A DNA stretch of 64,000 nucleotides, taken from contig CAJXKC010000004.1 of NCBI GenBank assembly GCA_913055685.1, positions 1-64,000 of the forward strand, written 5' to 3'. A program made the translations under genes and the position numbers. This document shows, piece by piece, positions 1 through 64,000 of the stretch. The notes under the pieces are model-generated. The model made no database searches. It saw nothing but the letters and a program-made list of their open reading frames with translations, and was not told the DNA's origin. Position 1 is the first letter of the stretch. The number at the start of each line of letters is the position of its first letter. The stretch is from an uncultured Flavobacteriales bacterium (GTDB taxonomy: Bacteria > Bacteroidota > Bacteroidia > Flavobacteriales > Schleiferiaceae).

Positions 1-69
1 TTTTGAACTGATTTACAGTGAGTTAAATCAATCCCTAGGCGAATGTCAGTGCCTGTTTTTAAAGCTTTG

Positions 70-143
<74 letters not shown>

Positions 144-261
144 ATTATTTCCAGAGTTATTTTTTGAAAAGGTGCTCTTCCTTTATTCCGTTTCTGTAAC
201 GGGGCTGCAAATATAAGGAGGAATTTAATCCCCGCAAGGCTTGCAGCAATTTTATTGAAAA

Positions 262-543
262 TTATACAATCTCCGCACTAAGGCCGCGGTGCAAGAGGCT
301 ACTGCACTTGGGTTCCAGCTCTTCGTAAGCGCCAGATTTTACACTGCATTTTCCCTTATAGTGGGTAATAACCGCGCATTGCTCGGCTTGCTCCGGACTA
401 TGCTCACAAACTTCAATTAAAGAGGTAATCACCCAGTCAAAGGTGTTCACTTCGTCATTGTGTAAAACGATTTCATGCCAGCTGCCTACTTGCACTAAGA
501 CCTCCGACTCTTCTTGATACTTTCTTTTTTCCTCAAACTTCAT
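262..543 (-). CDS. clpS: ATP-dependent Clp protease adaptor ClpS
   Basis: A 93-residue adaptor of the ClpS fold that delivers N-degron substrates to the ClpA/ClpC-ClpP protease in the cytoplasm. The family signature LHNDEVNTFDWVI is at residues 27-39, and the substrate-pocket residues known from the family (Asn and Asp of HND, then a His) correspond to N29, D30 and H61. Length is normal for ClpS. Its ATG overlaps the TGA of the upstream plsY gene (ATGA), so the two are probably translationally coupled. The C-terminal tail is slightly variable but no key residue is missing. Confidence 0.93.
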   Translation of the reverse strand: MKFEEKRKYQEESEVLVQVGSWHEIVLHNDEVNTFDWVITSLIEVCEHSPEQAEQCAVITHYKGKCSVKSGAYEELEPKCSSLLHRGLSAEIV

Positions 544-1160
544 TCTTCGTGACGGGCTTTAGATGGAAAACGTACTTTATTTTCTTCGCCCCTAAAGAGG
601 CGTACAATATTCTTACGATGGGTTGCCAATACCAATAGGGCAATGGCAATACTAAAAATAACTAAAATTTGCGAAGGCTCCTGAAAGCGGTACACCAACC
701 AAAAGGGTAAAGAGACTGCGGCAGCCATACTGGATACCGATACGATGCGGCTAATCAATAAACTTAAAAGGAAGGTGAGCATTGCCAATAAAGCCGCCCC
801 CGGATGCAGGGCAATCACCACTCCCAATAAGGTGGCAATTCCCTTTCCCCCTCTAAAGCCTACAAAGAGCGGAAAGATATGTCCTAAGACCGCCGTAAAG
901 CCAATTAGTAACATGTGCACTGCACTGCCCGCATAGGAGCTATACGCAATCAATTGCACCGCTAAAAAGCCTTTGAAGGCATCGAGAACCAAAACGGCTA
1001 TCCCAATCTTAGTCCCTAAAACTCTAAAGGAATTGGTGGCACCGGCATTGCCGCTACCATGTTCCCTTAGATCTAGGCCCTTAAACCATTTACCGAGCCA
1101 CACCGACCAAGCCGTGGAGCCTAATAAATAAGCAGCGATAAATAAGAGTAGCAGTTCCAT
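540..1160 (-). CDS. plsY: glycerol-3-phosphate acyltransferase PlsY
   Basis: Integral membrane acyltransferase that uses acyl-phosphate to acylate glycerol-3-phosphate, the first step of phospholipid synthesis in the PlsX/PlsY pathway. The 206 residues contain several hydrophobic helices and the three cytoplasmic PlsY motifs: HGSGNAGATN near residues 34-43, GHIFPLFVGFRGGKG near 93-107, and HRKNIVRLFRGEE near the C terminus. Length fits the family. A TATTTTTG -7 box on the minus strand at 1165-1172 lies only a few bases upstream of the ATG. It is co-directional with clpS and overlaps its start. Confidence 0.95.
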   Translation of the reverse strand: MELLLLFIAAYLLGSTAWSVWLGKWFKGLDLREHGSGNAGATNSFRVLGTKIGIAVLVLDAFKGFLAVQLIAYSSYAGSAVHMLLIGFTAVLGHIFPLFVGFRGGKGIATLLGVVIALHPGAALLAMLTFLLSLLISRIVSVSSMAAAVSLPFWLVYRFQEPSQILVIFSIAIALLVLATHRKNIVRLFRGEENKVRFPSKARHEE

Positions 1161-1185
1161 GGGGCAAAAATAGGAATTCTATTTC

Positions 1186-1269
1186 CTAAACGCAGAGTTC
1201 GCAAAGAAGACAAAGCAAAGGCTGGGGAAGCTATAGCTCTTTATACCCTTTGCGTCCTTTGCGTTTAAA
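1186..1269. repeat. imperfect inverted repeat of an AAACGCAAAG-type element
   Basis: Arms at 1186-1206 and 1248-1269 are near-complementary; the second arm reversed reads TTTAAACGCAAAGGACGCAAAG, the first CTAAACGCAGAGTTCGCAAAG. A related segment CCTAAACGCAAAGAAGCAAAGG sits at 12051-12072 downstream of another gene, so this looks like a dispersed intergenic repeat. It fills the spacer between plsY and purL. Confidence 0.6.
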
Positions 1270-1270
1270 T

Positions 1271-1297
1271 AAAAAAGCCCCAGTTATAAACTGAGGC
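1271..1297 (-). terminator. intrinsic terminator of purL
   Basis: On the minus strand a 9-bp stem (GCCTCAGTT with AACTGGGGC, one G-U pair) closes a 3-base loop and is followed by six T. It lies 28 bases beyond the purL stop codon. Confidence 0.85.
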
Positions 1298-1324
1298 TCT
1301 ATATCTAGTGCTAAAATCTAATCC

Positions 1325-3565
1325 TTACTTGGTCATAATCTCACCCAGGGAGTTGTCGTAAATCGATTTGTACTCGTCTACATGACCCCAGTCGATATCA
1401 TCAATACGGATGCTGCCTTTGGTAACGTGACCCAAGAGGTCAAATTCTACTCCGTTCAACATCATAAGGTCGATGAAGGCATCTTCATTATCCGGGTTCA
1501 CCGATACGACCACGCGACTCTGACTTTCACCAAATAGATAGGCATCGCGGCGAATAGCCGAATCTGAAGTGATATCGAAGCCTAGGTTTCCGGCCATAGC
1601 CGATTCCATTAAGGCTACAAATAAACCACCTTCCGATACATCGTGAGCTGAAGCCAATAGACCCTTGCGGATCAACATCTTAATTTGCTCCTGGTTGGCA
1701 TATTCTTCCTCCAGGCTGAAGAATGGCGTAGAAGAGGCATTTACCCCGTGTACTTCCACCAAATACTGACTACTGGAGATATCATTGCGGTTTTCACCGA
1801 TCATATAAATCAGATCGCCTTTCTCCGCAAAGCCCATCGGAGTGATGTATTTCTTGTCCTCGATAATCCCAATCATACCAATGGTAGGGGTAGGAAATAC
1901 CGGCTCCGTTTTGTCTTTTAATACGGTCTGGTTGTAGAAACTCACATTACCACCAGTAACTGGGGTTTGGAATTTCTCACAAGCCTCACCCATACCTTTA
2001 ATCGCATTTACAAACTGCCAGTATACTTCTGGATTGTAAGGGTTACCGAAGTTTAAGCAATTGGTAATAGCCGATGGAATACCACCCGAAACCACAATAT
2101 TACGCGCGGCTTCCGCCACCGCAATCATTGCCCCTTGCTTAGGATCGGCATGCACATAACGGGCATTACAATCAACGGTCATCGCTAAAGCGCGATTGGT
2201 GTCCTTAAGGTTTACCACCGCAGCATCGGTAGGACGGTTGGTACTCATGTTTACGGTACCTACCATTGAGTCGTATTGCTCGTAAACAAAGCGCTTAGAA
2301 GCAATATTGGGATGCCCCATCAATTGCTTGGCTACCGCTTGTAAATCTTCCGGTACCTCAATGCTGTTAATATCAAAGGCCTTATACTCTTGGTAATAGG
2401 CAGGCTCTTTATGCTCGCGGTAATATACTGGCGCTCCGCCACCCAAAACTAATGGATCCGCAGGAGTTTCAGCATAGAGTTCACCGTGCCAGTAATAGCT
2501 CAGGCGATCTTCGTCGATCACGTGACCAATCTCTGCACAAGGAAGATCCCATTTGTCAAAAATGGCTAATACTTCCGCCTCGCGGCCTTTTTCGATTACC
2601 GCCAACATACGCTCTTGCGACTCACTCAAAAGGATTTCCCAAGGCTGCATATCGTCTTGGCGGGTCGGTACTTTATCCAAATGGATTTCCATACCTAAGC
2701 CGGCGGCGGCACTCATTTCTGAAGTAGAACAAGTGATACCCGCGGCACCCATATCTTGCATACCTACGATGGCACCGGTCTGGGCCAACTCCATGGTAGC
2801 TTCTAATAATTTCTTTTCTTGGAAAGGATCACCTACCTGTACTGATGGAATGTCATCAGCCGAAGCTTCGGTTAAATCCTTAGAGGCAAAAGCTGCACCC
2901 GCGATTCCATCTTTACCGGTATAAGAACCAATGATGAAAACCGGGTTTCCTGGACCACCACTCTTGGCGCTGATCATCTTGTCTTTTTCGGTATGCAGGA
3001 TACCCGCTGAGAAGGCATTTACCAAGGGGTTTTGCTCATAGCAAGGGTCGAAATAAACCTCACCGCCTACGGTAGGAATACCAAATGAGTTACCGTAATC
3101 GCCGATACCTTTGGTTACCCCTTTTAACAACCATTTGGTACGCTCGCTGTCGGCCTTACCAAAGCGTAAAGAGTTAAGTTGCGCAATAGGGCGGGCGCCC
3201 ATGGTAAAGATATCGCGGTTAATACCACCTACACCGGTAGCGGCACCTTGATATGGCTCTAGGGCCGATGGGTGATTATGCGATTCAATCTTAAAAGCAC
3301 AGGCCAAACCTTCGCCAATGTCTACCAATCCGGCGTTTTCCTCTCCGGCTTTCACCAACATGTGGGGGCCATCTTTAGGAAGAGTTTTTAGCCAAACAAT
3401 AGAGTTCTTATACGAACAGTGCTCACTCCACATTACGGAGTAAATGCTTAATTCATTAAAGTTGGGGGTACGCCCTAAGATTTCTTTGATCTTGTCAAAT
3501 TCTTCGGGAAGAAGTCCCAGTTCTTTGGCGGTATCAACCGTGGTCGCTTCTAAGCTGTGATCCAT
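1325..3565 (-). CDS. purL: phosphoribosylformylglycinamidine synthase subunit PurL (small type)
   Basis: Catalytic synthetase subunit that converts FGAR, ATP and glutamine-derived ammonia to FGAM in purine synthesis. With 746 residues it is the small PurL class, which needs separate PurQ and PurS; neither is in this window. Visible motifs are [11 protein letters not shown] (residues 45-55, catalytic His), the ATP/metal segment [20 protein letters not shown], and two AIRS-like halves. I chose ATG 3565 (MDHSLEATT) because a further in-frame upstream extension of 24 residues has no family similarity and would run through the divergent promoter region, where TACCTTTG occurs at 3591-3598 on the minus strand. 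Confidence 0.95.
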
Positions 3566-3666
3566 GATAATTGTATCAAAAAATGCGCAGCAAAGGTAGG
3601 GGTTTTTATAGGAAGCTTGGGCTGAAGATATCCACAAATGGCCGCTTTTTACTTACTTCGCAGCAA

Positions 3667-4383
3667 ATGCTTTTTACCAATTCAAAATTCGAGATTATTG
3701 TGCTGGGCGCCGGCCGGGGAGGAACCTCGCTGATTGGGGCTTTGCTCGATGCGCATTCCGCCCTCGAGATCGCCTTGGAAGAGCATGTGAATGAGACCAT
3801 TGTGCCGGCCGACTATTCCAAAAAGCTGGCTCAGCCCGAAAAGGCACTTAAGGCATTTATCAAGGCTTGCGAAGCCGATGGCAAAGCTAGCGGCCTACGC
3901 TATGGTAATAAATTAACCACCGAGCAATTGGGCTTTGTGGAAGATTTTGGTCGCAATGAGGAAATGCGTCAAGTTCTGGTCCAAAAATTATTGAAGGGTC
4001 GCAAGATTGTCTTCATCACCCGCGATGGTCGCAATTGCATCCATTCCAAAATGGAACGCACCGGCGCTGATTACCAGACCGCGCTTTTTTACTGGAAGCA
4101 TTCGGTCGATTTACTGCGCTATCTCGAAAAACAAGACCTCGATCTATACCGCTTCAAATACGAGGATCTTCTGCAAGAACCAGAGGCCACGCTTAGGGGA
4201 CTTTGCCAATTCCTGAACATCGACTACCAAGATCAAATGTGGCAGGGCAGCAATAGCAATCGTATTTCGGAACAATACCGTCAGCCGGGTTTGGATACCT
4301 CTAAACTGCGCGTATCCGATGACTCGCGCATTAAGTGGCAGGATATTGAGGCAGAGCTTCGGTATTTGGGGTATGAGATGTGA
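3667..4383 (+). CDS. sulfotransferase family protein
   Basis: Predicted PAPS-dependent sulfotransferase of 238 residues. The 5'-phosphosulfate loop is GAGRGGTSLIGALLD close to the N terminus, and a 3'-phosphate motif RDGRNCIHSKM follows in the middle with the conserved Arg and Ser; KYEDLLQEPEATLRGLCQFL is the usual late family segment. The acceptor is unknown. ATG 3667 (MLFTNSKFEIIVLGAGRGG) fits because it precedes the first beta strand; an upstream ATG at 3571 would add 32 residues without similarity. The last codons and the TGA stop are made of the heptamer repeat that begins at 4381, so the natural C terminus may have been replaced. Monocistronic, divergent from purL. Confidence 0.8.
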   Translation: MLFTNSKFEIIVLGAGRGGTSLIGALLDAHSALEIALEEHVNETIVPADYSKKLAQPEKALKAFIKACEADGKASGLRYGNKLTTEQLGFVEDFGRNEEMRQVLVQKLLKGRKIVFITRDGRNCIHSKMERTGADYQTALFYWKHSVDLLRYLEKQDLDLYRFKYEDLLQEPEATLRGLCQFLNIDYQDQMWQGSNSNRISEQYRQPGLDTSKLRVSDDSRIKWQDIEAELRYLGYEM

Positions 4384-4445
4384 GATGTGAGATGTGGGAG
4401 GTGAGATGTGGGAGGTGAGATGTGAGACGTGAGACGTGAGACTTG
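4381..4445. repeat. heptamer tandem array (left part, interrupted by the IS)
   Basis: Nine successive 7-base units of the form TGAGATG, TGGGAGG, TGAGACG and TGAGACT run from 4381 to 4443, followed by TG and then the insertion sequence. Right of the IS, removing one TTG target copy rejoins the array in phase (TGAGACT TGAGACT GAGAGGA). The first unit supplies the stop codon of the sulfotransferase gene. Confidence 0.9.
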
Positions 4446-4470
4446 TGTCCATCCCTGATATAGGTTGACC
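4446..4470 (+). repeat. IS left terminal inverted repeat (IRL)
   Basis: 25 bases beginning TGTCCATCCCTGAT and ending GGTTGACC. It matches the right end in inverted orientation except for three or so positions near the tip and centre. Confidence 0.9.
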
Positions 4471-4489
4471 ACAATTAAAGTGATCAACT

Positions 4490-4888
4490 ATGAAAGCAAA
4501 TCTCAGATCAATTCAAAAGCAACGTCGTTACTCGGAAGAGTTTAAGCGCTCGATAGTTTCTGATTACGAGTCAGGGAAGTATAGTGTTTTGCAGCTGGAG
4601 CGACTGCACGGCGTTGGGAACCCTACCATTTACAAATGGATTTATAAATATTCTACCTTTAACCAAGAAGGTTATAGAGTCGTGGAAAGTAAATCAAGTA
4701 GTCAATCCAAGGTCAAGGATTTAGAAAGGAAGGTAAGGGAGCTGGAAGCCCTTTTAGGCCGTAAGCAAGTAAAGATAGAGTACCTAGAGACCATGATGGA
4801 GGTCGCTAAAGAGGAACTTAATATCGACATTAAAAAAAACTTCGACACCTCACAATCCAACGGTTTAAAAGGCGGAAAGCAAAGATGA
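4490..4888 (+). CDS. IS3-family transposase OrfA (helix-turn-helix subunit)
   Basis: The 132-residue DNA-binding subunit that recognises the IS ends. Residues 11-50 form the HTH_Tnp_1/IS3 OrfA domain (RRYSEEFKRSIVSDYESGK, then NPTIYKWIYKYS), and residues about 70-110 form a leucine-rich coiled coil (VKDLERKVRELEALLGRKQ), typical for OrfA multimerisation. Its ATGA stop overlaps the orfB ATG. A slippery heptamer A AAA AAC lies in phase at 4834-4840, so both a separate OrfA and an OrfAB fusion may be made. Confidence 0.93.
   Translation: MKANLRSIQKQRRYSEEFKRSIVSDYESGKYSVLQLERLHGVGNPTIYKWIYKYSTFNQEGYRVVESKSSSQSKVKDLERKVRELEALLGRKQVKIEYLETMMEVAKEELNIDIKKNFDTSQSNGLKGGKQR
4834..4840 (+). promoter_or_regulatory. 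candidate programmed -1 ribosomal frameshift site
   Basis: The heptamer A AAA AAC sits in the orfA reading frame (codons AAA 4835-4837 and AAC 4838-4840). After a -1 slip the new frame reads AAA AAA CTT and stays open into orfB; the nearest in-frame stop in that frame (TAA 4831-4833) is immediately upstream of the slip site. This is the X XXY YYZ form used by IS3 elements to make the OrfAB transposase. Frameshifting itself is inferred. Confidence 0.75.
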
Positions 4889-5727
4889 GCTTCTCATTAA
4901 ATGCGCTTTACCGAGAAGCTGGTTTAAGCAAGCAGGCGGTTGATCAGTACCAGCGCCGTCAGCTCCTGTTTGATAACAGGCTGCGCCAATTAGTTCTCGA
5001 AGCAGACGAGCTGCGAGAAGAACACCCAGGTTGTGGGGTTAGCAAGATGTATAGCATCCTCAATCCAGACTTTATAGGTCGGGATCGATTTATTGAGGTA
5101 CTAATGGAGCTGGGTTACCGATTAAAGAAAAAGAAGAATTATCGGCGCACCACTATTGCAGGCAACAAGTTCTATCCCAACTTGATAAAAGGCTTAAAAG
5201 TAGACGGCCCTTCCCAAGTATGGCAAAGTGATATTACTTATATCCCTTTGGGAAACAGGCATTACTATGCCACTTTTATCATTGATGTGTACACTAAGAA
5301 GATCGTTGTTTACCAACTTACAGACCACATGCGTGCTACCGCAAACGTCGCTGCACTTAAGATGGCGCTAAAGGATCATGCTCCTCCGAATATCCATCAT
5401 TCGGATCGAGGTAGTCAATATACCTACAGCGCTTACGTTGAGCTTTTGCGTGAAAATGGCTGCCAGATAAGCATGGCCACATCTGCTCAGGACAATGCTT
5501 ATGCGGAAAGAATAAACTTAACCATCAAGGAAGAATATCTTGATCATTGGCGTCCTCAAGACTTTAAACAGCTAAAAAAGTTTCTTAGCAAAGCAGTTTT
5601 GAATTACAATCAAAAACGACATCACAATAACCTTGGCAAAGTGAGTCCTGCTAACTTTGAAAAAAGTCTTTCGGGGATGCACCCCCGAAAGATCATTACG
5701 ATCTTTAATAATGAAGTGTTAACCTAA
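4885..5727 (+). CDS. IS3-family transposase OrfB (DDE integrase core)
   Basis: Catalytic subunit of 280 residues. An HTH_21-type segment (residues about 38-90) precedes the rve integrase core, whose acidic triad reads as D116 (WQSDITYIP), D174 (HHSDRGSQYT) and E208 (NAYAERIN). Spacing between the last two is 33 residues, slightly shorter than the 35 of the standard IS3 DD(35)E core, because the loop before the Glu is two residues shorter. No disruption is seen. Translation may start at the ATG overlapping the orfA stop, or arise by -1 frameshift from orfA. Confidence 0.95.
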   Translation: MSFSLNALYREAGLSKQAVDQYQRRQLLFDNRLRQLVLEADELREEHPGCGVSKMYSILNPDFIGRDRFIEVLMELGYRLKKKKNYRRTTIAGNKFYPNLIKGLKVDGPSQVWQSDITYIPLGNRHYYATFIIDVYTKKIVVYQLTDHMRATANVAALKMALKDHAPPNIHHSDRGSQYTYSAYVELLRENGCQISMATSAQDNAYAERINLTIKEEYLDHWRPQDFKQLKKFLSKAVLNYNQKRHHNNLGKVSPANFEKSLSGMHPRKIITIFNNEVLT

Positions 5728-5731
5728 AAAC

Positions 5732-5756
5732 GGTCAACCTTAATCAGGGATGGGCA
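5732..5756 (-). repeat. IS right terminal inverted repeat (IRR)
   Basis: Begins GGTCAACC and ends GGGATGGGCA on the plus strand; inverted it gives TGCCCATCCCTGATTAAGG followed by TTGACC, matching the left end. It starts five bases after the orfB stop codon. The adjacent TTG at 5757-5759 is the target duplication. Confidence 0.9.
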
Positions 5757-5827
5757 TTGAGACTGAGAGGAGACCTTTCTTTTGGTTTAAGGGCTTGGAT
5801 CCTGGCGCCAGAATCTGTGTTAACAAT

Positions 5828-6222
5828 GTCACCCTGAGCGTCCGATTGCAAATCGGACTGGTCGAAGGGCGGCACTTAGTGTGATGTAAGGATCTAATTT
5901 GAGTATAAACTTAGGGTCCTAGCGTCAAAATCGGTGAGCCCATTGTCATCCTGAGCGTCCGATTGCAAATCGGACTGGTCGAAGGGCGACACTTAGTGTG
6001 ATTTAAGGATCTAATTTGAGTATAAACTTAGGGTCTAGCGTCAAAATCGGTGAACCCATTGTCACCCTGAGCGTCCGATTGTAAATCGGACTGCTCGAAG
6101 GGCGGCACTTAGTGTGATGTAAGGATCTAATTTGAGTATAAACTTAGGGTCCTAGCATCAAAATCGGTGAGCCCATTGTCATCCTGAGCGTCCGATTGCA
6201 AATCGGACTGGTCGAAGGACGT
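5828..6222. repeat. 117-bp tandem repeat with internal perfect palindrome, 3.4 units
   Basis: Units start at 5828, 5945, 6061 and 6178 (lengths 117, 116, 117 and a truncated last copy of about 45). Each begins GTCAYCCTGAGC, then a perfect 8-bp inverted repeat GTCCGATT/AATCGGAC with a 3-base loop, then TGGTCGAAGG. The CCTGAGC...GTCGAAGG frame resembles an interspersed intergenic repeat common in Bacteroidota (from memory), here split by the palindrome. Unit three has a GTA loop and TGCTCGAAG. A diverged half unit seems to precede the first copy. No open reading frame of note runs through it. Together with 5757-5827 and 6223-6401 this makes up a 640-base gene-free stretch. Confidence 0.9.
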
Positions 6223-6261
6223 CCTCAAACGCTGCACAGAATAAGCCTTTTTCCCTTTTTT

Positions 6262-6342
6262 TAGATACTAGATACTAGTTACGCCCTCCTCTAGATTCTA
6301 GGTTCTACATTCTAGGTTCTACCTTCTACATTCTACACTCTT
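6262..6342. repeat. two heptamer tandem arrays
   Basis: First array: TAGATAC, TAGATAC, TAGTTAC at 6262-6282. Second array: seven units at 6294-6342, six of the form NNTTCTA (GA, GG, CA, GG, CC, CA) and a degenerate last unit CACTCTT. The two arrays share the 7-base period but not the sequence. No coding signal is seen. Confidence 0.85.
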
Positions 6343-6346
6343 CCCC

Positions 6347-6380
6347 AAAAAAAATCCCGACGCTCCAAAGAGGCCGGGAT
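6347..6380 (-). terminator. intrinsic terminator of the T9SS cargo gene
   Basis: On the minus strand ATCCCGGC pairs with GTCGGGAT, with an inner CTC/GAG stem and TTTG loop, followed by eight T. It lies about 22 bases past the stop codon of the 6402-7439 gene. Confidence 0.9.
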
Positions 6381-6401
6381 CTAAAACGCAGGAATTCCCG
6401 C

Positions 6402-7439
6402 TTATTTCTTTACAAATTGCTTTTCGCCGATCAGGCCTTTATCGGTCTTGATGCGAAGGATATAAGTACCCTTGGCTAAAGATTCTACTTGTACTTGGTC
6501 TTGGCGGTCTAAGCTGCCACTAAGCATTAGCTGGCCTTGCATATTTACAATCTCGAAGCTGCTATGGTCATCGCTTACAATATTGATAAAACGCGTGCTT
6601 GGATTAGGGAATAATTGAATGTCTGCTTTAGCGATAGCCGCTGCTTCGCGAATGCTAAAGAAGTTTTCATTGCTTAGGATATAGGTGTCGTAAAGCGACC
6701 ATTCATTATTTACGTCTAAGTCGTAAAAGCTAAAGCTGCTAATCTTGCCATTGGCATCATTCGTAACCCGCACTTGCTCTTCCACTGTATTATTGAAATT
6801 GCTGTATAAATTAGCGCTGTCTAAACCATTACTGCCGTAGTAAAAACGCACGGTTTGTACGGGGAAGCTGGTACCCATAAAGTTGATACTTAATAATAAA
6901 GAGTCACAGCGACCATTGGCATCACGGAAGTAGTAGTAGCCAATTTCACCCAGAGCACCTTGACCAGGTACTCCTGCGCGGGCGCTGTCTAAACGGCCAT
7001 TGCCATTGTAGTAAAGGGCTAATTCTTGAGCAAGGCTAAGCTGACCATTACCGGTAGTATCGGCGTAAATTTGGTATAAGCTATCTAGGCCATTAGCATC
7101 GCGGAAAATGTAGTCTATTTGTACCGTATCCTGACTAAAAGCGTCGCGGATGGCGACAATGTTTACGCCCGCTGCATTACTGCAATCCCAGTTACCATAA
7201 ATGGTATCCGACCACTCACGGCCGTTCAAGTAAAAGCCATTCGCATCTTTCTGGAAATCTACTACTCCAAAAGTATCCGCCGGAGAAACCGTTGGATCAA
7301 GGTTAGTTAAACGGGTATAATCGATAAAATTATCATCGAAGATCATTTCAATATTGCGCAAAAGGGAAGGGGAGAACTCGCCTTGCGCCTGAATGAAGAA
7401 GCCGCTTAATAAGAAGAGGCCAGTAATTAGTTTTTTCAT
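6402..7439 (-). CDS. secreted T9SS type A sorting-domain protein with NG-repeat region
   Basis: Extracellular or surface protein of unknown function, 345 residues. Residues 1-19 are a signal peptide (MKKLITGLFLLSGFFIQAQ). The C-terminal 72 residues are a Por/T9SS type A sorting domain (LFPNPSTRFINI at 276-287, then KGTYILRI and the basic KQFVKK end). The middle holds six copies of a degenerate motif, aromatic-x-(R/Y)-D-A-N-G-x-x-D-S, with NG at residues 67, 116, 147, 175, 204 and 230, spaced about 26-31 residues apart except for the first gap. The last four copies also keep DS or SS after NG. These resemble calcium-loop or RHS/YD-like repeats but match neither clearly. Single gene between two terminators. 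Confidence 0.8.
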   Translation of the reverse strand: MKKLITGLFLLSGFFIQAQGEFSPSLLRNIEMIFDDNFIDYTRLTNLDPTVSPADTFGVVDFQKDANGFYLNGREWSDTIYGNWDCSNAAGVNIVAIRDAFSQDTVQIDYIFRDANGLDSLYQIYADTTGNGQLSLAQELALYYNGNGRLDSARAGVPGQGALGEIGYYYFRDANGRCDSLLLSINFMGTSFPVQTVRFYYGSNGLDSANLYSNFNNTVEEQVRVTNDANGKISSFSFYDLDVNNEWSLYDTYILSNENFFSIREAAAIAKADIQLFPNPSTRFINIVSDDHSSFEIVNMQGQLMLSGSLDRQDQVQVESLAKGTYILRIKTDKGLIGEKQFVKK

Positions 7440-7505
7440 TATTATCTAGTTTATAAGCCTTACGCTAAACTTAGGTCTAGGGTTAGGTGTCTGCAAAAAT
7501 AAAAA

Positions 7506-7530
7506 AAGCCCGCCACACGGGCAGGCTTTT
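7506..7530 (-). terminator. intrinsic terminator of aconitase gene
   Basis: A GC-rich hairpin (GCCCG with CGGGC, extended by AAAGCC/GGCTTT alternatives) is followed on the minus strand by seven T. It lies 18 bases after the acn stop. Confidence 0.8.
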
Positions 7531-7548
7531 TAGCTTATTAACAGGCTT

Positions 7549-9816
7549 TTAGGCCTTGTTGTCTTCTTTTATTTTGTTCAAAGCACTACCGGCTTTAAAC
7601 CAAGCAATCTGCGAATCATTGTAAGTGTGCTCACATTCGATGATATCTTCACTACCATCGGCGTGTACTAACTTCAAATGAATGCTCTTACCCTCCTGGA
7701 ACTGATCCAAATCTACGGTAGAAATGGTATCGTCTTCCTGGAATTTGTCGTAATCCGCTTCATTCTTAAAGGTAAGGCCTAACATACCTTGCTTCTTTAA
7801 GTTGGTTTCGTGGATACGCGCAAATGATTTAACCAATACAATACGCATTCCTAAATGACGAGGCTGCATCGCGGCATGCTCACGCGAAGAACCTTCACCA
7901 TAGTTATGGTCACCCACAACGATAGTAGGAATACCCGCAGCTTTATAGGCACGCTGTACGTCTGGCACCGAACCGTATTCACCAGTTAATTGGTTTTTCA
8001 CTTTACCTGCTTCTTCATTGAAGTAGTTGATGGCACCAGTTAAGGTGTTGTTCGCGATATTGTCGAGGTGACCACGGAAACGCAGCCAAGGACCGGCCAT
8101 GGAAATGTGGTCGGTGGTACATTTACCTTTAGCCTTGATAATCAACTTCATGTTTTCGATGTTCTTGCCATCCCATGGCTGGAAAGGCTCAAGAAGTTGA
8201 AGACGCTCACTACCCTTAGCAACCACCACTTCTACACCGCTACCATCGGCAGCTGGTTTGTGGTATCCGTTGTTTTCTACCGCGAAACCTGCGGGAGGCA
8301 TTTCAATACCCAAGGGCTCGTCTAGCATTACCTCTTCACCGTTCTCATTGATGAGCTTGTCGGTCATTGGGTTAAAGGTCATAGACCCGGCTACCGCCAT
8401 AGCGGTTACTAACTCGGGGCTCGCTACAAAGCTGTGGGTATTAGGATTACCGTCATTACGCTTCGCGAAGTTTCGGTTAAAGGAAGTAATAATCGAATTC
8501 TTCTTGTTAGGATCGTCGGTATGACGGGCCCACTGACCAATACATGGTCCACAAGCATTGGCCATTACTACCCCACCCATGGCGTCGAACTTAGCCAAAA
8601 GGCCATCGCGCTCGGCGGTGTAACGCACTTGCTCCGAACCAGGAGTAACGGTGAATTCGGATTTTACTTTTAAGTTTTTATCGATGGCCTGCTGAGCGAT
8701 ATGCGCTGCACGGGTCAAATCTTCGTAAGAGGAGTTGGTACAAGAACCAATCAAACCTACCTCTAAAGTTTCAGGCCAACCTTCTTCCTTAACGGTTTTA
8801 GCGAACTCACTTAATGGAGTAGCGCGGTCTGGCGTATAAGGTCCGTTGATATGTGGCTCTAAAGTACTTAGGTCGATTTCAATCACTTGATCGAAATACT
8901 GCTCAGGATTAGCATATACCTCGGCATCACCAGTTAGGTGTTCGGCAATGGCATCGGCAGCATCGGCTACTTCGGCACGACCGGTACCACGAAGGTATTC
9001 GCCCATTTTAGCATCGTAACCGAAGGTAGAGGTGGTCGCACCAATCTCTGCCCCCATGTTACAAATGGTTCCTTTTCCAGTACAGCTTAATGACTCGGCA
9101 CCCGGACCAAAGTATTCTACAATAGCACCGGTTCCACCTTTTACGGTAAGAATACCCGCTACTTTTAGGATAACATCTTTAGAGGCCGTCCAACCGCTTA
9201 GTTTACCGGTTAGCTTAACGCCAATGAGTTTCGGGAATTTAAGCTCCCAAGGCATGCCGGCCATCACGTCAACCGCATCAGCACCACCTACACCAATAGC
9301 GACCATACCGAGGCCACCCGCATTTACGGTGTGGGAGTCAGTACCAATCATCATTCCCCCTGGGAAGGCATAGTTTTCTAAAACTACCTGGTGAATAATA
9401 CCTGCTCCGGGTTCCCAGAATCCAATTCCGTATTTATTCGATACCGATTGTAAGAAATCGAATACCTCTGAGCTCTTTTGCTTGGCATTGGCCAAATCTT
9501 TGGCGGCACCTACTTCGGCCTGAATCAAGTGATCACAGTGCACGGTAGAAGGAACGGCCGCTTGCTTACGACCCGATTGCATAAACTGTAAAAGGGCCAT
9601 CTGTGCAGTAGCATCTTGCATAGCTACGCGATCGGGCGCAAAGTTTACATAGCTTTTTCCTCTTTCGTATGGCGCATCTGCTTTCTCATCCCAAAGGTGA
9701 GCGTAGAGAATTTTTTCAGCGAGTGTGAGAGGTTTGCCGGTTAATTCACGAGCGGCTTTAATGCGCTCTGGGAATTTGGCATAAACCTCTTTGATCATTT
9801 CAATGTCAAAAATCAT
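7549..9816 (-). CDS. acnA: aconitate hydratase (mitochondrial/AcnA type)
   Basis: TCA-cycle enzyme that isomerises citrate to isocitrate through cis-aconitate. At 755 residues it is the size of mitochondrial-type aconitases. The three [4Fe-4S] ligands are visible as C359 (GSCTNSS), C422 and C425 (ACGPCIGQW); [12 protein letters not shown] (159-170) is a substrate-binding loop and [15 protein letters not shown] marks the swivel domain. The start [12 protein letters not shown] follows the usual N terminus of Bacteroidota aconitases. A CAAAAATA block at 9839-9846 (TATTTTTG on the minus strand) is a plausible -7 box. Monocistronic; purB upstream is a separate unit by spacing (94 bases). Confidence 0.95.
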
Positions 9817-9910
9817 ATGTTGGAGTTTTTGAGGTTCGCAAAAATAATTAATTGAAGGCTTTTTAATGCCCTAAGATAGAGGCCATTTATTTTAAATGAC
9901 TCTAAATTGA

Positions 9911-11251
9911 TTAGATGCCGGTGTAATTATTGGGGTTAATGGCCTTAAGCTCGGCCTTAACATCATCATTTACATCTAGACCATCAATAAATTCGGCGAT
10001 AGCTTTGGCGTTAATCACCTCATTGGTGCGCGTCAAGGCTTTTAAAGCTTCGTAAGGCTTAGGGTAGCCTTCGCGACGCAAAATGTTTTGAATCGCTTCC
10101 GCCACTACCGCCCAATTGGCTTCTAAGTCGCGTTCCAAGGCCTGGCGGTTTAGTAGCAATTTACGCAATCCCTTGAGGGTAGAGTTAAAGGCAATTACGG
10201 TGTGACCTAAAGGTACCCCGATATTACGTAGAACCGTACTATCTGTTAGGTCGCGCTGTAAACGCGATATCGGTAGTTTATCGGAAAGATGATTGAAAAT
10301 AGCATTAGCGATTCCCAAATTACCTTCACTATTTTCGAAGTCGATCGGATTAACCTTATGCGGCATCGCCGATGAACCTACTTCCCCTTCTTTAATACGC
10401 TGCTTAAAGTATTCCATGGAGATATAGGTCCAGATGTCCCGATCTAAATCGATGATTATGGTATTAATGCGCTTCAAGCAATCGAAGAGCGCCGCCATAT
10501 TATCGTAATGCTCAATCTGAGTTGTAGGCCAAGAGTGCTGTAGGCCTAAAATTTCCTCAACGAAAGTTGCGCCAAAAGCACGCCAGTCAATATTGGGATA
10601 GGCTACATTATGGGCATTGAAATTCCCGGTAGCACCGCCAAATTTGGCCGAGAAAGGAATGTGGCGCAGCTGACGCATCTGCTGGTCCAAGCGTTCTACG
10701 AATACCATTATTTCCTTGCCTAAGCGGGTGGGGGAGGCAGGCTGACCATGCGTACGGGCCAACATAGGAATCTCGGCCCACTCTTCGGCCATTTCGGTTA
10801 ATGTGACCACCAAATCGCCCAAGAGGGAGAGATAATCTTCCTCGATGTATTCCTTAAGCGAAAGGGGAATAGAGGTATTGTTAATGTCTTGAGAAGTTAA
10901 ACCAAAGTGGATGAATTCTTGGTATTTCTCCAAGCCAAGCTTTTCGAAGTGCTCCTTGATGAAGTATTCCACTGCCTTCACATCGTGATTGGTGGTCTTC
11001 TCAATCTCCTTGATGCGTAAAGCGTCTTCCTCGCTGAAGTCTAAATAAATATCACGCAATTCAATAAAGCGGGCTCGGTCAAATCCCTTTAATTGCTCTA
11101 GGGGTAACTCGCAGAGGGCGATAAAATATTCGATCTCTACCCGCACCCGATATTGAATAAGGGCATACTCCGAAAAATAGTTCCCGAGACTTTTAGTTAC
11201 TTTGTGGTATCGGCCGTCTACCGGCGAAACCGCTCGTAATTGATCTTTCAT
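9911..11251 (-). CDS. purB: adenylosuccinate lyase
   Basis: Homotetrameric lyase of purine synthesis; cleaves SAICAR to AICAR and adenylosuccinate to AMP with release of fumarate. The 446 residues carry the fumarase/aspartase superfamily signature GSSAMPHKVNPIDFEN (292-307) with the flexible catalytic Ser loop, THGQPASPT (167-175) with the general acid His, and TTNHDVKAVEYF (86-97). Length fits the longer bacterial PurB class. A TACTTTTG box is present on the minus strand at 11270-11277, 18 bases upstream of the ATG, in the short divergent spacer shared with the EI24 gene. Confidence 0.95.
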   Translation of the reverse strand: MKDQLRAVSPVDGRYHKVTKSLGNYFSEYALIQYRVRVEIEYFIALCELPLEQLKGFDRARFIELRDIYLDFSEEDALRIKEIEKTTNHDVKAVEYFIKEHFEKLGLEKYQEFIHFGLTSQDINNTSIPLSLKEYIEEDYLSLLGDLVVTLTEMAEEWAEIPMLARTHGQPASPTRLGKEIMVFVERLDQQMRQLRHIPFSAKFGGATGNFNAHNVAYPNIDWRAFGATFVEEILGLQHSWPTTQIEHYDNMAALFDCLKRINTIIIDLDRDIWTYISMEYFKQRIKEGEVGSSAMPHKVNPIDFENSEGNLGIANAIFNHLSDKLPISRLQRDLTDSTVLRNIGVPLGHTVIAFNSTLKGLRKLLLNRQALERDLEANWAVVAEAIQNILRREGYPKPYEALKALTRTNEVINAKAIAEFIDGLDVNDDVKAELKAINPNNYTGI

Positions 11252-11287
11252 CCTTTGATTTTAGAGCCGCAAAAGTAAGGATTCTAA

Positions 11288-12040
11288 ATGGTGCAGCTAT
11301 TCCGTTATTTAGGTATTAGTATCGGGGCTTATGTGGAAGCCTTCCCGACTTTGTTTAAAAAAGGCTATCGCCGTTATCTGGCCCTGCCCATACTGGTGTA
11401 TTTAGGTCTTCTAGTAGGCCTGCTGTGGTTGATGCTAAATAATATCAACCGCTGGCTCAACTTCATTTTGGCCTTCTTTGGTTACAATTTGGGCGAATTG
11501 GAATCTTATAGTATCATTTTAGTGGTTCTGCTCCAAATTCTCATGTTCTTTTTCATGAGTAGTCTCTTTAAATACGCCACTTTAATTGTGCTTTCTCCCT
11601 TTCTCAGTTTCCTTTCCGAAAAGGTAGAGAAAGAAGCCACCGGCTCGGCACCCGATTTTGAGCTGCATCAATTCTTTAAAGATATTTTGCGAGCCCTGCG
11701 CATTAACCTCCTCAATTTTGTAAAGGAGACTTTACTAACCATCGCATTAGCCCTTTTGGCCTTCGTGCCTTTAGTGGGTTTAGTATCACCCTTCCTCATT
11801 TTTGCGGTGCAATCTTATTTTTTAGGCTATGGCCTGATGGACTATAATGCGGAGCGCTGGCGCTGGTCTTTTGCCTATACTAATGCCTGGATGAGCCGCA
11901 ATAAAGGGGCGGTAGCTACCGTGGGGATTATCTTCCACGGCTTGTTCTTAATTCCCATATTAGGCTGGATCTTCGCTCCGGCTTGGGCGGTTATCGCTGG
12001 TACTAAAGTGGCCATGCGCTTAAAGGCAGAGGCTTTGTAA
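11288..12040 (+). CDS. EI24 domain-containing membrane protein
   Basis: A 250-residue polytopic inner membrane protein of the EI24/CysZ-like family. About four to six hydrophobic segments are visible (roughly 28-50, 75-100, 150-185 and 210-240), with the family-like SFLSEKVEKEATG segment after the second helix and FLGYGLMDYNAERWRWSF late. CysZ members transport sulfate, but whether this one does is not shown by the sequence. It is divergent from purB and ends at a clear terminator. Confidence 0.7.
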   Translation: MVQLFRYLGISIGAYVEAFPTLFKKGYRRYLALPILVYLGLLVGLLWLMLNNINRWLNFILAFFGYNLGELESYSIILVVLLQILMFFFMSSLFKYATLIVLSPFLSFLSEKVEKEATGSAPDFELHQFFKDILRALRINLLNFVKETLLTIALALLAFVPLVGLVSPFLIFAVQSYFLGYGLMDYNAERWRWSFAYTNAWMSRNKGAVATVGIIFHGLFLIPILGWIFAPAWAVIAGTKVAMRLKAEAL

Positions 12041-12063
12041 GCTTGAATTTCCTAAACGCAAAG

Positions 12064-12091
12064 AAGCAAAGGGCATTATTCTTTGCTTTTT
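12064..12091 (+). terminator. intrinsic terminator of EI24 gene
   Basis: AAGCAAAG (12064-12071) pairs perfectly with CTTTGCTT (12081-12088), followed by a short T run. The stem overlaps the dispersed AAACGCAAAG repeat at 12051-12072. Confidence 0.75.
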
Positions 12092-12124
12092 CACCTTTAG
12101 TATAAGCTCAAATCGGCCTAGGAT

Positions 12125-12574
12125 TTACAACTCTCTAAAATCCAAAGGCCCGCTTAAAAATACCAATCCGCTCTCTTCTACCCGTGCCCAATAATGCTCC
12201 AAACCATTACTTATTAAAAGGTAAGGCACCTTATAATGAAGGTTGTAGCGCAGGGCTTGGTCGAAGGTATCCTGACTAATTTTAACCGAGGGGGCCTTGC
12301 ATTCGACCAGCAAAGTAGGCTGGGCCTTCTTATAAATAAGGATGTCGGTGCGCTGCAGTTTTCCCATCAGGCGAAAGCCTCCTTCTACCGCAAAACTGCC
12401 TAAAGGATAGTGCAAATGGTCCTTAAGGAAATAATAGAGATGCTGGCGAACCCATTCTTCGGGGGTCAGAACCAGGTTTTTCTTGCGTAGGGCGTCCCAT
12501 ACAAAAATCTGATTTCCCTTGCGTCCAAGCTTTAAGGGGGCTGGCGGTAGATTTAAGGCGGGAGGCGCTTTCAT
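12125..12574 (-). CDS. standalone HsdR_N-type (PD-(D/E)XK fold) protein
   Basis: A 149-residue protein resembling the N-terminal nuclease domain of type I restriction enzymes (HSDR_N_2). The nuclease triad can be read as E64, D77 (RTDILIYKK) and E91-x-K93 (LLVECKAP), all present, so it may be catalytically competent. There is no helicase region, and no HsdM or HsdS gene is near, so it is not a restriction system as it stands. Small proteins of this kind beside holA are familiar in Bacteroidota, which suggests a housekeeping nucleic-acid role. Divergent from holA, spacer 85 bases. Confidence 0.75.
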   Translation of the reverse strand: MKAPPALNLPPAPLKLGRKGNQIFVWDALRKKNLVLTPEEWVRQHLYYFLKDHLHYPLGSFAVEGGFRLMGKLQRTDILIYKKAQPTLLVECKAPSVKISQDTFDQALRYNLHYKVPYLLISNGLEHYWARVEESGLVFLSGPLDFREL

Positions 12575-12659
12575 AGCACAAATATAGATGCAACCCGGCC
12601 TCTTTTTAGGCGTCTAAGCCAAAAGATATGTTTTATCTTGCGGGGCCTTTCCCAGAGCT

Positions 12660-13667
12660 ATGGAATACAATGCGCTAGTTTCGGAAATTCGAAAGAAGCA
12701 GTTCCGTCCCATTTACTTTTTAATGGGGGAGGAGCCATTCTTTATTGATAAGCTGGTGGAGCTTATCGAAGAAACCGCCCTTTCGGAAGAAGAGAAAAGC
12801 TTTAACCAGTCGGTTCTATACGGTGCCGACACCAATATGAACGATATTGTAAGTGAAGCGAAACGCTATCCGATGATGGCGGAAAGGGTGGTGGTTATTG
12901 TGAAAGAGGCGCAGCAGATTCGCAACTTAGATGCTTTGGAGGCTTATGCCGAAAACCCACAAATGTCTACCGTTTTGGTTTTGGCTTACAAGCATAAGAA
13001 ATTAGATAAGCGTAAGAAGGTAGCCAAGGTATTGGCTAAAAAGCACGTGCTTTTTGAATCCAAACGGGTCTACGACAACCAAGTACCTTCCTATGTAGAA
13101 AAGCTTTTGCAATCGGCTGGTTTTAGCGCTAACCCGAAGGCGGTGCGCATGATTGCCGAAAGTCTGGGTACCGATATTGGTCGGATCGACTCCGAAATTA
13201 ACAAGCTAAAACTCATCGTGCCCCAAGGGGCGAGTATCGATGAGAATGTGGTGGAAGCCAATATTGGCATTAGCAAGGATTACAACAATTTCGAACTGTG
13301 TGCGGCGATTAATAGTCAGGACTTCCCCAAAGCTCTACGCATACAACAGTATTTTGAGGCCAACCCCAAAGACAATCCCCTCGTTCTTACCATGGGTATT
13401 CTTTACCGCAACTTCCGCATATTGATGATTATGTCTCAATTGAAGTCGCAAGGTTCTGCTCCCGACCAAATGGCGAAGGCCGCCGGAATTGGTCCTTGGC
13501 AAGCCAAAGAATACCTAGCCGCATTGTCCCACTATAATGTGCGTAAGATTGCGCGGATTATTGGATATTTGCGCGAAACTGATTTAAAATCAAAGGGAGT
13601 AAACAACAGTACTGCCAGTGATGGCGAACTTTTAAAGGAATTACTCTTTAAGATATTTTACCAATAG
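12660..13667 (+). CDS. holA: DNA polymerase III subunit delta
   Basis: Clamp-loader delta subunit, 335 residues, which opens the beta clamp during replication. The N terminus follows the HolA pattern (FRPIYFLMGEEPFFIDKLVELIEE), with the AAA+-like fold but no functional Walker A lysine, as expected for delta. The C-terminal collar region contains NPLVLTMGILYRNFRILM and GIGPWQAKEYLAA, typical of Bacteroidota HolA. It is followed after 14 bases by a TonB receptor gene, probably by chance rather than function. Confidence 0.92.
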   Translation: MEYNALVSEIRKKQFRPIYFLMGEEPFFIDKLVELIEETALSEEEKSFNQSVLYGADTNMNDIVSEAKRYPMMAERVVVIVKEAQQIRNLDALEAYAENPQMSTVLVLAYKHKKLDKRKKVAKVLAKKHVLFESKRVYDNQVPSYVEKLLQSAGFSANPKAVRMIAESLGTDIGRIDSEINKLKLIVPQGASIDENVVEANIGISKDYNNFELCAAINSQDFPKALRIQQYFEANPKDNPLVLTMGILYRNFRILMIMSQLKSQGSAPDQMAKAAGIGPWQAKEYLAALSHYNVRKIARIIGYLRETDLKSKGVNNSTASDGELLKELLFKIFYQ

Positions 13668-13681
13668 ACCCTATTTCGAAA

Positions 13682-16015
13682 ATGACAAGATTCTCTGCCC
13701 TCCTCTTATTTGTCTTCTTCAGTTTTAGTCAGCAGCTAAGCGCCCAGACCAACGGAACCATCCGTGGTTTTGTATATGAGAAAGACAGCGAGGAGCCCAT
13801 TCCTTTTGCTAATATTGCCATTGAAGGAACTAAATACGGAGCCAGTGCTTCCGAAAGTGGTTTTTACATCATCGATAATGTACCCGCCAAAACCTATAAG
13901 GTAACGGCGAGTTTCATCGGTTATGAAAATCAGACGGTAGACGTGAAGGTGGAAGCCGGTAAAATTGCCAGCCTCAACTTTTACCTCTCCGAAGGCTCAG
14001 AAATCTTAGAGGAGGTCGAAATTTCAGCGGCTCGAAAGGAGCGGAATACTAAAGTGCTTACTTCGGTAGTGAGTCTAGATCCCAAGGAAATTACCCGCTT
14101 TTCGGTGGGGGGCGATGCAGACATTATTAAGGCAGTGCAGGTTTTACCGGGGGTTATTACTACGGGCGACCAAGGTGGTCAGCTGTACATTCGCGGGGGA
14201 GCGCCCATTCAAAACTTAATTTTATTGGACGGAATGATTGTCTACAATCCTTTCCATAGCATTGGCTTCTTCTCGGTTTTCGATAATGATATCATCCGTT
14301 CGGCAGATATTCATACCGGTGGCTTTTCGGCCGAATACGGCTCTCGGAATTCAGCGGTAATGGACATCAAAACCCGCCATGGTAACCGCAAACGTTTATC
14401 AGGTAAAGTAAGTGCCAGTACCTATACGGCGAAGGCATTGCTAGAGGCACCCCTAGGTAAAAAGAACGAACGTGGCTTCTCCAACTCATCGGTATTGCTT
14501 TCGGCTAAAACTTCCTATTTAGACCAAAGCTCGCAGATTTTTTACCCATATGTAGAAACTGAATTCGATGGTTTACCATTCTCTTTCACCGATATCTACG
14601 GTAAATTTAGTTCGCATGCCGACAATGGCTCGCAGGTAAATTTATTTGCCTTTAGCTTCGACGATGCGGTACGCTACGGCTTAAACAACAGTATTGATTG
14701 GAACTCACGTGGGGTTGGTGGTAATTTCGTTGCAATTCCTGCAACCTCTAAAGTTTTAATGTCGGGTGATGTAAGCTACAGCTATTACGACATTAACTCG
14801 ATTGAAGGGAACTTGCTACAAACTTCCAGTATTGCGGGTTTTAATGGGGGTTTAGATTTAACCTATTTCTTCCGCAAGGCGGATGAGCTTAAAGTAGGGG
14901 TGGAGGCCATTACCTATACTACCGACTTCGAAGTGGATGCGCCTTTAGGTCGCAGTGTAGAAATTCGTGAGAATACCACCGAATTAGGGACCTATGCCCG
15001 TTACCGCTATTCTTCCAATCGCCTCATTGCCGAACCGGGTTTACGGGTGCATTATTATGGTAGTCAGGCTGAGGTGAGCATCGAACCCCGCCTGGGTATT
15101 AAATACAACATTAACGATTGGCTACGCTTAAAAGCCAGTGGGGGTTGGTATTCACAAAACTTGATGGCAGGTAATTCCGACCGCGACGTGGTGAACTTAT
15201 TCTACGGCTTCTTAAGTGGAGTACCTTTGGGTAGCTTGCCCAATAACTTCCGCGGGGAAGAAATTACCAGCAGCTTGCAAAAAGCTACCCATGCGGTAGT
15301 TGGTTTTGAAGTAGAGCTTTCTAAGAATCTTACCATAAACCTTGAAGGCTATTTGAAGGACTTCGAGCAAATTACCAACCTTAACCGTAATAAGATTTAC
15401 GAGGAGGGCAGTAGTGCCGCCATTGGTAAACCCGATATTTTGGTAAAGGACTTTGTGGTGGAGCGCGGTTTAGCGCAGGGAATCGACTTATTGGTAAAGT
15501 ATAGCAGTAAGAATTTATACCTCTGGGGCGCCTATTCATTGGGTAAGATTACCCGTGATGATGGTATTACCGAGTACTTCCCCAACTTCGACCGCCGTCA
15601 TAACTTAAACTTGGTGGGGAACTATCTATTTGGCAAAGACAATTCTTGGGAGCTTAGCTTGCGTTACAACTTCGGTACTGGATTCCCTTTTACCCCTACC
15701 CAATTGTTTTACAGCGAGCAGCCTTTTGTGGATGACCGTGGGCAAAGCGCCATCGATTACGATTACACCGACGCTAATGGTCAGCCTGGTGTACTATACG
15801 GTGAGCTTAATACCCGTCGTTTACCTAATTACCATAGGGTAGATATCAGCATCACGAAGGATTATCAGATTACCGAAAACCAACGTTTGGAGGTTTCGGC
15901 GGGAGCGACCAATATTCTTAATTACCAGAATATTTTCTACTACGACCGTAATGCCAATAAACGGGTAGATCAGTTGCCAATCATGCCTACCGTATCCTTG
16001 GCTTATACTTTCTAG
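13682..16015 (+). CDS. TonB-dependent receptor with carboxypeptidase-regulatory-like domain
   Basis: Outer membrane receptor of 777 residues. A signal peptide (cleavage about 21, SAQ) is followed by a carboxypeptidase-regulatory-like beta sandwich (GTIRGFVYEKDSEEPIPFANI, about 25-110), a plug domain (VQVLPGVITTGDQGGQLYIRGG, about 150-180), and a 22-strand type barrel ending in the aromatic terminus SLAYTF. The plug sequence GVITTGDQGGQLYIRGGAP resembles receptors for ferric siderophores or small ligands, but the ligand cannot be named. No SusD partner is adjacent. The stop codon overlaps the convergent glycosyltransferase gene by four bases. Confidence 0.9.
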   Translation: MTRFSALLLFVFFSFSQQLSAQTNGTIRGFVYEKDSEEPIPFANIAIEGTKYGASASESGFYIIDNVPAKTYKVTASFIGYENQTVDVKVEAGKIASLNFYLSEGSEILEEVEISAARKERNTKVLTSVVSLDPKEITRFSVGGDADIIKAVQVLPGVITTGDQGGQLYIRGGAPIQNLILLDGMIVYNPFHSIGFFSVFDNDIIRSADIHTGGFSAEYGSRNSAVMDIKTRHGNRKRLSGKVSASTYTAKALLEAPLGKKNERGFSNSSVLLSAKTSYLDQSSQIFYPYVETEFDGLPFSFTDIYGKFSSHADNGSQVNLFAFSFDDAVRYGLNNSIDWNSRGVGGNFVAIPATSKVLMSGDVSYSYYDINSIEGNLLQTSSIAGFNGGLDLTYFFRKADELKVGVEAITYTTDFEVDAPLGRSVEIRENTTELGTYARYRYSSNRLIAEPGLRVHYYGSQAEVSIEPRLGIKYNINDWLRLKASGGWYSQNLMAGNSDRDVVNLFYGFLSGVPLGSLPNNFRGEEITSSLQKATHAVVGFEVELSKNLTINLEGYLKDFEQITNLNRNKIYEEGSSAAIGKPDILVKDFVVERGLAQGIDLLVKYSSKNLYLWGAYSLGKITRDDGITEYFPNFDRRHNLNLVGNYLFGKDNSWELSLRYNFGTGFPFTPTQLFYSEQPFVDDRGQSAIDYDYTDANGQPGVLYGELNTRRLPNYHRVDISITKDYQITENQRLEVSAGATNILNYQNIFYYDRNANKRVDQLPIMPTVSLAYTF

Positions 16016-16731
16016 GAAAAGAGATTGTACTTGAAGATGCAATAGATGGCACGGAAGCCGTCCTTCCAATTGATCTTCTTGCCCTCGGCGAAGGTGCGAC
16101 CATAATAGCTAATGCCTACTTCGTAAATACGAATATTAGGTATGCGGCTTATTTTAGCGGTTACCTCGGGTTCAAAGCCAAAGCGCTTTTCTTTTAAGTT
16201 CAAGCTCTGCACCATATCGGTACGGAAGAGCTTGTAACAAGTTTCCATATCCGTGAGGTTCAAATTGGTGAACATATTGGATAGGAAGGTGAGAAACTTG
16301 TTGCCTATGCTGTGCCAGAAAAAGAGGATGCGGTGAGCATTACCGCCCATAAACCTAGAGCCATAAACCACATCGGCCACTCCGCGAATAACCGGCTTTA
16401 AGAGGATATTGAACTCTTCCGGATCGTATTCCAAATCGGCATCCTGCACGATACAGTATTCACCACTGGCCTTAGCAATGCCGGTGTGTAAAGCGGCGCC
16501 TTTACCTTGGTTAAACTCATGTTTAAGGTATACCAAATCCAGCTCGGGATGGGCATCGCGATAAGCTAAAACCTTTGCTTCGGTAGCATCGGTAGAGCAA
16601 TCATTAATTACAATAATTTCCTTGCTAATCCCCGCGATTAATTCAGTTGTGCGTAAGCGCTCCAAAATGGATTCTACGAAACGCTCTTCATTGTAAGCGG
16701 GAACAATAATAGATAGCTTGCTTATGGCCAT
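16012..16731 (-). CDS. glycosyltransferase family 2 (DPM1/dolichol-phosphate-mannose-synthase-like)
   Basis: GT-A fold transferase of 239 residues. The N-terminal nucleotide-binding strand is LSIIVPAYNEE (residues 5-15), followed by IIVINDCSTDAT and the metal-binding region VQDADLEYDPEEF, with SRFMGG and the DMETCYKLFRTD segment typical of polyprenyl-phosphate sugar transferases. There is no C-terminal membrane region, so it is the DPM1-like soluble or peripheral type; the sugar is unknown. The gene converges on the TonB receptor gene with a four-base overlap. Confidence 0.88.
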   Translation of the reverse strand: MAISKLSIIVPAYNEERFVESILERLRTTELIAGISKEIIVINDCSTDATEAKVLAYRDAHPELDLVYLKHEFNQGKGAALHTGIAKASGEYCIVQDADLEYDPEEFNILLKPVIRGVADVVYGSRFMGGNAHRILFFWHSIGNKFLTFLSNMFTNLNLTDMETCYKLFRTDMVQSLNLKEKRFGFEPEVTAKISRIPNIRIYEVGISYYGRTFAEGKKINWKDGFRAIYCIFKYNLFS

Positions 16732-16761
16732 GGTTCGATTTGAAGTGGCTAAAATAGGAAT

Positions 16762-16797
16762 AAAAAAAACCGCCCTGAAGGGATTCGGGGCGGCTTT
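16762..16797 (-). terminator. intrinsic terminator of small T9SS gene
   Basis: CCGCCC pairs with GGGCGG around a central region that also can pair, followed on the minus strand by a run of eight T. It lies just downstream of the 16819-17232 gene. Confidence 0.85.
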
Positions 16798-16818
16798 TAA
16801 TCGTTTGGTTCTCTTTGC

Positions 16819-17232
16819 TTAGATCTTGCGGTATTGCAGCGAGCATTCATCTACCATTATGCGATACACGCCATTGGGCGCCATGCTAAGGTCTATGCTC
16901 ATCGAACTTTGTCCGTTTAGAGAGGAGCCCGAAAAATAAGGACGTCCATAAATATCGGTTACCATAATGAGGTGACTACTATTCCCCGGTAAGGTGATGG
17001 TAAACTCACCATTGCCGGGATTGGGGTATACATTGATTTCGAATCCGAAACCCGGTCCACCCAATCCAGAGGGAGGAGCGATATCACCTCGCTCGGGTTC
17101 AATGGTCGCATTAAGGCTAATAGAAGCACTTTGCGGATTGGAAACTTGACTTTGGGCCTTGGCCTCTTGGGCTAAACCAAGGGTGACCAGGGCGATGCTA
17201 AAGAATTTCATTAAAGTTTTCATGGTATTCAT
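16819..17232 (-). CDS. small secreted T9SS type A sorting-domain protein
   Basis: A 137-residue exported protein of unknown function. It has a signal peptide (MKTLMKFFSIALVTLGLAQEAKAQ from residue 4), a short Ser/Pro/Gly-rich linker of about 35 residues, and then a T9SS type A sorting domain that fills the C-terminal half (INVYPNPGNGEFTITLP, later NGVYRIMV). Almost no room is left for a functional domain, so it is either a minimal surface protein or the remnant of a longer cargo protein. It is transcribed divergently from the two-component system at 17382. ATG 17232 or 17223 could be the start; the signal peptide is kept with either. Confidence 0.75.
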   Translation of the reverse strand: MNTMKTLMKFFSIALVTLGLAQEAKAQSQVSNPQSASISLNATIEPERGDIAPPSGLGGPGFGFEINVYPNPGNGEFTITLPGNSSHLIMVTDIYGRPYFSGSSLNGQSSMSIDLSMAPNGVYRIMVDECSLQYRKI

Positions 17233-17381
17233 TTTTAGTTTTAGTTTCGATATCGAAGTTCATTAGAATGACAGGTTTGCGCTTGCAGATAGTTGCCCGT
17301 CTTTTGTTAAAGAAGCGTTAAATGCTTATTTTCAAGGCTTAAGCAACCTTTTGCCTCGCTTCTCCTGCTTATTTTTGAAGC

Positions 17382-18899
17382 ATGTCAGGATCTAAACAAC
17401 GCGGTGCCAAGCGTCTTAACTGGTTAATCCTCTTAATGACCCTATCCCTTTTGGGGGTTACGGCAATCCAGGCTTATTGGTTAAAGAATGCTTACGACCT
17501 GCGTGAAGAGAAATTCGAAAGCGAGGTTAGTCAGGCTATCGAAGAAGTATCCGCTCGGGTCGATAAGCTCGAATCGATGCGCTTTTTATTCAATAGCTTT
17601 TCGGTAAAGCCATTCTTTAGTGAGAAACTAAATCCGCGTTTAGGCCTTTCGACGGAAACCATCGATTCGGGTAATGGCGATTTAAAACTTACCATGCGCT
17701 TGGGTCCGGATACCGTAGTAATTTACAATTCCAATCCCGAGGACTCTCTTATTGAGGATGGGGCCACCCAACAGATTTTTAGGACCCAGGCCGACCAAAT
17801 GATGCGTAAAGGGGCGCAATTAGACATGCTTTTGCGTAAAATGGTACGCTTCGAAATGTCGCGTCGCTTCAAGGATTCGACTTGGATGGACCGGCAAACT
17901 ATCGATTCTTTGCTAAGCTTCGAGTTAGGATCTCGGGGAATAGACTTGCCCTATGAATTTTCGGTTTCCAATGAAAAGGAAATCATCATGAGTTCGGAGC
18001 AGTGGAATCCCAATGACCATCAACACACCGCTACCTTATTTCCCAATGATATTTTAAGCAATGAAATCTTATCGGTAAGCTTTCCTTCTAAGGCGAATTA
18101 CATCTTGCAGTCGCTGGGGGTTATGCTTTTGGTTTCCCTGCTATTTACGGTGGCTATTGTCTATACTTTTTACCGCACCTTGCGCTTTTCCCTCCGTCAA
18201 AAACGTATTAGTGATATCAAAACCGATTTCATTAATAATATGACCCATGAGTTTAAAACTCCCATTGCGACCATAAATCTCGCTATCGACGCCTTGCGGA
18301 ACCCAAAGGTTATGGGCGATAAAAGCCGCATCGAACATTACAGCAATATGATAAAGCAGGAGAACCAACGCATGAACCTGCAAGTGGAGAGTGTATTGCG
18401 CATGGCCTTGCTGGATAAGCAAGAATTGGATCTCGACTTTAAAAAGACCGACGTCATGGAGCTGGTGCAAGGTTGTTTAGATCACATCAGCCTTAGCTTA
18501 GAAGACAAAGGAGGTCGATTGCAGCGATTCTTTAATGATAAGGAGCGTTTCTTGATGCTCGATGGCAATCATATCTCCAATACCATTATTAATATCTTAG
18601 ATAATGCTATCAAATATTCGGTGGGTCCGCCCGAAATTAAAGTGGTAGCAGAAAGCACTAAAAATCACTTCATATTAATTATAAGTGATAAGGGACTAGG
18701 GATGACCAAGGAGGAACAGAAGCACATCTTTGATCGCTTCTACCGCGTCAGTGCCGGCGACTTACACAATATTAAAGGGCATGGGCTGGGACTTAGCTAT
18801 GCCAAAGGAATTGTGGAAGCGCACGGTGGTCGTATCGAGGTGGAAAGTGAGAAAGGAAAGGGCAGTAAGTTTTACATCTATTTACCAATAAACTCTTAA
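17382..18899 (+). CDS. sensor histidine kinase
   Basis: Membrane sensor kinase of 505 residues. Transmembrane segments at about 14-34 and 245-268 bracket a periplasmic domain of about 210 residues with no recognised ligand fold. The HisKA box has the phospho-accepting H289 (NNMTHEFKTPIA), and the HATPase domain shows N (NILDNAIKYS), G1 (DKGLGMTKEEQ), F (IFDRFYRV) and G2 (GHGLGLSYAKG) boxes. No HAMP domain is evident. It is followed by its response regulator after a single base. A TATTTTTG box at 17370-17377 lies very close to the ATG. Confidence 0.95.
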   Translation: MSGSKQRGAKRLNWLILLMTLSLLGVTAIQAYWLKNAYDLREEKFESEVSQAIEEVSARVDKLESMRFLFNSFSVKPFFSEKLNPRLGLSTETIDSGNGDLKLTMRLGPDTVVIYNSNPEDSLIEDGATQQIFRTQADQMMRKGAQLDMLLRKMVRFEMSRRFKDSTWMDRQTIDSLLSFELGSRGIDLPYEFSVSNEKEIIMSSEQWNPNDHQHTATLFPNDILSNEILSVSFPSKANYILQSLGVMLLVSLLFTVAIVYTFYRTLRFSLRQKRISDIKTDFINNMTHEFKTPIATINLAIDALRNPKVMGDKSRIEHYSNMIKQENQRMNLQVESVLRMALLDKQELDLDFKKTDVMELVQGCLDHISLSLEDKGGRLQRFFNDKERFLMLDGNHISNTIINILDNAIKYSVGPPEIKVVAESTKNHFILIISDKGLGMTKEEQKHIFDRFYRVSAGDLHNIKGHGLGLSYAKGIVEAHGGRIEVESEKGKGSKFYIYLPINS

Positions 18900-18900
18900 G

Positions 18901-19596
18901 ATGAGCAAAAACATTAGCGTACTATTAGCAGAAGATGACCCCAACTTTGGTTCCGTATTGCGGGATTACCTCGAACTCAATGATTTCGAAGTAAGCCTCG
19001 CTACCGATGGTCTCGAAGCCCTTCGTGAATTTAAATCGGGCAAGGAATTTGACCTCTGTATTTTGGATGTAATGATGCCCCATAAGGATGGCTTCACCTT
19101 AGCTTCGGATATTCGCAAAATAGATACTGAAATCCCCCTCATCTTCCTTACCGCCAAGAGTATGAAGGAAGACATGCTTAAGGGTTTTCAGCTTGGCGCT
19201 GATGATTACCTCACTAAACCTTTCGATAGCGAGGTCCTACTCTATAAGATAAAGGCCCTATTAAGCCGTAAGCTGGGCGATCAGGATGAGGAACAAACGC
19301 ATTTTAAGATTGGACGCTTCGAATACGATTCGGAGATGCGTATTCTTAAGCTTGGTAAAGATGAGCGTAAATTGAGTCCGAAGGAAGGTGCTCTCCTCAA
19401 GCTCCTCGCCGAGAACAAAAACAATTTGGTAAAGCGCAGTACTGCCCTCAATAAAATCTGGAAAGACGATAATTACTTCACCGGTCGCAGTATGGACGTT
19501 TACCTGGCTAAGGTGCGTAAATACCTAAAGGATGATCCCAAGGTGGCCATCGTGAATGTGCATTCGGAAGGTTTCCGTTTGGTGGAGGACCTGTAA
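18901..19596 (+). CDS. OmpR-family DNA-binding response regulator
   Basis: A 231-residue partner of the preceding kinase. The receiver domain has the acidic pair D12/D13, phosphorylation site D56 (CILDVMMP), T84 and K106 (LTKPF); the C-terminal winged helix (about 130-229) carries the trans_reg_C pattern KLSPKEGALLKLLAENK and FTGRSMDVYLAKVRKYLKDD. Both key domains are intact. The targets are unknown; the divergent small T9SS gene is a candidate because of position only. A terminator follows 35 bases after the stop. Confidence 0.95.
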   Translation: MSKNISVLLAEDDPNFGSVLRDYLELNDFEVSLATDGLEALREFKSGKEFDLCILDVMMPHKDGFTLASDIRKIDTEIPLIFLTAKSMKEDMLKGFQLGADDYLTKPFDSEVLLYKIKALLSRKLGDQDEEQTHFKIGRFEYDSEMRILKLGKDERKLSPKEGALLKLLAENKNNLVKRSTALNKIWKDDNYFTGRSMDVYLAKVRKYLKDDPKVAIVNVHSEGFRLVEDL

Positions 19597-19604
19597 GAAA
19601 TAGC

Positions 19605-19632
19605 TAGTAATTAGTATCTAGTATATAGACAG
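19605..19632. repeat. heptamer array with TAG at period 7
   Basis: TAG recurs at 19605, 19612, 19619 and 19626, giving units TAGTAAT, TAGTATC, TAGTATA and TAGACAG. The unit GTATCTA here is the reverse complement of TAGATAC in the array at 6262. Confidence 0.7.
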
Positions 19633-19654
19633 GGCGGTTTTCACCGCCCTTTTT
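19631..19654 (+). terminator. intrinsic terminator of the two-component operon
   Basis: AGGGCGG (19631-19637) pairs with CCGCCCT (19644-19650) around a 6-base loop, followed by a T run. It touches the stop of the convergent gene at 19653 and may also help end that transcript. Confidence 0.85.
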
Positions 19655-20366
19655 AATGGCTACCCAAATCTTGGATGGCATATTCCAAGATATACAAGCT
19701 ACCCTTACGGCGGTTTTGGGAGTCGAGCTGGAACCTTAGCTTAAACCAGGCATACTGTTTCATGCCTTGATATTCGCGCTTTAGTATAAAGAAGGACTCT
19801 GTAATTCCAGCTGGGTGGTAATCGATAAAGAAGTTTTTTTGATAATAGCCCCCGTATTGGCTGAAAAGGTGAAAATGTACCTTGTCTTTCCACAGGCTTA
19901 TTTCTTCAGGTTTAGCGCCGAAACCCGACCGATGGTACATGTTTTTAAAAGTTCCGGTTTGAATAAGGCTGTCTAAGGGTGCTTGGCAAATGTAACCTGA
20001 CTTTAAGTTATACTCTAGTCCAGCGGTTAAAGTTTGATTGGGGTTCTTGCAAAGAAAGATGGAGTCTTCGTATGCATTGGCTGCAAATTGCCAGCTTGAA
20101 CTAGCTTCATTGCTTTGCTTTAAATAAAGTTCTAGGTGGTCATGGATGTTTCCACTGCTCTTAATACGGATGAATTCAATATCAGGACTGCCATCAAAAT
20201 CCAAGTCGAATGAATTTACCTGCTGTAGGCCAATGGACAATGGTTCATCAAAGCTGAAATGAAAATCGCGGGCTTCATAAGTCCCCGCGGTAAACTTTTC
20301 GTCCTTCTCGGAACTTTTACAGGCGGAAATAAAGATTAAAGCGAGGCAAAGCAGATAGTATCTCAT
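19653..20366 (-). CDS. hypothetical lipoprotein
   Basis: Unrecognised exported protein of 237 residues with a lipoprotein signal (MRYYLLCLALIFISAC, lipobox Cys16), so it is probably anchored in a membrane. Residues about 52-65 contain NSFDLDFDGSPDIEFI, a D-x-D-x-D-G loop like FG-GAP or dockerin calcium sites, followed by beta-rich sequence. Neighbours do not suggest a role: it is convergent with the two-component system and stands alone. The start is the only ATG that gives a signal peptide. Confidence 0.65.
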   Translation of the reverse strand: MRYYLLCLALIFISACKSSEKDEKFTAGTYEARDFHFSFDEPLSIGLQQVNSFDLDFDGSPDIEFIRIKSSGNIHDHLELYLKQSNEASSSWQFAANAYEDSIFLCKNPNQTLTAGLEYNLKSGYICQAPLDSLIQTGTFKNMYHRSGFGAKPEEISLWKDKVHFHLFSQYGGYYQKNFFIDYHPAGITESFFILKREYQGMKQYAWFKLRFQLDSQNRRKGSLYILEYAIQDLGSH

Positions 20367-20511
20367 GCCTGTAAATTACAAAATGAAAGGCAAAATGCTT
20401 TTAAGCTCCTATTAAAAGGATCGGAATCCCATAGGCTTTATTCATAACGTCTCCTATTCTTCCATCTCGCTGTTTTTCAAGCGAGCTTCGCGAGCGGCCC
20501 TTGATTTAAAG

Positions 20512-20619
20512 CTCTTCCTCTCTTCCTCTCTTCCTCTCATCCTACAGCCTAGCCGCTGCGATTTGAGAACCCCGCACACCCAGCAACCCAGCGCACCCTG
20601 CATCCCGGCAACCCCAGCG
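20512..20619. repeat. two short arrays with about 8-base period
   Basis: First array: CTCTTCCT three times then CTCATCCT at 20512-20543. Second: CCC recurs at 20571, 20579, 20587, 20596, 20604 and 20612, with units such as CCCAGCAA and CCCGGCAA. Both lie in the 264-base spacer between a lipoprotein gene and the DUF2452 gene; the rest of that spacer shows nothing recognisable. Confidence 0.75.
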
Positions 20620-20630
20620 CCTTCCAGGCC

Positions 20631-21077
20631 CTATCCCTTCGCCAAAACCTCCCAGGTATGATCGGCCAATAACTTCACCGTATAGAGGAACTCCTTAAAC
20701 TTTGGTTTAGCCCATTCGTCGGGAGCAATTATCGACAAAACGGTTTCCTCGGCCTCGTTGAGGTAGAGGTGGTAGATATGATTGATTTCGGGTTTGAAGC
20801 TCATCTTGGCCGAGTAAATCATCGCCGCCAATTCTTTGCGATCTTGGATTTCTTTGGCCTGACGGGCTAAGAGGTCTATTTGCTCCTTAATTTGCTCTAA
20901 TTGCATGTCGGTTTGCTCCTCCATGGCATTGAGCGCCCGACTACGCACCACCCCTTCTTTGGTAGGTTTAATTACCGCACCACCAACCGTGTGGGCATAG
21001 GGTAGGGTAGAAGGATTTTCGGTAATCTTATCCTTGTCGATAGGATTTACAAATTCTTTCTTTTCCGAATCAGTCAT
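20631..21077 (-). CDS. DUF2452 domain-containing protein
   Basis: Conserved protein of 148 residues without known function. It matches the DUF2452 pattern I know from Bacteroidota: an N-terminal NPIDKDKITENPSTLPYAH, then VGGAVIKPTKEG, a middle helix (QLEQIKEQIDLLARQAKEI), and IYHLYLNEAEETVLSIIAPDEW. No signal peptide or membrane segment, so cytoplasmic. Its ATG overlaps the end of the photolyase gene by eight bases (ATGACTGA), which makes it the last gene of the light-repair operon and suggests co-expression with it. Confidence 0.8.
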   Translation of the reverse strand: MTDSEKKEFVNPIDKDKITENPSTLPYAHTVGGAVIKPTKEGVVRSRALNAMEEQTDMQLEQIKEQIDLLARQAKEIQDRKELAAMIYSAKMSFKPEINHIYHLYLNEAEETVLSIIAPDEWAKPKFKEFLYTVKLLADHTWEVLAKG

Positions 21078-22611
21078 GGCTAATTGACCTATTTGTACTT
21101 AAAATTGTTCGTGTGCGCCGCTCAATATTTCGGTCGCTAGTCGTATGCTTTTGCAAGATACGCTGGTTTTCGCGCTGCACCAGCGGATCTTTCTTCATTT
21201 TCCAGAGGGTATCTCGGGCCTTTTCATGCGCCTGTTTAAAGTCAACCATAGGATGCGGATAATCACGCCCCAGCTTAAAATTGTAGAACTGCTCTTCGAG
21301 GGGACTCAGCAACCAAGGTTGATGCAGAAAGGTTGTAGGTAAATGGGCTAATTCCGGCAGCCACTGGCGAATAAATTCACCCTCGGCATCCTTTTCTAAG
21401 GATTGCTTAATGGGATTGTAAATGCGAATGGTATTTATGCCCGTAGTGCTGCTTTGCATTTGAAATTGCGGGATATGAATCCCTGGTACATAATCCAAAA
21501 AGCGCTGTGCCAATACGTAATGGGCTTCCTGCCATGGCTGCCAGAGTAAATGCGACCAAAAGCTCACTACCATCGCTCGCATCCTAAAGTTGAGGTAGCC
21601 CGTTTCTTGTACCGCCCGCATGCAGGCATCTACCAAAGGAAAACCGGTTAAGCCATCGCGCCAAGCCTCTAAATAGGACGGCTTAAAATCCTGGCGAACC
21701 TTATCGTAAGCTCGGTTCAAATTTTCCTTTTCCATGCGCACTTCCATTTCAAATTTTTGGATGAAATGCGAATGCCAATGCAAGCGCGAAATAAAAGCCC
21801 GGTGATCGCCTTTGGCCTGGCCATTTGCGTAAGAATCACGAGCACTTTGATAGACTTGTCGCAAACTTAAATTGCCCCAAGCTAAGGCCACCGATAGGCG
21901 GGAGCAGTGCAACTGACTAGCCTTAGGTTCACCAATATGTTTTTGATAGCCATTTATGGCGCCGCCTAAAAAGTTTTGGAGCCGAGCTTGCGCCGCTTGC
22001 GCACCAATTGCTACAAAAGCGGAAGGCCAATCTTTTAGTTTTTCCTCCAGCTCAGCTTTAAGGCGAAAAGAAGCAAGCAATTCTTTAAGGTCTTCTTGCT
22101 CATTCCAAGGGTAAAGGGCTTCTTTAGTGGGGAAGCTTTGGCTGAGATTCCGTTGCATATAATCGCGCCAAGCTTCGTCCCAGCCCCGGCGATCGCGACG
22201 CGCTCTTTGCACGCCATTATGTTCGTATTCATGCCAGGGAACCTGGTGGGCATCTAAAAGCTTTTTTACGGCCTTGTCGCGTTTAAAGGTAAGCTGAATG
22301 CCATGTTCTTGATGCGAATACAGCGCGGCTACCTCGCAGTGCTTTAAGCAAGCTAAGAGAAAGTCTTCCACCGATCCTTGTACCATCAATACTTGATGTC
22401 CGAACGGAGCAATCGTCTGGTTCATTTCCAGTATAGAATGATACTGGGCCTGCCAATGCCTTAAGCCAAAATCTTTGGATTTTTGGATGCTATTTTCGAA
22501 ACAAAAGAAGACGATGCTGCGATACGCACTAGCAAAAGCGGCGGCTAGTGCCTCGTGATCATCCCAACGTAAATCACGCTTGAGCCAAACGAGATTGATA
22601 GGCTCATTCAT
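21070..22611 (-). CDS. cryptochrome/deoxyribodipyrimidine photolyase family protein
   Basis: FAD-dependent blue-light protein of 513 residues, probably a repair photolyase. The N-terminal alpha/beta antenna domain begins INLVWLKRDLRWDDHEAL (5-22); the C-terminal helical FAD domain carries FISRLHWHSHFIQKFE, TGFPLVDACMRAVQETGYLNFRMRAMVVSFWSHLL (split here by position, about 320-360) and HIPQFQMQSSTTGINTIRIYNP. The segment NGVQRARRDRRGWDEAWRDYM before the FAD domain is a feature of a Bacteroidota subclass. Whether it repairs CPD, 6-4 products or acts as a photoreceptor cannot be settled by eye. Two bases after the DUF429 stop, in an operon of four. Confidence 0.88.
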   Translation of the reverse strand: MNEPINLVWLKRDLRWDDHEALAAAFASAYRSIVFFCFENSIQKSKDFGLRHWQAQYHSILEMNQTIAPFGHQVLMVQGSVEDFLLACLKHCEVAALYSHQEHGIQLTFKRDKAVKKLLDAHQVPWHEYEHNGVQRARRDRRGWDEAWRDYMQRNLSQSFPTKEALYPWNEQEDLKELLASFRLKAELEEKLKDWPSAFVAIGAQAAQARLQNFLGGAINGYQKHIGEPKASQLHCSRLSVALAWGNLSLRQVYQSARDSYANGQAKGDHRAFISRLHWHSHFIQKFEMEVRMEKENLNRAYDKVRQDFKPSYLEAWRDGLTGFPLVDACMRAVQETGYLNFRMRAMVVSFWSHLLWQPWQEAHYVLAQRFLDYVPGIHIPQFQMQSSTTGINTIRIYNPIKQSLEKDAEGEFIRQWLPELAHLPTTFLHQPWLLSPLEEQFYNFKLGRDYPHPMVDFKQAHEKARDTLWKMKKDPLVQRENQRILQKHTTSDRNIERRTRTILSTNRSISHD

Positions 22612-22613
22612 CC

Positions 22614-23207
22614 TTAGACGTAAATCTGTCCTTCGCGGGGATCGCCATAAGTGCAGAAATCACCGCATTGATAGGAGAGGGCCGACATTAAAGCTAGCAA
22701 TGCATCGAGATGATGCCAGGTTTTTAAATCTGCACTATTGAATCGCAAAGGCTCTTTGATGCACTCCTTCAAATGCAGGGCACATTCGCGTAAGGCACTT
22801 TTAGAAGACTTGTAACCAAAGGCTTTTAAGTCAAATCGATTCGCCATTAAACGCGGATAGGTTTCCTTCACCTCAATATTCATGGCTTCGAACTTATCTC
22901 TTAGTTCCATAGCCCGCGCCGCTAATCCGCCCAAAAACATCGGCGACATCGCCTTAGTTTCAATATCCGCCTTTCGGAAATGGTAATTGGAAAAGCCTTC
23001 TAGACCTTTATAAACTCCGGGTAAACTCATCGGAGCATCCATGAAAATAAGCTTGGGCTTGAAGTGTTCTACCGCATTGCTAATAAACTCATCGGCATTC
23101 ACTTTTTCTTCGGCCTCCAAAAAGAAGATGTGGTTATCCTGAATTAGGGCGATAACCGTATTTCCGGATAATTTGCTTCCGTAATCTATCCCGAAGATGA
23201 TTTCCAT
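22614..23207 (-). CDS. DUF429 (predicted RNase H-like) protein
   Basis: A 197-residue protein of the DUF429 family, which has a ribonuclease-H-like fold. The first strand motif is FGIDYGSKLSGNTVIAL (residues 5-21) with an acidic Asp, and IFMDAPMSLPGVYKG (about 53-67) carries the second acidic residue; a late DLKTWHHLDALLALMSAL segment is typical. Function unproven. It sits five bases after the SRPBCC gene and two bases before the photolyase gene. Confidence 0.75.
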   Translation of the reverse strand: MEIIFGIDYGSKLSGNTVIALIQDNHIFFLEAEEKVNADEFISNAVEHFKPKLIFMDAPMSLPGVYKGLEGFSNYHFRKADIETKAMSPMFLGGLAARAMELRDKFEAMNIEVKETYPRLMANRFDLKAFGYKSSKSALRECALHLKECIKEPLRFNSADLKTWHHLDALLALMSALSYQCGDFCTYGDPREGQIYV

Positions 23208-23212
23208 TGAGG

Positions 23213-23659
23213 CTAAAAAATTTGTTTGATAACTTTTTCGCGATGCTTAAAAATGCCCTCGACTCTAGACTTAACCAAAATGGGATGGAAAAGTTGACCT
23301 AAAATTCCCAAGGGCAATTTGTAATCGACGATATCCCGAATTAAGGTGCCCCCATCTTTCTCCTCAAAGAAGTGTTGATGATGCCAAATAGCAAAAGGAC
23401 CTTCAATCATGTCGTCGGTAAAATAATGCTGCTCTTTTACCTGATTTATACGGCTGGTCCAGGGTAAAGAAATACCGAATAGGGGTGCTACCTGATAAGA
23501 GACAATCATCCCCGGGTACATTTTTTCCGGCAAATCGGTCTTGATCTTCATCTTCATTTCTTCCGGCGTAAGCCTTAAAAGGTTGCGAGGATTGGAGAAA
23601 AAATCCCAAGTTGTTTCCAAATCGGCTTCCAGCCAAGTTTCTGCTTCTATTCGATACAT
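23213..23659 (-). CDS. SRPBCC family (START-like/cyclase) protein
   Basis: Small ligand-binding fold protein of 148 residues. The pattern ETWLEADLETTWDFFSNPRNLLRLTPEEM (split about residues 5-34) and IRDIVDYKLPLGILGQL is typical of SRPBCC proteins found near photolyase genes in marine bacteria. I start at ATG 23659 (MYRIEAETWL), because an upstream ATG adds 12 residues without similarity. First gene of the four-gene light operon, with a terminator for the preceding usp gene just upstream. Confidence 0.78.
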   Translation of the reverse strand: MYRIEAETWLEADLETTWDFFSNPRNLLRLTPEEMKMKIKTDLPEKMYPGMIVSYQVAPLFGISLPWTSRINQVKEQHYFTDDMIEGPFAIWHHQHFFEEKDGGTLIRDIVDYKLPLGILGQLFHPILVKSRVEGIFKHREKVIKQIF

Positions 23660-23698
23660 AAGAGCTTCTAACGCTTTACTCGCGAACAGGTTCAAAGA

Positions 23699-23733
23699 AA
23701 AAACCCTGATCTATAAAAATAGACCAGGGTTTT
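23699..23733 (-). terminator. intrinsic terminator of the universal stress protein gene
   Basis: AAAACCCTG and CAGGGTTTT pair, with an inner TCTAT/ATAGA stem and an AAAA loop. It lies 21 bases downstream of the 23754-24635 gene on the minus strand. Confidence 0.85.
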
Positions 23734-23753
23734 AAAAAGCTTATTAAGGATTC

Positions 23754-24635
23754 CTAGAAGGATTCCCAAATGGCGTCGTACTTCACCTTTTTCGGGGTAA
23801 TGCACATTACCGGAATATCGGAGTGATAAATTACCGATTGTACCTCATTACCAAGGAATAAATCGCTAATGCTATCGGTGCCGTCGTCCTCAATGATAAC
23901 CACTAGATCGCCATCGTGCTCATAGGCGTAGTTTAAAATATTACGCACTACGCCGCGGCGTTTTGGATTTTCAATAATCTTGTGCTCACATTCTACGCCG
24001 TGATCGCGAATAAATTTCTCTACTTGATTAACATGACCGCGCAAGATGTTCATATTAGTATCTTCTTCCTTCACCGCTACCACATTTACCTTGGCCCCGA
24101 AAAGACGAGCATATTCTAAGGTAGGGCCCACTTTCTCTTTACTGTGGCGATCCATTAGTAATGGGAAGATGATGGTGTTTACCTTATCAATATTCTTAAC
24201 TCCCTTAATGGTTACTACCGGCGGTTTCACCAAGGTTACCGTGCGGAAGGCATTAGAACCAATTAAGCGGGTGCGAATATTTTGTGGCTTACCGTTGGTA
24301 CCCATTACCACCAAGTTGGCGTCGATAAGGCTGCTTACGCGTGCAATCTCTTCGTAAACTACCCCCTCGGCAATCATGGTGTTAAAAGGAATATTATGTT
24401 CAGCTTGGTATTTAGCGCTGAGCTCTTTAAGCTTTTCGTTAACTTGTTCTCTTAGCTCCTCCTTATTATTGGAAGAAGAAAACATTTTCGAGAAGAGACC
24501 CCCCTCTTCAATAACCGAAAGCAGAGTGATCGAAGCATTTTCAACAGCCTTAGCGAAGATCAAAGACTGATCTAGTGCATTCAGAGATTGTTCAGAAAAT
24601 CCGACTGGCACTAAAATTTTGAATGATTCAGACAT
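23754..24635 (-). CDS. universal stress protein (tandem Usp domains)
   Basis: Cytoplasmic protein of 293 residues made of two UspA-like domains (about 1-145 and 150-285). The first begins FKILVPVGFSEQSLNALDQSL and contains the nucleotide-binding pattern VVMGTNGKPQNIRTRLIGSNA; the second has INTIIFPLLMDRHS and a degenerate loop (VVIIEDDGTDSISDLFLGNEV), so probably only the first domain could bind ATP. Involved in stress survival in general; the specific partner is unknown. Divergent from the nucleoside phosphorylase gene, spacer 50 bases. Confidence 0.88.
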   Translation of the reverse strand: MSESFKILVPVGFSEQSLNALDQSLIFAKAVENASITLLSVIEEGGLFSKMFSSSNNKEELREQVNEKLKELSAKYQAEHNIPFNTMIAEGVVYEEIARVSSLIDANLVVMGTNGKPQNIRTRLIGSNAFRTVTLVKPPVVTIKGVKNIDKVNTIIFPLLMDRHSKEKVGPTLEYARLFGAKVNVVAVKEEDTNMNILRGHVNQVEKFIRDHGVECEHKIIENPKRRGVVRNILNYAYEHDGDLVVIIEDDGTDSISDLFLGNEVQSVIYHSDIPVMCITPKKVKYDAIWESF

Positions 24636-24685
24636 ATTATTTTTTTCTTTGGAGCCAAATTTAAATAATCCCCTCGGTATAGCTC

Positions 24686-25534
24686 ATGCGGACATCTGAA
24701 ATAATCCTCAATCCCGATAATAGCATTTATCACCTGCGGCTCAAAAACGGTGAAGTTCCTTCTACGGTTATTACGGTAGGAGACCCCGAAAGGTTGGATT
24801 CTTTTAAACCCTATCTCGACCAAGTTTACTTTGAACGTTCGAGTCGTGAATTTCGCTCTATCCTTGCTAGAGTAGGTGGGCAGGATGTACTGCTCCTTTC
24901 TACAGGCATTGGCACCGATAATATCGATATCGTTTTTAATGAATTGCAATTGGCCTATGCCTGGGATTTGGAAAAACGCCAGCCTAAAGAGCAAGCCCCA
25001 AAACCGCTGCAAGTAATACGTTTGGGTACCAGTGGCGCTCTGCAAGACGATATCCCTATTGATAGCATACTGATGTCTAAAGCGGCCTTGGGCTTCGATG
25101 GTCTTATGAATTTTTACGATTGGCCGGGGGACTACCTTAGCATTCCAGGTTTGGAGTCTTTGGCTAAGCCTTACTTAGCTTGGGCTGATGAGGAATTACT
25201 GCAAAAATTTACTCCTTTGGCCAGCCATCAAGGTCTTACCCTTACTGCCAATGGTTTTTACGGACCCCAAGGACGTTCGGTACTCTTAGCCGCTCGTCCT
25301 CATAAGTTTTTAGAAACCATGCAATCTTTTAGCCATCAAGGCATGCCTTGTACCAATTTGGAAATGGAGACCGCTGGAATTTACGGTTTAGGCGGAGCTT
25401 TGGGGATGCAGTGTTTGTCTTTATCGGCCATTTTAGCCAACCGCATGCAGGGTAGCTTCAGCAAAAACCCCGCGGCAGTTGTCGATAAACTGATCCGCGG
25501 GGCTTTGGATATTATTAGTTCTAGTTCCGATTAA
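24686..25534 (+). CDS. nucleoside phosphorylase (uridine phosphorylase-like)
   Basis: PNP_UDP_1 family enzyme of 282 residues that phosphorolyses a nucleoside to base and ribose-1-phosphate. Visible are the phosphate-binding segment [10 protein letters not shown] (residues 32-41), [17 protein letters not shown] (73-89), RLGTSGALQ and the ribose/base region [15 protein letters not shown]. Substrate preference (uridine or purine) cannot be decided. The stop codon TAA shares the bases TTAA with the convergent rny stop. Confidence 0.88.
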
Positions 25535-27069
25535 CGCGCTACGTTCACCGCTCTGGTTTCACGGATTACGGTAATCTTAACCTGACCCGGATAGGTCATT
25601 TCATTCTGAATTTTCTGGGAGATGTCGAAGCTAATCTTAGCGGCATCGGCATCGTTTACCTTATCGCAATCTACGATTACCCGTAGTTCACGACCAGCTT
25701 GTACAGCATAGGCTTGGGTAACCCCATTCTGAGAAAGAGCGAGCTGCTCTAAATCTTTTAGACGCTGCATATAGCTTTCGGCAATCTGACGACGTGCACC
25801 AGGGCGAGCACCCGAGATACCATCACAAACCTGAATAATAGGAGAGATGAGGCTGGTCATTTCCACTTCATCGTGGTGCGCCCCAATCGCATTACATACT
25901 TCAGGCTTTTCGCCATATTTCTCGGCCATTTTCATACCCAAGATAGCATGCGGTAATTCGCTTTCTTCGCTCGGTACCTTGCCAATGTCGTGTAATAGAC
26001 CGGCGCGCTTAGCAATCTTAGGATTAAGTCCAAGCTCGGAGGCCATAATACCACAAAGGTTGGCCACTTCACGCGAGTGTTGCAAGAGGTTTTGTCCGTA
26101 AGAAGAACGGTATTTCATACGACCAACCATGCGCACCAATTCGGGATGTAAACCGTGTACGCCTAAATCGATGGTAGTACGTTTACCTACCTCAAAGATT
26201 TCTTCTTCAATTTGCTTTTTGGTTTTAGCGCAAACCTCCTCAATACGAGCAGGGTGAATACGACCGTCGGTTACCAATTTGTGTAAAGACAAACGGGCAA
26301 TTTCACGACGTACCGGATCGAAGCAGCTTAAGATAATCGCTTCGGGGGTGTCATCCACAATAATCTCTACGCCAGTAGCAGCTTCCAAGGCACGAATGTT
26401 ACGGCCCTCGCGACCAATAATACGCCCTTTCACATCGTCGTTTTCGATGTTAAAGACCGAAACGGAATTCTCCACGGCCTGCTCTGTCGCCACCCGCTGA
26501 ATGGTTTGAATAACCACTTTACGCGCTTCTTGGGCTGCCGTAAGCTTGGCCTCTTCCATGGTAGTTTGGATAAAGGCGGCCGCATCGGTTTTGGCTTCGT
26601 TTTTAAGCGCTTCCAGCAATTGGTTTTTAGCTTCATCCGGACTCAGTCCCGATATAACCTCCAATTGTTCTACCTGCGTGCGGTGCATCTTTTCGAGCTC
26701 CTTTTGCAGGCGTTCATTGGCTTCTAGCTTTTTGCTTAACTCTTCTTGAAGCTTTTGATTGGCGCGGTAATCTTTCTTGTTGTTCTCGGCATTCTCGCGC
26801 GCCTTTTGTTCTTTTTCTTTGACATTATTAAAGCGATCGTTAAGCTTGCTTTCGCGCTTATTAATCACTTTTTCATGCTCTGCTTTTAGTTCAAGGAATT
26901 TTTCCTTGGCTTGAAGGATCTTTTCTTTTTTGATGCGCTCTCCTTCTTTTTGCGCTTCATCAATCAGGGCGGCCCTTTTCTTCTTTAAGGCAGTTTGATT
27001 AATGATCCAGGCTAGTACAAATCCCCCTACGAGGGCAGCTGCAGCCACAATAATACTTGTCGTTTCCAT
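25531..27069 (-). CDS. rny: ribonuclease Y
   Basis: Membrane-anchored endoribonuclease that starts mRNA decay. The 512 residues show an N-terminal transmembrane helix (about 4-22), a long charged coiled coil (about 30-190), a KH domain ([20 protein letters not shown]) and an HD domain with LLHDIGKVP and GAHHDEVEM. Length and order match RNase Y of other Bacteroidota. It is downstream of the 6S RNA gene and zapA on the same strand. Confidence 0.95.
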
Positions 27070-27084
27070 TTTGTTTAATTCAAT

Positions 27085-27250
27085 AAAAAACCCGCACCCT
27101 TTTCATGTTTCGTCTAAACTCCGTTTAGACAGGATCGGAGTCCACCAGGAAATTTCGACCTTCCACTCAAAGGAGGCATGGTCTAGAAATCCTGAGCTAA
27201 ACTCCTATTGTTTTAGTGTTGAGTTTAGCAAATACAGGAAAGGATGCGGG
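27085..27250 (-). ncRNA. ssrS: 6S RNA (6S-Flavo type)
   Basis: Read on the minus strand, a 12-bp closing stem (CCCGCATCCTTT with AAAGGGTGCGGG, one wobble) encloses about 135 bases and is followed directly by six T, as in a self-terminating small RNA. Inside are two side hairpins, GCTAAACTC/GAGTTTAGC (27196-27229) and GTCTAAAC/GTTTAGAC (27112-27130), and a central arm beginning CAGGAT and ending ATCCTG. This open-complex-like shape with a central bubble, the size of about 165 bases, and the location just after zapA fit 6S RNA, which binds RNA polymerase holoenzyme in stationary phase. Confidence 0.85.
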
Positions 27251-27274
27251 AAAAAATAGTTTAAAGAACGATGC

Positions 27275-27565
27275 TTAGTCGATAGCTTGTTTCAACTTCT
27301 CTTCCAATTCCGAAAGCTTAGTACCGACCTTAGATCCATCCACCAAATTATTGCTCTGGATTTTTTCCAGTCGCGAGGCCAACTGCAGGGCACACATGGC
27401 GAGCAGGTCTTGCTTATCTCTAACGGCATAACCGTCTTCATATTTTCGCAAGATGCCTTCAATACTCTTGGCTGCCTTACGGATGTTCTCTTCCTCCTCT
27501 CTTTTTATGGTGAGGGGATATACCCGGTCGGCAAGGGATATTTTTATCTTTAAAAGGTCTGACAT
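27275..27565 (-). CDS. zapA: cell division protein ZapA
   Basis: FtsZ-ring stabiliser of 96 residues. The N-terminal beta hairpin ISLADRVYPLTIKREEEENIRKAAKSIEG (split about 9-37) leads into the long C-terminal helix (DLLAMCALQLASRLEKIQ) used for dimerisation, as in ZapA. Length fits. It is followed on the minus strand by the 6S RNA gene, an arrangement also known from Proteobacteria. The coiled-coil gene 27582-27881 is 16 bases upstream and probably cotranscribed. Confidence 0.9.
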   Translation of the reverse strand: MSDLLKIKISLADRVYPLTIKREEEENIRKAAKSIEGILRKYEDGYAVRDKQDLLAMCALQLASRLEKIQSNNLVDGSKVGTKLSELEEKLKQAID

Positions 27566-27581
27566 GCTTTTTGGTCAGAAG

Positions 27582-27881
27582 CTATTCGTTTAATAAAGCT
27601 ATACAGCGATCTATTTCCCGCATTAAAGAACCCAATTTAGCTTTTGCTGCCTTGGCCTCGTTTGGATCCTGAGCCAAACCTCGAGCTAAGCGCATCCGCT
27701 CTAATTGCATTCTTAAGTTTTGAACTTCGTCATCGCGTTCTTGGAGGGTCTTTTTTAAAGACTGCAACTCTTCTTCTTTTTTTTGCTGCTGACTCTTTAA
27801 AACGAGGTGTTCACTAACCAATTGATTGACCAGTACTTCCAAGTTTTTAATTTGCCCATCCAATGAATTCATTGCCTTCAA
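27582..27881 (-). CDS. coiled-coil protein upstream of zapA
   Basis: Unnamed protein of 99 residues (96 if started at the second Met, which looks better: MNSLDGQIKNLEVLV). Residues about 5-65 form an uninterrupted heptad coiled coil (LVNQLVSEHLVLKSQ, LQSLKKTLQERDDEVQNLRMQ), followed by a short helix (KLGSLMREIDRCIALL). The size and position suggest a ZapB-like or ZapA-linked division factor, but no family name is certain. Cotranscribed with zapA. Confidence 0.7.
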   Translation of the reverse strand: MKAMNSLDGQIKNLEVLVNQLVSEHLVLKSQQQKKEEELQSLKKTLQERDDEVQNLRMQLERMRLARGLAQDPNEAKAAKAKLGSLMREIDRCIALLNE

Positions 27882-28008
27882 AGCTCAATTTGTCAAAGGT
27901 ACTTAAGCAAATGATTAAAACAAATGCCTTTTCTAAACTCCCGGCATCTATTTCGCGTTGCTTTAGTGCAATCCTTATTTTTGGCCCTTAAAGCTTTAAA
28001 AATCAAAT

Positions 28009-29760
28009 ATGAGAATAATCCTTTTGCCTTTTTTATTGGTGTTTCTAGGCCTTTCTGCTCAAGAATATCCCCAGGATTATTTTCGTTCTCCCCTTGGCAT
28101 TGAACTTATTTCTTCCGGAACTTTTGGAGAACTGCGCGGAAACCACTTTCATTCGGGCATTGACTTAAAGACTCAGGGTAAAGAAGGGTTTCGAGTTTAC
28201 GCTGCCGCTGATGGATATGTGAGTCGAATTAAGGTATCGCCTTATGGCTTCGGCTTGGCGCTTTACCTAAGACATCCTAATGGTTATACCACTGTCTATG
28301 CGCATTTACGGGAATTTAATCAGGAAATCGAAGACTATGTGGTGGCGCAAATGAAGGCTGGTAAAAAGAACGAGGTGGATCTCTTTCCGCCTGCTTCTAA
28401 ATTTCCGCTAAAAAAAGGAGATGTTATTGCCCTGTCGGGAAATAGTGGAGGCTCAGGTGGCCCGCATTTACACTATGAAATTCGCGATTCACGCACCGAG
28501 AAAATAATCAATCCACTTTTATTTGGTCTTGAGGTTAAAGACGGGCGTTTCCCAGAACTGCAAGACCTCCAAATCTACTCCTTCGAGGATGGCGTTTTCA
28601 TGGGGCAAAAGGAGATGCGCCTCATTGAAGTTCGTGATGGTGAATATGCCCTAAGTGGCGATGGAATTGTTAGTAGCTATGATCCAGTAAGCTTCGGAAT
28701 CTACGCCATCGACCGCCAGGATCGGGCCAATAATCGCAATGGGGTTTACAGTCTTAAGTTATACGTAGGCGATTATTTGCATTACCATTACGAGATGGAA
28801 ACCTTCGCCTTTTCCGAAACGCGCTTTATCAATGCTCATATCGATTATGCCTTAAAAAACTGTTGCCGTAAGACCTTACATCGATTGTTTCGAGCACCAG
28901 GAAATCAACTTAGCGTTTACAAAAACACCCTGAAGTCGGATCATATTGCCTTTGAAAAAGATACCCTAGTAGATATTCGAATCGAAGCGAGAGACGTTGC
29001 TGGTAATGCCAGTATTCTGCAGTTTAAGCTCGATTATAAACATCAGCCCGAGCTTAAGAGTCGCCTCGATGTAAATAAAGTTAAGAGCCTAAATGAAAGT
29101 CTACCTACCGAATGGCCGAAGATGCAAAATGTAGATTGGCAAAAGCCACTCGACCTGATCGATGCTAAGCACCGCGTTTCATTCCCCGCGCGCTCTTTTT
29201 ACCAAGATCTCATTCTCGAACGTACTCAGGCTCCGGCCTGTGCCGATTGCTTGGCTCCAATGCTAAATTTGGGCGATGAGTCGGTTCCCGTGCATCATTA
29301 CTATGACCTAGCTTTAAAGGTGGATGAGATCCCGGAGGGGGTGGAAACCAAACATTTATTCATCGCCAGTTTTAAGAATGGTAAATACCTCGATTACGAA
29401 GGCGGAACATTTGCCGACGGTTGGTTGCATACCCGCACCCGACAATTGGGAAGCTTTTCGGTATTGTACGATAATCGTCCTCCCACCATTAAAGCGATAA
29501 ACTTCAAAAACGGATCTACGGTTAAGTCTGGGACCAAATTGTCTATAAGAGTGCGCGATAATTACTCAGGTATCGAAGAATATAATGCCTGGGTAGATGA
29601 TCAATGGGTGCCGGTTTATTACGATGCAAAAACCGCCCGCTTACTGATTGAGGTAAAGCATTGGCCCAAGTCGGAAAATCCTAAACAAAGCCTAATTTTA
29701 AAGCTAGAGGACGATCGGGGCAACCAAAGCACCGAAAAATGGACTCTAATTAGAGCGTAG
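28009..29760 (+). CDS. M23 family metallopeptidase (LytM-like)
   Basis: Exported peptidoglycan endopeptidase of 583 residues. A signal peptide (about 1-18) precedes an N-terminal LytM domain with H48-x-x-x-D52 (HFHSGID), H99 (VYAHL) and H153-L-H155 (GGPHLHYE), so the zinc site is complete. The remaining 400 residues form beta-rich, Ig-like modules (for example RDNYSGIEEYNAWVD) without a named domain. This long M23 form is common in Bacteroidota. First gene of a probable operon with the next two; a TATTTTTG box occurs at 27976-27983. Confidence 0.88.
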   Translation: MRIILLPFLLVFLGLSAQEYPQDYFRSPLGIELISSGTFGELRGNHFHSGIDLKTQGKEGFRVYAAADGYVSRIKVSPYGFGLALYLRHPNGYTTVYAHLREFNQEIEDYVVAQMKAGKKNEVDLFPPASKFPLKKGDVIALSGNSGGSGGPHLHYEIRDSRTEKIINPLLFGLEVKDGRFPELQDLQIYSFEDGVFMGQKEMRLIEVRDGEYALSGDGIVSSYDPVSFGIYAIDRQDRANNRNGVYSLKLYVGDYLHYHYEMETFAFSETRFINAHIDYALKNCCRKTLHRLFRAPGNQLSVYKNTLKSDHIAFEKDTLVDIRIEARDVAGNASILQFKLDYKHQPELKSRLDVNKVKSLNESLPTEWPKMQNVDWQKPLDLIDAKHRVSFPARSFYQDLILERTQAPACADCLAPMLNLGDESVPVHHYYDLALKVDEIPEGVETKHLFIASFKNGKYLDYEGGTFADGWLHTRTRQLGSFSVLYDNRPPTIKAINFKNGSTVKSGTKLSIRVRDNYSGIEEYNAWVDDQWVPVYYDAKTARLLIEVKHWPKSENPKQSLILKLEDDRGNQSTEKWTLIRA

Positions 29761-29793
29761 ATGCTAATTTCGCCAAAACTTCGTTTACCAGCT

Positions 29794-30429
29794 ATGAAGA
29801 TTAAATTACTAAGCTTTTTCCTTCTCTTTTGCACCAACCTAGGCCTCCAAGCCCAGGAAGATGATGTGGTGCAAATAAGTGGCTTGGTGATTACTAATGA
29901 TACTATCTCGCTGGCCATTCCTTTCGCTCATGTTTGGGTGGGGCAGGGGACCCGGGGTACCATGACCGACCGCGAAGGTTTTTTCTCTTTCGCGGCGAAG
30001 GCAGGCGACACCATTCGCTTTAGCTGTATAGGCTTTGAACGGGAAAAACTCATTGTACCCGACACTTTATCCAAGAAAGCCTATTTGGCACGGATTGTAA
30101 TGAAACGCGATACGACTTTATTGGAGGAGGTAACCCTTTATCCTTGGCCGACTCCCGATCGTTTTAAAGATGAGTTTTTGGCTACCAATATTCCGACTAC
30201 CATGAACGATATCGCCATGCGCAATCTCGCTATTCAAGCCTTAAGGGATCGAGCAGCGGCGATGGGACTTAGCTCGGATGAGGCTCAGGATATGGCCATT
30301 CAATTACAAAATCAAGCGATTTACGATTACGGACGTTACCAAGGCTTCTCCAATGGAGGAACCGCTATCCTTGGTGCCCTCACCAATCCCTTTGCTTGGC
30401 ATCAATTTTTTCAATCGCTCAAGAAATAA
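29794..30429 (+). CDS. carboxypeptidase-regulatory-like domain protein
   Basis: Exported protein of 211 residues. After the signal peptide (MKIKLLSFFLLFCTNLGLQAQ) comes a carboxypeptidase-regulatory-like beta sandwich (VQISGLVITNDTISLAIPFAHV, then GTMTDREGFFSFAAKAGDTIRFSCIGF), the same module found at the N terminus of TonB receptors. The C-terminal 90 residues are helical and unrecognised. I choose ATG 29794 because the longer reading frame from 29761 only adds 11 residues ahead of the signal peptide. It lies between the M23 gene and a TonB receptor gene, with tight spacing. Confidence 0.7.
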   Translation: MKIKLLSFFLLFCTNLGLQAQEDDVVQISGLVITNDTISLAIPFAHVWVGQGTRGTMTDREGFFSFAAKAGDTIRFSCIGFEREKLIVPDTLSKKAYLARIVMKRDTTLLEEVTLYPWPTPDRFKDEFLATNIPTTMNDIAMRNLAIQALRDRAAAMGLSSDEAQDMAIQLQNQAIYDYGRYQGFSNGGTAILGALTNPFAWHQFFQSLKK

Positions 30430-30432
30430 TAC

Positions 30433-32919
30433 ATGCGCTTTAGAGCCATATTCTTCCTCTTCATTTTATCTACCTCTTTAGGCGCTCAATCCAAAATATT
30501 CGGCCTTATTAAAGGTCCGAAGGGGCAAGGATTAGACGGGGTAAAGGTTACGGTTGGTGAATTCTACACCCTCAGTAATAATGATGGTAGCTATGAGCTG
30601 GAAATCCCGGCCGCAAAAAAGCAAATCGTTTACTTCACCAGCTTTGGCTATATCCCCGATACGGTTCATTTTAATCTTGCCAAGGATGAAGAAAAAGAGA
30701 TCAATCGTAATCTTATCCTGCTTAGTAATATCCTAGAAGATGTAGATATCGTCGACCGTAAGTCGCGCTTCGATAATCAAGTTAGTGTAGACAAGAAATC
30801 GATTGAGGCTTTTGTAGGTCCCAATTCGGGGGTAGAGGGTATTATCAAAACCCTTCCTGGGGTAAGTAGCTACAGTGAACTGTCATCGCAGTACTCGGTG
30901 CGGGGTGGTAATTTCGACGAGAACTTGGTTTACATCAATGGCATAGAAGTTTACCGTCCTTTCTTGGTGCGCAATGGCCAGCAAGAGGGGATGAGTATTG
31001 TAAACTCGGCTATGGTTTCTAATGTAAAGTTCTCGGCTGGAGGTTTTGAAGCCCGCTACGGCGATAAAATGGCTTCGGTTTTAGACATTACTTACCGCAA
31101 ACCCAGCGAGTTTGCCATGACGGTTGAGGGAAGCTTACTCGGCGGCAATTTGGTCTACGAAGACCGCTTTGCTAAAGATCGCTTAAGCGCCATGGTCGGA
31201 GCCCGTTACCGCACCAATCAACTATTGCTAGGTTCATTAGATACCGAAGCCGATTTTGTGCCTCAGTTTACCGATATTCAGGCTTACCTTACTTACGACC
31301 TAAGCGACGAATGGGAGCTTAATTTTCTCGGGAATTACAGTCGAAACTTATATCAAGTAGTGCCTACTAGTCGCACGACCGATTTTGGTACCATTCAAGA
31401 ATCATTGCGACTAAATGTATTTTTTGATGGCCGCGAGGATTATGATTTTACCACGCGCTTTGCCGCTCTAGGCGCTAAGTATCGCCCGAAGAAAAACCTT
31501 CAACTCATCTTTCAGTCTTCCGTTTTTCAAACTACCGAACAAGAGTATTTCGATGTTATCGGCGCCTATCGCTTAGGGGAACTCAATAATAATTTGGGCA
31601 GCGACGATTTTGGTGAAATTAGCTTTACCCGCTCAGTGGGGGCCTTTCAGAACTATGCCCGAAACTACCTCGATGCCATAGTGGCCAATATATCCCATCA
31701 AGGTATTTACGATTTGGATGAAGTTACCTGGCGCTGGGGAGTGAAGCTGCAAATGGAGGATATCATCGACCGCTACAAAGAGTGGGAGCGAATCGATTCT
31801 GCCGGTTTTAATGTGCCAAATAATAGCGGCTTTAATTACGACTCCCTTATTGTTACTACGGTGGATGCTCAAGGGAATCCCCGTGCAGGCGAAGTGTATA
31901 CCTCTATCTTGCAGGAAAACCAACTCGATTTATTTGAGAGCTTCGATTCCAAAGTTTCGTTAAATTCATTGCGAGCAACCGCCTTTGTGGAGCGCAGTGA
32001 AATCATCGATCTCGAGGGTAAAGGCGACTTATTTTATAATGTTGGACTACGTAATCAATTCTGGACCTTTAATGGTCAGAATGTGCTTTCCCCGCGAGCC
32101 AGCCTAAGCTGGAAGCCCAATTGGGAAAAACGCGATATGGTATTTCGTATCGCCGCTGGTTTTTATTACCAACCACCCTTTTACCGAGAGATGCGAAATT
32201 TGGATGGTGGGGTAAATGAGAATATTCGTGCCCAGCGCGCCATTCATTTTGTCTTGGCCAATGATTACCAATTACGAATTTGGAACCGTCCTTTTAAAAT
32301 GGTTACCGAATTGTATTACAAGTCGATGAACGACCTTATTCCTTACGATCAGGACAATGTTCGGATTCGCTATCGCGCAGTTAATAATGCCCGCGGCTTT
32401 GCCACCGGTATCGATTACCGCATCAATGGGGAATTTGTAAAGGGAATTGACAGCTGGGCTTCCATATCTTTAATGACTATTCAGGAGGATATTGAAGGCG
32501 ATGGTGCCGGTTATTTACCGAGGCCAACCGACCAACGCTTAAATTTTAAAATCTTCTTCCAAGACTATTTACCCAACGACCCTAGCTTTAGGGTAAGCCT
32601 CACCTTAGCCTATGGAACCGGTTTGCCTTTTGGTCCGCCTCAAGCCCTCCCCGAAGATCGAGTATTCCGTTTACCCGATTATCGCAGGGTAGACATCGGC
32701 TTTTCTAAGGTGTTGATTAGAGAGGGGAGAAGCTATGAGAATAAATTTGTGAATAGCTTTAATAGTCTTTGGATAGGAGTAGAAGTCTTTAACCTATTGG
32801 ATATAACCAATACCATTAGTTATCTCTGGGTTAAGGATATCAGCACCGCGCGTCAGTATGCGGTGCCAAACTACTTAACCCCGCGATTGTTGAATGTAAA
32901 AATGGTCGCTAAGTTTTAA
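30433..32919 (+). CDS. TonB-dependent receptor
   Basis: Outer membrane receptor of 828 residues with signal peptide (about 1-19), carboxypeptidase-regulatory-like N domain (KIFGLIKGPKGQGLDGVKV), plug (IIKTLPGVSSYSELSSQYSVRGGNFDENLVYINGIE, split about 137-172) and a beta barrel that ends in MVAKF. The plug contains the usual RGG and ING motifs. No SusD partner follows. Starts three bases after the previous stop, so it shares its mRNA; the ligand is unknown. Confidence 0.9.
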   Translation: MRFRAIFFLFILSTSLGAQSKIFGLIKGPKGQGLDGVKVTVGEFYTLSNNDGSYELEIPAAKKQIVYFTSFGYIPDTVHFNLAKDEEKEINRNLILLSNILEDVDIVDRKSRFDNQVSVDKKSIEAFVGPNSGVEGIIKTLPGVSSYSELSSQYSVRGGNFDENLVYINGIEVYRPFLVRNGQQEGMSIVNSAMVSNVKFSAGGFEARYGDKMASVLDITYRKPSEFAMTVEGSLLGGNLVYEDRFAKDRLSAMVGARYRTNQLLLGSLDTEADFVPQFTDIQAYLTYDLSDEWELNFLGNYSRNLYQVVPTSRTTDFGTIQESLRLNVFFDGREDYDFTTRFAALGAKYRPKKNLQLIFQSSVFQTTEQEYFDVIGAYRLGELNNNLGSDDFGEISFTRSVGAFQNYARNYLDAIVANISHQGIYDLDEVTWRWGVKLQMEDIIDRYKEWERIDSAGFNVPNNSGFNYDSLIVTTVDAQGNPRAGEVYTSILQENQLDLFESFDSKVSLNSLRATAFVERSEIIDLEGKGDLFYNVGLRNQFWTFNGQNVLSPRASLSWKPNWEKRDMVFRIAAGFYYQPPFYREMRNLDGGVNENIRAQRAIHFVLANDYQLRIWNRPFKMVTELYYKSMNDLIPYDQDNVRIRYRAVNNARGFATGIDYRINGEFVKGIDSWASISLMTIQEDIEGDGAGYLPRPTDQRLNFKIFFQDYLPNDPSFRVSLTLAYGTGLPFGPPQALPEDRVFRLPDYRRVDIGFSKVLIREGRSYENKFVNSFNSLWIGVEVFNLLDITNTISYLWVKDISTARQYAVPNYLTPRLLNVKMVAKF

Positions 32920-32968
32920 AGCGAGCCCCAAAAAATAGCCCTATTTTTGCGGCCCAAAATTGATATTC

Positions 32969-33484
32969 ATGTTCAGTAAATATTTACGCTTAGGATTAAC
33001 GGTAATTTTCTTCGGACTTTCGGTTTGGCAGTTTGTGGAAGTGGAGATTGGCAATGGCATTATGTGGTTCTTATTATCGGCAGTGGTATTATTTACCTAT
33101 TTCCGAAACGAACGCATCTTACAGGCCTTTTGGTTTTTGCGTAAAAATGATATGCTCAAGGCTCAGAACGCCCTTAATAAAATTAAAGACCCTGAAGGAG
33201 CTTTAGTAAAGGGACAGCTGGCCTATTATTACATGCTTAGCGGCATGATTGAATCTCAGAATGGTATCGGTAAAGCGGAGACCTTACTAAGAAAAGCCCT
33301 AAAAACGGGTTTACGTCAGAAGCACGATCAGGCGATGGCGAAATTGCAATTAGCAGGGATTGCTATGGCGAAACGTCGCAAGCGCGAAGCGCAAGTTTTA
33401 TTAACCGAGGTTAAAAAACTGGATACGCGCGGAATGCTTGATGATCAGGTGAAAGTGCTTAAGCAACAGATGAAACGCATCTAA
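32969..33484 (+). CDS. small membrane protein with TPR-like C-terminal region
   Basis: Conserved Bacteroidota protein of 171 residues with two N-terminal membrane helices (about 5-22 and 28-44: VIFFGLSVWQFVEV and GIMWFLLSAVVLFTYF) and a soluble helical part with TPR-like character (AQNALNKIKDP, GKAETLLRKALKTGLRQKHD). No family name is certain to me. ATG 32969 (MFSKYLRLG) is preferred over an upstream TTG. A TATTTTTG box is at 32942-32949. Only six bases separate it from pbp1A, so the two are probably an operon. Confidence 0.65.
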   Translation: MFSKYLRLGLTVIFFGLSVWQFVEVEIGNGIMWFLLSAVVLFTYFRNERILQAFWFLRKNDMLKAQNALNKIKDPEGALVKGQLAYYYMLSGMIESQNGIGKAETLLRKALKTGLRQKHDQAMAKLQLAGIAMAKRRKREAQVLLTEVKKLDTRGMLDDQVKVLKQQMKRI

Positions 33485-33490
33485 TTTCGC

Positions 33491-35803
33491 TTGGCAAAGA
33501 AAAAACGGAAAACCGCCCCCAAATCTAGATCCAAGTCTAAGCCTCGTTCGAAATGGATTACTGTCCTTTTCAAACTTGCATTGCTGGCCTTTTTAGGTCT
33601 GAGTCTATTATTCACTTCAGTTTATTTTGGTTTTTGGGGAGCTATTCCCAGTAGCTCGGAGCTCAAAGAGATCCAGCATTCTGAGGCAAGCAGCATTCTT
33701 TCTAAAGAAGGGAAACTTATTGATAAGGTTTACCGGGTTAATCGTCGGCTGGTAGAATTCCCAGACTTACCCGAGCACCTGAAGCAGGCCCTTATTGCCA
33801 CCGAAGACGAGCGGTTCTACGAGCACGCGGGTATCGATTGGCGCAGCCTAGCAAGGGTGATTATTAAATCCATTCTACTGCAAGATGAGAGCGCTGGTGG
33901 TGGTAGTACCATTAGTCAGCAGCTCGCTAAAAACCTCTTTGGTCGTAAAGACTTTGGGGCCATTAGTATCGTCATTAACAAGTTTAAAGAGATCATTATC
34001 GCCAAGCGCTTGGAGGGTATTTACTCTAAGGATGAAATCCTCGCCCTCTATTTTAATACCGTGAGTTTCTCCGAAAACACCTATGGTATTGGGGCGGGCA
34101 GCGAGCGATTTTTTAGCAAGGAGGTAAAGGATTTAAATCCGGAAGAAGCGGCAGTTTTAATAGGCTTATTAAAAGCTAATACTTATTACAATCCTCGTTT
34201 AAATCCAGAGCCGGCCTTAGAGCGCCGTAATGTGGTTTTGGCTCAGATGCAGCGTAATGATTTTATCACTGAGGAGGAGCGCGATTCGCTTCAAGCCTTG
34301 CCCTTGGAATTAAAATACCGAAACTTACTTACTAGCGGACCCGCCCCTTATTTCAGCGCCCAAGTGCAGAAGGAATTAACGAGTCTATTGAAAGATAAGG
34401 TAAAGGCCGATGGCAGTGCTTGGGACCCTCGATCCGACGGTTTAATAATTAAGACCACCTTAATTGCGAAAAAGCAGGAAGATCTCCAGGCTTCTTACGA
34501 TAAGCACCTTATTTCCTGGCAGAATAAATTCTTTGATCATTGGTCTAGTCGGGAGCCTTGGTCCAATCAAAAACGCTTTTTTGATCAGGCTAGACAAGCG
34601 ACTCCCTTTTATCAGGCATTAGCGGCTCAGGGTCTAAGCGAGGAAGAAATTGATCGGGCTTGGCAGATAAAAAGACCCATGCAGCTCTTTAATCCCGGTG
34701 GCGATTTAAGTGGCAATTTTAGCATGAATGACTCGCTAAGTCATTACTTAAAGTTATTGCGAGGTGCTTCAGTGATCTTGGATCCTAAAAGCGGAGCAGT
34801 GAAGGCATGGATCGGCGGACCTAATTTCCGCTACTTACCTTTTGATGCCGCCGCAGCACCACATTCAGTCGCTTCTACTTTCAAGCCCATTGTTATTGCC
34901 GCTGCCTTAGAAGCAGGTTTTGAGCCCTGTGAGTACCAGTCGGCCGAGCAAAAGAGCTTTCCAGAATACGACAATTGGACGCCTGGTAATTACGACGATA
35001 ATTACGAAGGCTTTTACAGTATGGCCGGAACCTTGAAGAAATCGGTGAACACCAGCACAGTAGCTTGGTTCTTGGCGACCGGAGAATTAAAAGTGCGCGA
35101 TTTAGCGGTGCGGATGGGATTAGGTCCCCAGATACCTAAAGGGCCGACCCTGGCTCTCGGGACCCTGGCCGCTAGTCCTTTGCAAATGGCGGTGGCCTAT
35201 GCGGCCTTTGCCAATGGGGGTAAGAAGGTGAGTCCTTATTTTATTGAGTCGGTGCAAACCAAAGATGGAGAATACCTTTTCAAAAGATCGGCCCCGAAGT
35301 CCATTGAGGTGATTAGCCCGGAGACCGCTCAAATAGTAGCTGAGCTTTTACAGGGGGTGGTGTACGATGGTACCGCTAAATCTTTAAGCAGTACTTATGG
35401 TGTGCGCAAGCCTTGGGCCGGGAAAACTGGAACCTCGCAAAAATACAGCGACGCTTGGTTTGCCGCCTTTTCACCGCAGGAAGTGGTGCTCACTTGGATG
35501 GGCGGGGTAAACCCCATTATTCGTTTCAGGAGCGGTAGCCTAGGTTCGGGTTCTACCATGGCCTTACCGGTATTCGCGCGCTATGCCCAAAAACAATCAG
35601 AGCGCATTCAGTGGCCCGAACTATCGGAAGACCTTATAGCCGCTTTAGATTGTCCCGATTACCGAGAGGAAAACTTCTGGGATCGCTTAAGGGATGTTTT
35701 CGATGTGGATATTGAAGTTGAAGGTGATTCTACTAAAAACGAAGAGCCCAAAGACGAATCTAAGGGCTCTTGGTGGGAACGATTGTTTAAAAAGCGCACT
35801 TAA
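33491..35803 (+). CDS. penicillin-binding protein 1A (class A, bifunctional)
   Basis: Peptidoglycan glycosyltransferase and transpeptidase of 770 residues. A basic N terminus is followed by a membrane helix (about 22-45), the GT51 domain with catalytic E105 (TEDERFYEHAGID), GGGSTISQQLAKNLF and E175 (KRLEGIYSKDEIL), then the transpeptidase domain with S462-x-x-K465 (ASTFKP), SVN and K645-T-G (KTGTSQ). All catalytic motifs are intact. The start is TTG 33491 (MAKKKRK): no ATG precedes the membrane helix, and six bases after the previous gene fits. A Glu/Lys-rich C-terminal tail ends in KKRT. Confidence 0.92.
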   Translation: MAKKKRKTAPKSRSKSKPRSKWITVLFKLALLAFLGLSLLFTSVYFGFWGAIPSSSELKEIQHSEASSILSKEGKLIDKVYRVNRRLVEFPDLPEHLKQALIATEDERFYEHAGIDWRSLARVIIKSILLQDESAGGGSTISQQLAKNLFGRKDFGAISIVINKFKEIIIAKRLEGIYSKDEILALYFNTVSFSENTYGIGAGSERFFSKEVKDLNPEEAAVLIGLLKANTYYNPRLNPEPALERRNVVLAQMQRNDFITEEERDSLQALPLELKYRNLLTSGPAPYFSAQVQKELTSLLKDKVKADGSAWDPRSDGLIIKTTLIAKKQEDLQASYDKHLISWQNKFFDHWSSREPWSNQKRFFDQARQATPFYQALAAQGLSEEEIDRAWQIKRPMQLFNPGGDLSGNFSMNDSLSHYLKLLRGASVILDPKSGAVKAWIGGPNFRYLPFDAAAAPHSVASTFKPIVIAAALEAGFEPCEYQSAEQKSFPEYDNWTPGNYDDNYEGFYSMAGTLKKSVNTSTVAWFLATGELKVRDLAVRMGLGPQIPKGPTLALGTLAASPLQMAVAYAAFANGGKKVSPYFIESVQTKDGEYLFKRSAPKSIEVISPETAQIVAELLQGVVYDGTAKSLSSTYGVRKPWAGKTGTSQKYSDAWFAAFSPQEVVLTWMGGVNPIIRFRSGSLGSGSTMALPVFARYAQKQSERIQWPELSEDLIAALDCPDYREENFWDRLRDVFDVDIEVEGDSTKNEEPKDESKGSWWERLFKKRT

Positions 35804-36510
35804 CTCTCGGTGCTGCCTTGATAGCCAAAGACACGCTCCAGTAATAAAGTTACCCGGGCCGCGGGGTCTTGTCTAATCTTAGCTTCCTCTTCGGCCATTA
35901 ATTTAAAGAGGCCGTCTAAGGTGCGGTTCATCACGTACTCACTTAAATCTGTTTCAATAGGGTCTACAAAAGGAATTTTATTGTAGGTACTCACTACAGG
36001 TTCCCAGTATTTTGTGATACCTACTGTTTGCAGACTATTATCTATTTCTGGTCGGAAGGCAGAACGCAGTTGATTACTGGTTCTAGAGCGGAGATAACGG
36101 GTAGCTGCATCTTCATCACCCTTATAGATGCCGTAAACATCGGCGATAGTCATGGAAGTAATGGCATTTTTAAAAATAGGGGTGGCTTTGGCAGCAGCCT
36201 TTTCGGCCCCGTGGTTCATGGTTTCTACAAAATTATCGACCACCATGCCCATGCCTAGATCTCGCAAAGTAGAGGCTGCGCGTTGTGCTTCGGGTGGAAA
36301 GGGAATACGAATCTTGGGATTAGCAAAAAAGCCGTCTTCCTTCGAGCTGCGACTAACCGCATTCTGAATGCTAATTTGCAGGGCTTCTTTGAGTGCCTGA
36401 CTAATTTCTAACTCCGTTGGTGCGATAGGGCCGGTCGGAATGTAATCGAATATTTTACAAGCGCTGGCGCTAACCAGTAGGATAAGAGCGAGACTAATTT
36501 TACGTAGCAT
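35800..36510 (-). CDS. DUF4197 domain-containing lipoprotein
   Basis: Exported protein of 236 residues. The lipoprotein signal MLRKISLALILLVSASAC gives a lipobox Cys; the rest follows the DUF4197 pattern (EISQALKEALQISIQNAVSR, NPKIRIPFPPEAQRAASTLRDLG, ITSMTIADVYGIYKGDEDAATRYL). Function unknown. ATG 36510 is used since an upstream ATG adds 11 residues before the signal. Its stop overlaps the pbp1A stop by four bases, in convergent orientation. Confidence 0.82.
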   Translation of the reverse strand: MLRKISLALILLVSASACKIFDYIPTGPIAPTELEISQALKEALQISIQNAVSRSSKEDGFFANPKIRIPFPPEAQRAASTLRDLGMGMVVDNFVETMNHGAEKAAAKATPIFKNAITSMTIADVYGIYKGDEDAATRYLRSRTSNQLRSAFRPEIDNSLQTVGITKYWEPVVSTYNKIPFVDPIETDLSEYVMNRTLDGLFKLMAEEEAKIRQDPAARVTLLLERVFGYQGSTES

Positions 36511-36557
36511 GTTTGTTGATTTTGGAATTAGCAAATTAATCATTCTAAAACAATCTT

Positions 36558-36585
36558 TTGATAGCCACGTATTAATTTACATTTG
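36558..36585 (+). promoter_or_regulatory. Bacteroidota promoter (-33 TTG, -7 TACATTTG)
   Basis: TTG at 36558-36560 and TACATTTG at 36578-36585, 17 bases apart, 15 bases upstream of the cinA ATG. Matches the TTG-N(17-23)-TAnnTTTG form of the primary sigma factor in this phylum. Confidence 0.65.
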
Positions 36586-36600
36586 CCACAAATTTGAAGC

Positions 36601-37848
36601 ATGCAAGCGGAAATAATTGCAATTGGAGATGAAATACTGATTGGTCAGACTATTGATACCAATTCTGCCTTTATCGCGAGTCAGCTGAACCTCCACGGTA
36701 TAAAAGTCCATTTAAAGCGCGTTATCGCCGATGATGCGCAGGCAATTAAGCAAGCCTTAGATAGCGTGGACCCTAAAACCAAGTACGTGTTTATGACTGG
36801 TGGCTTGGGGCCTACCAAGGATGATATTACCAAAAAGACCTTACTGGAATACTTCGGCGGGGAAATGGAGTTTAAGCCTGAAGTATATGCGCAAATTGTA
36901 AAGCTCTTCGCTTCCTTTAATAGAGAACCCAAAGAGGTGCATCGTCAACAAGCTTTTGTGCCAAGCTCCTGTGAGGCTATCGTAAACGACACCGGAACCG
37001 CTCCAGGCATGCGCTTTGAGAAAGAAGGACGCTTTTATTTTTCGAGTCCGGGTGTGCCCTACGAAACCGAGCATCTCGTAGGCGATAAAATTATCCCTTG
37101 GATTTTAGAGACTCAGGAGTCGGGCAGTATTTATCATAAAACCCTAATAACCCAGGGCATTGGTGAAAGTGATTTGGCCGAAAAATTAAGCGATTGGGAA
37201 AACAGCCTTCCGGCGGATGTGAAACTGGCCTATTTACCCTCACCAGGATTAGTGAAGTTACGCTTAAGCGGACATGCCTCTAATCGAGAAGAGAGCACCA
37301 AAAAGGTGAGTGAGCAAATTGCCATTTTAAGACACTTGCTGGGCGATTTAGTTTTTGGGGAAGATGCTCACTCCTTGGAAGAAATAGTAGGCAAGTCTTT
37401 ATTGGCGAGAGAGTCGACCGTGGCTGTTGCCGAAAGTTGTACCGGTGGATACATTGGTCATTTAATAACAAAAGTGCCCGGTAGCTCGGCTTATTTTTTA
37501 GGTGGCATTATTAGCTACAGCAATAGCTTAAAGATGCAATTACTGGGGGTGAAGGAAGAAAGTTTAAAAAACTTTGGTGCCGTGAGTGAAGAGGTTGCAC
37601 TGGAAATGGCGGAAGGGGTGCGCAAGAAATGTGGTAGTGATTTCGGAATTTCTACTACTGGAGTCGCGGGCCCATCAGGCGGAAGCCCAGAAAAACCGGT
37701 CGGTACCGTGTGGATAGGCATTGCGGGACCAAGCGGAGCAGTGGCTCGGAAATATAATTTTGGCGCCAATCGGGAGCGTAATATTCGACGTTCGGCTCTG
37801 ATGGCATTAGACCGACTAAGAAAAGAAGTTCAGAAAATTGAAAATTAG
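36601..37848 (+). CDS. cinA: competence/damage-inducible protein CinA
   Basis: Cytoplasmic protein of 415 residues with an N-terminal MoCF-like (COG1058) domain (AEIIAIGDEILIGQTIDTNS at the start, FMTGGLGPTKDDITKKTL) and a C-terminal CinA/nicotinamide-nucleotide amidase domain (AVAESCTGGYIGHLITKVPGSS, STTGVAGPSGGSPEKPVGTVW). Family members hydrolyse NMN to NaMN and some act on ADP-ribose. Length is standard. Next downstream, after 59 bases and a separate promoter, is the rpmB operon. Confidence 0.93.
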   Translation: MQAEIIAIGDEILIGQTIDTNSAFIASQLNLHGIKVHLKRVIADDAQAIKQALDSVDPKTKYVFMTGGLGPTKDDITKKTLLEYFGGEMEFKPEVYAQIVKLFASFNREPKEVHRQQAFVPSSCEAIVNDTGTAPGMRFEKEGRFYFSSPGVPYETEHLVGDKIIPWILETQESGSIYHKTLITQGIGESDLAEKLSDWENSLPADVKLAYLPSPGLVKLRLSGHASNREESTKKVSEQIAILRHLLGDLVFGEDAHSLEEIVGKSLLARESTVAVAESCTGGYIGHLITKVPGSSAYFLGGIISYSNSLKMQLLGVKEESLKNFGAVSEEVALEMAEGVRKKCGSDFGISTTGVAGPSGGSPEKPVGTVWIGIAGPSGAVARKYNFGANRERNIRRSALMALDRLRKEVQKIEN

Positions 37849-37850
37849 GT

Positions 37851-37880
37851 TTGTACCGCTATAATTTTTATCTACTTTTG
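37851..37880 (+). promoter_or_regulatory. promoter of rpmB operon (-33 TTG, -7 TACTTTTG)
   Basis: TTG at 37851-37853 and TACTTTTG at 37873-37880, exactly 19 bases apart, 27 bases before the rpmB ATG. A clean match to the phylum consensus. Confidence 0.8.
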
Positions 37881-37907
37881 CAGACCCAAATTTAAGAAGC
37901 GATATCC

Positions 37908-38147
37908 ATGTCAAGAGTATGTGAGCTGACCGGCAAAAAGGCAATGAGTGGAAACAATGTTTCCTTCTCCAATAAGAAGAACAAGCGTAAGTTCAACGTG
38001 AATCTAATGAGAAAGCGTTTTTACTTACCAGAGGAAGACCGTTGGATTACCCTACGTGTATCTGCCTCTGCGCTTAAAAATATCAACAAGAAAGGTTTGG
38101 CGACGGTAATTAAAGAAGCCCGCGCCAACGGATATCTCACCAAATAA
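37908..38147 (+). CDS. rpmB: 50S ribosomal protein L28
   Basis: Large-subunit protein bL28 of 79 residues. The start SRVCELTGKKAMSGNNVSFSN matches the family; only one Cys remains of the zinc-binding pairs, so it is the zinc-free type. First gene of a ribosomal operon with rpmG (12 bases downstream) and bL38. Confidence 0.95.
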   Translation: MSRVCELTGKKAMSGNNVSFSNKKNKRKFNVNLMRKRFYLPEEDRWITLRVSASALKNINKKGLATVIKEARANGYLTK

Positions 38148-38159
38148 GACTGAAGCACG

Positions 38160-38342
38160 ATGGCTAAGAAAGGCAACCGAGTTCAAGTTATTTTAGAGTG
38201 CACCGAGCATAAAGATAGTGGTATGCCAGGTACTTCTCGTTATGTAACTACCAAGAACAAGAAGAATACTCCAGATCGTATGGAACTTAAGAAATACAAT
38301 CCTATTCTTAAGCGTCATACTGTTCATAAAGAAATCAAGTAA
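38160..38342 (+). CDS. rpmG: 50S ribosomal protein L33
   Basis: Large-subunit protein bL33 of 60 residues ([19 protein letters not shown], then [20 protein letters not shown]). The CxxC pairs of the zinc-ribbon form are absent; only C14 is left, so this is also the zinc-independent type. Middle gene of the rpmB-rpmG-bL38 operon. Confidence 0.95.
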
Positions 38343-38353
38343 AAGATTAAGAG

Positions 38354-38503
38354 ATGGCAAAGAAAGTAGTAGCAACCCTTAAGTCTGGTGATTCGGCTCA
38401 GTTTACCAAAGTGGTAAAAATGGTGAAGTCGGAAAAAACTGGCGCTTACACTTTTGAAGAGAAAGTAGTAAACAAGGAGCACATTAAAGACTTCTTCGGT
38501 TAG
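38354..38503 (+). CDS. ribosomal protein bL38 (DUF4295)
   Basis: A 49-residue protein, too short for many gene finders: MAKKVVATLKSGDSAQFTKV followed by KMVKSEKTGAYTFEEKVVNK and EHIKDFFG. It matches the DUF4295 family, which from memory of the Flavobacterium ribosome structure is a large-subunit protein named bL38, confined to Bacteroidota. It starts 11 bases after rpmG and ends before a terminator, so it is the third gene of the ribosomal operon. Lys-rich, as expected. Confidence 0.9.
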   Translation: MAKKVVATLKSGDSAQFTKVVKMVKSEKTGAYTFEEKVVNKEHIKDFFG

Positions 38504-38528
38504 TAGTAGTCTTTTGAAAACTTATATA

Positions 38529-38559
38529 CCCGCTGTCTGAAAAGAGAGCGGGTTTTTTT
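38529..38559 (+). terminator. intrinsic terminator of rpmB operon
   Basis: CCCGCT pairs with AGCGGG, with an inner TCT/AGA extension and GAAA-like loop, followed by seven T. It lies 25 bases after the bL38 stop. Confidence 0.88.
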
Positions 38560-38655
38560 GTTTACGGCTTTAATATTCCCGACTATTTAAGGTTTGGGTA
38601 TTAGCTTCTGGCAGAGATTAGAATATTAGGAACAATCTAATCTTTAAAGCGCAAT

Positions 38656-38690
38656 AAAAAAGCCCTTCGGCCTTGACCGAAGGGCATTTT
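38656..38690 (-). terminator. intrinsic terminator of the OMP gene
   Basis: On the minus strand GCCCTTCGG pairs with CCGAAGGGC (9 bp, 6-base loop), followed by six T; it lies 20 bases downstream of the stop at 38710. Confidence 0.9.
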
Positions 38691-38709
38691 TAATTTTATA
38701 GTTTCTATC

Positions 38710-39477
38710 CTACAAGAGGTAACCTAAAGTAAAGTAGAAGGGGAAGAGTCTGCCAGAACTAGCTCCGGCGCCAGCGGCTTTCTTTACCGATTCTTCCAGT
38801 GACTCTTGATCGGGTATCGCATCGAAATAATTGTCGGGCGGACTAGCGAATGCATAGCTAATTTGTGTGCCAAAGCCTACTAGGTATTTATCTTCAAAAA
38901 TACGTTGGTAGCCCCAGCCAAAGCCAACCGGAAATAAGCTTCTACTTCCTGGCTCAATAACAATATTAGGGTTAGAAGAACTACCTATCCATTCGAAATT
39001 AACCTCCCCATAGGAGACGTTTTGATATCCCACAAAAATCTCATAGTACCAACCTAGGGGGGCAAAATGTTTGTAATACCAACGCGCCGCAATTTCAATT
39101 CCCATCGCATTGCCAGGAATAAAGCTTTCTAATCGATAATAATCATCACCGAAGTAAAAGCCTTCATTTAAAATCGAAGTGCCAAAATGAAAGCTTTGCT
39201 GGCTTAAAGAGGTACGTAAGGAGAACTTACGAGACATTACCCGCTCGTAGCTTAATTGATTTTCGTAAAAGAGTCCCCATAGGTCGTACTCTCCTCGAGA
39301 ACCGTCCACGTTATAGTCGATTTCGGGTCCGCTTGGCTGGAAGCCGGGACCGATTAAGCCGCGGTAAGAAATAATATCGCGCTTTCCTAAATAGCCGGGA
39401 GCACTCTGGGCAAAGCCAGTGCTTAGACTAAGTAGAAGCAAGAGGGTTAAATAGGTCAAGCGATTAAAATTGATCAT
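38710..39477 (-). CDS. putative outer membrane beta-barrel protein
   Basis: Unrecognised exported protein of 255 residues. A signal peptide (about 1-23, STGFAQ) is followed by alternating hydrophobic strands with many aromatic residues (WGLFYENQLSYERVMS, MGIEIAARWYYKHFAP, FPVGFGWGYQRIFEDKYLVGF) and a C-terminal FYFTLGYLL, a pattern of a small outer membrane barrel. Starts three bases after the M48 gene ends, so it is co-transcribed with it; the protease may assist its assembly, as inference only. Confidence 0.65.
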   Translation of the reverse strand: MINFNRLTYLTLLLLLSLSTGFAQSAPGYLGKRDIISYRGLIGPGFQPSGPEIDYNVDGSRGEYDLWGLFYENQLSYERVMSRKFSLRTSLSQQSFHFGTSILNEGFYFGDDYYRLESFIPGNAMGIEIAARWYYKHFAPLGWYYEIFVGYQNVSYGEVNFEWIGSSSNPNIVIEPGSRSLFPVGFGWGYQRIFEDKYLVGFGTQISYAFASPPDNYFDAIPDQESLEESVKKAAGAGASSGRLFPFYFTLGYLL

Positions 39478-39480
39478 GGT

Positions 39481-41727
39481 TTAGCTTTTTTCTTGTTTGA
39501 TCTGAATAAGTTGGTTGTATAGCACACTGCGCAGATAATCTGGGGAATCCTTAGTCGAATACTCCGTTTCATCGTAAAAAACCAATTCGCCAGTTTCGGT
39601 ATCAATTACCACCATAAAGGCAACGCTTTCGTAGTCGGTAACAAATAAATTACCGAAAGCATAGGGGATACTAGGCGGGAAAAAGATGGAATAGTAAAGG
39701 GTGAATATCCCTAGACTATAGGGCATGCGCGCGGTTTTATTTCCGGTGAAGACCAAGTATTTGGTGTCGTACTTGGCCATAACATCCTTAACCAGGTCTA
39801 CCGTACTCACATAATTAACTCCTTTAGGTTGCTTAATGCGTTCGTAGAGGTAGGAGCGCAGGATCATTAAATCATTAAACTTCTCTTCGTCGCGCTTATC
39901 CAGACTTCCGTAGTCGAGAAAGTCGTATTCTAAGCCGGCAACTCGCGCCACTTTAAATAGTTCTTTATGGTAATCCTGGCGCATACGCTCGGTTTTAGCG
40001 TATCGTACCTCTTCCTCATCAGAATCAATTTTACGGGTTTGAGCGTAAACTGGGGTTAAGAACAGTACTCGGTCGATACCGTGAGCCTGCACGGGCTTAT
40101 CGTATTTAGAAGGAGTTGTAACTCTAATGCGGGTAACCTTTACATTGTCATCGGAATCCTCTTCCTTCTCATTAGCATATTCCTTGGCGGCTTTACTGAA
40201 ACTTTCAGCAAACAGACTATCACCAAAGTAGGGCACAAAATTATAGTGGTAGGCGGCTTCCTTATCCTTCAGTAGGTTGGAGGTACCACGACGGGTTCTG
40301 ATATTGGCAATCTTACTACTCCGCCCTCGGCTTGCTTCGGCCACTGAGTCAATTTTCTCCTCTCTCATCTCGGCCTCAAATTCTCTTACGAAGTCATCGT
40401 CTTGTAAATAGCTTTCTTCAAAGAGAGCTCGCATACTTAGGTCAAAAAGCTCCTTCCCTTTTATATCGTTTGGGTACTGCTTAATGTACTCATAGCTATG
40501 TGCTACCGCAAGACTGCGAATATCTTCATAGCTTAAATGTCTTAGTAAAAAGTAGATCTGCTGACTTTGTCCTTCTACCTTTTCGTAATGCGGGATAGCC
40601 TTGTCAATCACATTAAATTGTACATAATCGGCTAATTGGTGTAAGGTTACCGCACGCAAATAGCTACTAAAAGCACTTGGTCCGTAGGTTTTGTCTAAAA
40701 GGAAACATTGATATAGAGTAGAGGCTAAGGCCTTGTGCTCCATATACATGCGCGCACTTTCGAAGCGGGCTATTTTTTGCGCATTCTTAAAGCGCTCTTC
40801 GCTGATTAGGTATTTAGCCCCATCATTACCGGCGGTTTCCCTTTCCAAAATAGCTTCTTTACGCTTTTTAATGTTGGGGTGACTGGTTTCAGAATCGTCA
40901 AAATCTTCTCGCGCAGTAATAGGTTTAAGGTCCTCTAAATAGTATTCCATTGGATAGGAAACGGGACCGCGTTCTAACCATTCCTTTTCATAGGGTATTT
41001 CATCAAAAGGAAGGTAAGAATAGAGGAGGATGTCCATCATATACTCCGCCTCACGATGACTGTAACCGGCGGGTAAATAATAATCTTCCAAGCCTTTGGT
41101 ATCGGCCTCTAACTCGTGTTCTTGCGAATATTTGTTAAAGTTCTCTAGTTCCTCTTCATCTTCATCGGAAAACCATCCCGAAGCTGCTTCAGAACGTCGT
41201 TCACGCTCAAGGTATTGGTCGACCGAATGACTTTCGCGATAGTGAATGATTTCGTGTGCTAAAACCGCTGCTAATTGCGCTTCGTTTTCGGCTTCGGCAA
41301 TTAGTCCGTGGTTTACCAATAAAATGCCTGAATTGGTAGCGGCTGCATTAACGCTGGGAGTACGTACCGTGTAAACTCTAATTTTAGCGCGCAATTCTGG
41401 ATCGTCCTTTAAGAGTAAATCTACAATTTCATTGCAGTATTGGCTTACAGCATCTCCATATAATATGTCTCCAGAAGCTAAAAACCGATTTAAGTAAAAC
41501 TCGCTTTCTTCTACATACTCCTCTTGGCTATCCGATTCGAAGCGAGCAGAGCTTTTTCGAATATTATCATTTTCAATTGCTACGCGCTCTTCGAAATTGC
41601 GAAAAAAGTCTTCGGGTACTTCCCCGACACTTTTTAAAGGCTCTTCCCAAAGAGGGAGCTCAGACTGACTAAAAGTAGCGAAGCTGGTAAGTAGGAAGCA
41701 ACAGCTAAGGCTAAGTTTTTTAAGCAT
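39481..41727 (-). CDS. M48 family metallopeptidase, large
   Basis: Exported zinc protease of 748 residues. The signal peptide (MLKKLSLSCCFLLTSFATFSQ) starts at ATG 41727; a further upstream ATG adds 12 residues before it. The zinc motif is HEIIH (LAAVLAHEIIHYRESH), with the third ligand in QEHELEADTKGLEDY, as in M48 proteases such as BepA/YcaL. The C-terminal 400 residues are long and unrecognised, with TPR-like helices and a final beta domain (VVIDTETGELVFYDE). Operon with the downstream barrel gene. Confidence 0.8.
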   Translation of the reverse strand: MLKKLSLSCCFLLTSFATFSQSELPLWEEPLKSVGEVPEDFFRNFEERVAIENDNIRKSSARFESDSQEEYVEESEFYLNRFLASGDILYGDAVSQYCNEIVDLLLKDDPELRAKIRVYTVRTPSVNAAATNSGILLVNHGLIAEAENEAQLAAVLAHEIIHYRESHSVDQYLERERRSEAASGWFSDEDEEELENFNKYSQEHELEADTKGLEDYYLPAGYSHREAEYMMDILLYSYLPFDEIPYEKEWLERGPVSYPMEYYLEDLKPITAREDFDDSETSHPNIKKRKEAILERETAGNDGAKYLISEERFKNAQKIARFESARMYMEHKALASTLYQCFLLDKTYGPSAFSSYLRAVTLHQLADYVQFNVIDKAIPHYEKVEGQSQQIYFLLRHLSYEDIRSLAVAHSYEYIKQYPNDIKGKELFDLSMRALFEESYLQDDDFVREFEAEMREEKIDSVAEASRGRSSKIANIRTRRGTSNLLKDKEAAYHYNFVPYFGDSLFAESFSKAAKEYANEKEEDSDDNVKVTRIRVTTPSKYDKPVQAHGIDRVLFLTPVYAQTRKIDSDEEEVRYAKTERMRQDYHKELFKVARVAGLEYDFLDYGSLDKRDEEKFNDLMILRSYLYERIKQPKGVNYVSTVDLVKDVMAKYDTKYLVFTGNKTARMPYSLGIFTLYYSIFFPPSIPYAFGNLFVTDYESVAFMVVIDTETGELVFYDETEYSTKDSPDYLRSVLYNQLIQIKQEKS

Positions 41728-41814
41728 AATTAAAGTTTGATTAATGGTTTGCAATAATAGCAAACCACAGTTACGATTCTTAGAATTTGCCGATATTTGT
41801 TGCCATTTTTAGCT

Positions 41815-42768
41815 ATGGGCATATTTGGAAAGCTCTTCTCAAAAGAGGAAAAGAAAGAACAATTAGATCAGGGTCTAGAAAAGACTAAGGCCAGTGTATT
41901 CTCGAAACTTAGCAAGGCTATTGCTGGTAAGTCTAAGGTAGACGATGAGGTGCTGGATGAGCTCGAGGAAGTTTTAATTAGCTCCGATGTGGGGGTTAAT
42001 ACCACGGTGAAGATAATTGAGGCGATAGAAGAAAGGGTGTCAAGAGATAAATACCTGGGCACAGCCGAGCTAAACCAGATTCTACGCGAAGAAATTGCCA
42101 ATCTTTTACAAGACGCCCTCGATGGTAGCCAGGGTTTCGAATTACCAGCTCACCGACCCCATGTGATCATGGTAGTTGGTGTTAATGGGGTTGGAAAAAC
42201 AACCACCATCGGTAAACTAGCCTATCAATACAAGCAAGCAGGATTAGAGGTAGTTCTTGGCGCAGCTGATACATTTAGAGCAGCCGCAGTAGACCAATTA
42301 GGAATTTGGAGCGAGCGAGTAGGGGTACCCATTGTGAAACAAGCGATGGGTTCCGATCCGGCTTCGGTAGCATTCGATGCAGTCCAATCGGCCATCAGCC
42401 GTAAGGCAGACGTGGTAATTATTGATACCGCGGGTCGTTTGCATAATAAGGTTAACCTGATGAATGAGCTTTCGAAGATTAAGCGTGTTATGCAAAAGCT
42501 CGTTCCCGAAGCGCCGCATGAAGTGCTTTTAGTTTTAGATGCTTCTACCGGTCAAAATGCCCTGGAGCAAGCCAAGCAATTTAGTAAGGCCACCGAAGTT
42601 AGCGCCCTGGCACTTACTAAATTAGACGGTACGGCTAAAGGTGGGGTGGCCATCGGAATTTCGGATCAATTACAAATCCCGGTGAAATACATTGGGGTAG
42701 GTGAAGGCATCGAAGACCTACAACTTTTTGATAAGGATGCTTTTGTTAATTCACTATTTGAACATTAA
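41815..42768 (+). CDS. ftsY: signal recognition particle receptor FtsY
   Basis: SRP-dependent membrane targeting GTPase, 317 residues. The start MGIFGKLFSKEEKKEQ (ATG 41815) replaces an upstream TTG. The NG domain follows: four-helix N part, G1 GVNGVGKTTTIGKL, G2 DTFRAAAVDQL, G3 DTAGRLHNK and G4 TKLDGTAKGG with the closing GVGEGIEDL. No long acidic A domain, as usual in this phylum. It shares one base with rimO (TAATG). Confidence 0.95.
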   Translation: MGIFGKLFSKEEKKEQLDQGLEKTKASVFSKLSKAIAGKSKVDDEVLDELEEVLISSDVGVNTTVKIIEAIEERVSRDKYLGTAELNQILREEIANLLQDALDGSQGFELPAHRPHVIMVVGVNGVGKTTTIGKLAYQYKQAGLEVVLGAADTFRAAAVDQLGIWSERVGVPIVKQAMGSDPASVAFDAVQSAISRKADVVIIDTAGRLHNKVNLMNELSKIKRVMQKLVPEAPHEVLLVLDASTGQNALEQAKQFSKATEVSALALTKLDGTAKGGVAIGISDQLQIPVKYIGVGEGIEDLQLFDKDAFVNSLFEH

Positions 42769-44063
42769 TGCGTACCAAACACCGCAAGAAGAATAAGATC
42801 AATATTGTAACCTTAGGTTGTTCCAAAAACCTTTACGACAGTGAAGTGCTTATGGGGCAATTGAAAGCCAATAATAAGGAGGTTGCGCACGAGGAAGAAG
42901 GCAATATTGTGGTGATTAATACCTGTGGCTTCATCGAGAATGCCAAGGAGGAATCGGTAAACACCATCCTCGACTTTGTACAACGTAAAGAAGATGGGGA
43001 CGTAGATAAGGTTTTCGTTACGGGTTGTTTATCGGAACGCTATAAGCCAGATTTAGAAAAAGAAATCCCACATGTGGATCAATACTTCGGAACCCGCGAT
43101 TTACCCCTTTTATTAAAGGCTCTGGGTGCCGATTATAAGAAAGAATTGGTGGGGGAGCGACTTAGCACTACCCCGCAGCATTATGCCTATCTCAAAATTT
43201 CTGAGGGCTGCGATCGTCCTTGTTCATTTTGTGCCATTCCTTTAATGCGTGGCGGCCATAAGAGTACGCCCATCGAAGATTTGGTAACTGAAGCCGAGAA
43301 ATTGGCCAAGAAAGGGGTAAAGGAGTTGTTGCTAATTGCCCAAGATCTTACCTATTATGGTTTGGATATTTATAAGAAAAGGGCCCTTGCAGATCTTCTA
43401 AAGGAATTGGTGAAAGTGGAAGGCATCGAGTGGATCCGCTTACATTATCTATTTCCCACCGGTTTCCCGGAAGAGGTCTTGGATTTAATCCGGGAAGAAC
43501 CTAAGATTTGTAATTACATCGATATTCCCCTGCAACATATTGCAGATCCAGTGCTTAAATCCATGCGCCGTGGTACCACCAAGGAACGTACCGATAAGCT
43601 TCTAAGGATGATGCGCGAAAAGGTACCTGGCATTGCTATCCGCACCACTATTATTGTGGGTTACCCGGGTGAAACCGAGGAAGATTTTCAGGTATTAAAA
43701 GATTGGGTAAAGGAAATGCGCTTCGAGCGTTTAGGTGTATTTACTTACAGTCACGAAGAAAATACCCATGCCTTTAATTTAGAGGACGATGTTCCGGCCG
43801 AAGTTAAGCAAGCTAGGGCTGATGAGCTGATGGCTATTCAACAAAAAATTTCAGCTGAGCTAAACGAACGTTTTGTTGGCAAGCGCTTACCGGTGCTAAT
43901 TGATCGTAAAGAAGGTGATTTCTTTGTAGGCAGAACCGAATTTGACTCGCCCGATGTGGATAATGAAGTGCTTATCAGTGCCGAATACTTACCCTTTGGT
44001 GAGTTTGTAGAGGTAGAAATTACCGATAGCGCTGATTACGACCTCTTTGCTATCCCAGTTTAA
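42768..44063 (+). CDS. rimO: ribosomal protein S12 methylthiotransferase RimO
   Basis: Radical-SAM enzyme of 431 residues that methylthiolates Asp of ribosomal protein S12. The UPF0004 domain has three cluster Cys (C18, C53, C87), the radical-SAM cluster is C148-x3-C152-x2-C155 (EGCDRPCSFCAIP), and a C-terminal TRAM-like domain ends FVEVEITDSADYDLFA. The start codon overlaps the ftsY stop by one base, indicating coupling. Confidence 0.95.
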   Translation: MRTKHRKKNKINIVTLGCSKNLYDSEVLMGQLKANNKEVAHEEEGNIVVINTCGFIENAKEESVNTILDFVQRKEDGDVDKVFVTGCLSERYKPDLEKEIPHVDQYFGTRDLPLLLKALGADYKKELVGERLSTTPQHYAYLKISEGCDRPCSFCAIPLMRGGHKSTPIEDLVTEAEKLAKKGVKELLLIAQDLTYYGLDIYKKRALADLLKELVKVEGIEWIRLHYLFPTGFPEEVLDLIREEPKICNYIDIPLQHIADPVLKSMRRGTTKERTDKLLRMMREKVPGIAIRTTIIVGYPGETEEDFQVLKDWVKEMRFERLGVFTYSHEENTHAFNLEDDVPAEVKQARADELMAIQQKISAELNERFVGKRLPVLIDRKEGDFFVGRTEFDSPDVDNEVLISAEYLPFGEFVEVEITDSADYDLFAIPV

Positions 44064-44072
44064 TAAAAGCGC

Positions 44073-44564
44073 TTAAGAAAGAAGATGACGTAGTCCGGCC
44101 ATATGTAAGGCCGCCGCTGCCGCTTCCACCCCTTTGTTTCCGTGCTCACCGCCCGAACGAGCACGACTTTGCTCGATATTATTGTCGGTTAATACGCAGA
44201 AGATTACCGGAGTGTCGAAGCGCAAGTTAAGCTCAGTTACTCCCTTGGTTACACTGTCGCAAACGAAATCAAAATGCTTAGTCTCGCCTTGGATCACATT
44301 ACCAATGGCAATGATGGCATCGTACTTATTGCCTTCACAAAGCTTTTTAGCGGCATAGGTTATTTCAACCGTTCCTGGCACGGCATAGTGGTGTATGTCG
44401 TTAGGCAGTACTCCACAAGACAATAAAGCTTGCTTAGCGCCCTGGTATAGGGCATCGGTAATTTCGTGATTCCATTCGGCCACCACACAAGCAATTTTCA
44501 TCCCTTGGCCTTCTGGAAGCTTCGAGGGATCTATTGCCGATAAATCGTGACCTGCAGTTGCCAT
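44073..44564 (-). CDS. ribH: 6,7-dimethyl-8-ribityllumazine synthase
   Basis: Riboflavin pathway enzyme, 163 residues, condensing the ribityl-pyrimidine with dihydroxybutanone phosphate. Matches the family: IACVVAEWNHEITDALYQGA, AVPGTVEITYAAKKL, AIGNVIQGETKHFDFVCDSV (active His) and NIEQSRARSGGEHGNKG. No FMN riboswitch is visible upstream; it follows two bases after the TPR gene stop and shares that gene's promoter. Confidence 0.95.
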   Translation of the reverse strand: MATAGHDLSAIDPSKLPEGQGMKIACVVAEWNHEITDALYQGAKQALLSCGVLPNDIHHYAVPGTVEITYAAKKLCEGNKYDAIIAIGNVIQGETKHFDFVCDSVTKGVTELNLRFDTPVIFCVLTDNNIEQSRARSGGEHGNKGVEAAAAALHMAGLRHLLS

Positions 44565-44566
44565 AC

Positions 44567-45250
44567 TTAGCTATTAACCGCTACGCGACCGATATAACGA
44601 TCGATATCAGTAGCCTGACGAGAGTCGGGGTATTCGCTTTTAATGCGCTCGTAGTATTCTTTAGCTTCATCGCTATTGCCCAATTGCTCAGCAAGCAATC
44701 CGGCCTTTAAAAGGTAAAAGGGAACTACGTAGTTATTGTCGCTTACTTTAACTGCTTTTTGGTAGTATTCCATGGCCTCTTCAGACTGACCCAATTCTAG
44801 GAAGGCATCACCAATTGACCCCGTGGCTATTACCCCTAGGATAGGATCATTGGTATGGAATTCATCTAATAATTTGATGGCATTTTCGAACTGACCCAAA
44901 CGCAAGTAAGAAATACCGGCGTAGTAATTGGCTAAGTTGCCCACCTTGGTGCTACCGTATTCGGCGGCCACATCTAAGAAGCCCATGTAATTTTTACCTC
45001 CGCTTACCGCTTCGTTCAATGAATCTGCTTCAAACAACTGCTGTGCGCGGAAGATGGCGTTTTGAGCCTCAGTTTCAAGTGGTTCTTGGTAAAATTTAAG
45101 GTAAGAGATGTATCCACCCACTACTGCAAAAATGGCTACCGCGAGAATGGTGATTGCCTGACGATTCTCTTCAAAGAATCGCTCCATTTTGCTGATTGAT
45201 TGGGTTACGTCAACTAGTACTTCGTCTTCTTGTTGTGTCTTCTTAGCCAT
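44567..45250 (-). CDS. membrane-anchored TPR protein (YfgM-like)
   Basis: A 227-residue protein with a cytoplasmic N terminus, one transmembrane helix (about 34-52: AITILAVAIFAVVGGYISYLKF) and a periplasmic TPR region (NYYAGISYLRLGQFENAIKLL, IGDAFLELGQSEEAMEYYQKAV, LLKAGLLAEQLGNSDEAKEYYERI). It resembles YfgM, a chaperone-linked inner membrane protein. Conserved beside ribH and recF in many Bacteroidota. A TACTTTTG box is on the minus strand at 45280-45287. Confidence 0.8.
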   Translation of the reverse strand: MAKKTQQEDEVLVDVTQSISKMERFFEENRQAITILAVAIFAVVGGYISYLKFYQEPLETEAQNAIFRAQQLFEADSLNEAVSGGKNYMGFLDVAAEYGSTKVGNLANYYAGISYLRLGQFENAIKLLDEFHTNDPILGVIATGSIGDAFLELGQSEEAMEYYQKAVKVSDNNYVVPFYLLKAGLLAEQLGNSDEAKEYYERIKSEYPDSRQATDIDRYIGRVAVNS

Positions 45251-45314
45251 TATGCCGTAAAAATTCTAAATATAGGCGGCAAAAGTAACCAAAAATCCTT
45301 TCTATGCTAATGTG

Positions 45315-45344
45315 TTGTAATCGGGAAAATGCGCTTTAATTTTG
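45315..45344 (+). promoter_or_regulatory. recF promoter (-33 TTG, -7 TAATTTTG)
   Basis: TTG at 45315-45317 and TAATTTTG at 45337-45344 with exactly 19 bases between; the -7 box ends four bases before the recF ATG, so the transcript has almost no leader. Confidence 0.75.
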
Positions 45345-45348
45345 TCCT

Positions 45349-46455
45349 ATGCATCTAAAGGAAATCCAAGTCATCAATTTTAAAAGTTGGTCGGAGGCAC
45401 AATTTGAGTTTAGTCCTAAGCTCAATTGCTTCGTAGGCCTTAATGGTGGCGGTAAGACTAATCTTTTGGATGCCATTCATTACCTCTGTTTAAGCAAGTC
45501 CTACTTTGGGAATAGAGACAATCGTAATATTAAACAGGGTACCGACTTCTTCATGGTAGAAGGCGAATTTGAGCGTAAAGGTGAAAATGAAAAGCTTTCC
45601 TGTGCTTTAAAGAAGGGGGCAAAAAAGGTTTTAAAGCGCAATAAAAAGGAATACGAGAAATTGGCCGATCATATCGGACTCTTTCCCGCGGTAGTTATCT
45701 CGCCCTATGATCGCGATCTTATTATTGATAGTTCTGAAACGCGCCGTCGTTTCATCGATAATGTAATCTCTCAAGGGAATAGCGAGTACCTCTTTCATAT
45801 AATGCGTTACAATAAGGCCTTGCAACAACGCAATAGCCTCTTAAAGTTTTTTGCTGCCAATCATAAATTCGACGCTGAGGCCTTGGACCTTTATGATCAG
45901 CAGTTAATCGAACACGGTACTTATGTGTCACAGAAGCGAGCGGAGTTTTGCGAACAATTAAGGCCGAGAATTGAATTCTACTATCAGTTTATTAGTAGCG
46001 ACGCCGAGCAGGCCAGTATAGATTATAAGTCGCAGTTCTTGGAGCAAGAAGCGAGCGAAGGATTAAAGGCGAATTTAGAGCGTGATCGACTGCTACAATA
46101 CAGTAATTGGGGAGTACATCGCGATGACCTCAAATTTAAGCTCGACGGCAAGAGCGTACGAGATTATGGTTCCCAGGGTCAGCAAAAGTCTTATCTAATC
46201 GCTTTGAAGTTGGCGCAATATGAATTCATCCGCGATAAGCAAGGCTTGGTGCCCATTTTACTTTTGGATGATATCTTCGATAAACTGGACGAAGAAAGGG
46301 TGGCTAAGCTGGTAAAGCTCGTGCATGACGAGGAGTTTGGTCAGATTTTTATAACCGATACCCATATCGATCGAACGGGAGATTTAGTTAAGCAAATTGA
46401 CCCCGATGCGCGAATCATTAATGTAAATGAATTTAATGGATCGGAATCAGTTTAA
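45349..46455 (+). CDS. recF: DNA replication and repair protein RecF
   Basis: ABC-type ATPase of the RecFOR pathway, 368 residues. Walker A is GLNGGGKTNLLDAIHYL (30-46), the signature is SQGQQKSYLIALKLAQ, and Walker B is ILLLDDIFDKLDEERV. Length fits. The downstream DUF721 gene overlaps its last bases. Confidence 0.95.
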   Translation: MHLKEIQVINFKSWSEAQFEFSPKLNCFVGLNGGGKTNLLDAIHYLCLSKSYFGNRDNRNIKQGTDFFMVEGEFERKGENEKLSCALKKGAKKVLKRNKKEYEKLADHIGLFPAVVISPYDRDLIIDSSETRRRFIDNVISQGNSEYLFHIMRYNKALQQRNSLLKFFAANHKFDAEALDLYDQQLIEHGTYVSQKRAEFCEQLRPRIEFYYQFISSDAEQASIDYKSQFLEQEASEGLKANLERDRLLQYSNWGVHRDDLKFKLDGKSVRDYGSQGQQKSYLIALKLAQYEFIRDKQGLVPILLLDDIFDKLDEERVAKLVKLVHDEEFGQIFITDTHIDRTGDLVKQIDPDARIINVNEFNGSESV

Positions 46456-46729
46456 AATAGGGGATGCCGTTCAGGCCTTTTTGCGCAGTCACAATTTAGA
46501 GGAGCGCTTTTTTGAAGCTAGTTTAAAAAGTGATTGGGAAGAATTGATGGGGGAAAAGGTTGCGGAGAAAACCAATGATATCAGCCTCGAAAAAGGGTGT
46601 TTAATCCTTTACCTTTCTAGTGCACCTCTGCGTAATCAATTACGCATGAAACAAGGCGCGATGATTGACTATTTAAACAAAAAAATAGGCCGCGGAAAGC
46701 AGCCTATTCGAAAAGTTTTGATTCGGTAA
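46427..46729 (+). CDS. DUF721 protein (DciA-like)
   Basis: A 100-residue protein of the DUF721/DciA family, thought to load the replicative helicase in bacteria without DnaC. Conserved pattern: IGDAVQAFLRSHNLEERF, SDWEELMGEKVAEKT and LILYLSSAPLRNQL. ATG 46427 overlaps recF by 29 bases; ATG 46436 (MDRNQFK) is an equally good start. Together with recF this is a replication-linked operon. Confidence 0.85.
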   Translation: MNLMDRNQFKIGDAVQAFLRSHNLEERFFEASLKSDWEELMGEKVAEKTNDISLEKGCLILYLSSAPLRNQLRMKQGAMIDYLNKKIGRGKQPIRKVLIR

Positions 46730-46744
46730 TTTACCGACTATCTT

Positions 46745-46765
46745 TACTAGATACTTAGTACTAAA
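46745..46765. repeat. three heptamers TACTAGA/TACTTAG/TACTAAA
   Basis: TAC occurs at 46745, 46752 and 46759, a strict 7-base period, in the short convergent spacer between the DUF721 and ndk genes. The core TACTAGATAC is shared with the array at 6262-6282. Confidence 0.6.
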
Positions 46766-46767
46766 GT

Positions 46768-47187
46768 TTAGTGACGAGCGCGACTAGAGAAGAAGAAGTT
46801 TCCTTCAATGGCAGCGTTTTCGTCTGAATCACTTCCATGTACTGCGTTCGCAGCAATAGAGGTAGCATACATTTTACGGATGGTTCCTTCAGCTGCTTCA
46901 GCCGGATTGGTTGCACCGATAAGCGTACGGAAATCTGCAACTGCATTTTCTTTCTCAAGAATAGCGGCAACAATAGGACCAGAGGTCATGTATTCTACCA
47001 ATTCACCGAAGAAAGGACGCTCGCTGTGTACAGCGTAAAAGCTCTCTGCATCTTTGCGAGATAAACGTGTGTATTCCATAGCAACGATGCGGAAACCAGC
47101 TTCGTTGATTTTAGCTAAAATAGCGCCGATGTGTCCGTTTTCTACCGCATCAGGCTTAATCATGGTAAATGTTCTGTTGCCAGCCAT
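46768..47187 (-). CDS. ndk: nucleoside diphosphate kinase
   Basis: NDP kinase of 139 residues ([20 protein letters not shown]). Catalytic H117 is in [17 protein letters not shown]11 is in MIKPDA. Exchanges gamma phosphate between nucleotides by a phospho-His intermediate. Length matches. Transcribed from a consensus promoter at 47214-47243. Confidence 0.96.
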
Positions 47188-47213
47188 TGATTGTTTGTTT
47201 TTAATTGAGGCGG

Positions 47214-47243
47214 CAAAAGTATTTCAATTGACAGCGAAAACAA
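47214..47243 (-). promoter_or_regulatory. ndk promoter (-33 TTG, -7 TACTTTTG)
   Basis: On the minus strand TTG (47241-47243) and TACTTTTG (47214-47221) are separated by exactly 19 bases; the ATG is 27 bases further. Confidence 0.8.
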
Positions 47244-47387
47244 ACAATTGTTGCTATTAATTGAATGTCATTGTTTTAAAAGCGGACTATAGATAAATAC
47301 CCTTCGAGCCATTGCTTATCGCTATAGGTCCCAGGTCGCTAAGTCGGATTTGGTACTTTTGCCTCGATTTTTATTAGAAACATAAGC

Positions 47388-48113
47388 ATGAAACTAGACA
47401 TCTTAGCTTTTGGGGCACATCCCGATGACGTCGAACTCAGCTGTGCCGGGACCTTAGCCAAGCAAGTGGCTTTAGGCAGTAAATGCGGGGTTGTAGATTT
47501 GACTCAGGGTGAACTTGGAACCCGTGGCACGGCCGAAATTAGATTACAGGAAGCACAGGCGGCGGCAAAAGTTATGGGTCTATCGGCTAGAGAAAACCTC
47601 GGTTTTAGGGATGGCTTTTTTAGCAATGACGAGCAGCATAAATTGGAGGTGGTGAAAATGATTCGCAAATACCGCCCAGAAATTGTGATTGCCAATGCAC
47701 CTAGTGATCGTCATCCCGATCATGGTCGGGCTTCCTTCCTATTAAAAGAGGCTTCTTGGTTAGCCGGATTAAGACAAGTTAAAACCAGTTTGGAAGGAGA
47801 GGAGCAGGAGGCATGGCGACCCCAAATGCTCTTGTATTACATTCAGTTTCAAAATTTGCAACCCGATTTTATTGTCGATATCGGTGATTATATCCATACA
47901 AAGATTGAGTCTATTAAGGCTTACGCTTCCCAATTTTACGACCCTAATTCCTCCGAACCGAAGACTGTAATTAGTTCAAAGAATTTCCTCGAATCGGTTA
48001 CTTACCGAGCTCAGGACCTAGGCCGATTAATCGGTGCAGAATATGGTGAAGGCTTTATTAAAGCGCAGGATTTAGGTCTAGATAACCTAAACAGTCTTAA
48101 GGGCGTACGCTAG
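47388..48113 (+). CDS. bshB1: bacillithiol biosynthesis deacetylase BshB1
   Basis: Zinc-dependent N-acetylglucosaminyl-malate deacetylase of bacillithiol synthesis, 241 residues. The metal site is AHPDDVELSCAGTL (residues 10-23) with H11, D13 and D14, plus the downstream His of DRHPDHGRAS; LTQGELGTRGTAEIR is typical of BshB1. BshA and BshC are not in the window. Its 3' end overlaps the convergent glycosyltransferase gene by 17 bases. Confidence 0.92.
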   Translation: MKLDILAFGAHPDDVELSCAGTLAKQVALGSKCGVVDLTQGELGTRGTAEIRLQEAQAAAKVMGLSARENLGFRDGFFSNDEQHKLEVVKMIRKYRPEIVIANAPSDRHPDHGRASFLLKEASWLAGLRQVKTSLEGEEQEAWRPQMLLYYIQFQNLQPDFIVDIGDYIHTKIESIKAYASQFYDPNSSEPKTVISSKNFLESVTYRAQDLGRLIGAEYGEGFIKAQDLGLDNLNSLKGVR

Positions 48114-49242
48114 CATAGACGGCTTCAAAAGCTGTCCTTATCGCCTCTGGTCCATGCGCTGCCTGGGCTTTTTTAGCAATTGCTTCTAAATTGAACTGAT
48201 GGTAATCTCGTTCCATTTTCTGCATGGCTGCAGTGAGTGCTGATTCATCTCCAGAAGGGATTAAGATGCAATTGCTCGAATCCCCTATTTCGGGAATCCC
48301 CCCAACCTCCGAAGCGATAAATGGTCTTCCGCTGCAAAGCGCTTCCAATATAACCACCGGCTGATTTTCTACCTTACTAAATAGGAGGAAACAGTGACTT
48401 TTACTTAGTTCCAAGCTTACTTCGTGGGGCTCCATCGCGGGAAGTATCTCATAAGAATCAGACTCCAGCTTTAATGCTTCCAATTTCGACTCTAAGGAGT
48501 TTAAATCACCATCGCCACCGATTGCCAAAATACCTTTACCACCTGATTGGCGGTAGGCTTTAAAGGCAAATACTAGACCGCTAATGTTTTTAGTGTGTTC
48601 CTGTAAAGAGGAAATATGCACAAACCGCAAGTATTCATTTGGCGGCGCACCTTTATAATTGAAAATGTCCGTATTCACCACATTACCCACGGGCTTCATG
48701 GGGGTCTTTACCCCAAAATCCACTAAGGATTTACCTAAGGCCTCAGAAACGGGCATTATCATCTTAGCTTGGTTGAAAATAAGTCGGGCTACTCTTTGCC
48801 CCATTTTTGACCATTCCTTTAATCGAATACTCTGGTAGCCCGAATAGTGCTCGGTAATTACGAAAGGCATTTTGCGAAGAAAACCTAAGAAGGCAATACC
48901 TGAGGGGTGGCAAACGTGTAGGTGAGCTAGTTCAAACTCAAAACCTTGGTTTTTTGCAAATTGATAGGCTTTTTTGAGGGCTTGGTAATGGCTTAGTAGA
49001 GAAAAGTGTTTTTTATAAAGCACCTGAACCTGCGGAAAAGGCTCTTGCTTGAAAAGTACTTCATTCTGCTTAGCGGGAAAGGCACTTATTAAGACCAATG
49101 GCCTCTCGGATTGGAGTGCTAATAAATGTTGCTCCACGAAATTTCCTAAGCGTGGGTCTTCTGGCATGGGGTACCAGCTAGCGATATGTAAAATTGCTTT
49201 TATCGGAGGCTTTTGGCAAAGAAACAAATAAAAAAAGGTCAT
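48097..49242 (-). CDS. glycosyltransferase family 4 protein
   Basis: GT-B fold transferase, about 381 residues from ATG 49242. It has an N-terminal AILHIASWYPMPEDPRLGNF, a long EHYSGYQSIRLKEW segment and the C-terminal donor region (FLLFSKVENQPVVILEALCSGRPFIASEVGGIPEI) with the E-x7-E pattern; GT4 acceptor unknown. The start is doubtful: ATG 49242 lies in the 3' arm of the tRNA-His terminator; TTG 49227 or the internal Met further on are alternatives, and a longer frame would run into the tRNA itself. Its end overlaps bshB1 by 17 bases, so it is tempting to think of BshA, but bacillithiol synthesis is not shown. Confidence 0.85.
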   Translation of the reverse strand: MTFFYLFLCQKPPIKAILHIASWYPMPEDPRLGNFVEQHLLALQSERPLVLISAFPAKQNEVLFKQEPFPQVQVLYKKHFSLLSHYQALKKAYQFAKNQGFEFELAHLHVCHPSGIAFLGFLRKMPFVITEHYSGYQSIRLKEWSKMGQRVARLIFNQAKMIMPVSEALGKSLVDFGVKTPMKPVGNVVNTDIFNYKGAPPNEYLRFVHISSLQEHTKNISGLVFAFKAYRQSGGKGILAIGGDGDLNSLESKLEALKLESDSYEILPAMEPHEVSLELSKSHCFLLFSKVENQPVVILEALCSGRPFIASEVGGIPEIGDSSNCILIPSGDESALTAAMQKMERDYHQFNLEAIAKKAQAAHGPEAIRTAFEAVYASVRP

Positions 49243-49265
49243 CGCCAGGTAGGAGATGACCTTTT
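49231..49265 (-). terminator. intrinsic terminator of tRNA-His
   Basis: On the minus strand AAAAGGTCATC pairs with GATGACCTTTT around an 11-base loop, followed by seven T. It starts two bases beyond the tRNA 3' end. It contains the possible ATG of the next gene. Confidence 0.85.
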
Positions 49266-49266
49266 G

Positions 49267-49340
49267 GGTGGCTAATGGGGTTCGAACCCACGACCTCTGG
49301 AACCACAATCCAGCGCTCTAACCAACTGAGCTATAGCCAC
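49267..49340 (-). tRNA. tRNA-His (anticodon GTG)
   Basis: Minus-strand cloverleaf: acceptor GTGGCTA with TAGCCAC, D arm AGCTCAGTTGGTTAGAGC, anticodon loop TTGTGGT with anticodon GTG, T arm GGTTCGAACCC. The discriminator is C and the preceding base is G, so G-1, needed by HisRS, is encoded at 49341. CCA is not encoded. Confidence 0.96.
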
Positions 49341-49406
49341 CATTAATTAGGGTCGGCAAATGTAATAATTGTGGCTAATTCACAAATCAAAAAAGGCTAA
49401 AAAATT

Positions 49407-49862
49407 TTAGCGTTCTCTGTGTGGTCGTCGTCGAAGCTCTTGCATAAGTTTTCGATGGAACTCAACTTCAATGCGATAGTAGGTTGCTGCCTTGCGCTTT
49501 CCTACTGCCGAACTGAACTTTTCGAGATAATCCAATTTAACCGCGGCAATCTTACTTTGGTCCTCCAATTCTTTTCGCGTGAATTTTTCGAGTTCTTCAT
49601 CACTGTGCTTATCCCAGTTCTTTAGCATCTTATGTCTTTTAAACTCTTGCTGGCGTCGATCGTGAATGGCATCTAATGCCTTTCGATATTCATTATAAAC
49701 CGGCCAGAATTTTTGCGCCTCTTCCGGACTTAAATCCAGTTCTTCGGTGATGTATTTGGTTTTAAGCAATTCAATTTGCTTAAAGTCCTTGGGTTGCGCC
49801 AATAAACTTGTACTTATCAATAAAAAGCATAAGCTGAGTAGGGTGAATTTATAAGTATTCAT
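49407..49862 (-). CDS. Spy/CpxP-like periplasmic protein
   Basis: Exported helical protein of 151 residues (signal peptide about 1-22, SLLAQ). The mature part is charged and helical, with a LDLSPEEAQKFWPVYNEY segment like the LTxxQ region of Spy/CpxP and many RR/KR pairs toward the C terminus. Such proteins often act as sensors or chaperones of envelope stress; that role is inference. It overlaps the preceding anti-sigma-like gene by 14 bases in the sigma factor operon. Confidence 0.7.
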   Translation of the reverse strand: MNTYKFTLLSLCFLLISTSLLAQPKDFKQIELLKTKYITEELDLSPEEAQKFWPVYNEYRKALDAIHDRRQQEFKRHKMLKNWDKHSDEELEKFTRKELEDQSKIAAVKLDYLEKFSSAVGKRKAATYYRIEVEFHRKLMQELRRRPHRER

Positions 49863-50217
49863 AGCTACGGTTGTCTAAATAGTGTTCTAATTCTTGTAGG
49901 TCTATTATTTGCCAGTCGTTCTCGCTGCTATCACTCAGCTCTAAAAAGCTTTCGGGGTGCACCGCATAAGGATCTTCGCTTAAAAACTCCAAAACCTGTT
50001 CGGAATGAAGGTTGCTAAATTCCATTTTATCCTGACTATGTTCTGTGGGGAAAAGGATAATTGCTACTACAATACTGGCCGCCGCAGCTAACCATGGCCA
50101 TAAGCGTAAAGGGCTAGGTTTGCTGCTCAACGGTTCAGCTTGGCTTATTTCCTTCAAACTTTCTTTTCGCTGCTCGAAGTAATTATCCGGTATTTTAAAT
50201 CCTTGCTCTTTCATCAA
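49849..50217 (-). CDS. putative anti-sigma factor-like membrane protein
   Basis: Protein of 122 residues with a single transmembrane helix (about 43-61: LWPWLAAAASIVVAIILF), short cytoplasmic N terminus (KIPDNYFEQRKESLKE) and acidic periplasmic tail. No classic zinc anti-sigma motif (HxxxCxxC) is present. Its place between an ECF sigma gene (11 bases upstream) and a Spy-like gene suggests that it controls the sigma factor. Function inferred from position. Confidence 0.65.
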   Translation of the reverse strand: MMKEQGFKIPDNYFEQRKESLKEISQAEPLSSKPSPLRLWPWLAAAASIVVAIILFPTEHSQDKMEFSNLHSEQVLEFLSEDPYAVHPESFLELSDSSENDWQIIDLQELEHYLDNRSYEYL

Positions 50218-50228
50218 ATATTTGAGTA

Positions 50229-50759
50229 TTAGTTTTCCGGAAGGTTTAATTGGCTTTTAATTTTTTGTTTGGCATGATGATACGAAGCTTTTAAAGCTCC
50301 GACGCTGGTTTCCAAAACCTCGCTCATCTCGGCAAATGGCATGTTTTGAAAATACTTGAGTTGGAATACTATCCTCTGTTTTTCGGGTAGCTGAGATAAG
50401 GCATCGATTAATGCCTGCAAAGCAGCATCGCCATCAAAGTACACATCCGATTGCAATTGAAAATTAAAGGCTTCGTCTCCCAGCTGTAGGCGTTTTTCTT
50501 TTTTCAAATGACCAAGGGCTTCACGGCTGGCAATGCGGTAGAGCCAGGTGTATAACTGAGACTCACCGCGAAACTTAGCCAAGGCCTTCCAAACTTTGAT
50601 GAAGGTTTCTTGCAAGACGTCGTCGGCCCAATCATGACGCATCACGATACTACGTATATGCCAATAAAGAGGCTCCGAAAGATGGTCTACCATTTCCTTA
50701 AAGAGCAAATCATATTCTTGATTGGCTAAATATGCTTTCCAGTGATCTGGTTCTTGCAT
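50229..50759 (-). CDS. RNA polymerase ECF sigma factor
   Basis: Sigma-70 family ECF factor of 176 residues. Region 2 spans WADDVLQETFIKVWKALAKF and LYTWLYRIASREALGHLKKE; region 4 spans LPEKQRIVFQLKYFQNMPFA and EMSEVLETSVGALKASYHHA. Both conserved regions are intact. Heads a three-gene operon with a TM protein and a Spy-like protein, and faces the lipoprotein array across a 197-base spacer. Confidence 0.93.
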   Translation of the reverse strand: MQEPDHWKAYLANQEYDLLFKEMVDHLSEPLYWHIRSIVMRHDWADDVLQETFIKVWKALAKFRGESQLYTWLYRIASREALGHLKKEKRLQLGDEAFNFQLQSDVYFDGDAALQALIDALSQLPEKQRIVFQLKYFQNMPFAEMSEVLETSVGALKASYHHAKQKIKSQLNLPEN

Positions 50760-50929
50760 TGCTACGAAGTTAATCCTTCGAGTCTTTAAAATAGAAAAGG
50801 TTTAATTTTTCGATAAACTATCAATATTTTAAGGTTAAGCTGATTTTTAAGACTAAAATAGGCGTTCATAACGTGTTGATAGACAGAGGAAAAAATATTA
50901 ACAATGTGTCATTTGTAATATGAAATATT

Positions 50930-50937
50930 TATATTTG
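50930..50937 (+). promoter_or_regulatory. -7 box TATATTTG upstream of the lipoprotein array
   Basis: TATATTTG matches TAnnTTTG exactly, 19 bases before the first lipoprotein ATG. A TTG lies 14 bases upstream of it, shorter than the usual 17-23, so the -33 element is uncertain. The rest of the spacer (50760-50929) is AT-rich and shows nothing else. Confidence 0.6.
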
Positions 50938-50956
50938 TGCCAAATATCTATTACCC

Positions 50957-52318
50957 ATGAAAAGAAGTTTAATCCTTTCAGCCTTGTTGGGACTAGTCCT
51001 AGCTAGCTGTAATAAAGAGATTTCGGAGCCGGTCCAAGACGACCCCACCACTCCGGAAGATACGCGTATCGGAATTCGTTCTGGATCCGAATTGGACGCA
51101 GAATTACTGAGCTTAAACAGTTCCTTTCAAATAAATCCCAAAGCGGCCGCAGGTTTAGAGTATGTGTATAAAAATTATGCTACTCCGCCTAATGTTATTG
51201 CCTATGATGATAATGTTGGTTCTTACAGTGGTACGACTGTGGCAACTGCTGCTACTAGCGTTTCTACAGTAGACGATATCGTGTTCGTTACTTGGCACGT
51301 CGAAGGTCAGCAAATGGGTGGTGCTATTTCAGCTTACAAGCTTAACCCTTCTACCCAGACTTACGAGTACACCTCGGTGATTACTTTCGATGATACCGAT
51401 TTCCATGAAGCCACTGCGGTTAAGGATCCATTAAATGGGCACCATCAGGTATTTGTAGTTGGACAACGTTCTCCAAGTACTTCAGGCTATTTATTAGCAG
51501 GTCACCGTGGTGCCATTGTTGGTCGGGTATTGTATAATTACATAACGGATCAGTTTGAAGCACCTTCTACCTATAAAGAATTACCCCTACCTAGTTTTGG
51601 TGCAAATGGAATCATTACCAGTGCGGGTAAATATTATGTTGTTACGGGTAATGGACAAGGTTCTACTACTATAGATCAAGGTGGTCTCTACGTAGTGGAT
51701 TACAACCTTACGAATGTGAGTGAAGCAGCGGATTTAGTAGATGGCGAAATGATTGCCTTTGATCCATTTACCGCTTCTCCTACCGATGTAGACTATGTGG
51801 TTTTAGAGCGTAATACCTCTAGTTCGCTTACCCTTCATTACGGTATGAACACTACTTCAACCGTTAGCAATAGTATCTGGGCTAACTCTATTTCAGAATC
51901 AGGTTTAGTTTCAATAGACGTGGAGCGTCAAGGATTGGCCTTTATTACCAGCGATACCGTTATGGTAGCGGCGGGACGTAATGGTTTATACTATGCAGAA
52001 ATTGGCGGTGTAAGTCCAAGTTTTGCTGGAACCGTTCCAACTGGTGTGTACAGTGCACTGGGAGTAGCCTACGATAATTCTGCCAAGGTAATTTATTGTG
52101 CCGCATCAGACGGGGGAGTACCTGTTTTAGCGAGTCACGGATTCCCTGGAGGCGTATTAATCAACACCTTTGATGTAGTCGGATACTTTGTTCCTCCTAC
52201 CGGTGGTGGTCTTCCCGCTAGTTTTAATGTAAAAGACGTTTCAGTATACTGGTCTGATTACATCGCTCTGGCAACAGGTGATGCAGGCGTATACTTTGTG
52301 AAAAAGAATAATCTCTAA
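50957..52318 (+). CDS. lipoprotein, tandem array copy 1 (subtype A)
   Basis: Unrecognised secreted lipoprotein of 453 residues. The signal MKRSLILSALLGLVLASC has a lipobox Cys18. After an acidic linker follow blocks shared with the other three copies: IVFVTWHVEGQQMGGAISAY, TFDDTDFHEA, VVGQRSPSTSGYLLAGHRGA, ELPLPSFGANGI, YVVDYNLTNVSEA, IYCAASDGGVPVLASHGFPG and the C-terminal GVYFVKKNNL. The repeated beta-rich hydrophobic strands suggest a beta propeller or sandwich (LVIVD-like), which is inference. First gene of the array; downstream gene follows after 27 bases. Confidence 0.75.
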   Translation: MKRSLILSALLGLVLASCNKEISEPVQDDPTTPEDTRIGIRSGSELDAELLSLNSSFQINPKAAAGLEYVYKNYATPPNVIAYDDNVGSYSGTTVATAATSVSTVDDIVFVTWHVEGQQMGGAISAYKLNPSTQTYEYTSVITFDDTDFHEATAVKDPLNGHHQVFVVGQRSPSTSGYLLAGHRGAIVGRVLYNYITDQFEAPSTYKELPLPSFGANGIITSAGKYYVVTGNGQGSTTIDQGGLYVVDYNLTNVSEAADLVDGEMIAFDPFTASPTDVDYVVLERNTSSSLTLHYGMNTTSTVSNSIWANSISESGLVSIDVERQGLAFITSDTVMVAAGRNGLYYAEIGGVSPSFAGTVPTGVYSALGVAYDNSAKVIYCAASDGGVPVLASHGFPGGVLINTFDVVGYFVPPTGGGLPASFNVKDVSVYWSDYIALATGDAGVYFVKKNNL

Positions 52319-52345
52319 CAACCAACCCACTTTAATATTACTATC

Positions 52346-53686
52346 ATGAAAAAGTTGTTATTCGGCCTATCTGCGGTAGCACTTTTAGCATCTTGTAACC
52401 GAGATGTTGAAGCTACTGAGCCTACTGGAGGCGACAACCTCGCCGTTGTGTCCGGGATGCAGATCGTTGACATGAATGAAGGATTTACCATTACTGGTAA
52501 AAGTGCCGCTACGGCCCTTAATTACACCTACATTAACTATGGTTTTCCTCCTAATGTTGGCGGTGTTGATTTAGAAGCGGTTTCTTCGGTAAGTATCCGC
52601 GATGTGGTATTTGTTACTTGGCATGCTTTAGACCTTGATGGTGGCGGTGACCCTATCACAGTTGGGGCATTATCAGCATACAAATACAATACATCTACCG
52701 GTAAATATGAGCACAAGCATACCATTAGCTTTAATGATGCTGAGTACTATGAAGCGGTGGCTAATATGAATTCGGCTACTGGCATGTACGAAGTATTTGC
52801 GGCAGGTCAGCGTGACCCCGATGCTTCTGGTTATTTATTAGCTAATCACAAAGGCGCGGTAGTTACTCGCGTAGATTACAACTATATCACTGATCAGTGG
52901 GATTTAAGCTCTAAGCGTGAATTACCACTACCTAGTTCTGCCGCTACTGGTATTGCCGCCGCGGCAGGTGCTTATTATGTGACTACTGGTAACGGTACTG
53001 GCGCTGGTCCAAACATCGGCGGAGTTTACCGGGTAGATTATAACCTAACTAATGTATCGGCGGCTCAGTCATTGACTGATGCTTTAGCGGTAGAAACTCA
53101 CCCTGGTGTAACTCCTCCTAGTGCCAACATGACCTTCTTATGGCGTGATGGTAGTCAGTTGAATGTAGATTACAACTACCTTGTAAATCAGACGCTACAT
53201 GCTAATGTTGGCTATCCATTTAACTCGGCGCCTTTAACAGCAGACGGTAACATTGTTTCGGGTATTGGAGCGGATATTGACAACGAGCGTTTCGATATCA
53301 CCTTTACGGTAAATACGGGAACCACTACATCTTTAGACAGTATTATTATCGCTGCTGGTGATAATGGTATGTATTTAGCCTCAGACCTAAGTACTGCTAA
53401 GGCCAGTTATGGATACTGCTACAGCACCGCTTACGATCCAGGTGCAGGAGTGGTATACTACTGTTCTGGTGAAGGTGGCGTTTATGTAATTGCCACTGCA
53501 GCATTTGGCGGGGTACTTTCTAGCGATTGGGATTTAGTTGGAATTTTTGCTCCTCCATCCAATACTACTATTGGTGGTACCACGCTTCCTACTAACTTCG
53601 ATATTAAAGAGATTAATGTTTATCAATCCAATAAATTAACCTTGGCCGGTGGTATCGGCGGAGTTTACTTTATGGAGTTGAATTAA
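52346..53686 (+). CDS. lipoprotein, tandem array copy 2 (subtype B)
   Basis: Paralog of the previous gene, 446 residues, lipobox in MKKLLFGLSAVALLASC (Cys17). Subtype B features: SIRDVVFVTWHALDLDGGGD, EYYEAVANMNSATGMYEVFA, AGQRDPDASGYLLANHKGA, LPLPSSAATGIAAAAGAYYV, and a Cys pair in ASYGYCYSTAYDPGAGVVYYC absent from subtype A. C-terminal GGVYFMELN. The pair could form a disulfide. Spacing 46 bases to copy 3. Function unknown. Confidence 0.72.
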   Translation: MKKLLFGLSAVALLASCNRDVEATEPTGGDNLAVVSGMQIVDMNEGFTITGKSAATALNYTYINYGFPPNVGGVDLEAVSSVSIRDVVFVTWHALDLDGGGDPITVGALSAYKYNTSTGKYEHKHTISFNDAEYYEAVANMNSATGMYEVFAAGQRDPDASGYLLANHKGAVVTRVDYNYITDQWDLSSKRELPLPSSAATGIAAAAGAYYVTTGNGTGAGPNIGGVYRVDYNLTNVSAAQSLTDALAVETHPGVTPPSANMTFLWRDGSQLNVDYNYLVNQTLHANVGYPFNSAPLTADGNIVSGIGADIDNERFDITFTVNTGTTTSLDSIIIAAGDNGMYLASDLSTAKASYGYCYSTAYDPGAGVVYYCSGEGGVYVIATAAFGGVLSSDWDLVGIFAPPSNTTIGGTTLPTNFDIKEINVYQSNKLTLAGGIGGVYFMELN

Positions 53687-53732
53687 TACGTGAGGGGGTA
53701 TTTAACTCACTTATTAATCAACTAATCTATCT

Positions 53733-55250
53733 ATGAACAAAAGAATCCTAGCTTTACTTGGTGCAGGCCTGCTGGTCGGAGCTTGTAACAAGGGAACCTC
53801 TTTACAGGGGCCGGTAGGCGCTGATGCAAGTGATATTGTGTCGGTTTCCTACACACCACCAATGAGAGATTTAAACCAGTCTTTTACCGTAAGCGGTAAA
53901 GCAGCGAGTCTCTCTTACACTTACAAAAATTACGGTACTCCTCCTATCGGAGTAGACGTAACGGGTAACAATTACGTATGGCTTAGCGCTACCGCTACGT
54001 CGGCTATTCGAGACGTAGTTTTCGTTACTTGGCATTACAATGGTTCTACCGGGGCAAACCTGCAAACCCGTTCGGGAGCAGTGAGTGCTTACAAGTGGAA
54101 TGGTACTAATTATGTATACACTGATCAGGTGGTTTTTAACCAATCGGAGTATTACGAATTAGAGACCAATCTGAATACCGGTACCGGTCGTTATGAAGTA
54201 TTTATGGTAGGTCAGCGTGATCCCGACGCTTCGGGGTATTTATTATCGGGCCATGGCGGTGCGGTAGTAACGCGACTCGACTATAACTACATCACCGATG
54301 AGTTCGATCAGAGCTCCTTTAAGCAATTACCCTTACCTGGGTCGGCAGCTACCGATATTGTAGCGGCTGCGGCTTCTTATTACATTACCACCGGCAGCGG
54401 TATTGGTAGCGATAACAGCTCCGATGCCCAAGATGGTGGAGTGTTTAAAACCGATTACAGTCTTACCAATGTTTCGGAGGCTTATCAATCGGCTAGTCGA
54501 GATGACTTCCAGGCTATTGCTATTGCTCCAGGAGCGAATGCTACGGATGCCAAGATTTCGGTATTAGAAAAAGCCAACCGCAATGCTTTGCGTGCTTGGA
54601 CTGTTTTCGATGTCGATAATAACCTAAACACCATGGGAGCTAATAATTACGGCCTTGGCAGAACTAATGCTGATGCCGGCGTAATAGAAGTGGTAGGTGA
54701 TACAGCCTCTGCCATTGCAGCCGGTTATTTCGATCCGGTTACCGAAAGACTTCCTAGTCTAACCGACTTAGAGCGTTTTGGAATGGTTTGGGCACAGGAT
54801 GATAGCAGTCCGCTTAGTGACGCTAATCTTCTAATTGCCGCTGGCGATTGGGGACTGTTCACCGCAAAGGCTTTTAATCCTGCTGCACCTGTTGATACCG
54901 CACCTCAGTTCTTAGCGAATCACGGTTATTGTGCTAATGTCGCTTTCGATAGTATTAGCGAAGTAATTTATTACTGTGCGGCGAGTGGCGGTTTGGCCTT
55001 AATCGCATCCGATAACTTTAATGGCGGTGTTTTGTATAATGCAGGTGACTTCATCGGTAAGTTTGTGCCTCTTACTGGCGGCGGACTTCCAGCTGATCCG
55101 ACTCCTTATTTAAGTGGAACCCTTCCTCTTCCTGATTTACCCGCTGAGTTTGTTGTAAAAGAAGTGTCACTTTATGGCGCCCCTAATGGCAGCCAGCAAA
55201 TGGCCATAGCCACCGGTGAAGGCGGTGTCTATTTTGTTCAAAGAAATTAA
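53733..55250 (+). CDS. lipoprotein, tandem array copy 3 (subtype B)
   Basis: Largest paralog, 505 residues; signal MNKRILALLGAGLLVGAC (Cys18). Subtype B marks: AIRDVVFVTWHYNGSTGANL, GQRDPDASGYLLSGHGGA, LPLPGSAATDIVAAAASYYI, and the Cys pair in NHGYCANVAFDSISEVIYYC. Compared with copy 2 it has extra residues around the middle (DAQDGGVFKTDYSLTNVSEA to LSDANLLIAAGDWGLF) and before the end (SGTLPLPDLPAEFVVKEVSL). Spacing 18 bases to copy 4. Confidence 0.72.
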   Translation: MNKRILALLGAGLLVGACNKGTSLQGPVGADASDIVSVSYTPPMRDLNQSFTVSGKAASLSYTYKNYGTPPIGVDVTGNNYVWLSATATSAIRDVVFVTWHYNGSTGANLQTRSGAVSAYKWNGTNYVYTDQVVFNQSEYYELETNLNTGTGRYEVFMVGQRDPDASGYLLSGHGGAVVTRLDYNYITDEFDQSSFKQLPLPGSAATDIVAAAASYYITTGSGIGSDNSSDAQDGGVFKTDYSLTNVSEAYQSASRDDFQAIAIAPGANATDAKISVLEKANRNALRAWTVFDVDNNLNTMGANNYGLGRTNADAGVIEVVGDTASAIAAGYFDPVTERLPSLTDLERFGMVWAQDDSSPLSDANLLIAAGDWGLFTAKAFNPAAPVDTAPQFLANHGYCANVAFDSISEVIYYCAASGGLALIASDNFNGGVLYNAGDFIGKFVPLTGGGLPADPTPYLSGTLPLPDLPAEFVVKEVSLYGAPNGSQQMAIATGEGGVYFVQRN

Positions 55251-55268
55251 TCTATACCCACTACTATT

Positions 55269-56702
55269 ATGAAAAAATTAAGTCTAATCTTGATGGCAGG
55301 TATCACCTTAGTGGCCTGTAATCGTGAGATCTCTACTGCAGAAGATCCAGCTAACTCTAATCGCATTGCCGTGCGCAGCGGTGGCGAAATTGCGGGTGAA
55401 CTACACCCGATGAATGAAACAGTAACTGTTTCTGGTAAGAATATGGTAACTCCTCAGAGCTATACCTACCAAGCTTTCGCTGAAGGTCCAGGTAACTTAG
55501 CTTATACCAAAGAGGATTTCACCAATGGTTTAACCACTGGTTTCTCTGACTCTGCTCAGGCTACCGCTATTTTCCCAGTAGACGACTTCTTATTCGTTAC
55601 TTGGCACTTAGAGCATGAAGAATTTGGTGGTGCAGTTTCTGCCTACCGTTATAATTCAGGTACTCAGACTTATGATTACTTAAGTATCGCTACTTTCGAC
55701 GATACCGATTTCCATGAGTTACATGCCTCTAAGAACAGTTTAACTGGTTACTACGAAATCTTTTTAGTTGGTCAGCGTAGTCAGGCTACTTCTGGATATG
55801 TGCTTCAGGGTCACCGTGGCGCTATAGTGGGCAAGTTATTGTTTAACTATATCAATAATACTTTCAATGTTGGTGCCTACAAGGAATTACCGCTTCCAGG
55901 TTTTGGTGCTAATGATATCATGTCCGCTGGTGGTAGTCTTTATGTAGTTACCGGTAACGGCCTAGGGCTGCCCTCTGGTGCATTTGGAGGAAACGAATTC
56001 TCAGGTGTTTTCAAAACCGACCCCGCTTTAACTAATGTTTCTCAAGCTTACACCTTAACCGATGGTATCGTTTTAGAGGTAGATCCATTTAACTCTTCTC
56101 CAAGCGCTGCAAATTATGCCTTGATTGACTTTAGTCAAAATGGCGGCATGAATATGAAGACCTATTATGATTTATCTAGTACGAATCCTCTTTCATCTTT
56201 AGCAACTGCAAGTAGCACTACAGTTAATGTTGGCGGGGCTGCGAATTTCAGAGATCGTAGTGGTGCAGCTTTTGTACCAGCAACTTATGATATTAATGGT
56301 AATGTTACTTCAACTGCATTGGTAATGGCAGTAGGTCTACTTGACGGTATGCATGTGGTAGATGTGACAACCGGGACGGCCACGGAATTGACAAACACCA
56401 ATGTTTGGAGAGGTCAGTCAGTAGCCTATGACCATTCAACCAAAATTATTTATGTCGCTGCAGCTGATCAAGGAATGATGATGCTAGCTGCACCAGGTTA
56501 TCCTGGTGGAGTATTGGTTAATGATTACGATAATGTGGGTATTTTTGCGCCTCCTACAAGTGCTCCACTTTCTGCTCCAGAATTCAACGTTAAAGACGTT
56601 TCAATTTACCAAGCTAACAATATTGCCATCGCCGTGGGTGGTGCCAATGTGGGTAGTACAAAGCCTGCTAAAGGTGGGGTATACTTTACCCGTCGCAACT
56701 AA
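55269..56702 (+). CDS. lipoprotein, tandem array copy 4 (subtype A)
   Basis: Paralog of 477 residues, closest to copy 1: signal MKKLSLILMAGITLVAC (Cys17), then RIAVRSGGEIAGELHPMNET, PVDDFLFVTWHLEHEEFGGA, IATFDDTDFHEL, GQRSQATSGYVLQGHRGAIV, ELPLPGFGANDIM, and a C-terminal GGVYFTRRN. The position of the subtype B Cys pair holds V and A here. Last gene of the array; a strong terminator follows. Confidence 0.72.
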   Translation: MKKLSLILMAGITLVACNREISTAEDPANSNRIAVRSGGEIAGELHPMNETVTVSGKNMVTPQSYTYQAFAEGPGNLAYTKEDFTNGLTTGFSDSAQATAIFPVDDFLFVTWHLEHEEFGGAVSAYRYNSGTQTYDYLSIATFDDTDFHELHASKNSLTGYYEIFLVGQRSQATSGYVLQGHRGAIVGKLLFNYINNTFNVGAYKELPLPGFGANDIMSAGGSLYVVTGNGLGLPSGAFGGNEFSGVFKTDPALTNVSQAYTLTDGIVLEVDPFNSSPSAANYALIDFSQNGGMNMKTYYDLSSTNPLSSLATASSTTVNVGGAANFRDRSGAAFVPATYDINGNVTSTALVMAVGLLDGMHVVDVTTGTATELTNTNVWRGQSVAYDHSTKIIYVAAADQGMMMLAAPGYPGGVLVNDYDNVGIFAPPTSAPLSAPEFNVKDVSIYQANNIAIAVGGANVGSTKPAKGGVYFTRRN

Positions 56703-56734
56703 GGCATAGGGTAAAAAAGATAGATTAGTGAGAA

Positions 56735-56762
56735 GGCATCCCGCGAGGGGTGCCTTTTTTTT
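56735..56762 (+). terminator. terminator of the lipoprotein array
   Basis: GGCATCCC pairs with GGGGTGCC (one wobble) around a GCGA loop, followed by eight T. The next 220 bases to 56985 show no recognisable gene or motif. Confidence 0.92.
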
Positions 56763-56985
56763 GGCTTTTGATTTAAAGCTAATTCTCTAAAGGAATCGAA
56801 TAGGGATTAATTCCTTGATAACTGGAAAGCATGAGGTAGAGGAGAAACCATTAGGCTAATAGTTGTTGATAAATGCAGAAAGGTATCCGGGAGCCACAGG
56901 TTTTCTAAACTAAGCTTACAAGCAAGATGTATGTTTAGGAGAGGAAGGCAGAGTAAACCTAAGTCGCTATGCTTTAGAGGCTACT

Positions 56986-58296
56986 TTAGAAACGATAACC
57001 TACGGTGAGTCCCAGCGTAATAATTTGCAGGTAATCGTTCTGTACACTAAAGTTCTCCTGACGCGTAAGAATTAATTCAAACCGCGTATACATGCGGTCG
57101 GAAGCCAATTTTTGATAGGCAAAACCCAGGTATTGGTTGTCGAGGCGGTAATCGTCGATGGCTAAACCATTGGTAAGGAAGAAAATACGCTCATCGGGTA
57201 CCACACCGCCTCCAAATATTATCTGGAAATAATCGCCCTTGCCACTAAAGAAGCGACGGTAGAGGAAATTGTAGGTAGTTCCCCAGCCCGTAATATCATT
57301 AATTACAAAGGGACGGAACATTGCGTAGTTGTTTCCCCAATAATAACCTAAGGAACCGGTATACATGACCACTCTATTGGTTAGGAAATCCAGGTAGCGA
57401 ATTCCTAAACTGGCCTCAAATGGGGTATTGAAAACCTTAGTAAAATACTCCGCTCCCGCTCTAAAGTTGGGGTAAATCTGAGAAGGGGAGTAGCCTACAT
57501 TTAAATAAGCATAGGAGTTACGCGTAATGCGTGGATATACATCAATTTCTCCTTGAACCCCAAAGGAAGGGGTATTGGGCTGAAAGCGCTCAGCTGCATT
57601 TAAGCGCGCAATCACCGCTCCAATAGGGGTTTGGCGACCGTATTGCACAAAGCCATACAGCCACGGATTGTAGTTTTTAGTGAAATAATCGACATAAACG
57701 CCCACCGCCAAACCATCAACGATTAGTTGGTTTAGTAAAAAGGTCTTCAGCTGATTAAGCTCATTACTTTCAGGATAGTGCTTTAAAGCCTCATTAGTAG
57801 CGTCTAGCGCTTCGTGTAAATCGTTTTTACTGGTAAGGGCTTGGGCTTTTTGAGTGTGGAAATATTCATTTTGCTTTGGGAAACGCTTAATGCCGTCGTC
57901 GCAATAGCGAATACACATTTCATAATCCTTATCGTAAAGTTCGTTAAGGGCGCGTAGTTTATAAACCTCAATGGCATTAGTATCTTCCGCCAACCACATC
58001 CCAATTTCCTCCCGGGCAGTTTCATGTTTTTTCTGCCATAGAAAAGTGCGGAGTCTAAAGATTTTTACTTCGTAGTTATCTGGATCTTCAAGCAGTAAGA
58101 CGTTTAAGAGTTTGCGTGAAGCTTCATATTCTTTTTTAAAAGCCAAATCGCGGGCCTGCATAAAGGCAGAGTCAGCATTGGCCGAAATCATCATTACTTC
58201 TACTTCCGAGCTATCTGCACTCGCTGTAGTATCCGTCTGTCCTTTAAGCGAAAAGCTAAGGGCCAGTAAACTAAAAATGAGAAGTATCTGCTTCAT
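56986..58296 (-). CDS. TPR plus outer membrane barrel protein (YaiO family)
   Basis: Exported protein of 436 residues. Signal peptide (about 1-19, SLKGQ), a helical TPR region (about 40-190: DLAFKKEYEASRKLLNVLLLEDP, YDKDYEMCIRYCDDGIKRFP), then a beta barrel (about 200-436) with aromatic strands (YAYLNVGYSPSQIYPNFRAG, FEASLGIRYLDFL, YFQIIFGGGVVPDERIF) ending in GLTVGYRF. This TPR-plus-YaiO barrel layout is known in Bacteroidota. Substrate unknown. Co-directional with the transketolase operon but separated by a hairpin. Confidence 0.8.
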   Translation of the reverse strand: MKQILLIFSLLALSFSLKGQTDTTASADSSEVEVMMISANADSAFMQARDLAFKKEYEASRKLLNVLLLEDPDNYEVKIFRLRTFLWQKKHETAREEIGMWLAEDTNAIEVYKLRALNELYDKDYEMCIRYCDDGIKRFPKQNEYFHTQKAQALTSKNDLHEALDATNEALKHYPESNELNQLKTFLLNQLIVDGLAVGVYVDYFTKNYNPWLYGFVQYGRQTPIGAVIARLNAAERFQPNTPSFGVQGEIDVYPRITRNSYAYLNVGYSPSQIYPNFRAGAEYFTKVFNTPFEASLGIRYLDFLTNRVVMYTGSLGYYWGNNYAMFRPFVINDITGWGTTYNFLYRRFFSGKGDYFQIIFGGGVVPDERIFFLTNGLAIDDYRLDNQYLGFAYQKLASDRMYTRFELILTRQENFSVQNDYLQIITLGLTVGYRF

Positions 58297-58307
58297 AGCT
58301 CTAAAGT

Positions 58308-58339
58308 AACAAGGCTTCCCTAATTAGAGAAGCCTTGTT
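58308..58339 (-). terminator. hairpin downstream of the split transketolase operon
   Basis: AACAAGGCTTC pairs with GAAGCCTTGTT perfectly around a 10-base AT-rich loop. On the minus strand there is no clear T run, so it may be an inefficient terminator or an mRNA-stabilising end. Confidence 0.5.
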
Positions 58340-58371
58340 TCGGTATATGGTCAATAATTGTCGTTAAGAGC

Positions 58372-59328
58372 TTAAGCCTTGCGGCTGATGGCCTTTTCGG
58401 CTGCCCTTACAATATTAGCGGTACTCAATCCGTATTTCTCCATTAATTGGTCGGGGGTACCACTCTCGCCAAATGAGTCGTTCACGGCCACAAACTCTTG
58501 CGGACAAGGTGTAGTGCGCATTAAAGCTCCGGCAAGGCTTTCGCCTAAACCTCCGGCCATTTGATGCTCCTCGGCCGAAACCAAGCAACCTGTTTTAACG
58601 GTGGAGCGTAAAAGCGCCTCTTCATCTAAGGGTTTGATGGTGTGAAAGTTCAGCACTTCGGCACTAATGCCCTTCTCCGCTAAAATTTCGGCTGCCTCTA
58701 ATGCTTTCCATACTAAGTGGCCAGTAGCAGCAATAGTAACATCGCTACCTTCTTGTAAGCTAAGTGCTTTTCCAATTTCAAACTTTTGATCGGGAGCAGT
58801 GAAGTTAGCTACTTTCGGTCTACCAAAACGAAGGTATACCGGACCATTGTGCTCGGCAATAGCAATAGTTGCGGCTTTTGTCTGATTAAAATCGCAGGGA
58901 TTAATTACCGTCATGCCCGGTAGCATCTTCATCAAGCCAATGTCTTCTAAAATTTGGTGGGTAGCACCGTCTTCTCCTAAGGTGAGTCCGGCGTGACTCG
59001 CACAAATTTTTACGTTCTTTCCTGAATAGGCAATCGACTGGCGAATTTGATCGTATACTCTTCCGGTAGAGAAATTCGCGAAAGTACCAGTGAAAGGAAT
59101 TTTACCGCCAATTGTGAGCCCTGCTGCAATGCCCATCATATTGGCCTCAGCAATACCCACTTGGTAAAAACGCTCAGGGTGCGCATCCGCAAAAGCGTTC
59201 ATTTTTAAAGAACCGGTAAGGTCGGCGCAAAGCGCTACCACATTAGGATTACTTTTTCCTAATTCACTTAATCCGGCCCCGAATCCAGAGCGGGTGTCCT
59301 TGGCTCCTTGGTCGATGTACTTCTTCAT
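58372..59328 (-). CDS. transketolase, C-terminal half
   Basis: Beta-like subunit of a split transketolase, 318 residues, holding the pyrimidine-binding and C-terminal domains: [51 protein letters not shown] (Glu-containing TPP motif) and [21 protein letters not shown]. Exchanges two-carbon units in the pentose phosphate path. One base after the VWA gene stop. The N-terminal half is encoded two genes upstream in the same operon. Confidence 0.93.
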
Positions 59329-59329
59329 C

Positions 59330-60712
59330 TTAATTCAATTTAACTATGGTGGTTGATCCTGGGTTAACACTAAACTCCTGTTCAACCGAATATAAACTTA
59401 GCTGTGACGATTTTACTCTAAATACAATCCGGTAGGTACCGGGTTGCAGATTAATACTTTGACGTGATTTGTTGGGATCTAAATCACATACCCATTTTAG
59501 GGTGTTGTCCTCGGCATATTTTAGAACCGAGCCATAACCCGGGGCGCTACTCTGAAAGTTTACTACTCCCGGTGGAGCAATGGCAATGGTGGTAGTCTGA
59601 CCCGCTTCAATGCTTACGTCTTCCAAAAATATGCGGGGTAGACTTAGTATTTCAAGGTCGTATTTACCGGCAATGTATTGCTGACTACTATTAAAGTTCT
59701 GGACGTGTAAGGGACGTTCTGCGCCTTTCTCAAAGACTAAGGCTTGCAGGTCACCTCCGCCACCGCGCTGGGGATTATTGAGGCGCAGCGTGCCACGGGC
59801 TAAATCAAGTCCGACAATGTTATGCGCTCCTGCGGATATCTTAATATCTTTTTTATGCCGCTCGGGAATGGAGTGAACGGTCATGTCGTAGTTTACCAAA
59901 GGATCTAAGTAAATAGTGTCTGGCACTCCTTTGCTATTAAGAGTGTGAATTATTTGCTCTTTTACCTTACCACTAACGCGATCGTAAAAGGTGATCGCCA
60001 CATCCGTTTCGGTAGGTAAGCCATTGCCGTCCAATAGGTTTATTTGGGCAGTAGTATTATCAAGGGCCTGAGAAATAACAATTCCTAATACGGTTTCGAA
60101 GGTTTTTTCATCGGCAGCGTCAAAAAAGGTACCTACGCAGTCGAAGGTCGCCTGAAAATTCTTGTCGAGCCCAATTCCAATAACGAATGGCTTTAGAGCA
60201 ATTCCTTTTTGTTGTAAAAGACGTGAGGCGGCACAGGGGTCTTCATCGCAAGCCTCCACGCCATCGGTAATTAAGATGATGATATTTCGGCAATTCTCAC
60301 AATCGGGGAAATCATAAGCGGCCCTTTCCAGTGAGCGAGCAATGGGGGTAGTACCTTTGGGACTTATAGCCCGAAGCTTTCGCTTGATTTTTGCGTAATT
60401 ATTCTTTCCAAAGGGAATTTCCAAGCGGGTATCATTGCAGTCTTGGGGCGGCACTGGTTTTTGATGGCCATAAACCCTAAGCGCTACTTCCAGATTGTCA
60501 TTATCCAAACTATTAAGGCTGTCGAGCATTTTGCTCATTAGCCTTTGGGCAACGTCAATCTTCTGACCGCTTTCCCAGCGGGCATACATACTCTGAGAGC
60601 CATCAAACACAAATAGGATGCGTGTAATAATGGGCTCGGGCTCCTTTTGCCTTTGCGCACTGAGGCTAATGGCAATCAGAAAAAAGAAAAGTATTTGGCT
60701 AAAGCGCTTCAA
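59330..60712 (-). CDS. VWA domain-containing secreted protein
   Basis: Exported protein of 460 residues (signal peptide about 1-20, SLSAQ). The VWA domain (about 31-215) has a complete MIDAS site: D37-x-S39-x-S41 (FDGSQS), T121/T122 (KGTTPIARS) and D150 ([14 protein letters not shown]), with four Cys around DCENC and EACDEDPC. The C-terminal half contains beta-rich repeats ([15 protein letters not shown]). The start is TTG 60712, one base after the stop of the transketolase N-half; no ATG lies near. Placed inside the transketolase operon, which is unusual. Confidence 0.82.
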
Positions 60713-60713
60713 A

Positions 60714-61562
60714 TTAATAGTCGCCCAAAGTTTCCTCTAATTGTCCTAGGGCATTAGCAAGCTGATCATCGCTGGGTGCGATCCCGTGCCATTCATGCGT
60801 GCCTTCCATAAAATCGACACCTGCTCCCATGGCCGTTTTCATGATAATAGCTACCGGCTTCCCTTTTCCAGTTCTAGCCTTAGCTGCTTCTAGACCTTCG
60901 ATAACGGAGGCCATATCATTTCCTTTTTCTATGCTTAGGGTATCCCAGCCGAATGCTTGGAATTTGTGCTCAATGCTTCCCATGGCTAATACATCGTCGG
61001 TAGAACCGTCGATCTGCTGACCATTAGCGTCGATGGTGCTAATTAGGTTATCTACCTTATTAGCGGCAGCATACATGGCCGCTTCCCAAATCTGACCTTC
61101 TTGTAATTCGCCGTCGCCGTGAAGGGTATAGACTAATTTGTCATCGCCGTTCAACTTTTTGGTCAATGCCGCGCCAATGGCTACCGACATACCCTGACCC
61201 AAAGAGCCGCTCGCAATGCGCACACCAGGTAATCCCTCGTGGGTAGTAGGGTGACCCTGTAAGCGAGTGTTTAATTTGCGGAAAGTATTAAGTTCCTCTA
61301 CCGGGAAGTATCCAGCCCGACTTAACACACTGTAGTAAACCGGACTGATGTGTCCATTGGAAAGGAAGAACAAATCTTCTTGCTTACCGTCCATGTCAAA
61401 ATTCGAGGCATCGTAATCCATCATATGATGGTAAAGAGCCACAAAAAACTCGGTACAGCCAAGGCTGCCACCGGGGTGACCGGATTGAACCGCGTGAACC
61501 ATTCTAACAATATCCCGACGTGTTTGGGAAGCAATTCTGTGAAGATCTTTGATATCAGCCAT
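60714..61562 (-). CDS. transketolase, N-terminal half
   Basis: Alpha-like subunit of the split transketolase, 282 residues, with the TPP diphosphate site (HGDGELQEGQIWEAAMYAAA and IDANGQQIDG), and GHPTTHEGLPGVRIASGSLGQG near the cofactor. It should pair with the 58372-59328 product. First gene of the operon; the TTG start of the VWA gene lies one base after its stop. Confidence 0.93.
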   Translation of the reverse strand: MADIKDLHRIASQTRRDIVRMVHAVQSGHPGGSLGCTEFFVALYHHMMDYDASNFDMDGKQEDLFFLSNGHISPVYYSVLSRAGYFPVEELNTFRKLNTRLQGHPTTHEGLPGVRIASGSLGQGMSVAIGAALTKKLNGDDKLVYTLHGDGELQEGQIWEAAMYAAANKVDNLISTIDANGQQIDGSTDDVLAMGSIEHKFQAFGWDTLSIEKGNDMASVIEGLEAAKARTGKGKPVAIIMKTAMGAGVDFMEGTHEWHGIAPSDDQLANALGQLEETLGDY

Positions 61563-61682
61563 TTAAATGTAATTGAAAGGGCAAAATTATTGAATCCCCT
61601 AGTCCTAATGCCCTCAATGTGGAAAAAATGTGAAAAAGCCTTTTTGCCCATCTTTTTAAAGCTCACTCTAAAGGGAATCGAT

Positions 61683-61690
61683 TAACTTTG
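61683..61690 (+). promoter_or_regulatory. -7 box TAACTTTG upstream of ychF
   Basis: TAACTTTG matches TAnnTTTG 20 bases before the ychF ATG. No TTG is found at the usual distance, so only the -7 part is supported. Confidence 0.55.
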
Positions 61691-61710
61691 CCGCCTTAAA
61701 AATTTCCAGC

Positions 61711-62802
61711 ATGAAGTGTGGTATCGTAGGATTGCCGAACGTAGGTAAATCAACTCTTTTCAACTGTTTATCCAATGCTAAGGCTCAGTCGGCCAATTTC
61801 CCATTTTGTACGATAGAACCCAATGTGGGTATGGTAAGTGTTCCCGATGAGCGTCTGGAAAAACTAGAGTCGATGGTAAATCCTCAGCGCGTGGTTCCAG
61901 CCACCGTAGAGATTGTGGATATTGCTGGATTAGTAAAAGGGGCCTCTAAGGGTGAAGGACTGGGAAATCAGTTTTTAGGAAACATTAGAGAATGTAATGC
62001 CATTCTCCATGTCTTGCGCTGTTTTGAAAATGATAATATCACGCACGTAGATGGATCTGTAGATCCTTTACGAGATAAGGACACCATTGATACCGAGCTT
62101 CAATTTAAAGATTTAGAAACGCTTGAGAAAAGATTGGATAAGCATCGTAAGGCGGCGCGCACCGGCGATAAAAGCGAAGTGAAGAACGTTGATCTTCTAG
62201 AGCGTTTAATGAAGCACATCGAATCGGGTGCCAATGTTCGTTCTTTCGATCGCAATGAGGATGAGAATGAGCTCATTCGCGAGATTCAATTCCTAACCGA
62301 TAAGCCCGTGCTTTACGTTTGTAATGTGGATGAATCGGCAGCCTTAGCAGGAAATGATTGGGTGAAGCAAGTAGAGGAAATGGCTAAGACCGAAGGGGCA
62401 GAGGTTATCCATTTAGCTGCAGCAACCGAGGCAGATATCAATGAATTAGAATCCTACGAAGAGCGCCAAATATTCTTGGACGACTTAGGCTTAACCGAGC
62501 CAGGGGTAAATCGCCTTATCCGCAAAGCTTATCACTTATTGAACTTGCAAACTTATTTTACCGCTGGTGAAAAAGAGGTGCGGGCCTGGACCATCAAAAA
62601 AGGCTTTACGGCACCCCAAGCAGCGGGAGTAATTCACACCGATTTTGAGAAGGGCTTTATTCGTGCTGAGGTCATCAAGTATGATGACTATGTACAATTT
62701 GGCTCCGAAACAGCAGTACGAGATGCGGGTAAGCTAAAGGTTGAGGGCAAGGAGTATGTAGTATCGGATGGCGATATTATGCACTTCCGCTTTAACGTCT
62801 AA
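61711..62802 (+). CDS. ychF: redox-regulated ATPase YchF
   Basis: Obg-family P-loop ATPase of 363 residues that binds ribosomes. G1 is GLPNVGKSTLFNCL (7-20), G3 DIAGLVKGASKGEGLGNQFL, G4-like YVCNVDESA; the C-terminal TGS domain ends VVSDGDIMHFRFNV. NKxD is replaced by NVDE, as in YchF, which prefers ATP. Length matches. Confidence 0.95.
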   Translation: MKCGIVGLPNVGKSTLFNCLSNAKAQSANFPFCTIEPNVGMVSVPDERLEKLESMVNPQRVVPATVEIVDIAGLVKGASKGEGLGNQFLGNIRECNAILHVLRCFENDNITHVDGSVDPLRDKDTIDTELQFKDLETLEKRLDKHRKAARTGDKSEVKNVDLLERLMKHIESGANVRSFDRNEDENELIREIQFLTDKPVLYVCNVDESAALAGNDWVKQVEEMAKTEGAEVIHLAAATEADINELESYEERQIFLDDLGLTEPGVNRLIRKAYHLLNLQTYFTAGEKEVRAWTIKKGFTAPQAAGVIHTDFEKGFIRAEVIKYDDYVQFGSETAVRDAGKLKVEGKEYVVSDGDIMHFRFNV

Positions 62803-62849
62803 GACTCTTAATAAGTTGTGAAAAACTAGTCAGGCTGCGGCCTCGGCAA

Positions 62850-62906
62850 TTCTACGGCTATCGCTAATTTTAGCGATTATCCCATAATTCTATCATGGCC
62901 GTAGAA
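62850..62906 (+). promoter_or_regulatory. possible start-codon-sequestering leader of parE
   Basis: TTCTACGGCTAT (62850-62861) can pair with ATGGCCGTAGAA (62895-62906) in 12 base pairs with one G-U; the second arm is the parE ATG and codons 2-4. An inner perfect hairpin ATCGCTAA/TTAGCGAT (62860-62877) lies in the loop. If transcription starts upstream, the initiation codon would be hidden. No promoter position could be fixed. Confidence 0.45.
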
Positions 62907-64000
62907 CAAAGCAATTACAGCGAGGAAAATATTCGCTCCCTCGATTGGAAGGAGCACATTCGTTTAAGACCCGGTATGTACATCGGTAAACTAGGAGATG
63001 GTTCATCTCCCGATGATGGTGTGTACATTCTCCTAAAGGAGGTCTTGGATAACTCTATCGATGAATTTGTGATGGGAGCCGGAAAGACGGTCGAGATCAG
63101 TATTCGCGATGGAGAAGTAGCCGTACGCGATTACGGTCGGGGTATTCCGCTCGGGAAAGTGGTTGATGTAGTTTCTAAAATTAACACCGGAGCTAAATAC
63201 GATTCGAAGGCATTTAAAAAATCGGTTGGTTTAAATGGGGTAGGGGCAAAAGCAGTAAATGCACTGAGTGACTATTTTATGGTACAATCGGTGCGCGATG
63301 GTCAGACCAAGGTGGCCCGCTTCGAAAAAGGGAACTTAGTAGAAGACGCCGATATAAAGGAGTCTTCTTTACGCAAGGGCACCAAGGTTGTCTTTAAACC
63401 GGACGCGGGTGTTTTCAAAAACTACCGCTATGTGAAGGAGTATGTAGAGAAAATGCTCTGGAACTATGCCTATCTAAATCCGGGTCTTACCATCGTCTTT
63501 AATGGTGAAAAGATTTACAGTGAAAACGGCTTAAAAGACTTATTGTCGGATGCCATCGATAGTCCGGTTTTGCACGACATCATTCACCTTCGTGGAGAAG
63601 ATATCGAAATCGCTCTCACGCACAGTGAGCGGAGTCAGAGTGATATGTACTACTCCTTTGTTAATGGACAGCATACCACTCAAGGTGGTACCCACCAAGC
63701 AGCCTTACGTGAGGCCTTGGTAAAGACCCTGCGCGAGTTTTACAATAAGAGCTTTGACGCTTCAGATATCCGCGATTCGGTGGTGGCAGCGATTGCTATC
63801 AAGGTTATTGAGCCGGTTTTTGAATCGCAAACCAAAACCAAATTAGGTTCTAATGATATGGGGCCGGAAGGGCCAACGGTTAGAACCTTCGTCAACGATT
63901 TTGTGAAAAATAAGCTGGATAATTTCCTCCATAAGAATGAGGAAATTGCCGAAGCTATTTACCGCAAGATTCTGCGTGCTGAAAAGGAGCGCAAGGAATT
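62895..64000 (+). CDS. parE: DNA topoisomerase IV subunit B (partial, runs off the window)
   Basis: At least 368 residues of a GyrB/ParE-type ATPase subunit, open to the window edge. The Bergerat fold shows [13 protein letters not shown] (residues about 24-36), [36 protein letters not shown] and [17 protein letters not shown]; then the transducer segment [17 protein letters not shown]. The short [20 protein letters not shown] spacing resembles the ParE class of Bacteroidota rather than GyrB. The N terminus is complete; the C-terminal TOPRIM part is outside. ATG 62895. Confidence 0.9.

Follow-up and report, generated by a model that had tools for sequence, protein, structure and literature searches.

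Among described systems, the closest to the locus reported here are two seven-bladed β-propeller lipoproteins of Bacteroidota. BtuG is the vitamin B12-capturing propeller lipoprotein of Bacteroides (PMC10404256); it is strongly acidic (BtuG2 carries a net charge of −18), occurs as several paralogues per genome, and has a BtuB-type TonB-dependent transporter in its operon. XusB, or DUF4374, captures xenosiderophores, its gene adjoins a TonB-dependent receptor gene and a PepSY gene, and XusB homologues differ in the site of an inserted loop (PMC13142918). A propeller also occurs in an envelope complex, since the BamI component of the Bacteroidota BAM complex has six blades together with a further N-terminal domain (PMC12578637).

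In a window of 64,000 nucleotides from an uncultured marine Flavobacteriales bacterium, four co-directional plus-strand lipoprotein genes form one array at positions 50957-56702 (Table 1). The encoded proteins resemble BtuG and XusB in being lipoproteins with a predicted, apparently seven-bladed propeller, resemble BtuG in their acidity (net charge of −15 to −35 for the mature forms of 22 array proteins) and in their paralogy, and recall XusB in the differing placement of insertions. They resemble BamI in containing a propeller, but this is a single, apparently seven-bladed domain. In contrast to the BtuG and XusB loci, the array is flanked by an ECF sigma operon and a YaiO gene, and neither a TonB-dependent receptor gene nor a PepSY gene was seen beside it in the window (by Pfam) or in four congeners (by sequence). 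Two receptor-like ORFs were noted by eye 18 and 35 kb from the array in the window. Our main reading, at a probability of roughly 45%, is that the four lipoproteins may be parallel or cooperating binding propellers of the outer membrane, working in the manner of BtuG or XusB; our best guess is that they belong to neither of those families.

The four copies fall in no named family of Pfam, NCBIfam or PADLOC. The initial annotation had recognised no family, and this stands: no copy reached a Pfam or NCBIfam cut-off except for one lipid-attachment match (LPAM_1, copy 2), the remaining matches being sub-threshold. Across 22 members, Pfam detected the lipid-attachment site in five; other matches were single or double (best E 0.029-0.22). 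DUF4374 and the LVIVD repeat (PF08309) matched none of the four up to E 10, and the YncE model (NF052280) matched none either. The blade signature looks similar, by eye, to that of LVIVD/YncE-type propellers, but only relatives of the four copies match such models, and below cut-off (E 0.019-0.052 overall; E 0.022-0.052, below the gathering score, for PF08309; 13.8 bits against a cut-off of 400 for NF052280 in the single-copy relative). A sequence search of solved structures returned one weak chain (2lio_A, E 0.022), which was not used. A literature search of titles and abstract openings, with subscription journals largely outside its reach, found no paper on this array.

Table 1. Coordinates in the window of the array and its flanking features.
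Feature	Position	Strand	Description
Probable anti-sigma-like protein (weak)	49849..50217	-	one hydrophobic stretch; NF052375 E 0.021, below cut-off
ECF sigma factor	50229..50759	-	Sigma70_r2 1.7e-14, Sigma70_r4_2 3e-14; divergent from array
TATATTTG	50930..50937	+	presumed resemblance to -7 element of Bacteroidota promoters
CTATTACCC leader, nine bases	50948..50956	+	abuts copy 1 ATG
Copy 1, subtype A	50957..52318	+	lipobox LASC; 453 aa; predicted seven-bladed β-propeller
Copy 2, subtype B	52346..53686	+	446 aa; lipoprotein; predicted β-propeller; Cys358/Cys373 pair
Copy 3, subtype B	53733..55250	+	505 aa; lipoprotein; Cys400/Cys415 pair
Copy 4, subtype A	55269..56702	+	477 aa; lipoprotein
Intrinsic terminator-like hairpin	56730..56759	+	13 pairs, T run; 3' of copy 4
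TPR and YaiO outer-membrane barrel protein	56986..58296	-	PF19413 1e-50; convergent with array

Layout, leader and neighbours of the array

The ORF coordinates agree with the initial annotation in placing four adjacent genes with gaps of 27, 46 and 18 bp, and the lipobox signals that it noted are present in all four proteins (LASC, LASC, VGAC and LVAC for copies 1-4). The proteins are probably anchored in the outer membrane. The same annotation had called them surface copies, which is not supported as stated: the export signal K-(D/E)2 or Q-A-(D/E)2 after the cysteine, defined in Capnocytophaga (PMC5080379), is absent from all four (CNKEISE, CNRDVEA, CNKGTSL and CNREIST). It may not be the signal of this lineage, and its absence does not establish a periplasm-facing position.

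The window array appears to be one operon. Apart from the hairpin that follows copy 4, plus-strand terminator matches within the array have at most seven pairs and all lie inside coding sequence; the scan gave 10 matches over both strands, against 5.6 ± 2.8 in shuffled sequence. At gathering scores, Rfam returned tRNAs only in the four sources searched. The CTATTACCC leader precedes copy 1 alone of the four copies. In the four congeners with an intact locus it precedes every B gene (13/13) and is found before none of five A genes, and the promoter-like element accompanies it in 11 of the 13 B genes. This element, TATATTTG, which we take to be akin to a promoter −7 element, is likewise confined to copy 1 in the window; it begins 27 nt upstream of the copy 1 ATG and 39-41 nt upstream of that of the congeners' first genes. 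The congener array genes look like separate transcription units.

A genome-wide CTATTACCC regulon was considered and is not supported by counts against a reversed control. For CTATTACCC followed by ATG the ratios were 16:7 (G000), 16:13 (G003), 21:10 (G004), 19:28 (G005), 13:10 (G009) and 17:13 (G024); with an upstream TTTG they were 6:1 (G000), 6:8 (G001), 5:5 (G002), 7:2 (G003), 9:4 (G004), 6:4 (G005), 4:4 (G006), 6:2 (G009), 2:6 (G019), 14:4 (G022) and 5:5 (G024). Fourteen of 15 occurrences inspected outside the arrays lay within an ORF on either strand, and one did not. If the long paralogues are read from a GTG start, CTATTACCC falls within their first codons. A LytTR-like repeat, suggested by eye from TTCGTC motifs before A and B2 genes, is not claimed because the pattern scored 3:6 (G000), 3:2 (G003), 6:0 (G004), 4:3 (G005) and 0:5 (G024) against control.

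Both flanks of the array, the ECF sigma operon and the YaiO gene, are conserved neighbours (synteny by sequence); the anti-sigma-like protein has no Pfam match. These neighbours speak for a different role, in which the array proteins would be a structural or envelope-homeostasis scaffold tied to surface polysaccharide and regulated by the adjacent sigma operon. The corresponding site in another genus, which carries FkbH, acyl-carrier and MBOAT genes and a sub-threshold GDSL match, resembles polymer acylation clusters, and two of four distant homologues adjoin glycosyltransferase-like genes, one of these clusters, scanned with Pfam, also holding HlyD and OEP genes. However, the basis of this proposal is gene neighbourhood, the other two distant homologues have no such cluster in the stretches inspected, and no sigma-specific promoter was recognised. 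A scaffold is considered unlikely.

Subtypes and history of the copies

With copy 1 as query, copies 4, 2 and 3 were matched at E 5.9e-99, 2.1e-70 and 5.7e-49, values at which their likeness is not due to chance, and the four share 35-46% pairwise identity across 413-449 aligned residues. The motifs that had been proposed to separate two subtypes were confirmed, FDDTDFHE and HRGAIV in copies 1 and 4, and IRDVVFVTWH, RDPDASGYLL and the GYC...YYC pair in copies 2 and 3. That A and B are real groups is also borne out by the tree of 22 array proteins, in which the split has a support of 100/99, and by both half-protein trees (B-bounding branch 94/92 in the N-terminal half, A-bounding branch 97/98 in the C-terminal half); in the tree with outgroups B is supported at 92/89 and A at 85/81.

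The A-B-B-A order had been taken to imply nested duplication or recombination. Copies 2 and 3 are indeed sisters (97/95 with outgroups), but copy 1 may pair either with copy 4 (p-AU 0.279) or with the congeners' A proteins (p-AU 0.207), and a single nested duplication is therefore not upheld. Dating of the window copies by synonymous changes was dropped, as dS is saturated (2.0 to 5.4, or not computable).

All four congeners with an intact locus carry B1-B2-B3-A at the same site, B2 being doubled in one (B-B-B-B-A); hence A-B-B-A, which occurs in the window array only among five readable arrays, is specific to this lineage. Each congener position (B1, B2, B3 and A) forms its own clade in the tree of 22 proteins. 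The B copies of the window, as a sister pair, lie outside the congeners' B1-B3 clade, and the B expansion was therefore probably independent in the two lineages. The tandem expansion is lineage-specific, and one genome of another genus has just one homologue at the same site (L044:7285-8520). In another genome, G006, the array was not found in the search, but its absence is not concluded because the contig ends 409 bp past YaiO on the array side, within the 283-1110 bp range of the array-YaiO spacer in other genomes.

A contig scan with the 22-protein alignment found seven loci; an earlier scan with a four-protein alignment found no relative. The searches for distant relatives scored four candidates per genome, and further distant relatives may have been missed. 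Several candidates were rejected: G029 (E 5.9e-4), a lipoprotein of 253 aa whose sequence shows no relationship and which was not recovered with the larger alignment; G221, G275 and G373 (E 1.7e-4 to 8.9e-4), which matched the first 62-103 positions only and were dropped from the counts, the two inspected (G275 and G221) being unrelated lipoproteins matched at their N-terminal ends; and L053, a 703-aa protein whose match spans 49 residues.

Purifying selection is strong in the congeners. For orthologues of the closest pair, G001 and G005, dN/dS is 0.013, 0.031, 0.035 and 0.012, and it is 0.09-0.17 for the three computable G003/G004 pairs. The separate expansion in the congeners to a different set of four or five copies hints that selection has acted on these proteins over a long time. 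As the paralogues stand in tandem and have a variable sector, the array could also be read as a variation cassette, in which surface copies, either silent or expressed in turn, would recombine and so alter antigenicity or adhesion. This is very improbable: the direct repeats of at least 30 nt are 104 nt at 70% identity and 31 nt at 65-81%, so that no near-identical tracts or recent exchange between copies were seen; the A/B split holds in both protein halves; dN/dS is as low as that given above for the closest congener pair; the leader precedes every congener B gene; and no recombinase was seen among the ORFs of 100 aa or more between 44 and 64 kb. The low dN/dS, the position-for-position orthology in the congeners and the lack of exchanged tracts likewise disfavour the earlier suggestion of a diversity set.

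The same data bear on whether the copies are subunits of one hetero-oligomeric envelope complex, with fixed positions and a stoichiometry that holds the number at about four. Such a complex would agree with the copy number, which is four in the window as in three of the four intact congeners and five in the remaining one, reached by probably separate expansions, with the operon layout of the window, and with congener positions that are each a strongly constrained clade. Subtype stoichiometry, however, is not kept, since each subtype has two copies in the window, against a single A and three or four B copies in the congeners; moreover, the congener genes look separately transcribed and a single-copy relative exists. 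We regard the complex as an unlikely explanation.

Predicted fold and conserved residues

The initial annotation had guessed at a β-propeller, and AlphaFold2 models of copies 1 and 2 support this (pLDDT 84.4 and pTM 0.86 for copy 1; 81.1 and 0.84 for copy 2). The best VIA match of copy 1 is Asc1/RACK1 (Z 31.4, rmsd 2.9, 300 residues), and that of copy 2 a ribosome chain (Z 30.1, rmsd 3.4, 295 residues). Matches to RACK1-type chains (Z about 30) cover nearly the whole length of those chains, and E. coli YncE is among the matches of copy 1 (Z 29.9, rmsd 2.7, 290 residues). The top matches are mostly eukaryotic WD40 proteins and carry no functional message. Copies 1 and 2 are thus predicted β-propellers, apparently with seven blades as counted from strand order and the structural matches, and copies 3 and 4 would share the fold by homology. 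The protein plan would then comprise a signal peptide, a lipidated cysteine, a variable, roughly 40-residue linker and a single propeller, in which an N-terminal strand would close blade 7.

With blade borders placed by the authors from DSSP, identity among the window copies is 0.46-0.53 in blades 1-3, 0.48 in blade 7 and 0.41 in blade 6, and lowest in blades 4 (0.19) and 5 (0.25). Blades 1-3 and 7 are thus conserved and blades 4-5 variable; copy 3, the longest of the four, has insertions around blades 4-5. An alignment of 31 proteins, which extends to an unnamed second family of the phylum, shows His114 in all 31, Tyr178 and His183 in 30, Ser176 in 29 and Arg171 in 28, and Gly231 is likewise invariant or near-invariant. 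As judged from strand order in the models, these residues may cluster on the face that bears the strand B-C loops of blades 1-3.

Polar residues kept in nearly all 31 proteins, the distant family included, might be expected of enzymes, and many β-propellers are enzymes. In that case a hydrolase- or lyase-like site would be formed on one face by the conserved His, Arg, Tyr and His, and the copies would differ in substrate. Nonetheless, Arg171 is replaced by Ser in three long paralogues and His183 by Trp in the single-copy relative (G024), and the array proteins show no above-chance match to any enzyme family; an enzymatic role is considered improbable.

A candidate binding function

β-Propellers serve many roles, which counts against inferring binding from the fold. 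If the four copies are binding propellers, as in our main reading, the B-C-loop face of blades 1-3 (His114, Arg171, Ser176, Tyr178, His183 and Gly231) would be a putative shared ligand or partner site, and the variable blades 4-5 may give each copy its own specificity. The copies would be produced jointly in the window; in the congeners they would come from individual transcription units that share a leader. What they bind could be a small molecule to be taken up, or a partner such as an envelope component or an exopolymer.

A more complete account, which we put forward tentatively and hold to be doubtful as a whole, is that these genes represent an undescribed family of lipidated propellers with a constant sector (blades 7, 1, 2 and 3, with a His/Arg/Tyr/His dock) and a variable sector (blades 4-5). 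Starting from a syntenic ancestor with one copy, two lineages of a single genus would each have arrived at about four copies by an expansion of their own, and the nine-base leader would have been kept before each separately transcribed B gene.

What gut Bacteroidota can capture from the environment is decided by propeller lipoproteins of the BtuG/XusB type. An unnamed family distinct from these, with two or more tandem expansions at a single site and a clear division into constant and variable blades, would offer a compact system for testing how new specificities arise.

The array, its subtypes and its history

The four lipoprotein genes claimed in the initial annotation form a real array. They are complete ORFs arranged head to tail with gaps of 27, 46 and 18 bp, a lipobox is present in all four, and the motifs that had been quoted were found in the translations. 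The copies share 35-46% pairwise identity, and copy 1 as a protein query against its own genome (2.96 Mb, eight contigs) matched the four array genes and no others. An ORF judged by eye to resemble an IS3-type transposase was also seen in the window.

Coordinates of the array genes and of other loci discussed
Feature	Location	Strand
Whole array	window 50957-56702	+
Copy 1 (A)	window 50957-52318	+
Copy 2 (B)	window 52346-53686	+
Copy 3 (B)	window 53733-55250	+
Copy 4 (A)	window 55269-56702	+
IS3-type transposase-like ORF	window 4885-5727	
Receptor-like ORFs	window 13682-16015, 30433-32919	
B3 genes, G001 and G005	L047:8378-9781, L040:10459-11862	
Long paralogues, G002-G004	L041:6862-8820, L042:6060-8102, L043:351-2150	
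Receptor and 652-aa paralogue, G003	L041:4224-8820	
Syntenic site, G013	L166:3386-7801	
Distant single-copy homologue and neighbours	L087:6936-14518	
B2-like gene region, Balneolaceae MAG	L051, 133-3297	
Hybrid ORF	L037:1-1257	

The division of the copies into subtypes A (1 and 4) and B (2 and 3) proved right. In a tree of 22 array proteins, copies 1 and 4 join the last gene of every congener (other genomes of the genus) and copies 2 and 3 join the congeners' first three (branch 100/99). The clades hold when outgroups are included (27 rows; B 92/89, A 85/81) and in half-length trees, where the N-half supports the branch that delimits B at 94/92 and the C-half the one that delimits A at 97/98. 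The arrays of congeners G001, G004 and G005 read B1-B2-B3-A and that of G003 B1-B2-B2-B3-A; the G002 array is split across contigs, with its A gene adjoining YaiO. The order A-B-B-A was found only in the window's genome among the arrays read (window, G001-G005) and is, among readable arrays, lineage-specific.

This order had been taken to imply nested duplication, but no such event is needed to account for the data: copies 2 and 3 pair as sisters, and the tree tests allow copy 1 to group either with copy 4 or with the congeners' A genes. The pairing of copies 2 and 3 has 97/95 at full length and 99/95 in the N-half, the C-half tree does not resolve it, and the rows are long-branched, so that the tree tool warns of a possibly false join. 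The pairing is supported by a Cys pair, 15 residues apart, that copies 2 and 3 share and all 18 congener copies lack. Both copies fall outside the 100/99 clade of the congeners' B1-B3. Placement of copy 2 with B1 (p-AU 4e-5) or B2 (2e-11), of copy 3 with B3 (2e-6) and of copy 1 with B1 (7e-24) was rejected, as was a single group of all four window copies (0.0015). Given this sister position and these rejections, B probably expanded separately in the window and congener lineages.

Relatives, synteny and probable transcription units

A profile built from copies 1-4 matched 8 genomes out of 59, including the one that holds the window. A 22-protein profile matched 7 of 88 same-family, 10 of 395 order-drawn and 5 of 395 phylum-drawn genomes; the window's genome is part of these overlapping samples, and in the latter two scoring was limited to four candidates from each genome. 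With four weak N-terminal matches removed, the family occurs in six of the genus's seven genomes, in G024 from another genus and in four genomes of a distant family, f38. In the seventh genome (G006) the contig ends 409 bp past YaiO, placing the array locus outside readable sequence.

The array has the same setting in the window, G001, G003, G004 and G005: an ECF sigma operon diverges from it on one side and a TPR-YaiO gene converges on it from the other. These neighbours were identified by Pfam in the window and by sequence in the congeners. At the same site G024 carries just one homologue, of 411 aa, which indicates that the site is old and that a single-copy state exists. In G013, from another genus, the same two neighbours enclose FkbH, acyl-carrier and MBOAT genes and a gene whose GDSL match is sub-threshold, as though this were a spot where envelope genes land. 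Elsewhere, a distant single-copy homologue adjoins an exopolymer-like cluster of glycosyltransferase, TackOD1 response regulator (with a weak GGDEF match), HlyD and OEP. A short contig assigned to a Balneolaceae MAG carries a B2-like gene and, beside it, an ORF that looks by eye like a transposase; this may reflect transfer or misbinning. The start of one ORF resembles an AMP-binding synthetase (by eye) and its end the C-terminus of a B3 copy; it is probably a MAG misassembly.

In four intact congeners, CTATTACCC stands shortly 5' of the ATG in 13 of 13 B genes, with TAnnTTTG just upstream of it in 11. Congener A genes have neither element (220 nt upstream searched for TAnnTTTG in four; 90 nt read in the fifth, of G002). 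Of the 130 mechanically called ORFs (120 aa or longer) in five loci, 13 have the nine-mer no more than 45 nt from their start, and every one of these is an array gene; one more B gene was missed through an earlier called start. In the window both elements precede copy 1, which encodes an A-type protein, neither precedes copies 2-4, and a single long terminator-like hairpin stands after copy 4. In G003 such a hairpin follows each of the five array genes (14 hits across the stretch, against 8.9 +/- 2.6 in shuffles), and hairpins of this kind can also be seen between array genes in G001, G004 and G005. This distribution is most simply read as one operon in the window and separate units in the congeners.

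Fold, selection and probable role

The earlier guess of a beta-propeller is supported by AlphaFold2 predictions, made from 19 sequences, of copy 1 (pLDDT 84.4, pTM 0.86) and copy 2 (81.1, 0.84). Their strand order fits seven four-stranded blades, the N-terminal strand closing the last, and the best structural (VIA) matches are RACK1/Asc1-type chains (Z 31.4 and 30.1), which is evidence of fold, not function. With blade borders set by us from DSSP, identity among the window copies falls to 19% in blade 4 and 25% in blade 5, against 46-53% in blades 1-3, 41% in blade 6 and 48% in blade 7. His114 occurs in all 31 proteins compared, and nearly all of them have Arg171 (28), Ser176 (29), Tyr178 (30) and His183 (30). 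In copy 1, DSSP places His114, Arg171 and Thr230-Gly231 at the termini of the second strand in blades 1, 2 and 3, while Tyr178 and His183 belong to the loop that comes after this strand in blade 2; from these positions the conserved residues would cluster on one face. Net charge past the lipobox is -15 to -35 in the 22 array proteins.

At each of the four positions, dN/dS between the G001 and G005 orthologues is 0.012 to 0.035; it is 0.09-0.17 for those G003/G004 pairs that could be computed and 0.10 between the duplicate B2 genes of G003. A recombining variation cassette is disfavoured by these low values, by the A/B split in both protein halves and by a repeat search that returned no near-identical tracts. 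The B3 gene differs in the G001-G005 comparison, its dS being 1.2 where the remaining copies have 0.38-0.46; a local recombination event involving a less closely related strain may explain this.

In anatomy the family resembles the well-studied BtuG (PMC10404256) and XusB (PMC13142918), described as seven-bladed propeller lipoproteins of Bacteroidota that capture B12 and siderophores, respectively, and cap TonB-dependent transporters. However, by the criteria that define those two it belongs with neither: the array proteins have no DUF4374 match, unlike XusB, and no receptor was seen beside the array in the window or in the four intact congeners. Two receptor-like ORFs (by eye) lie farther off in the window, with nothing tying them to the array. 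Long paralogues (about 600-680 aa) in G002-G004 extend ∼ 250 residues C-terminally beyond the propeller-like part, without a Pfam match there; protein and profile searches found none in the window's genome. The 652-aa paralogue of G003 has a TonB-dependent receptor (PF00593, 5.6e-39) immediately upstream, but the link is weak, since the G004 counterpart has no such neighbour. The surface-export signal defined for Capnocytophaga, K-(D/E)2 or Q-A-(D/E)2 after the Cys (PMC5080379), is absent from copies 1-4 (CNKEIS, CNRDVE, CNKGTS, CNREIS), although that rule may not be this lineage's.

The copies would most likely act as binding modules anchored in the outer membrane, combining a shared dock with copy-specific sectors; less probably they would be subunits of one complex, act as enzymes or form a scaffold linked to polymer at the surface. 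Overall, the family has no name but belongs to a familiar type, and its tandem layout, which has been expanded repeatedly, is unusual.
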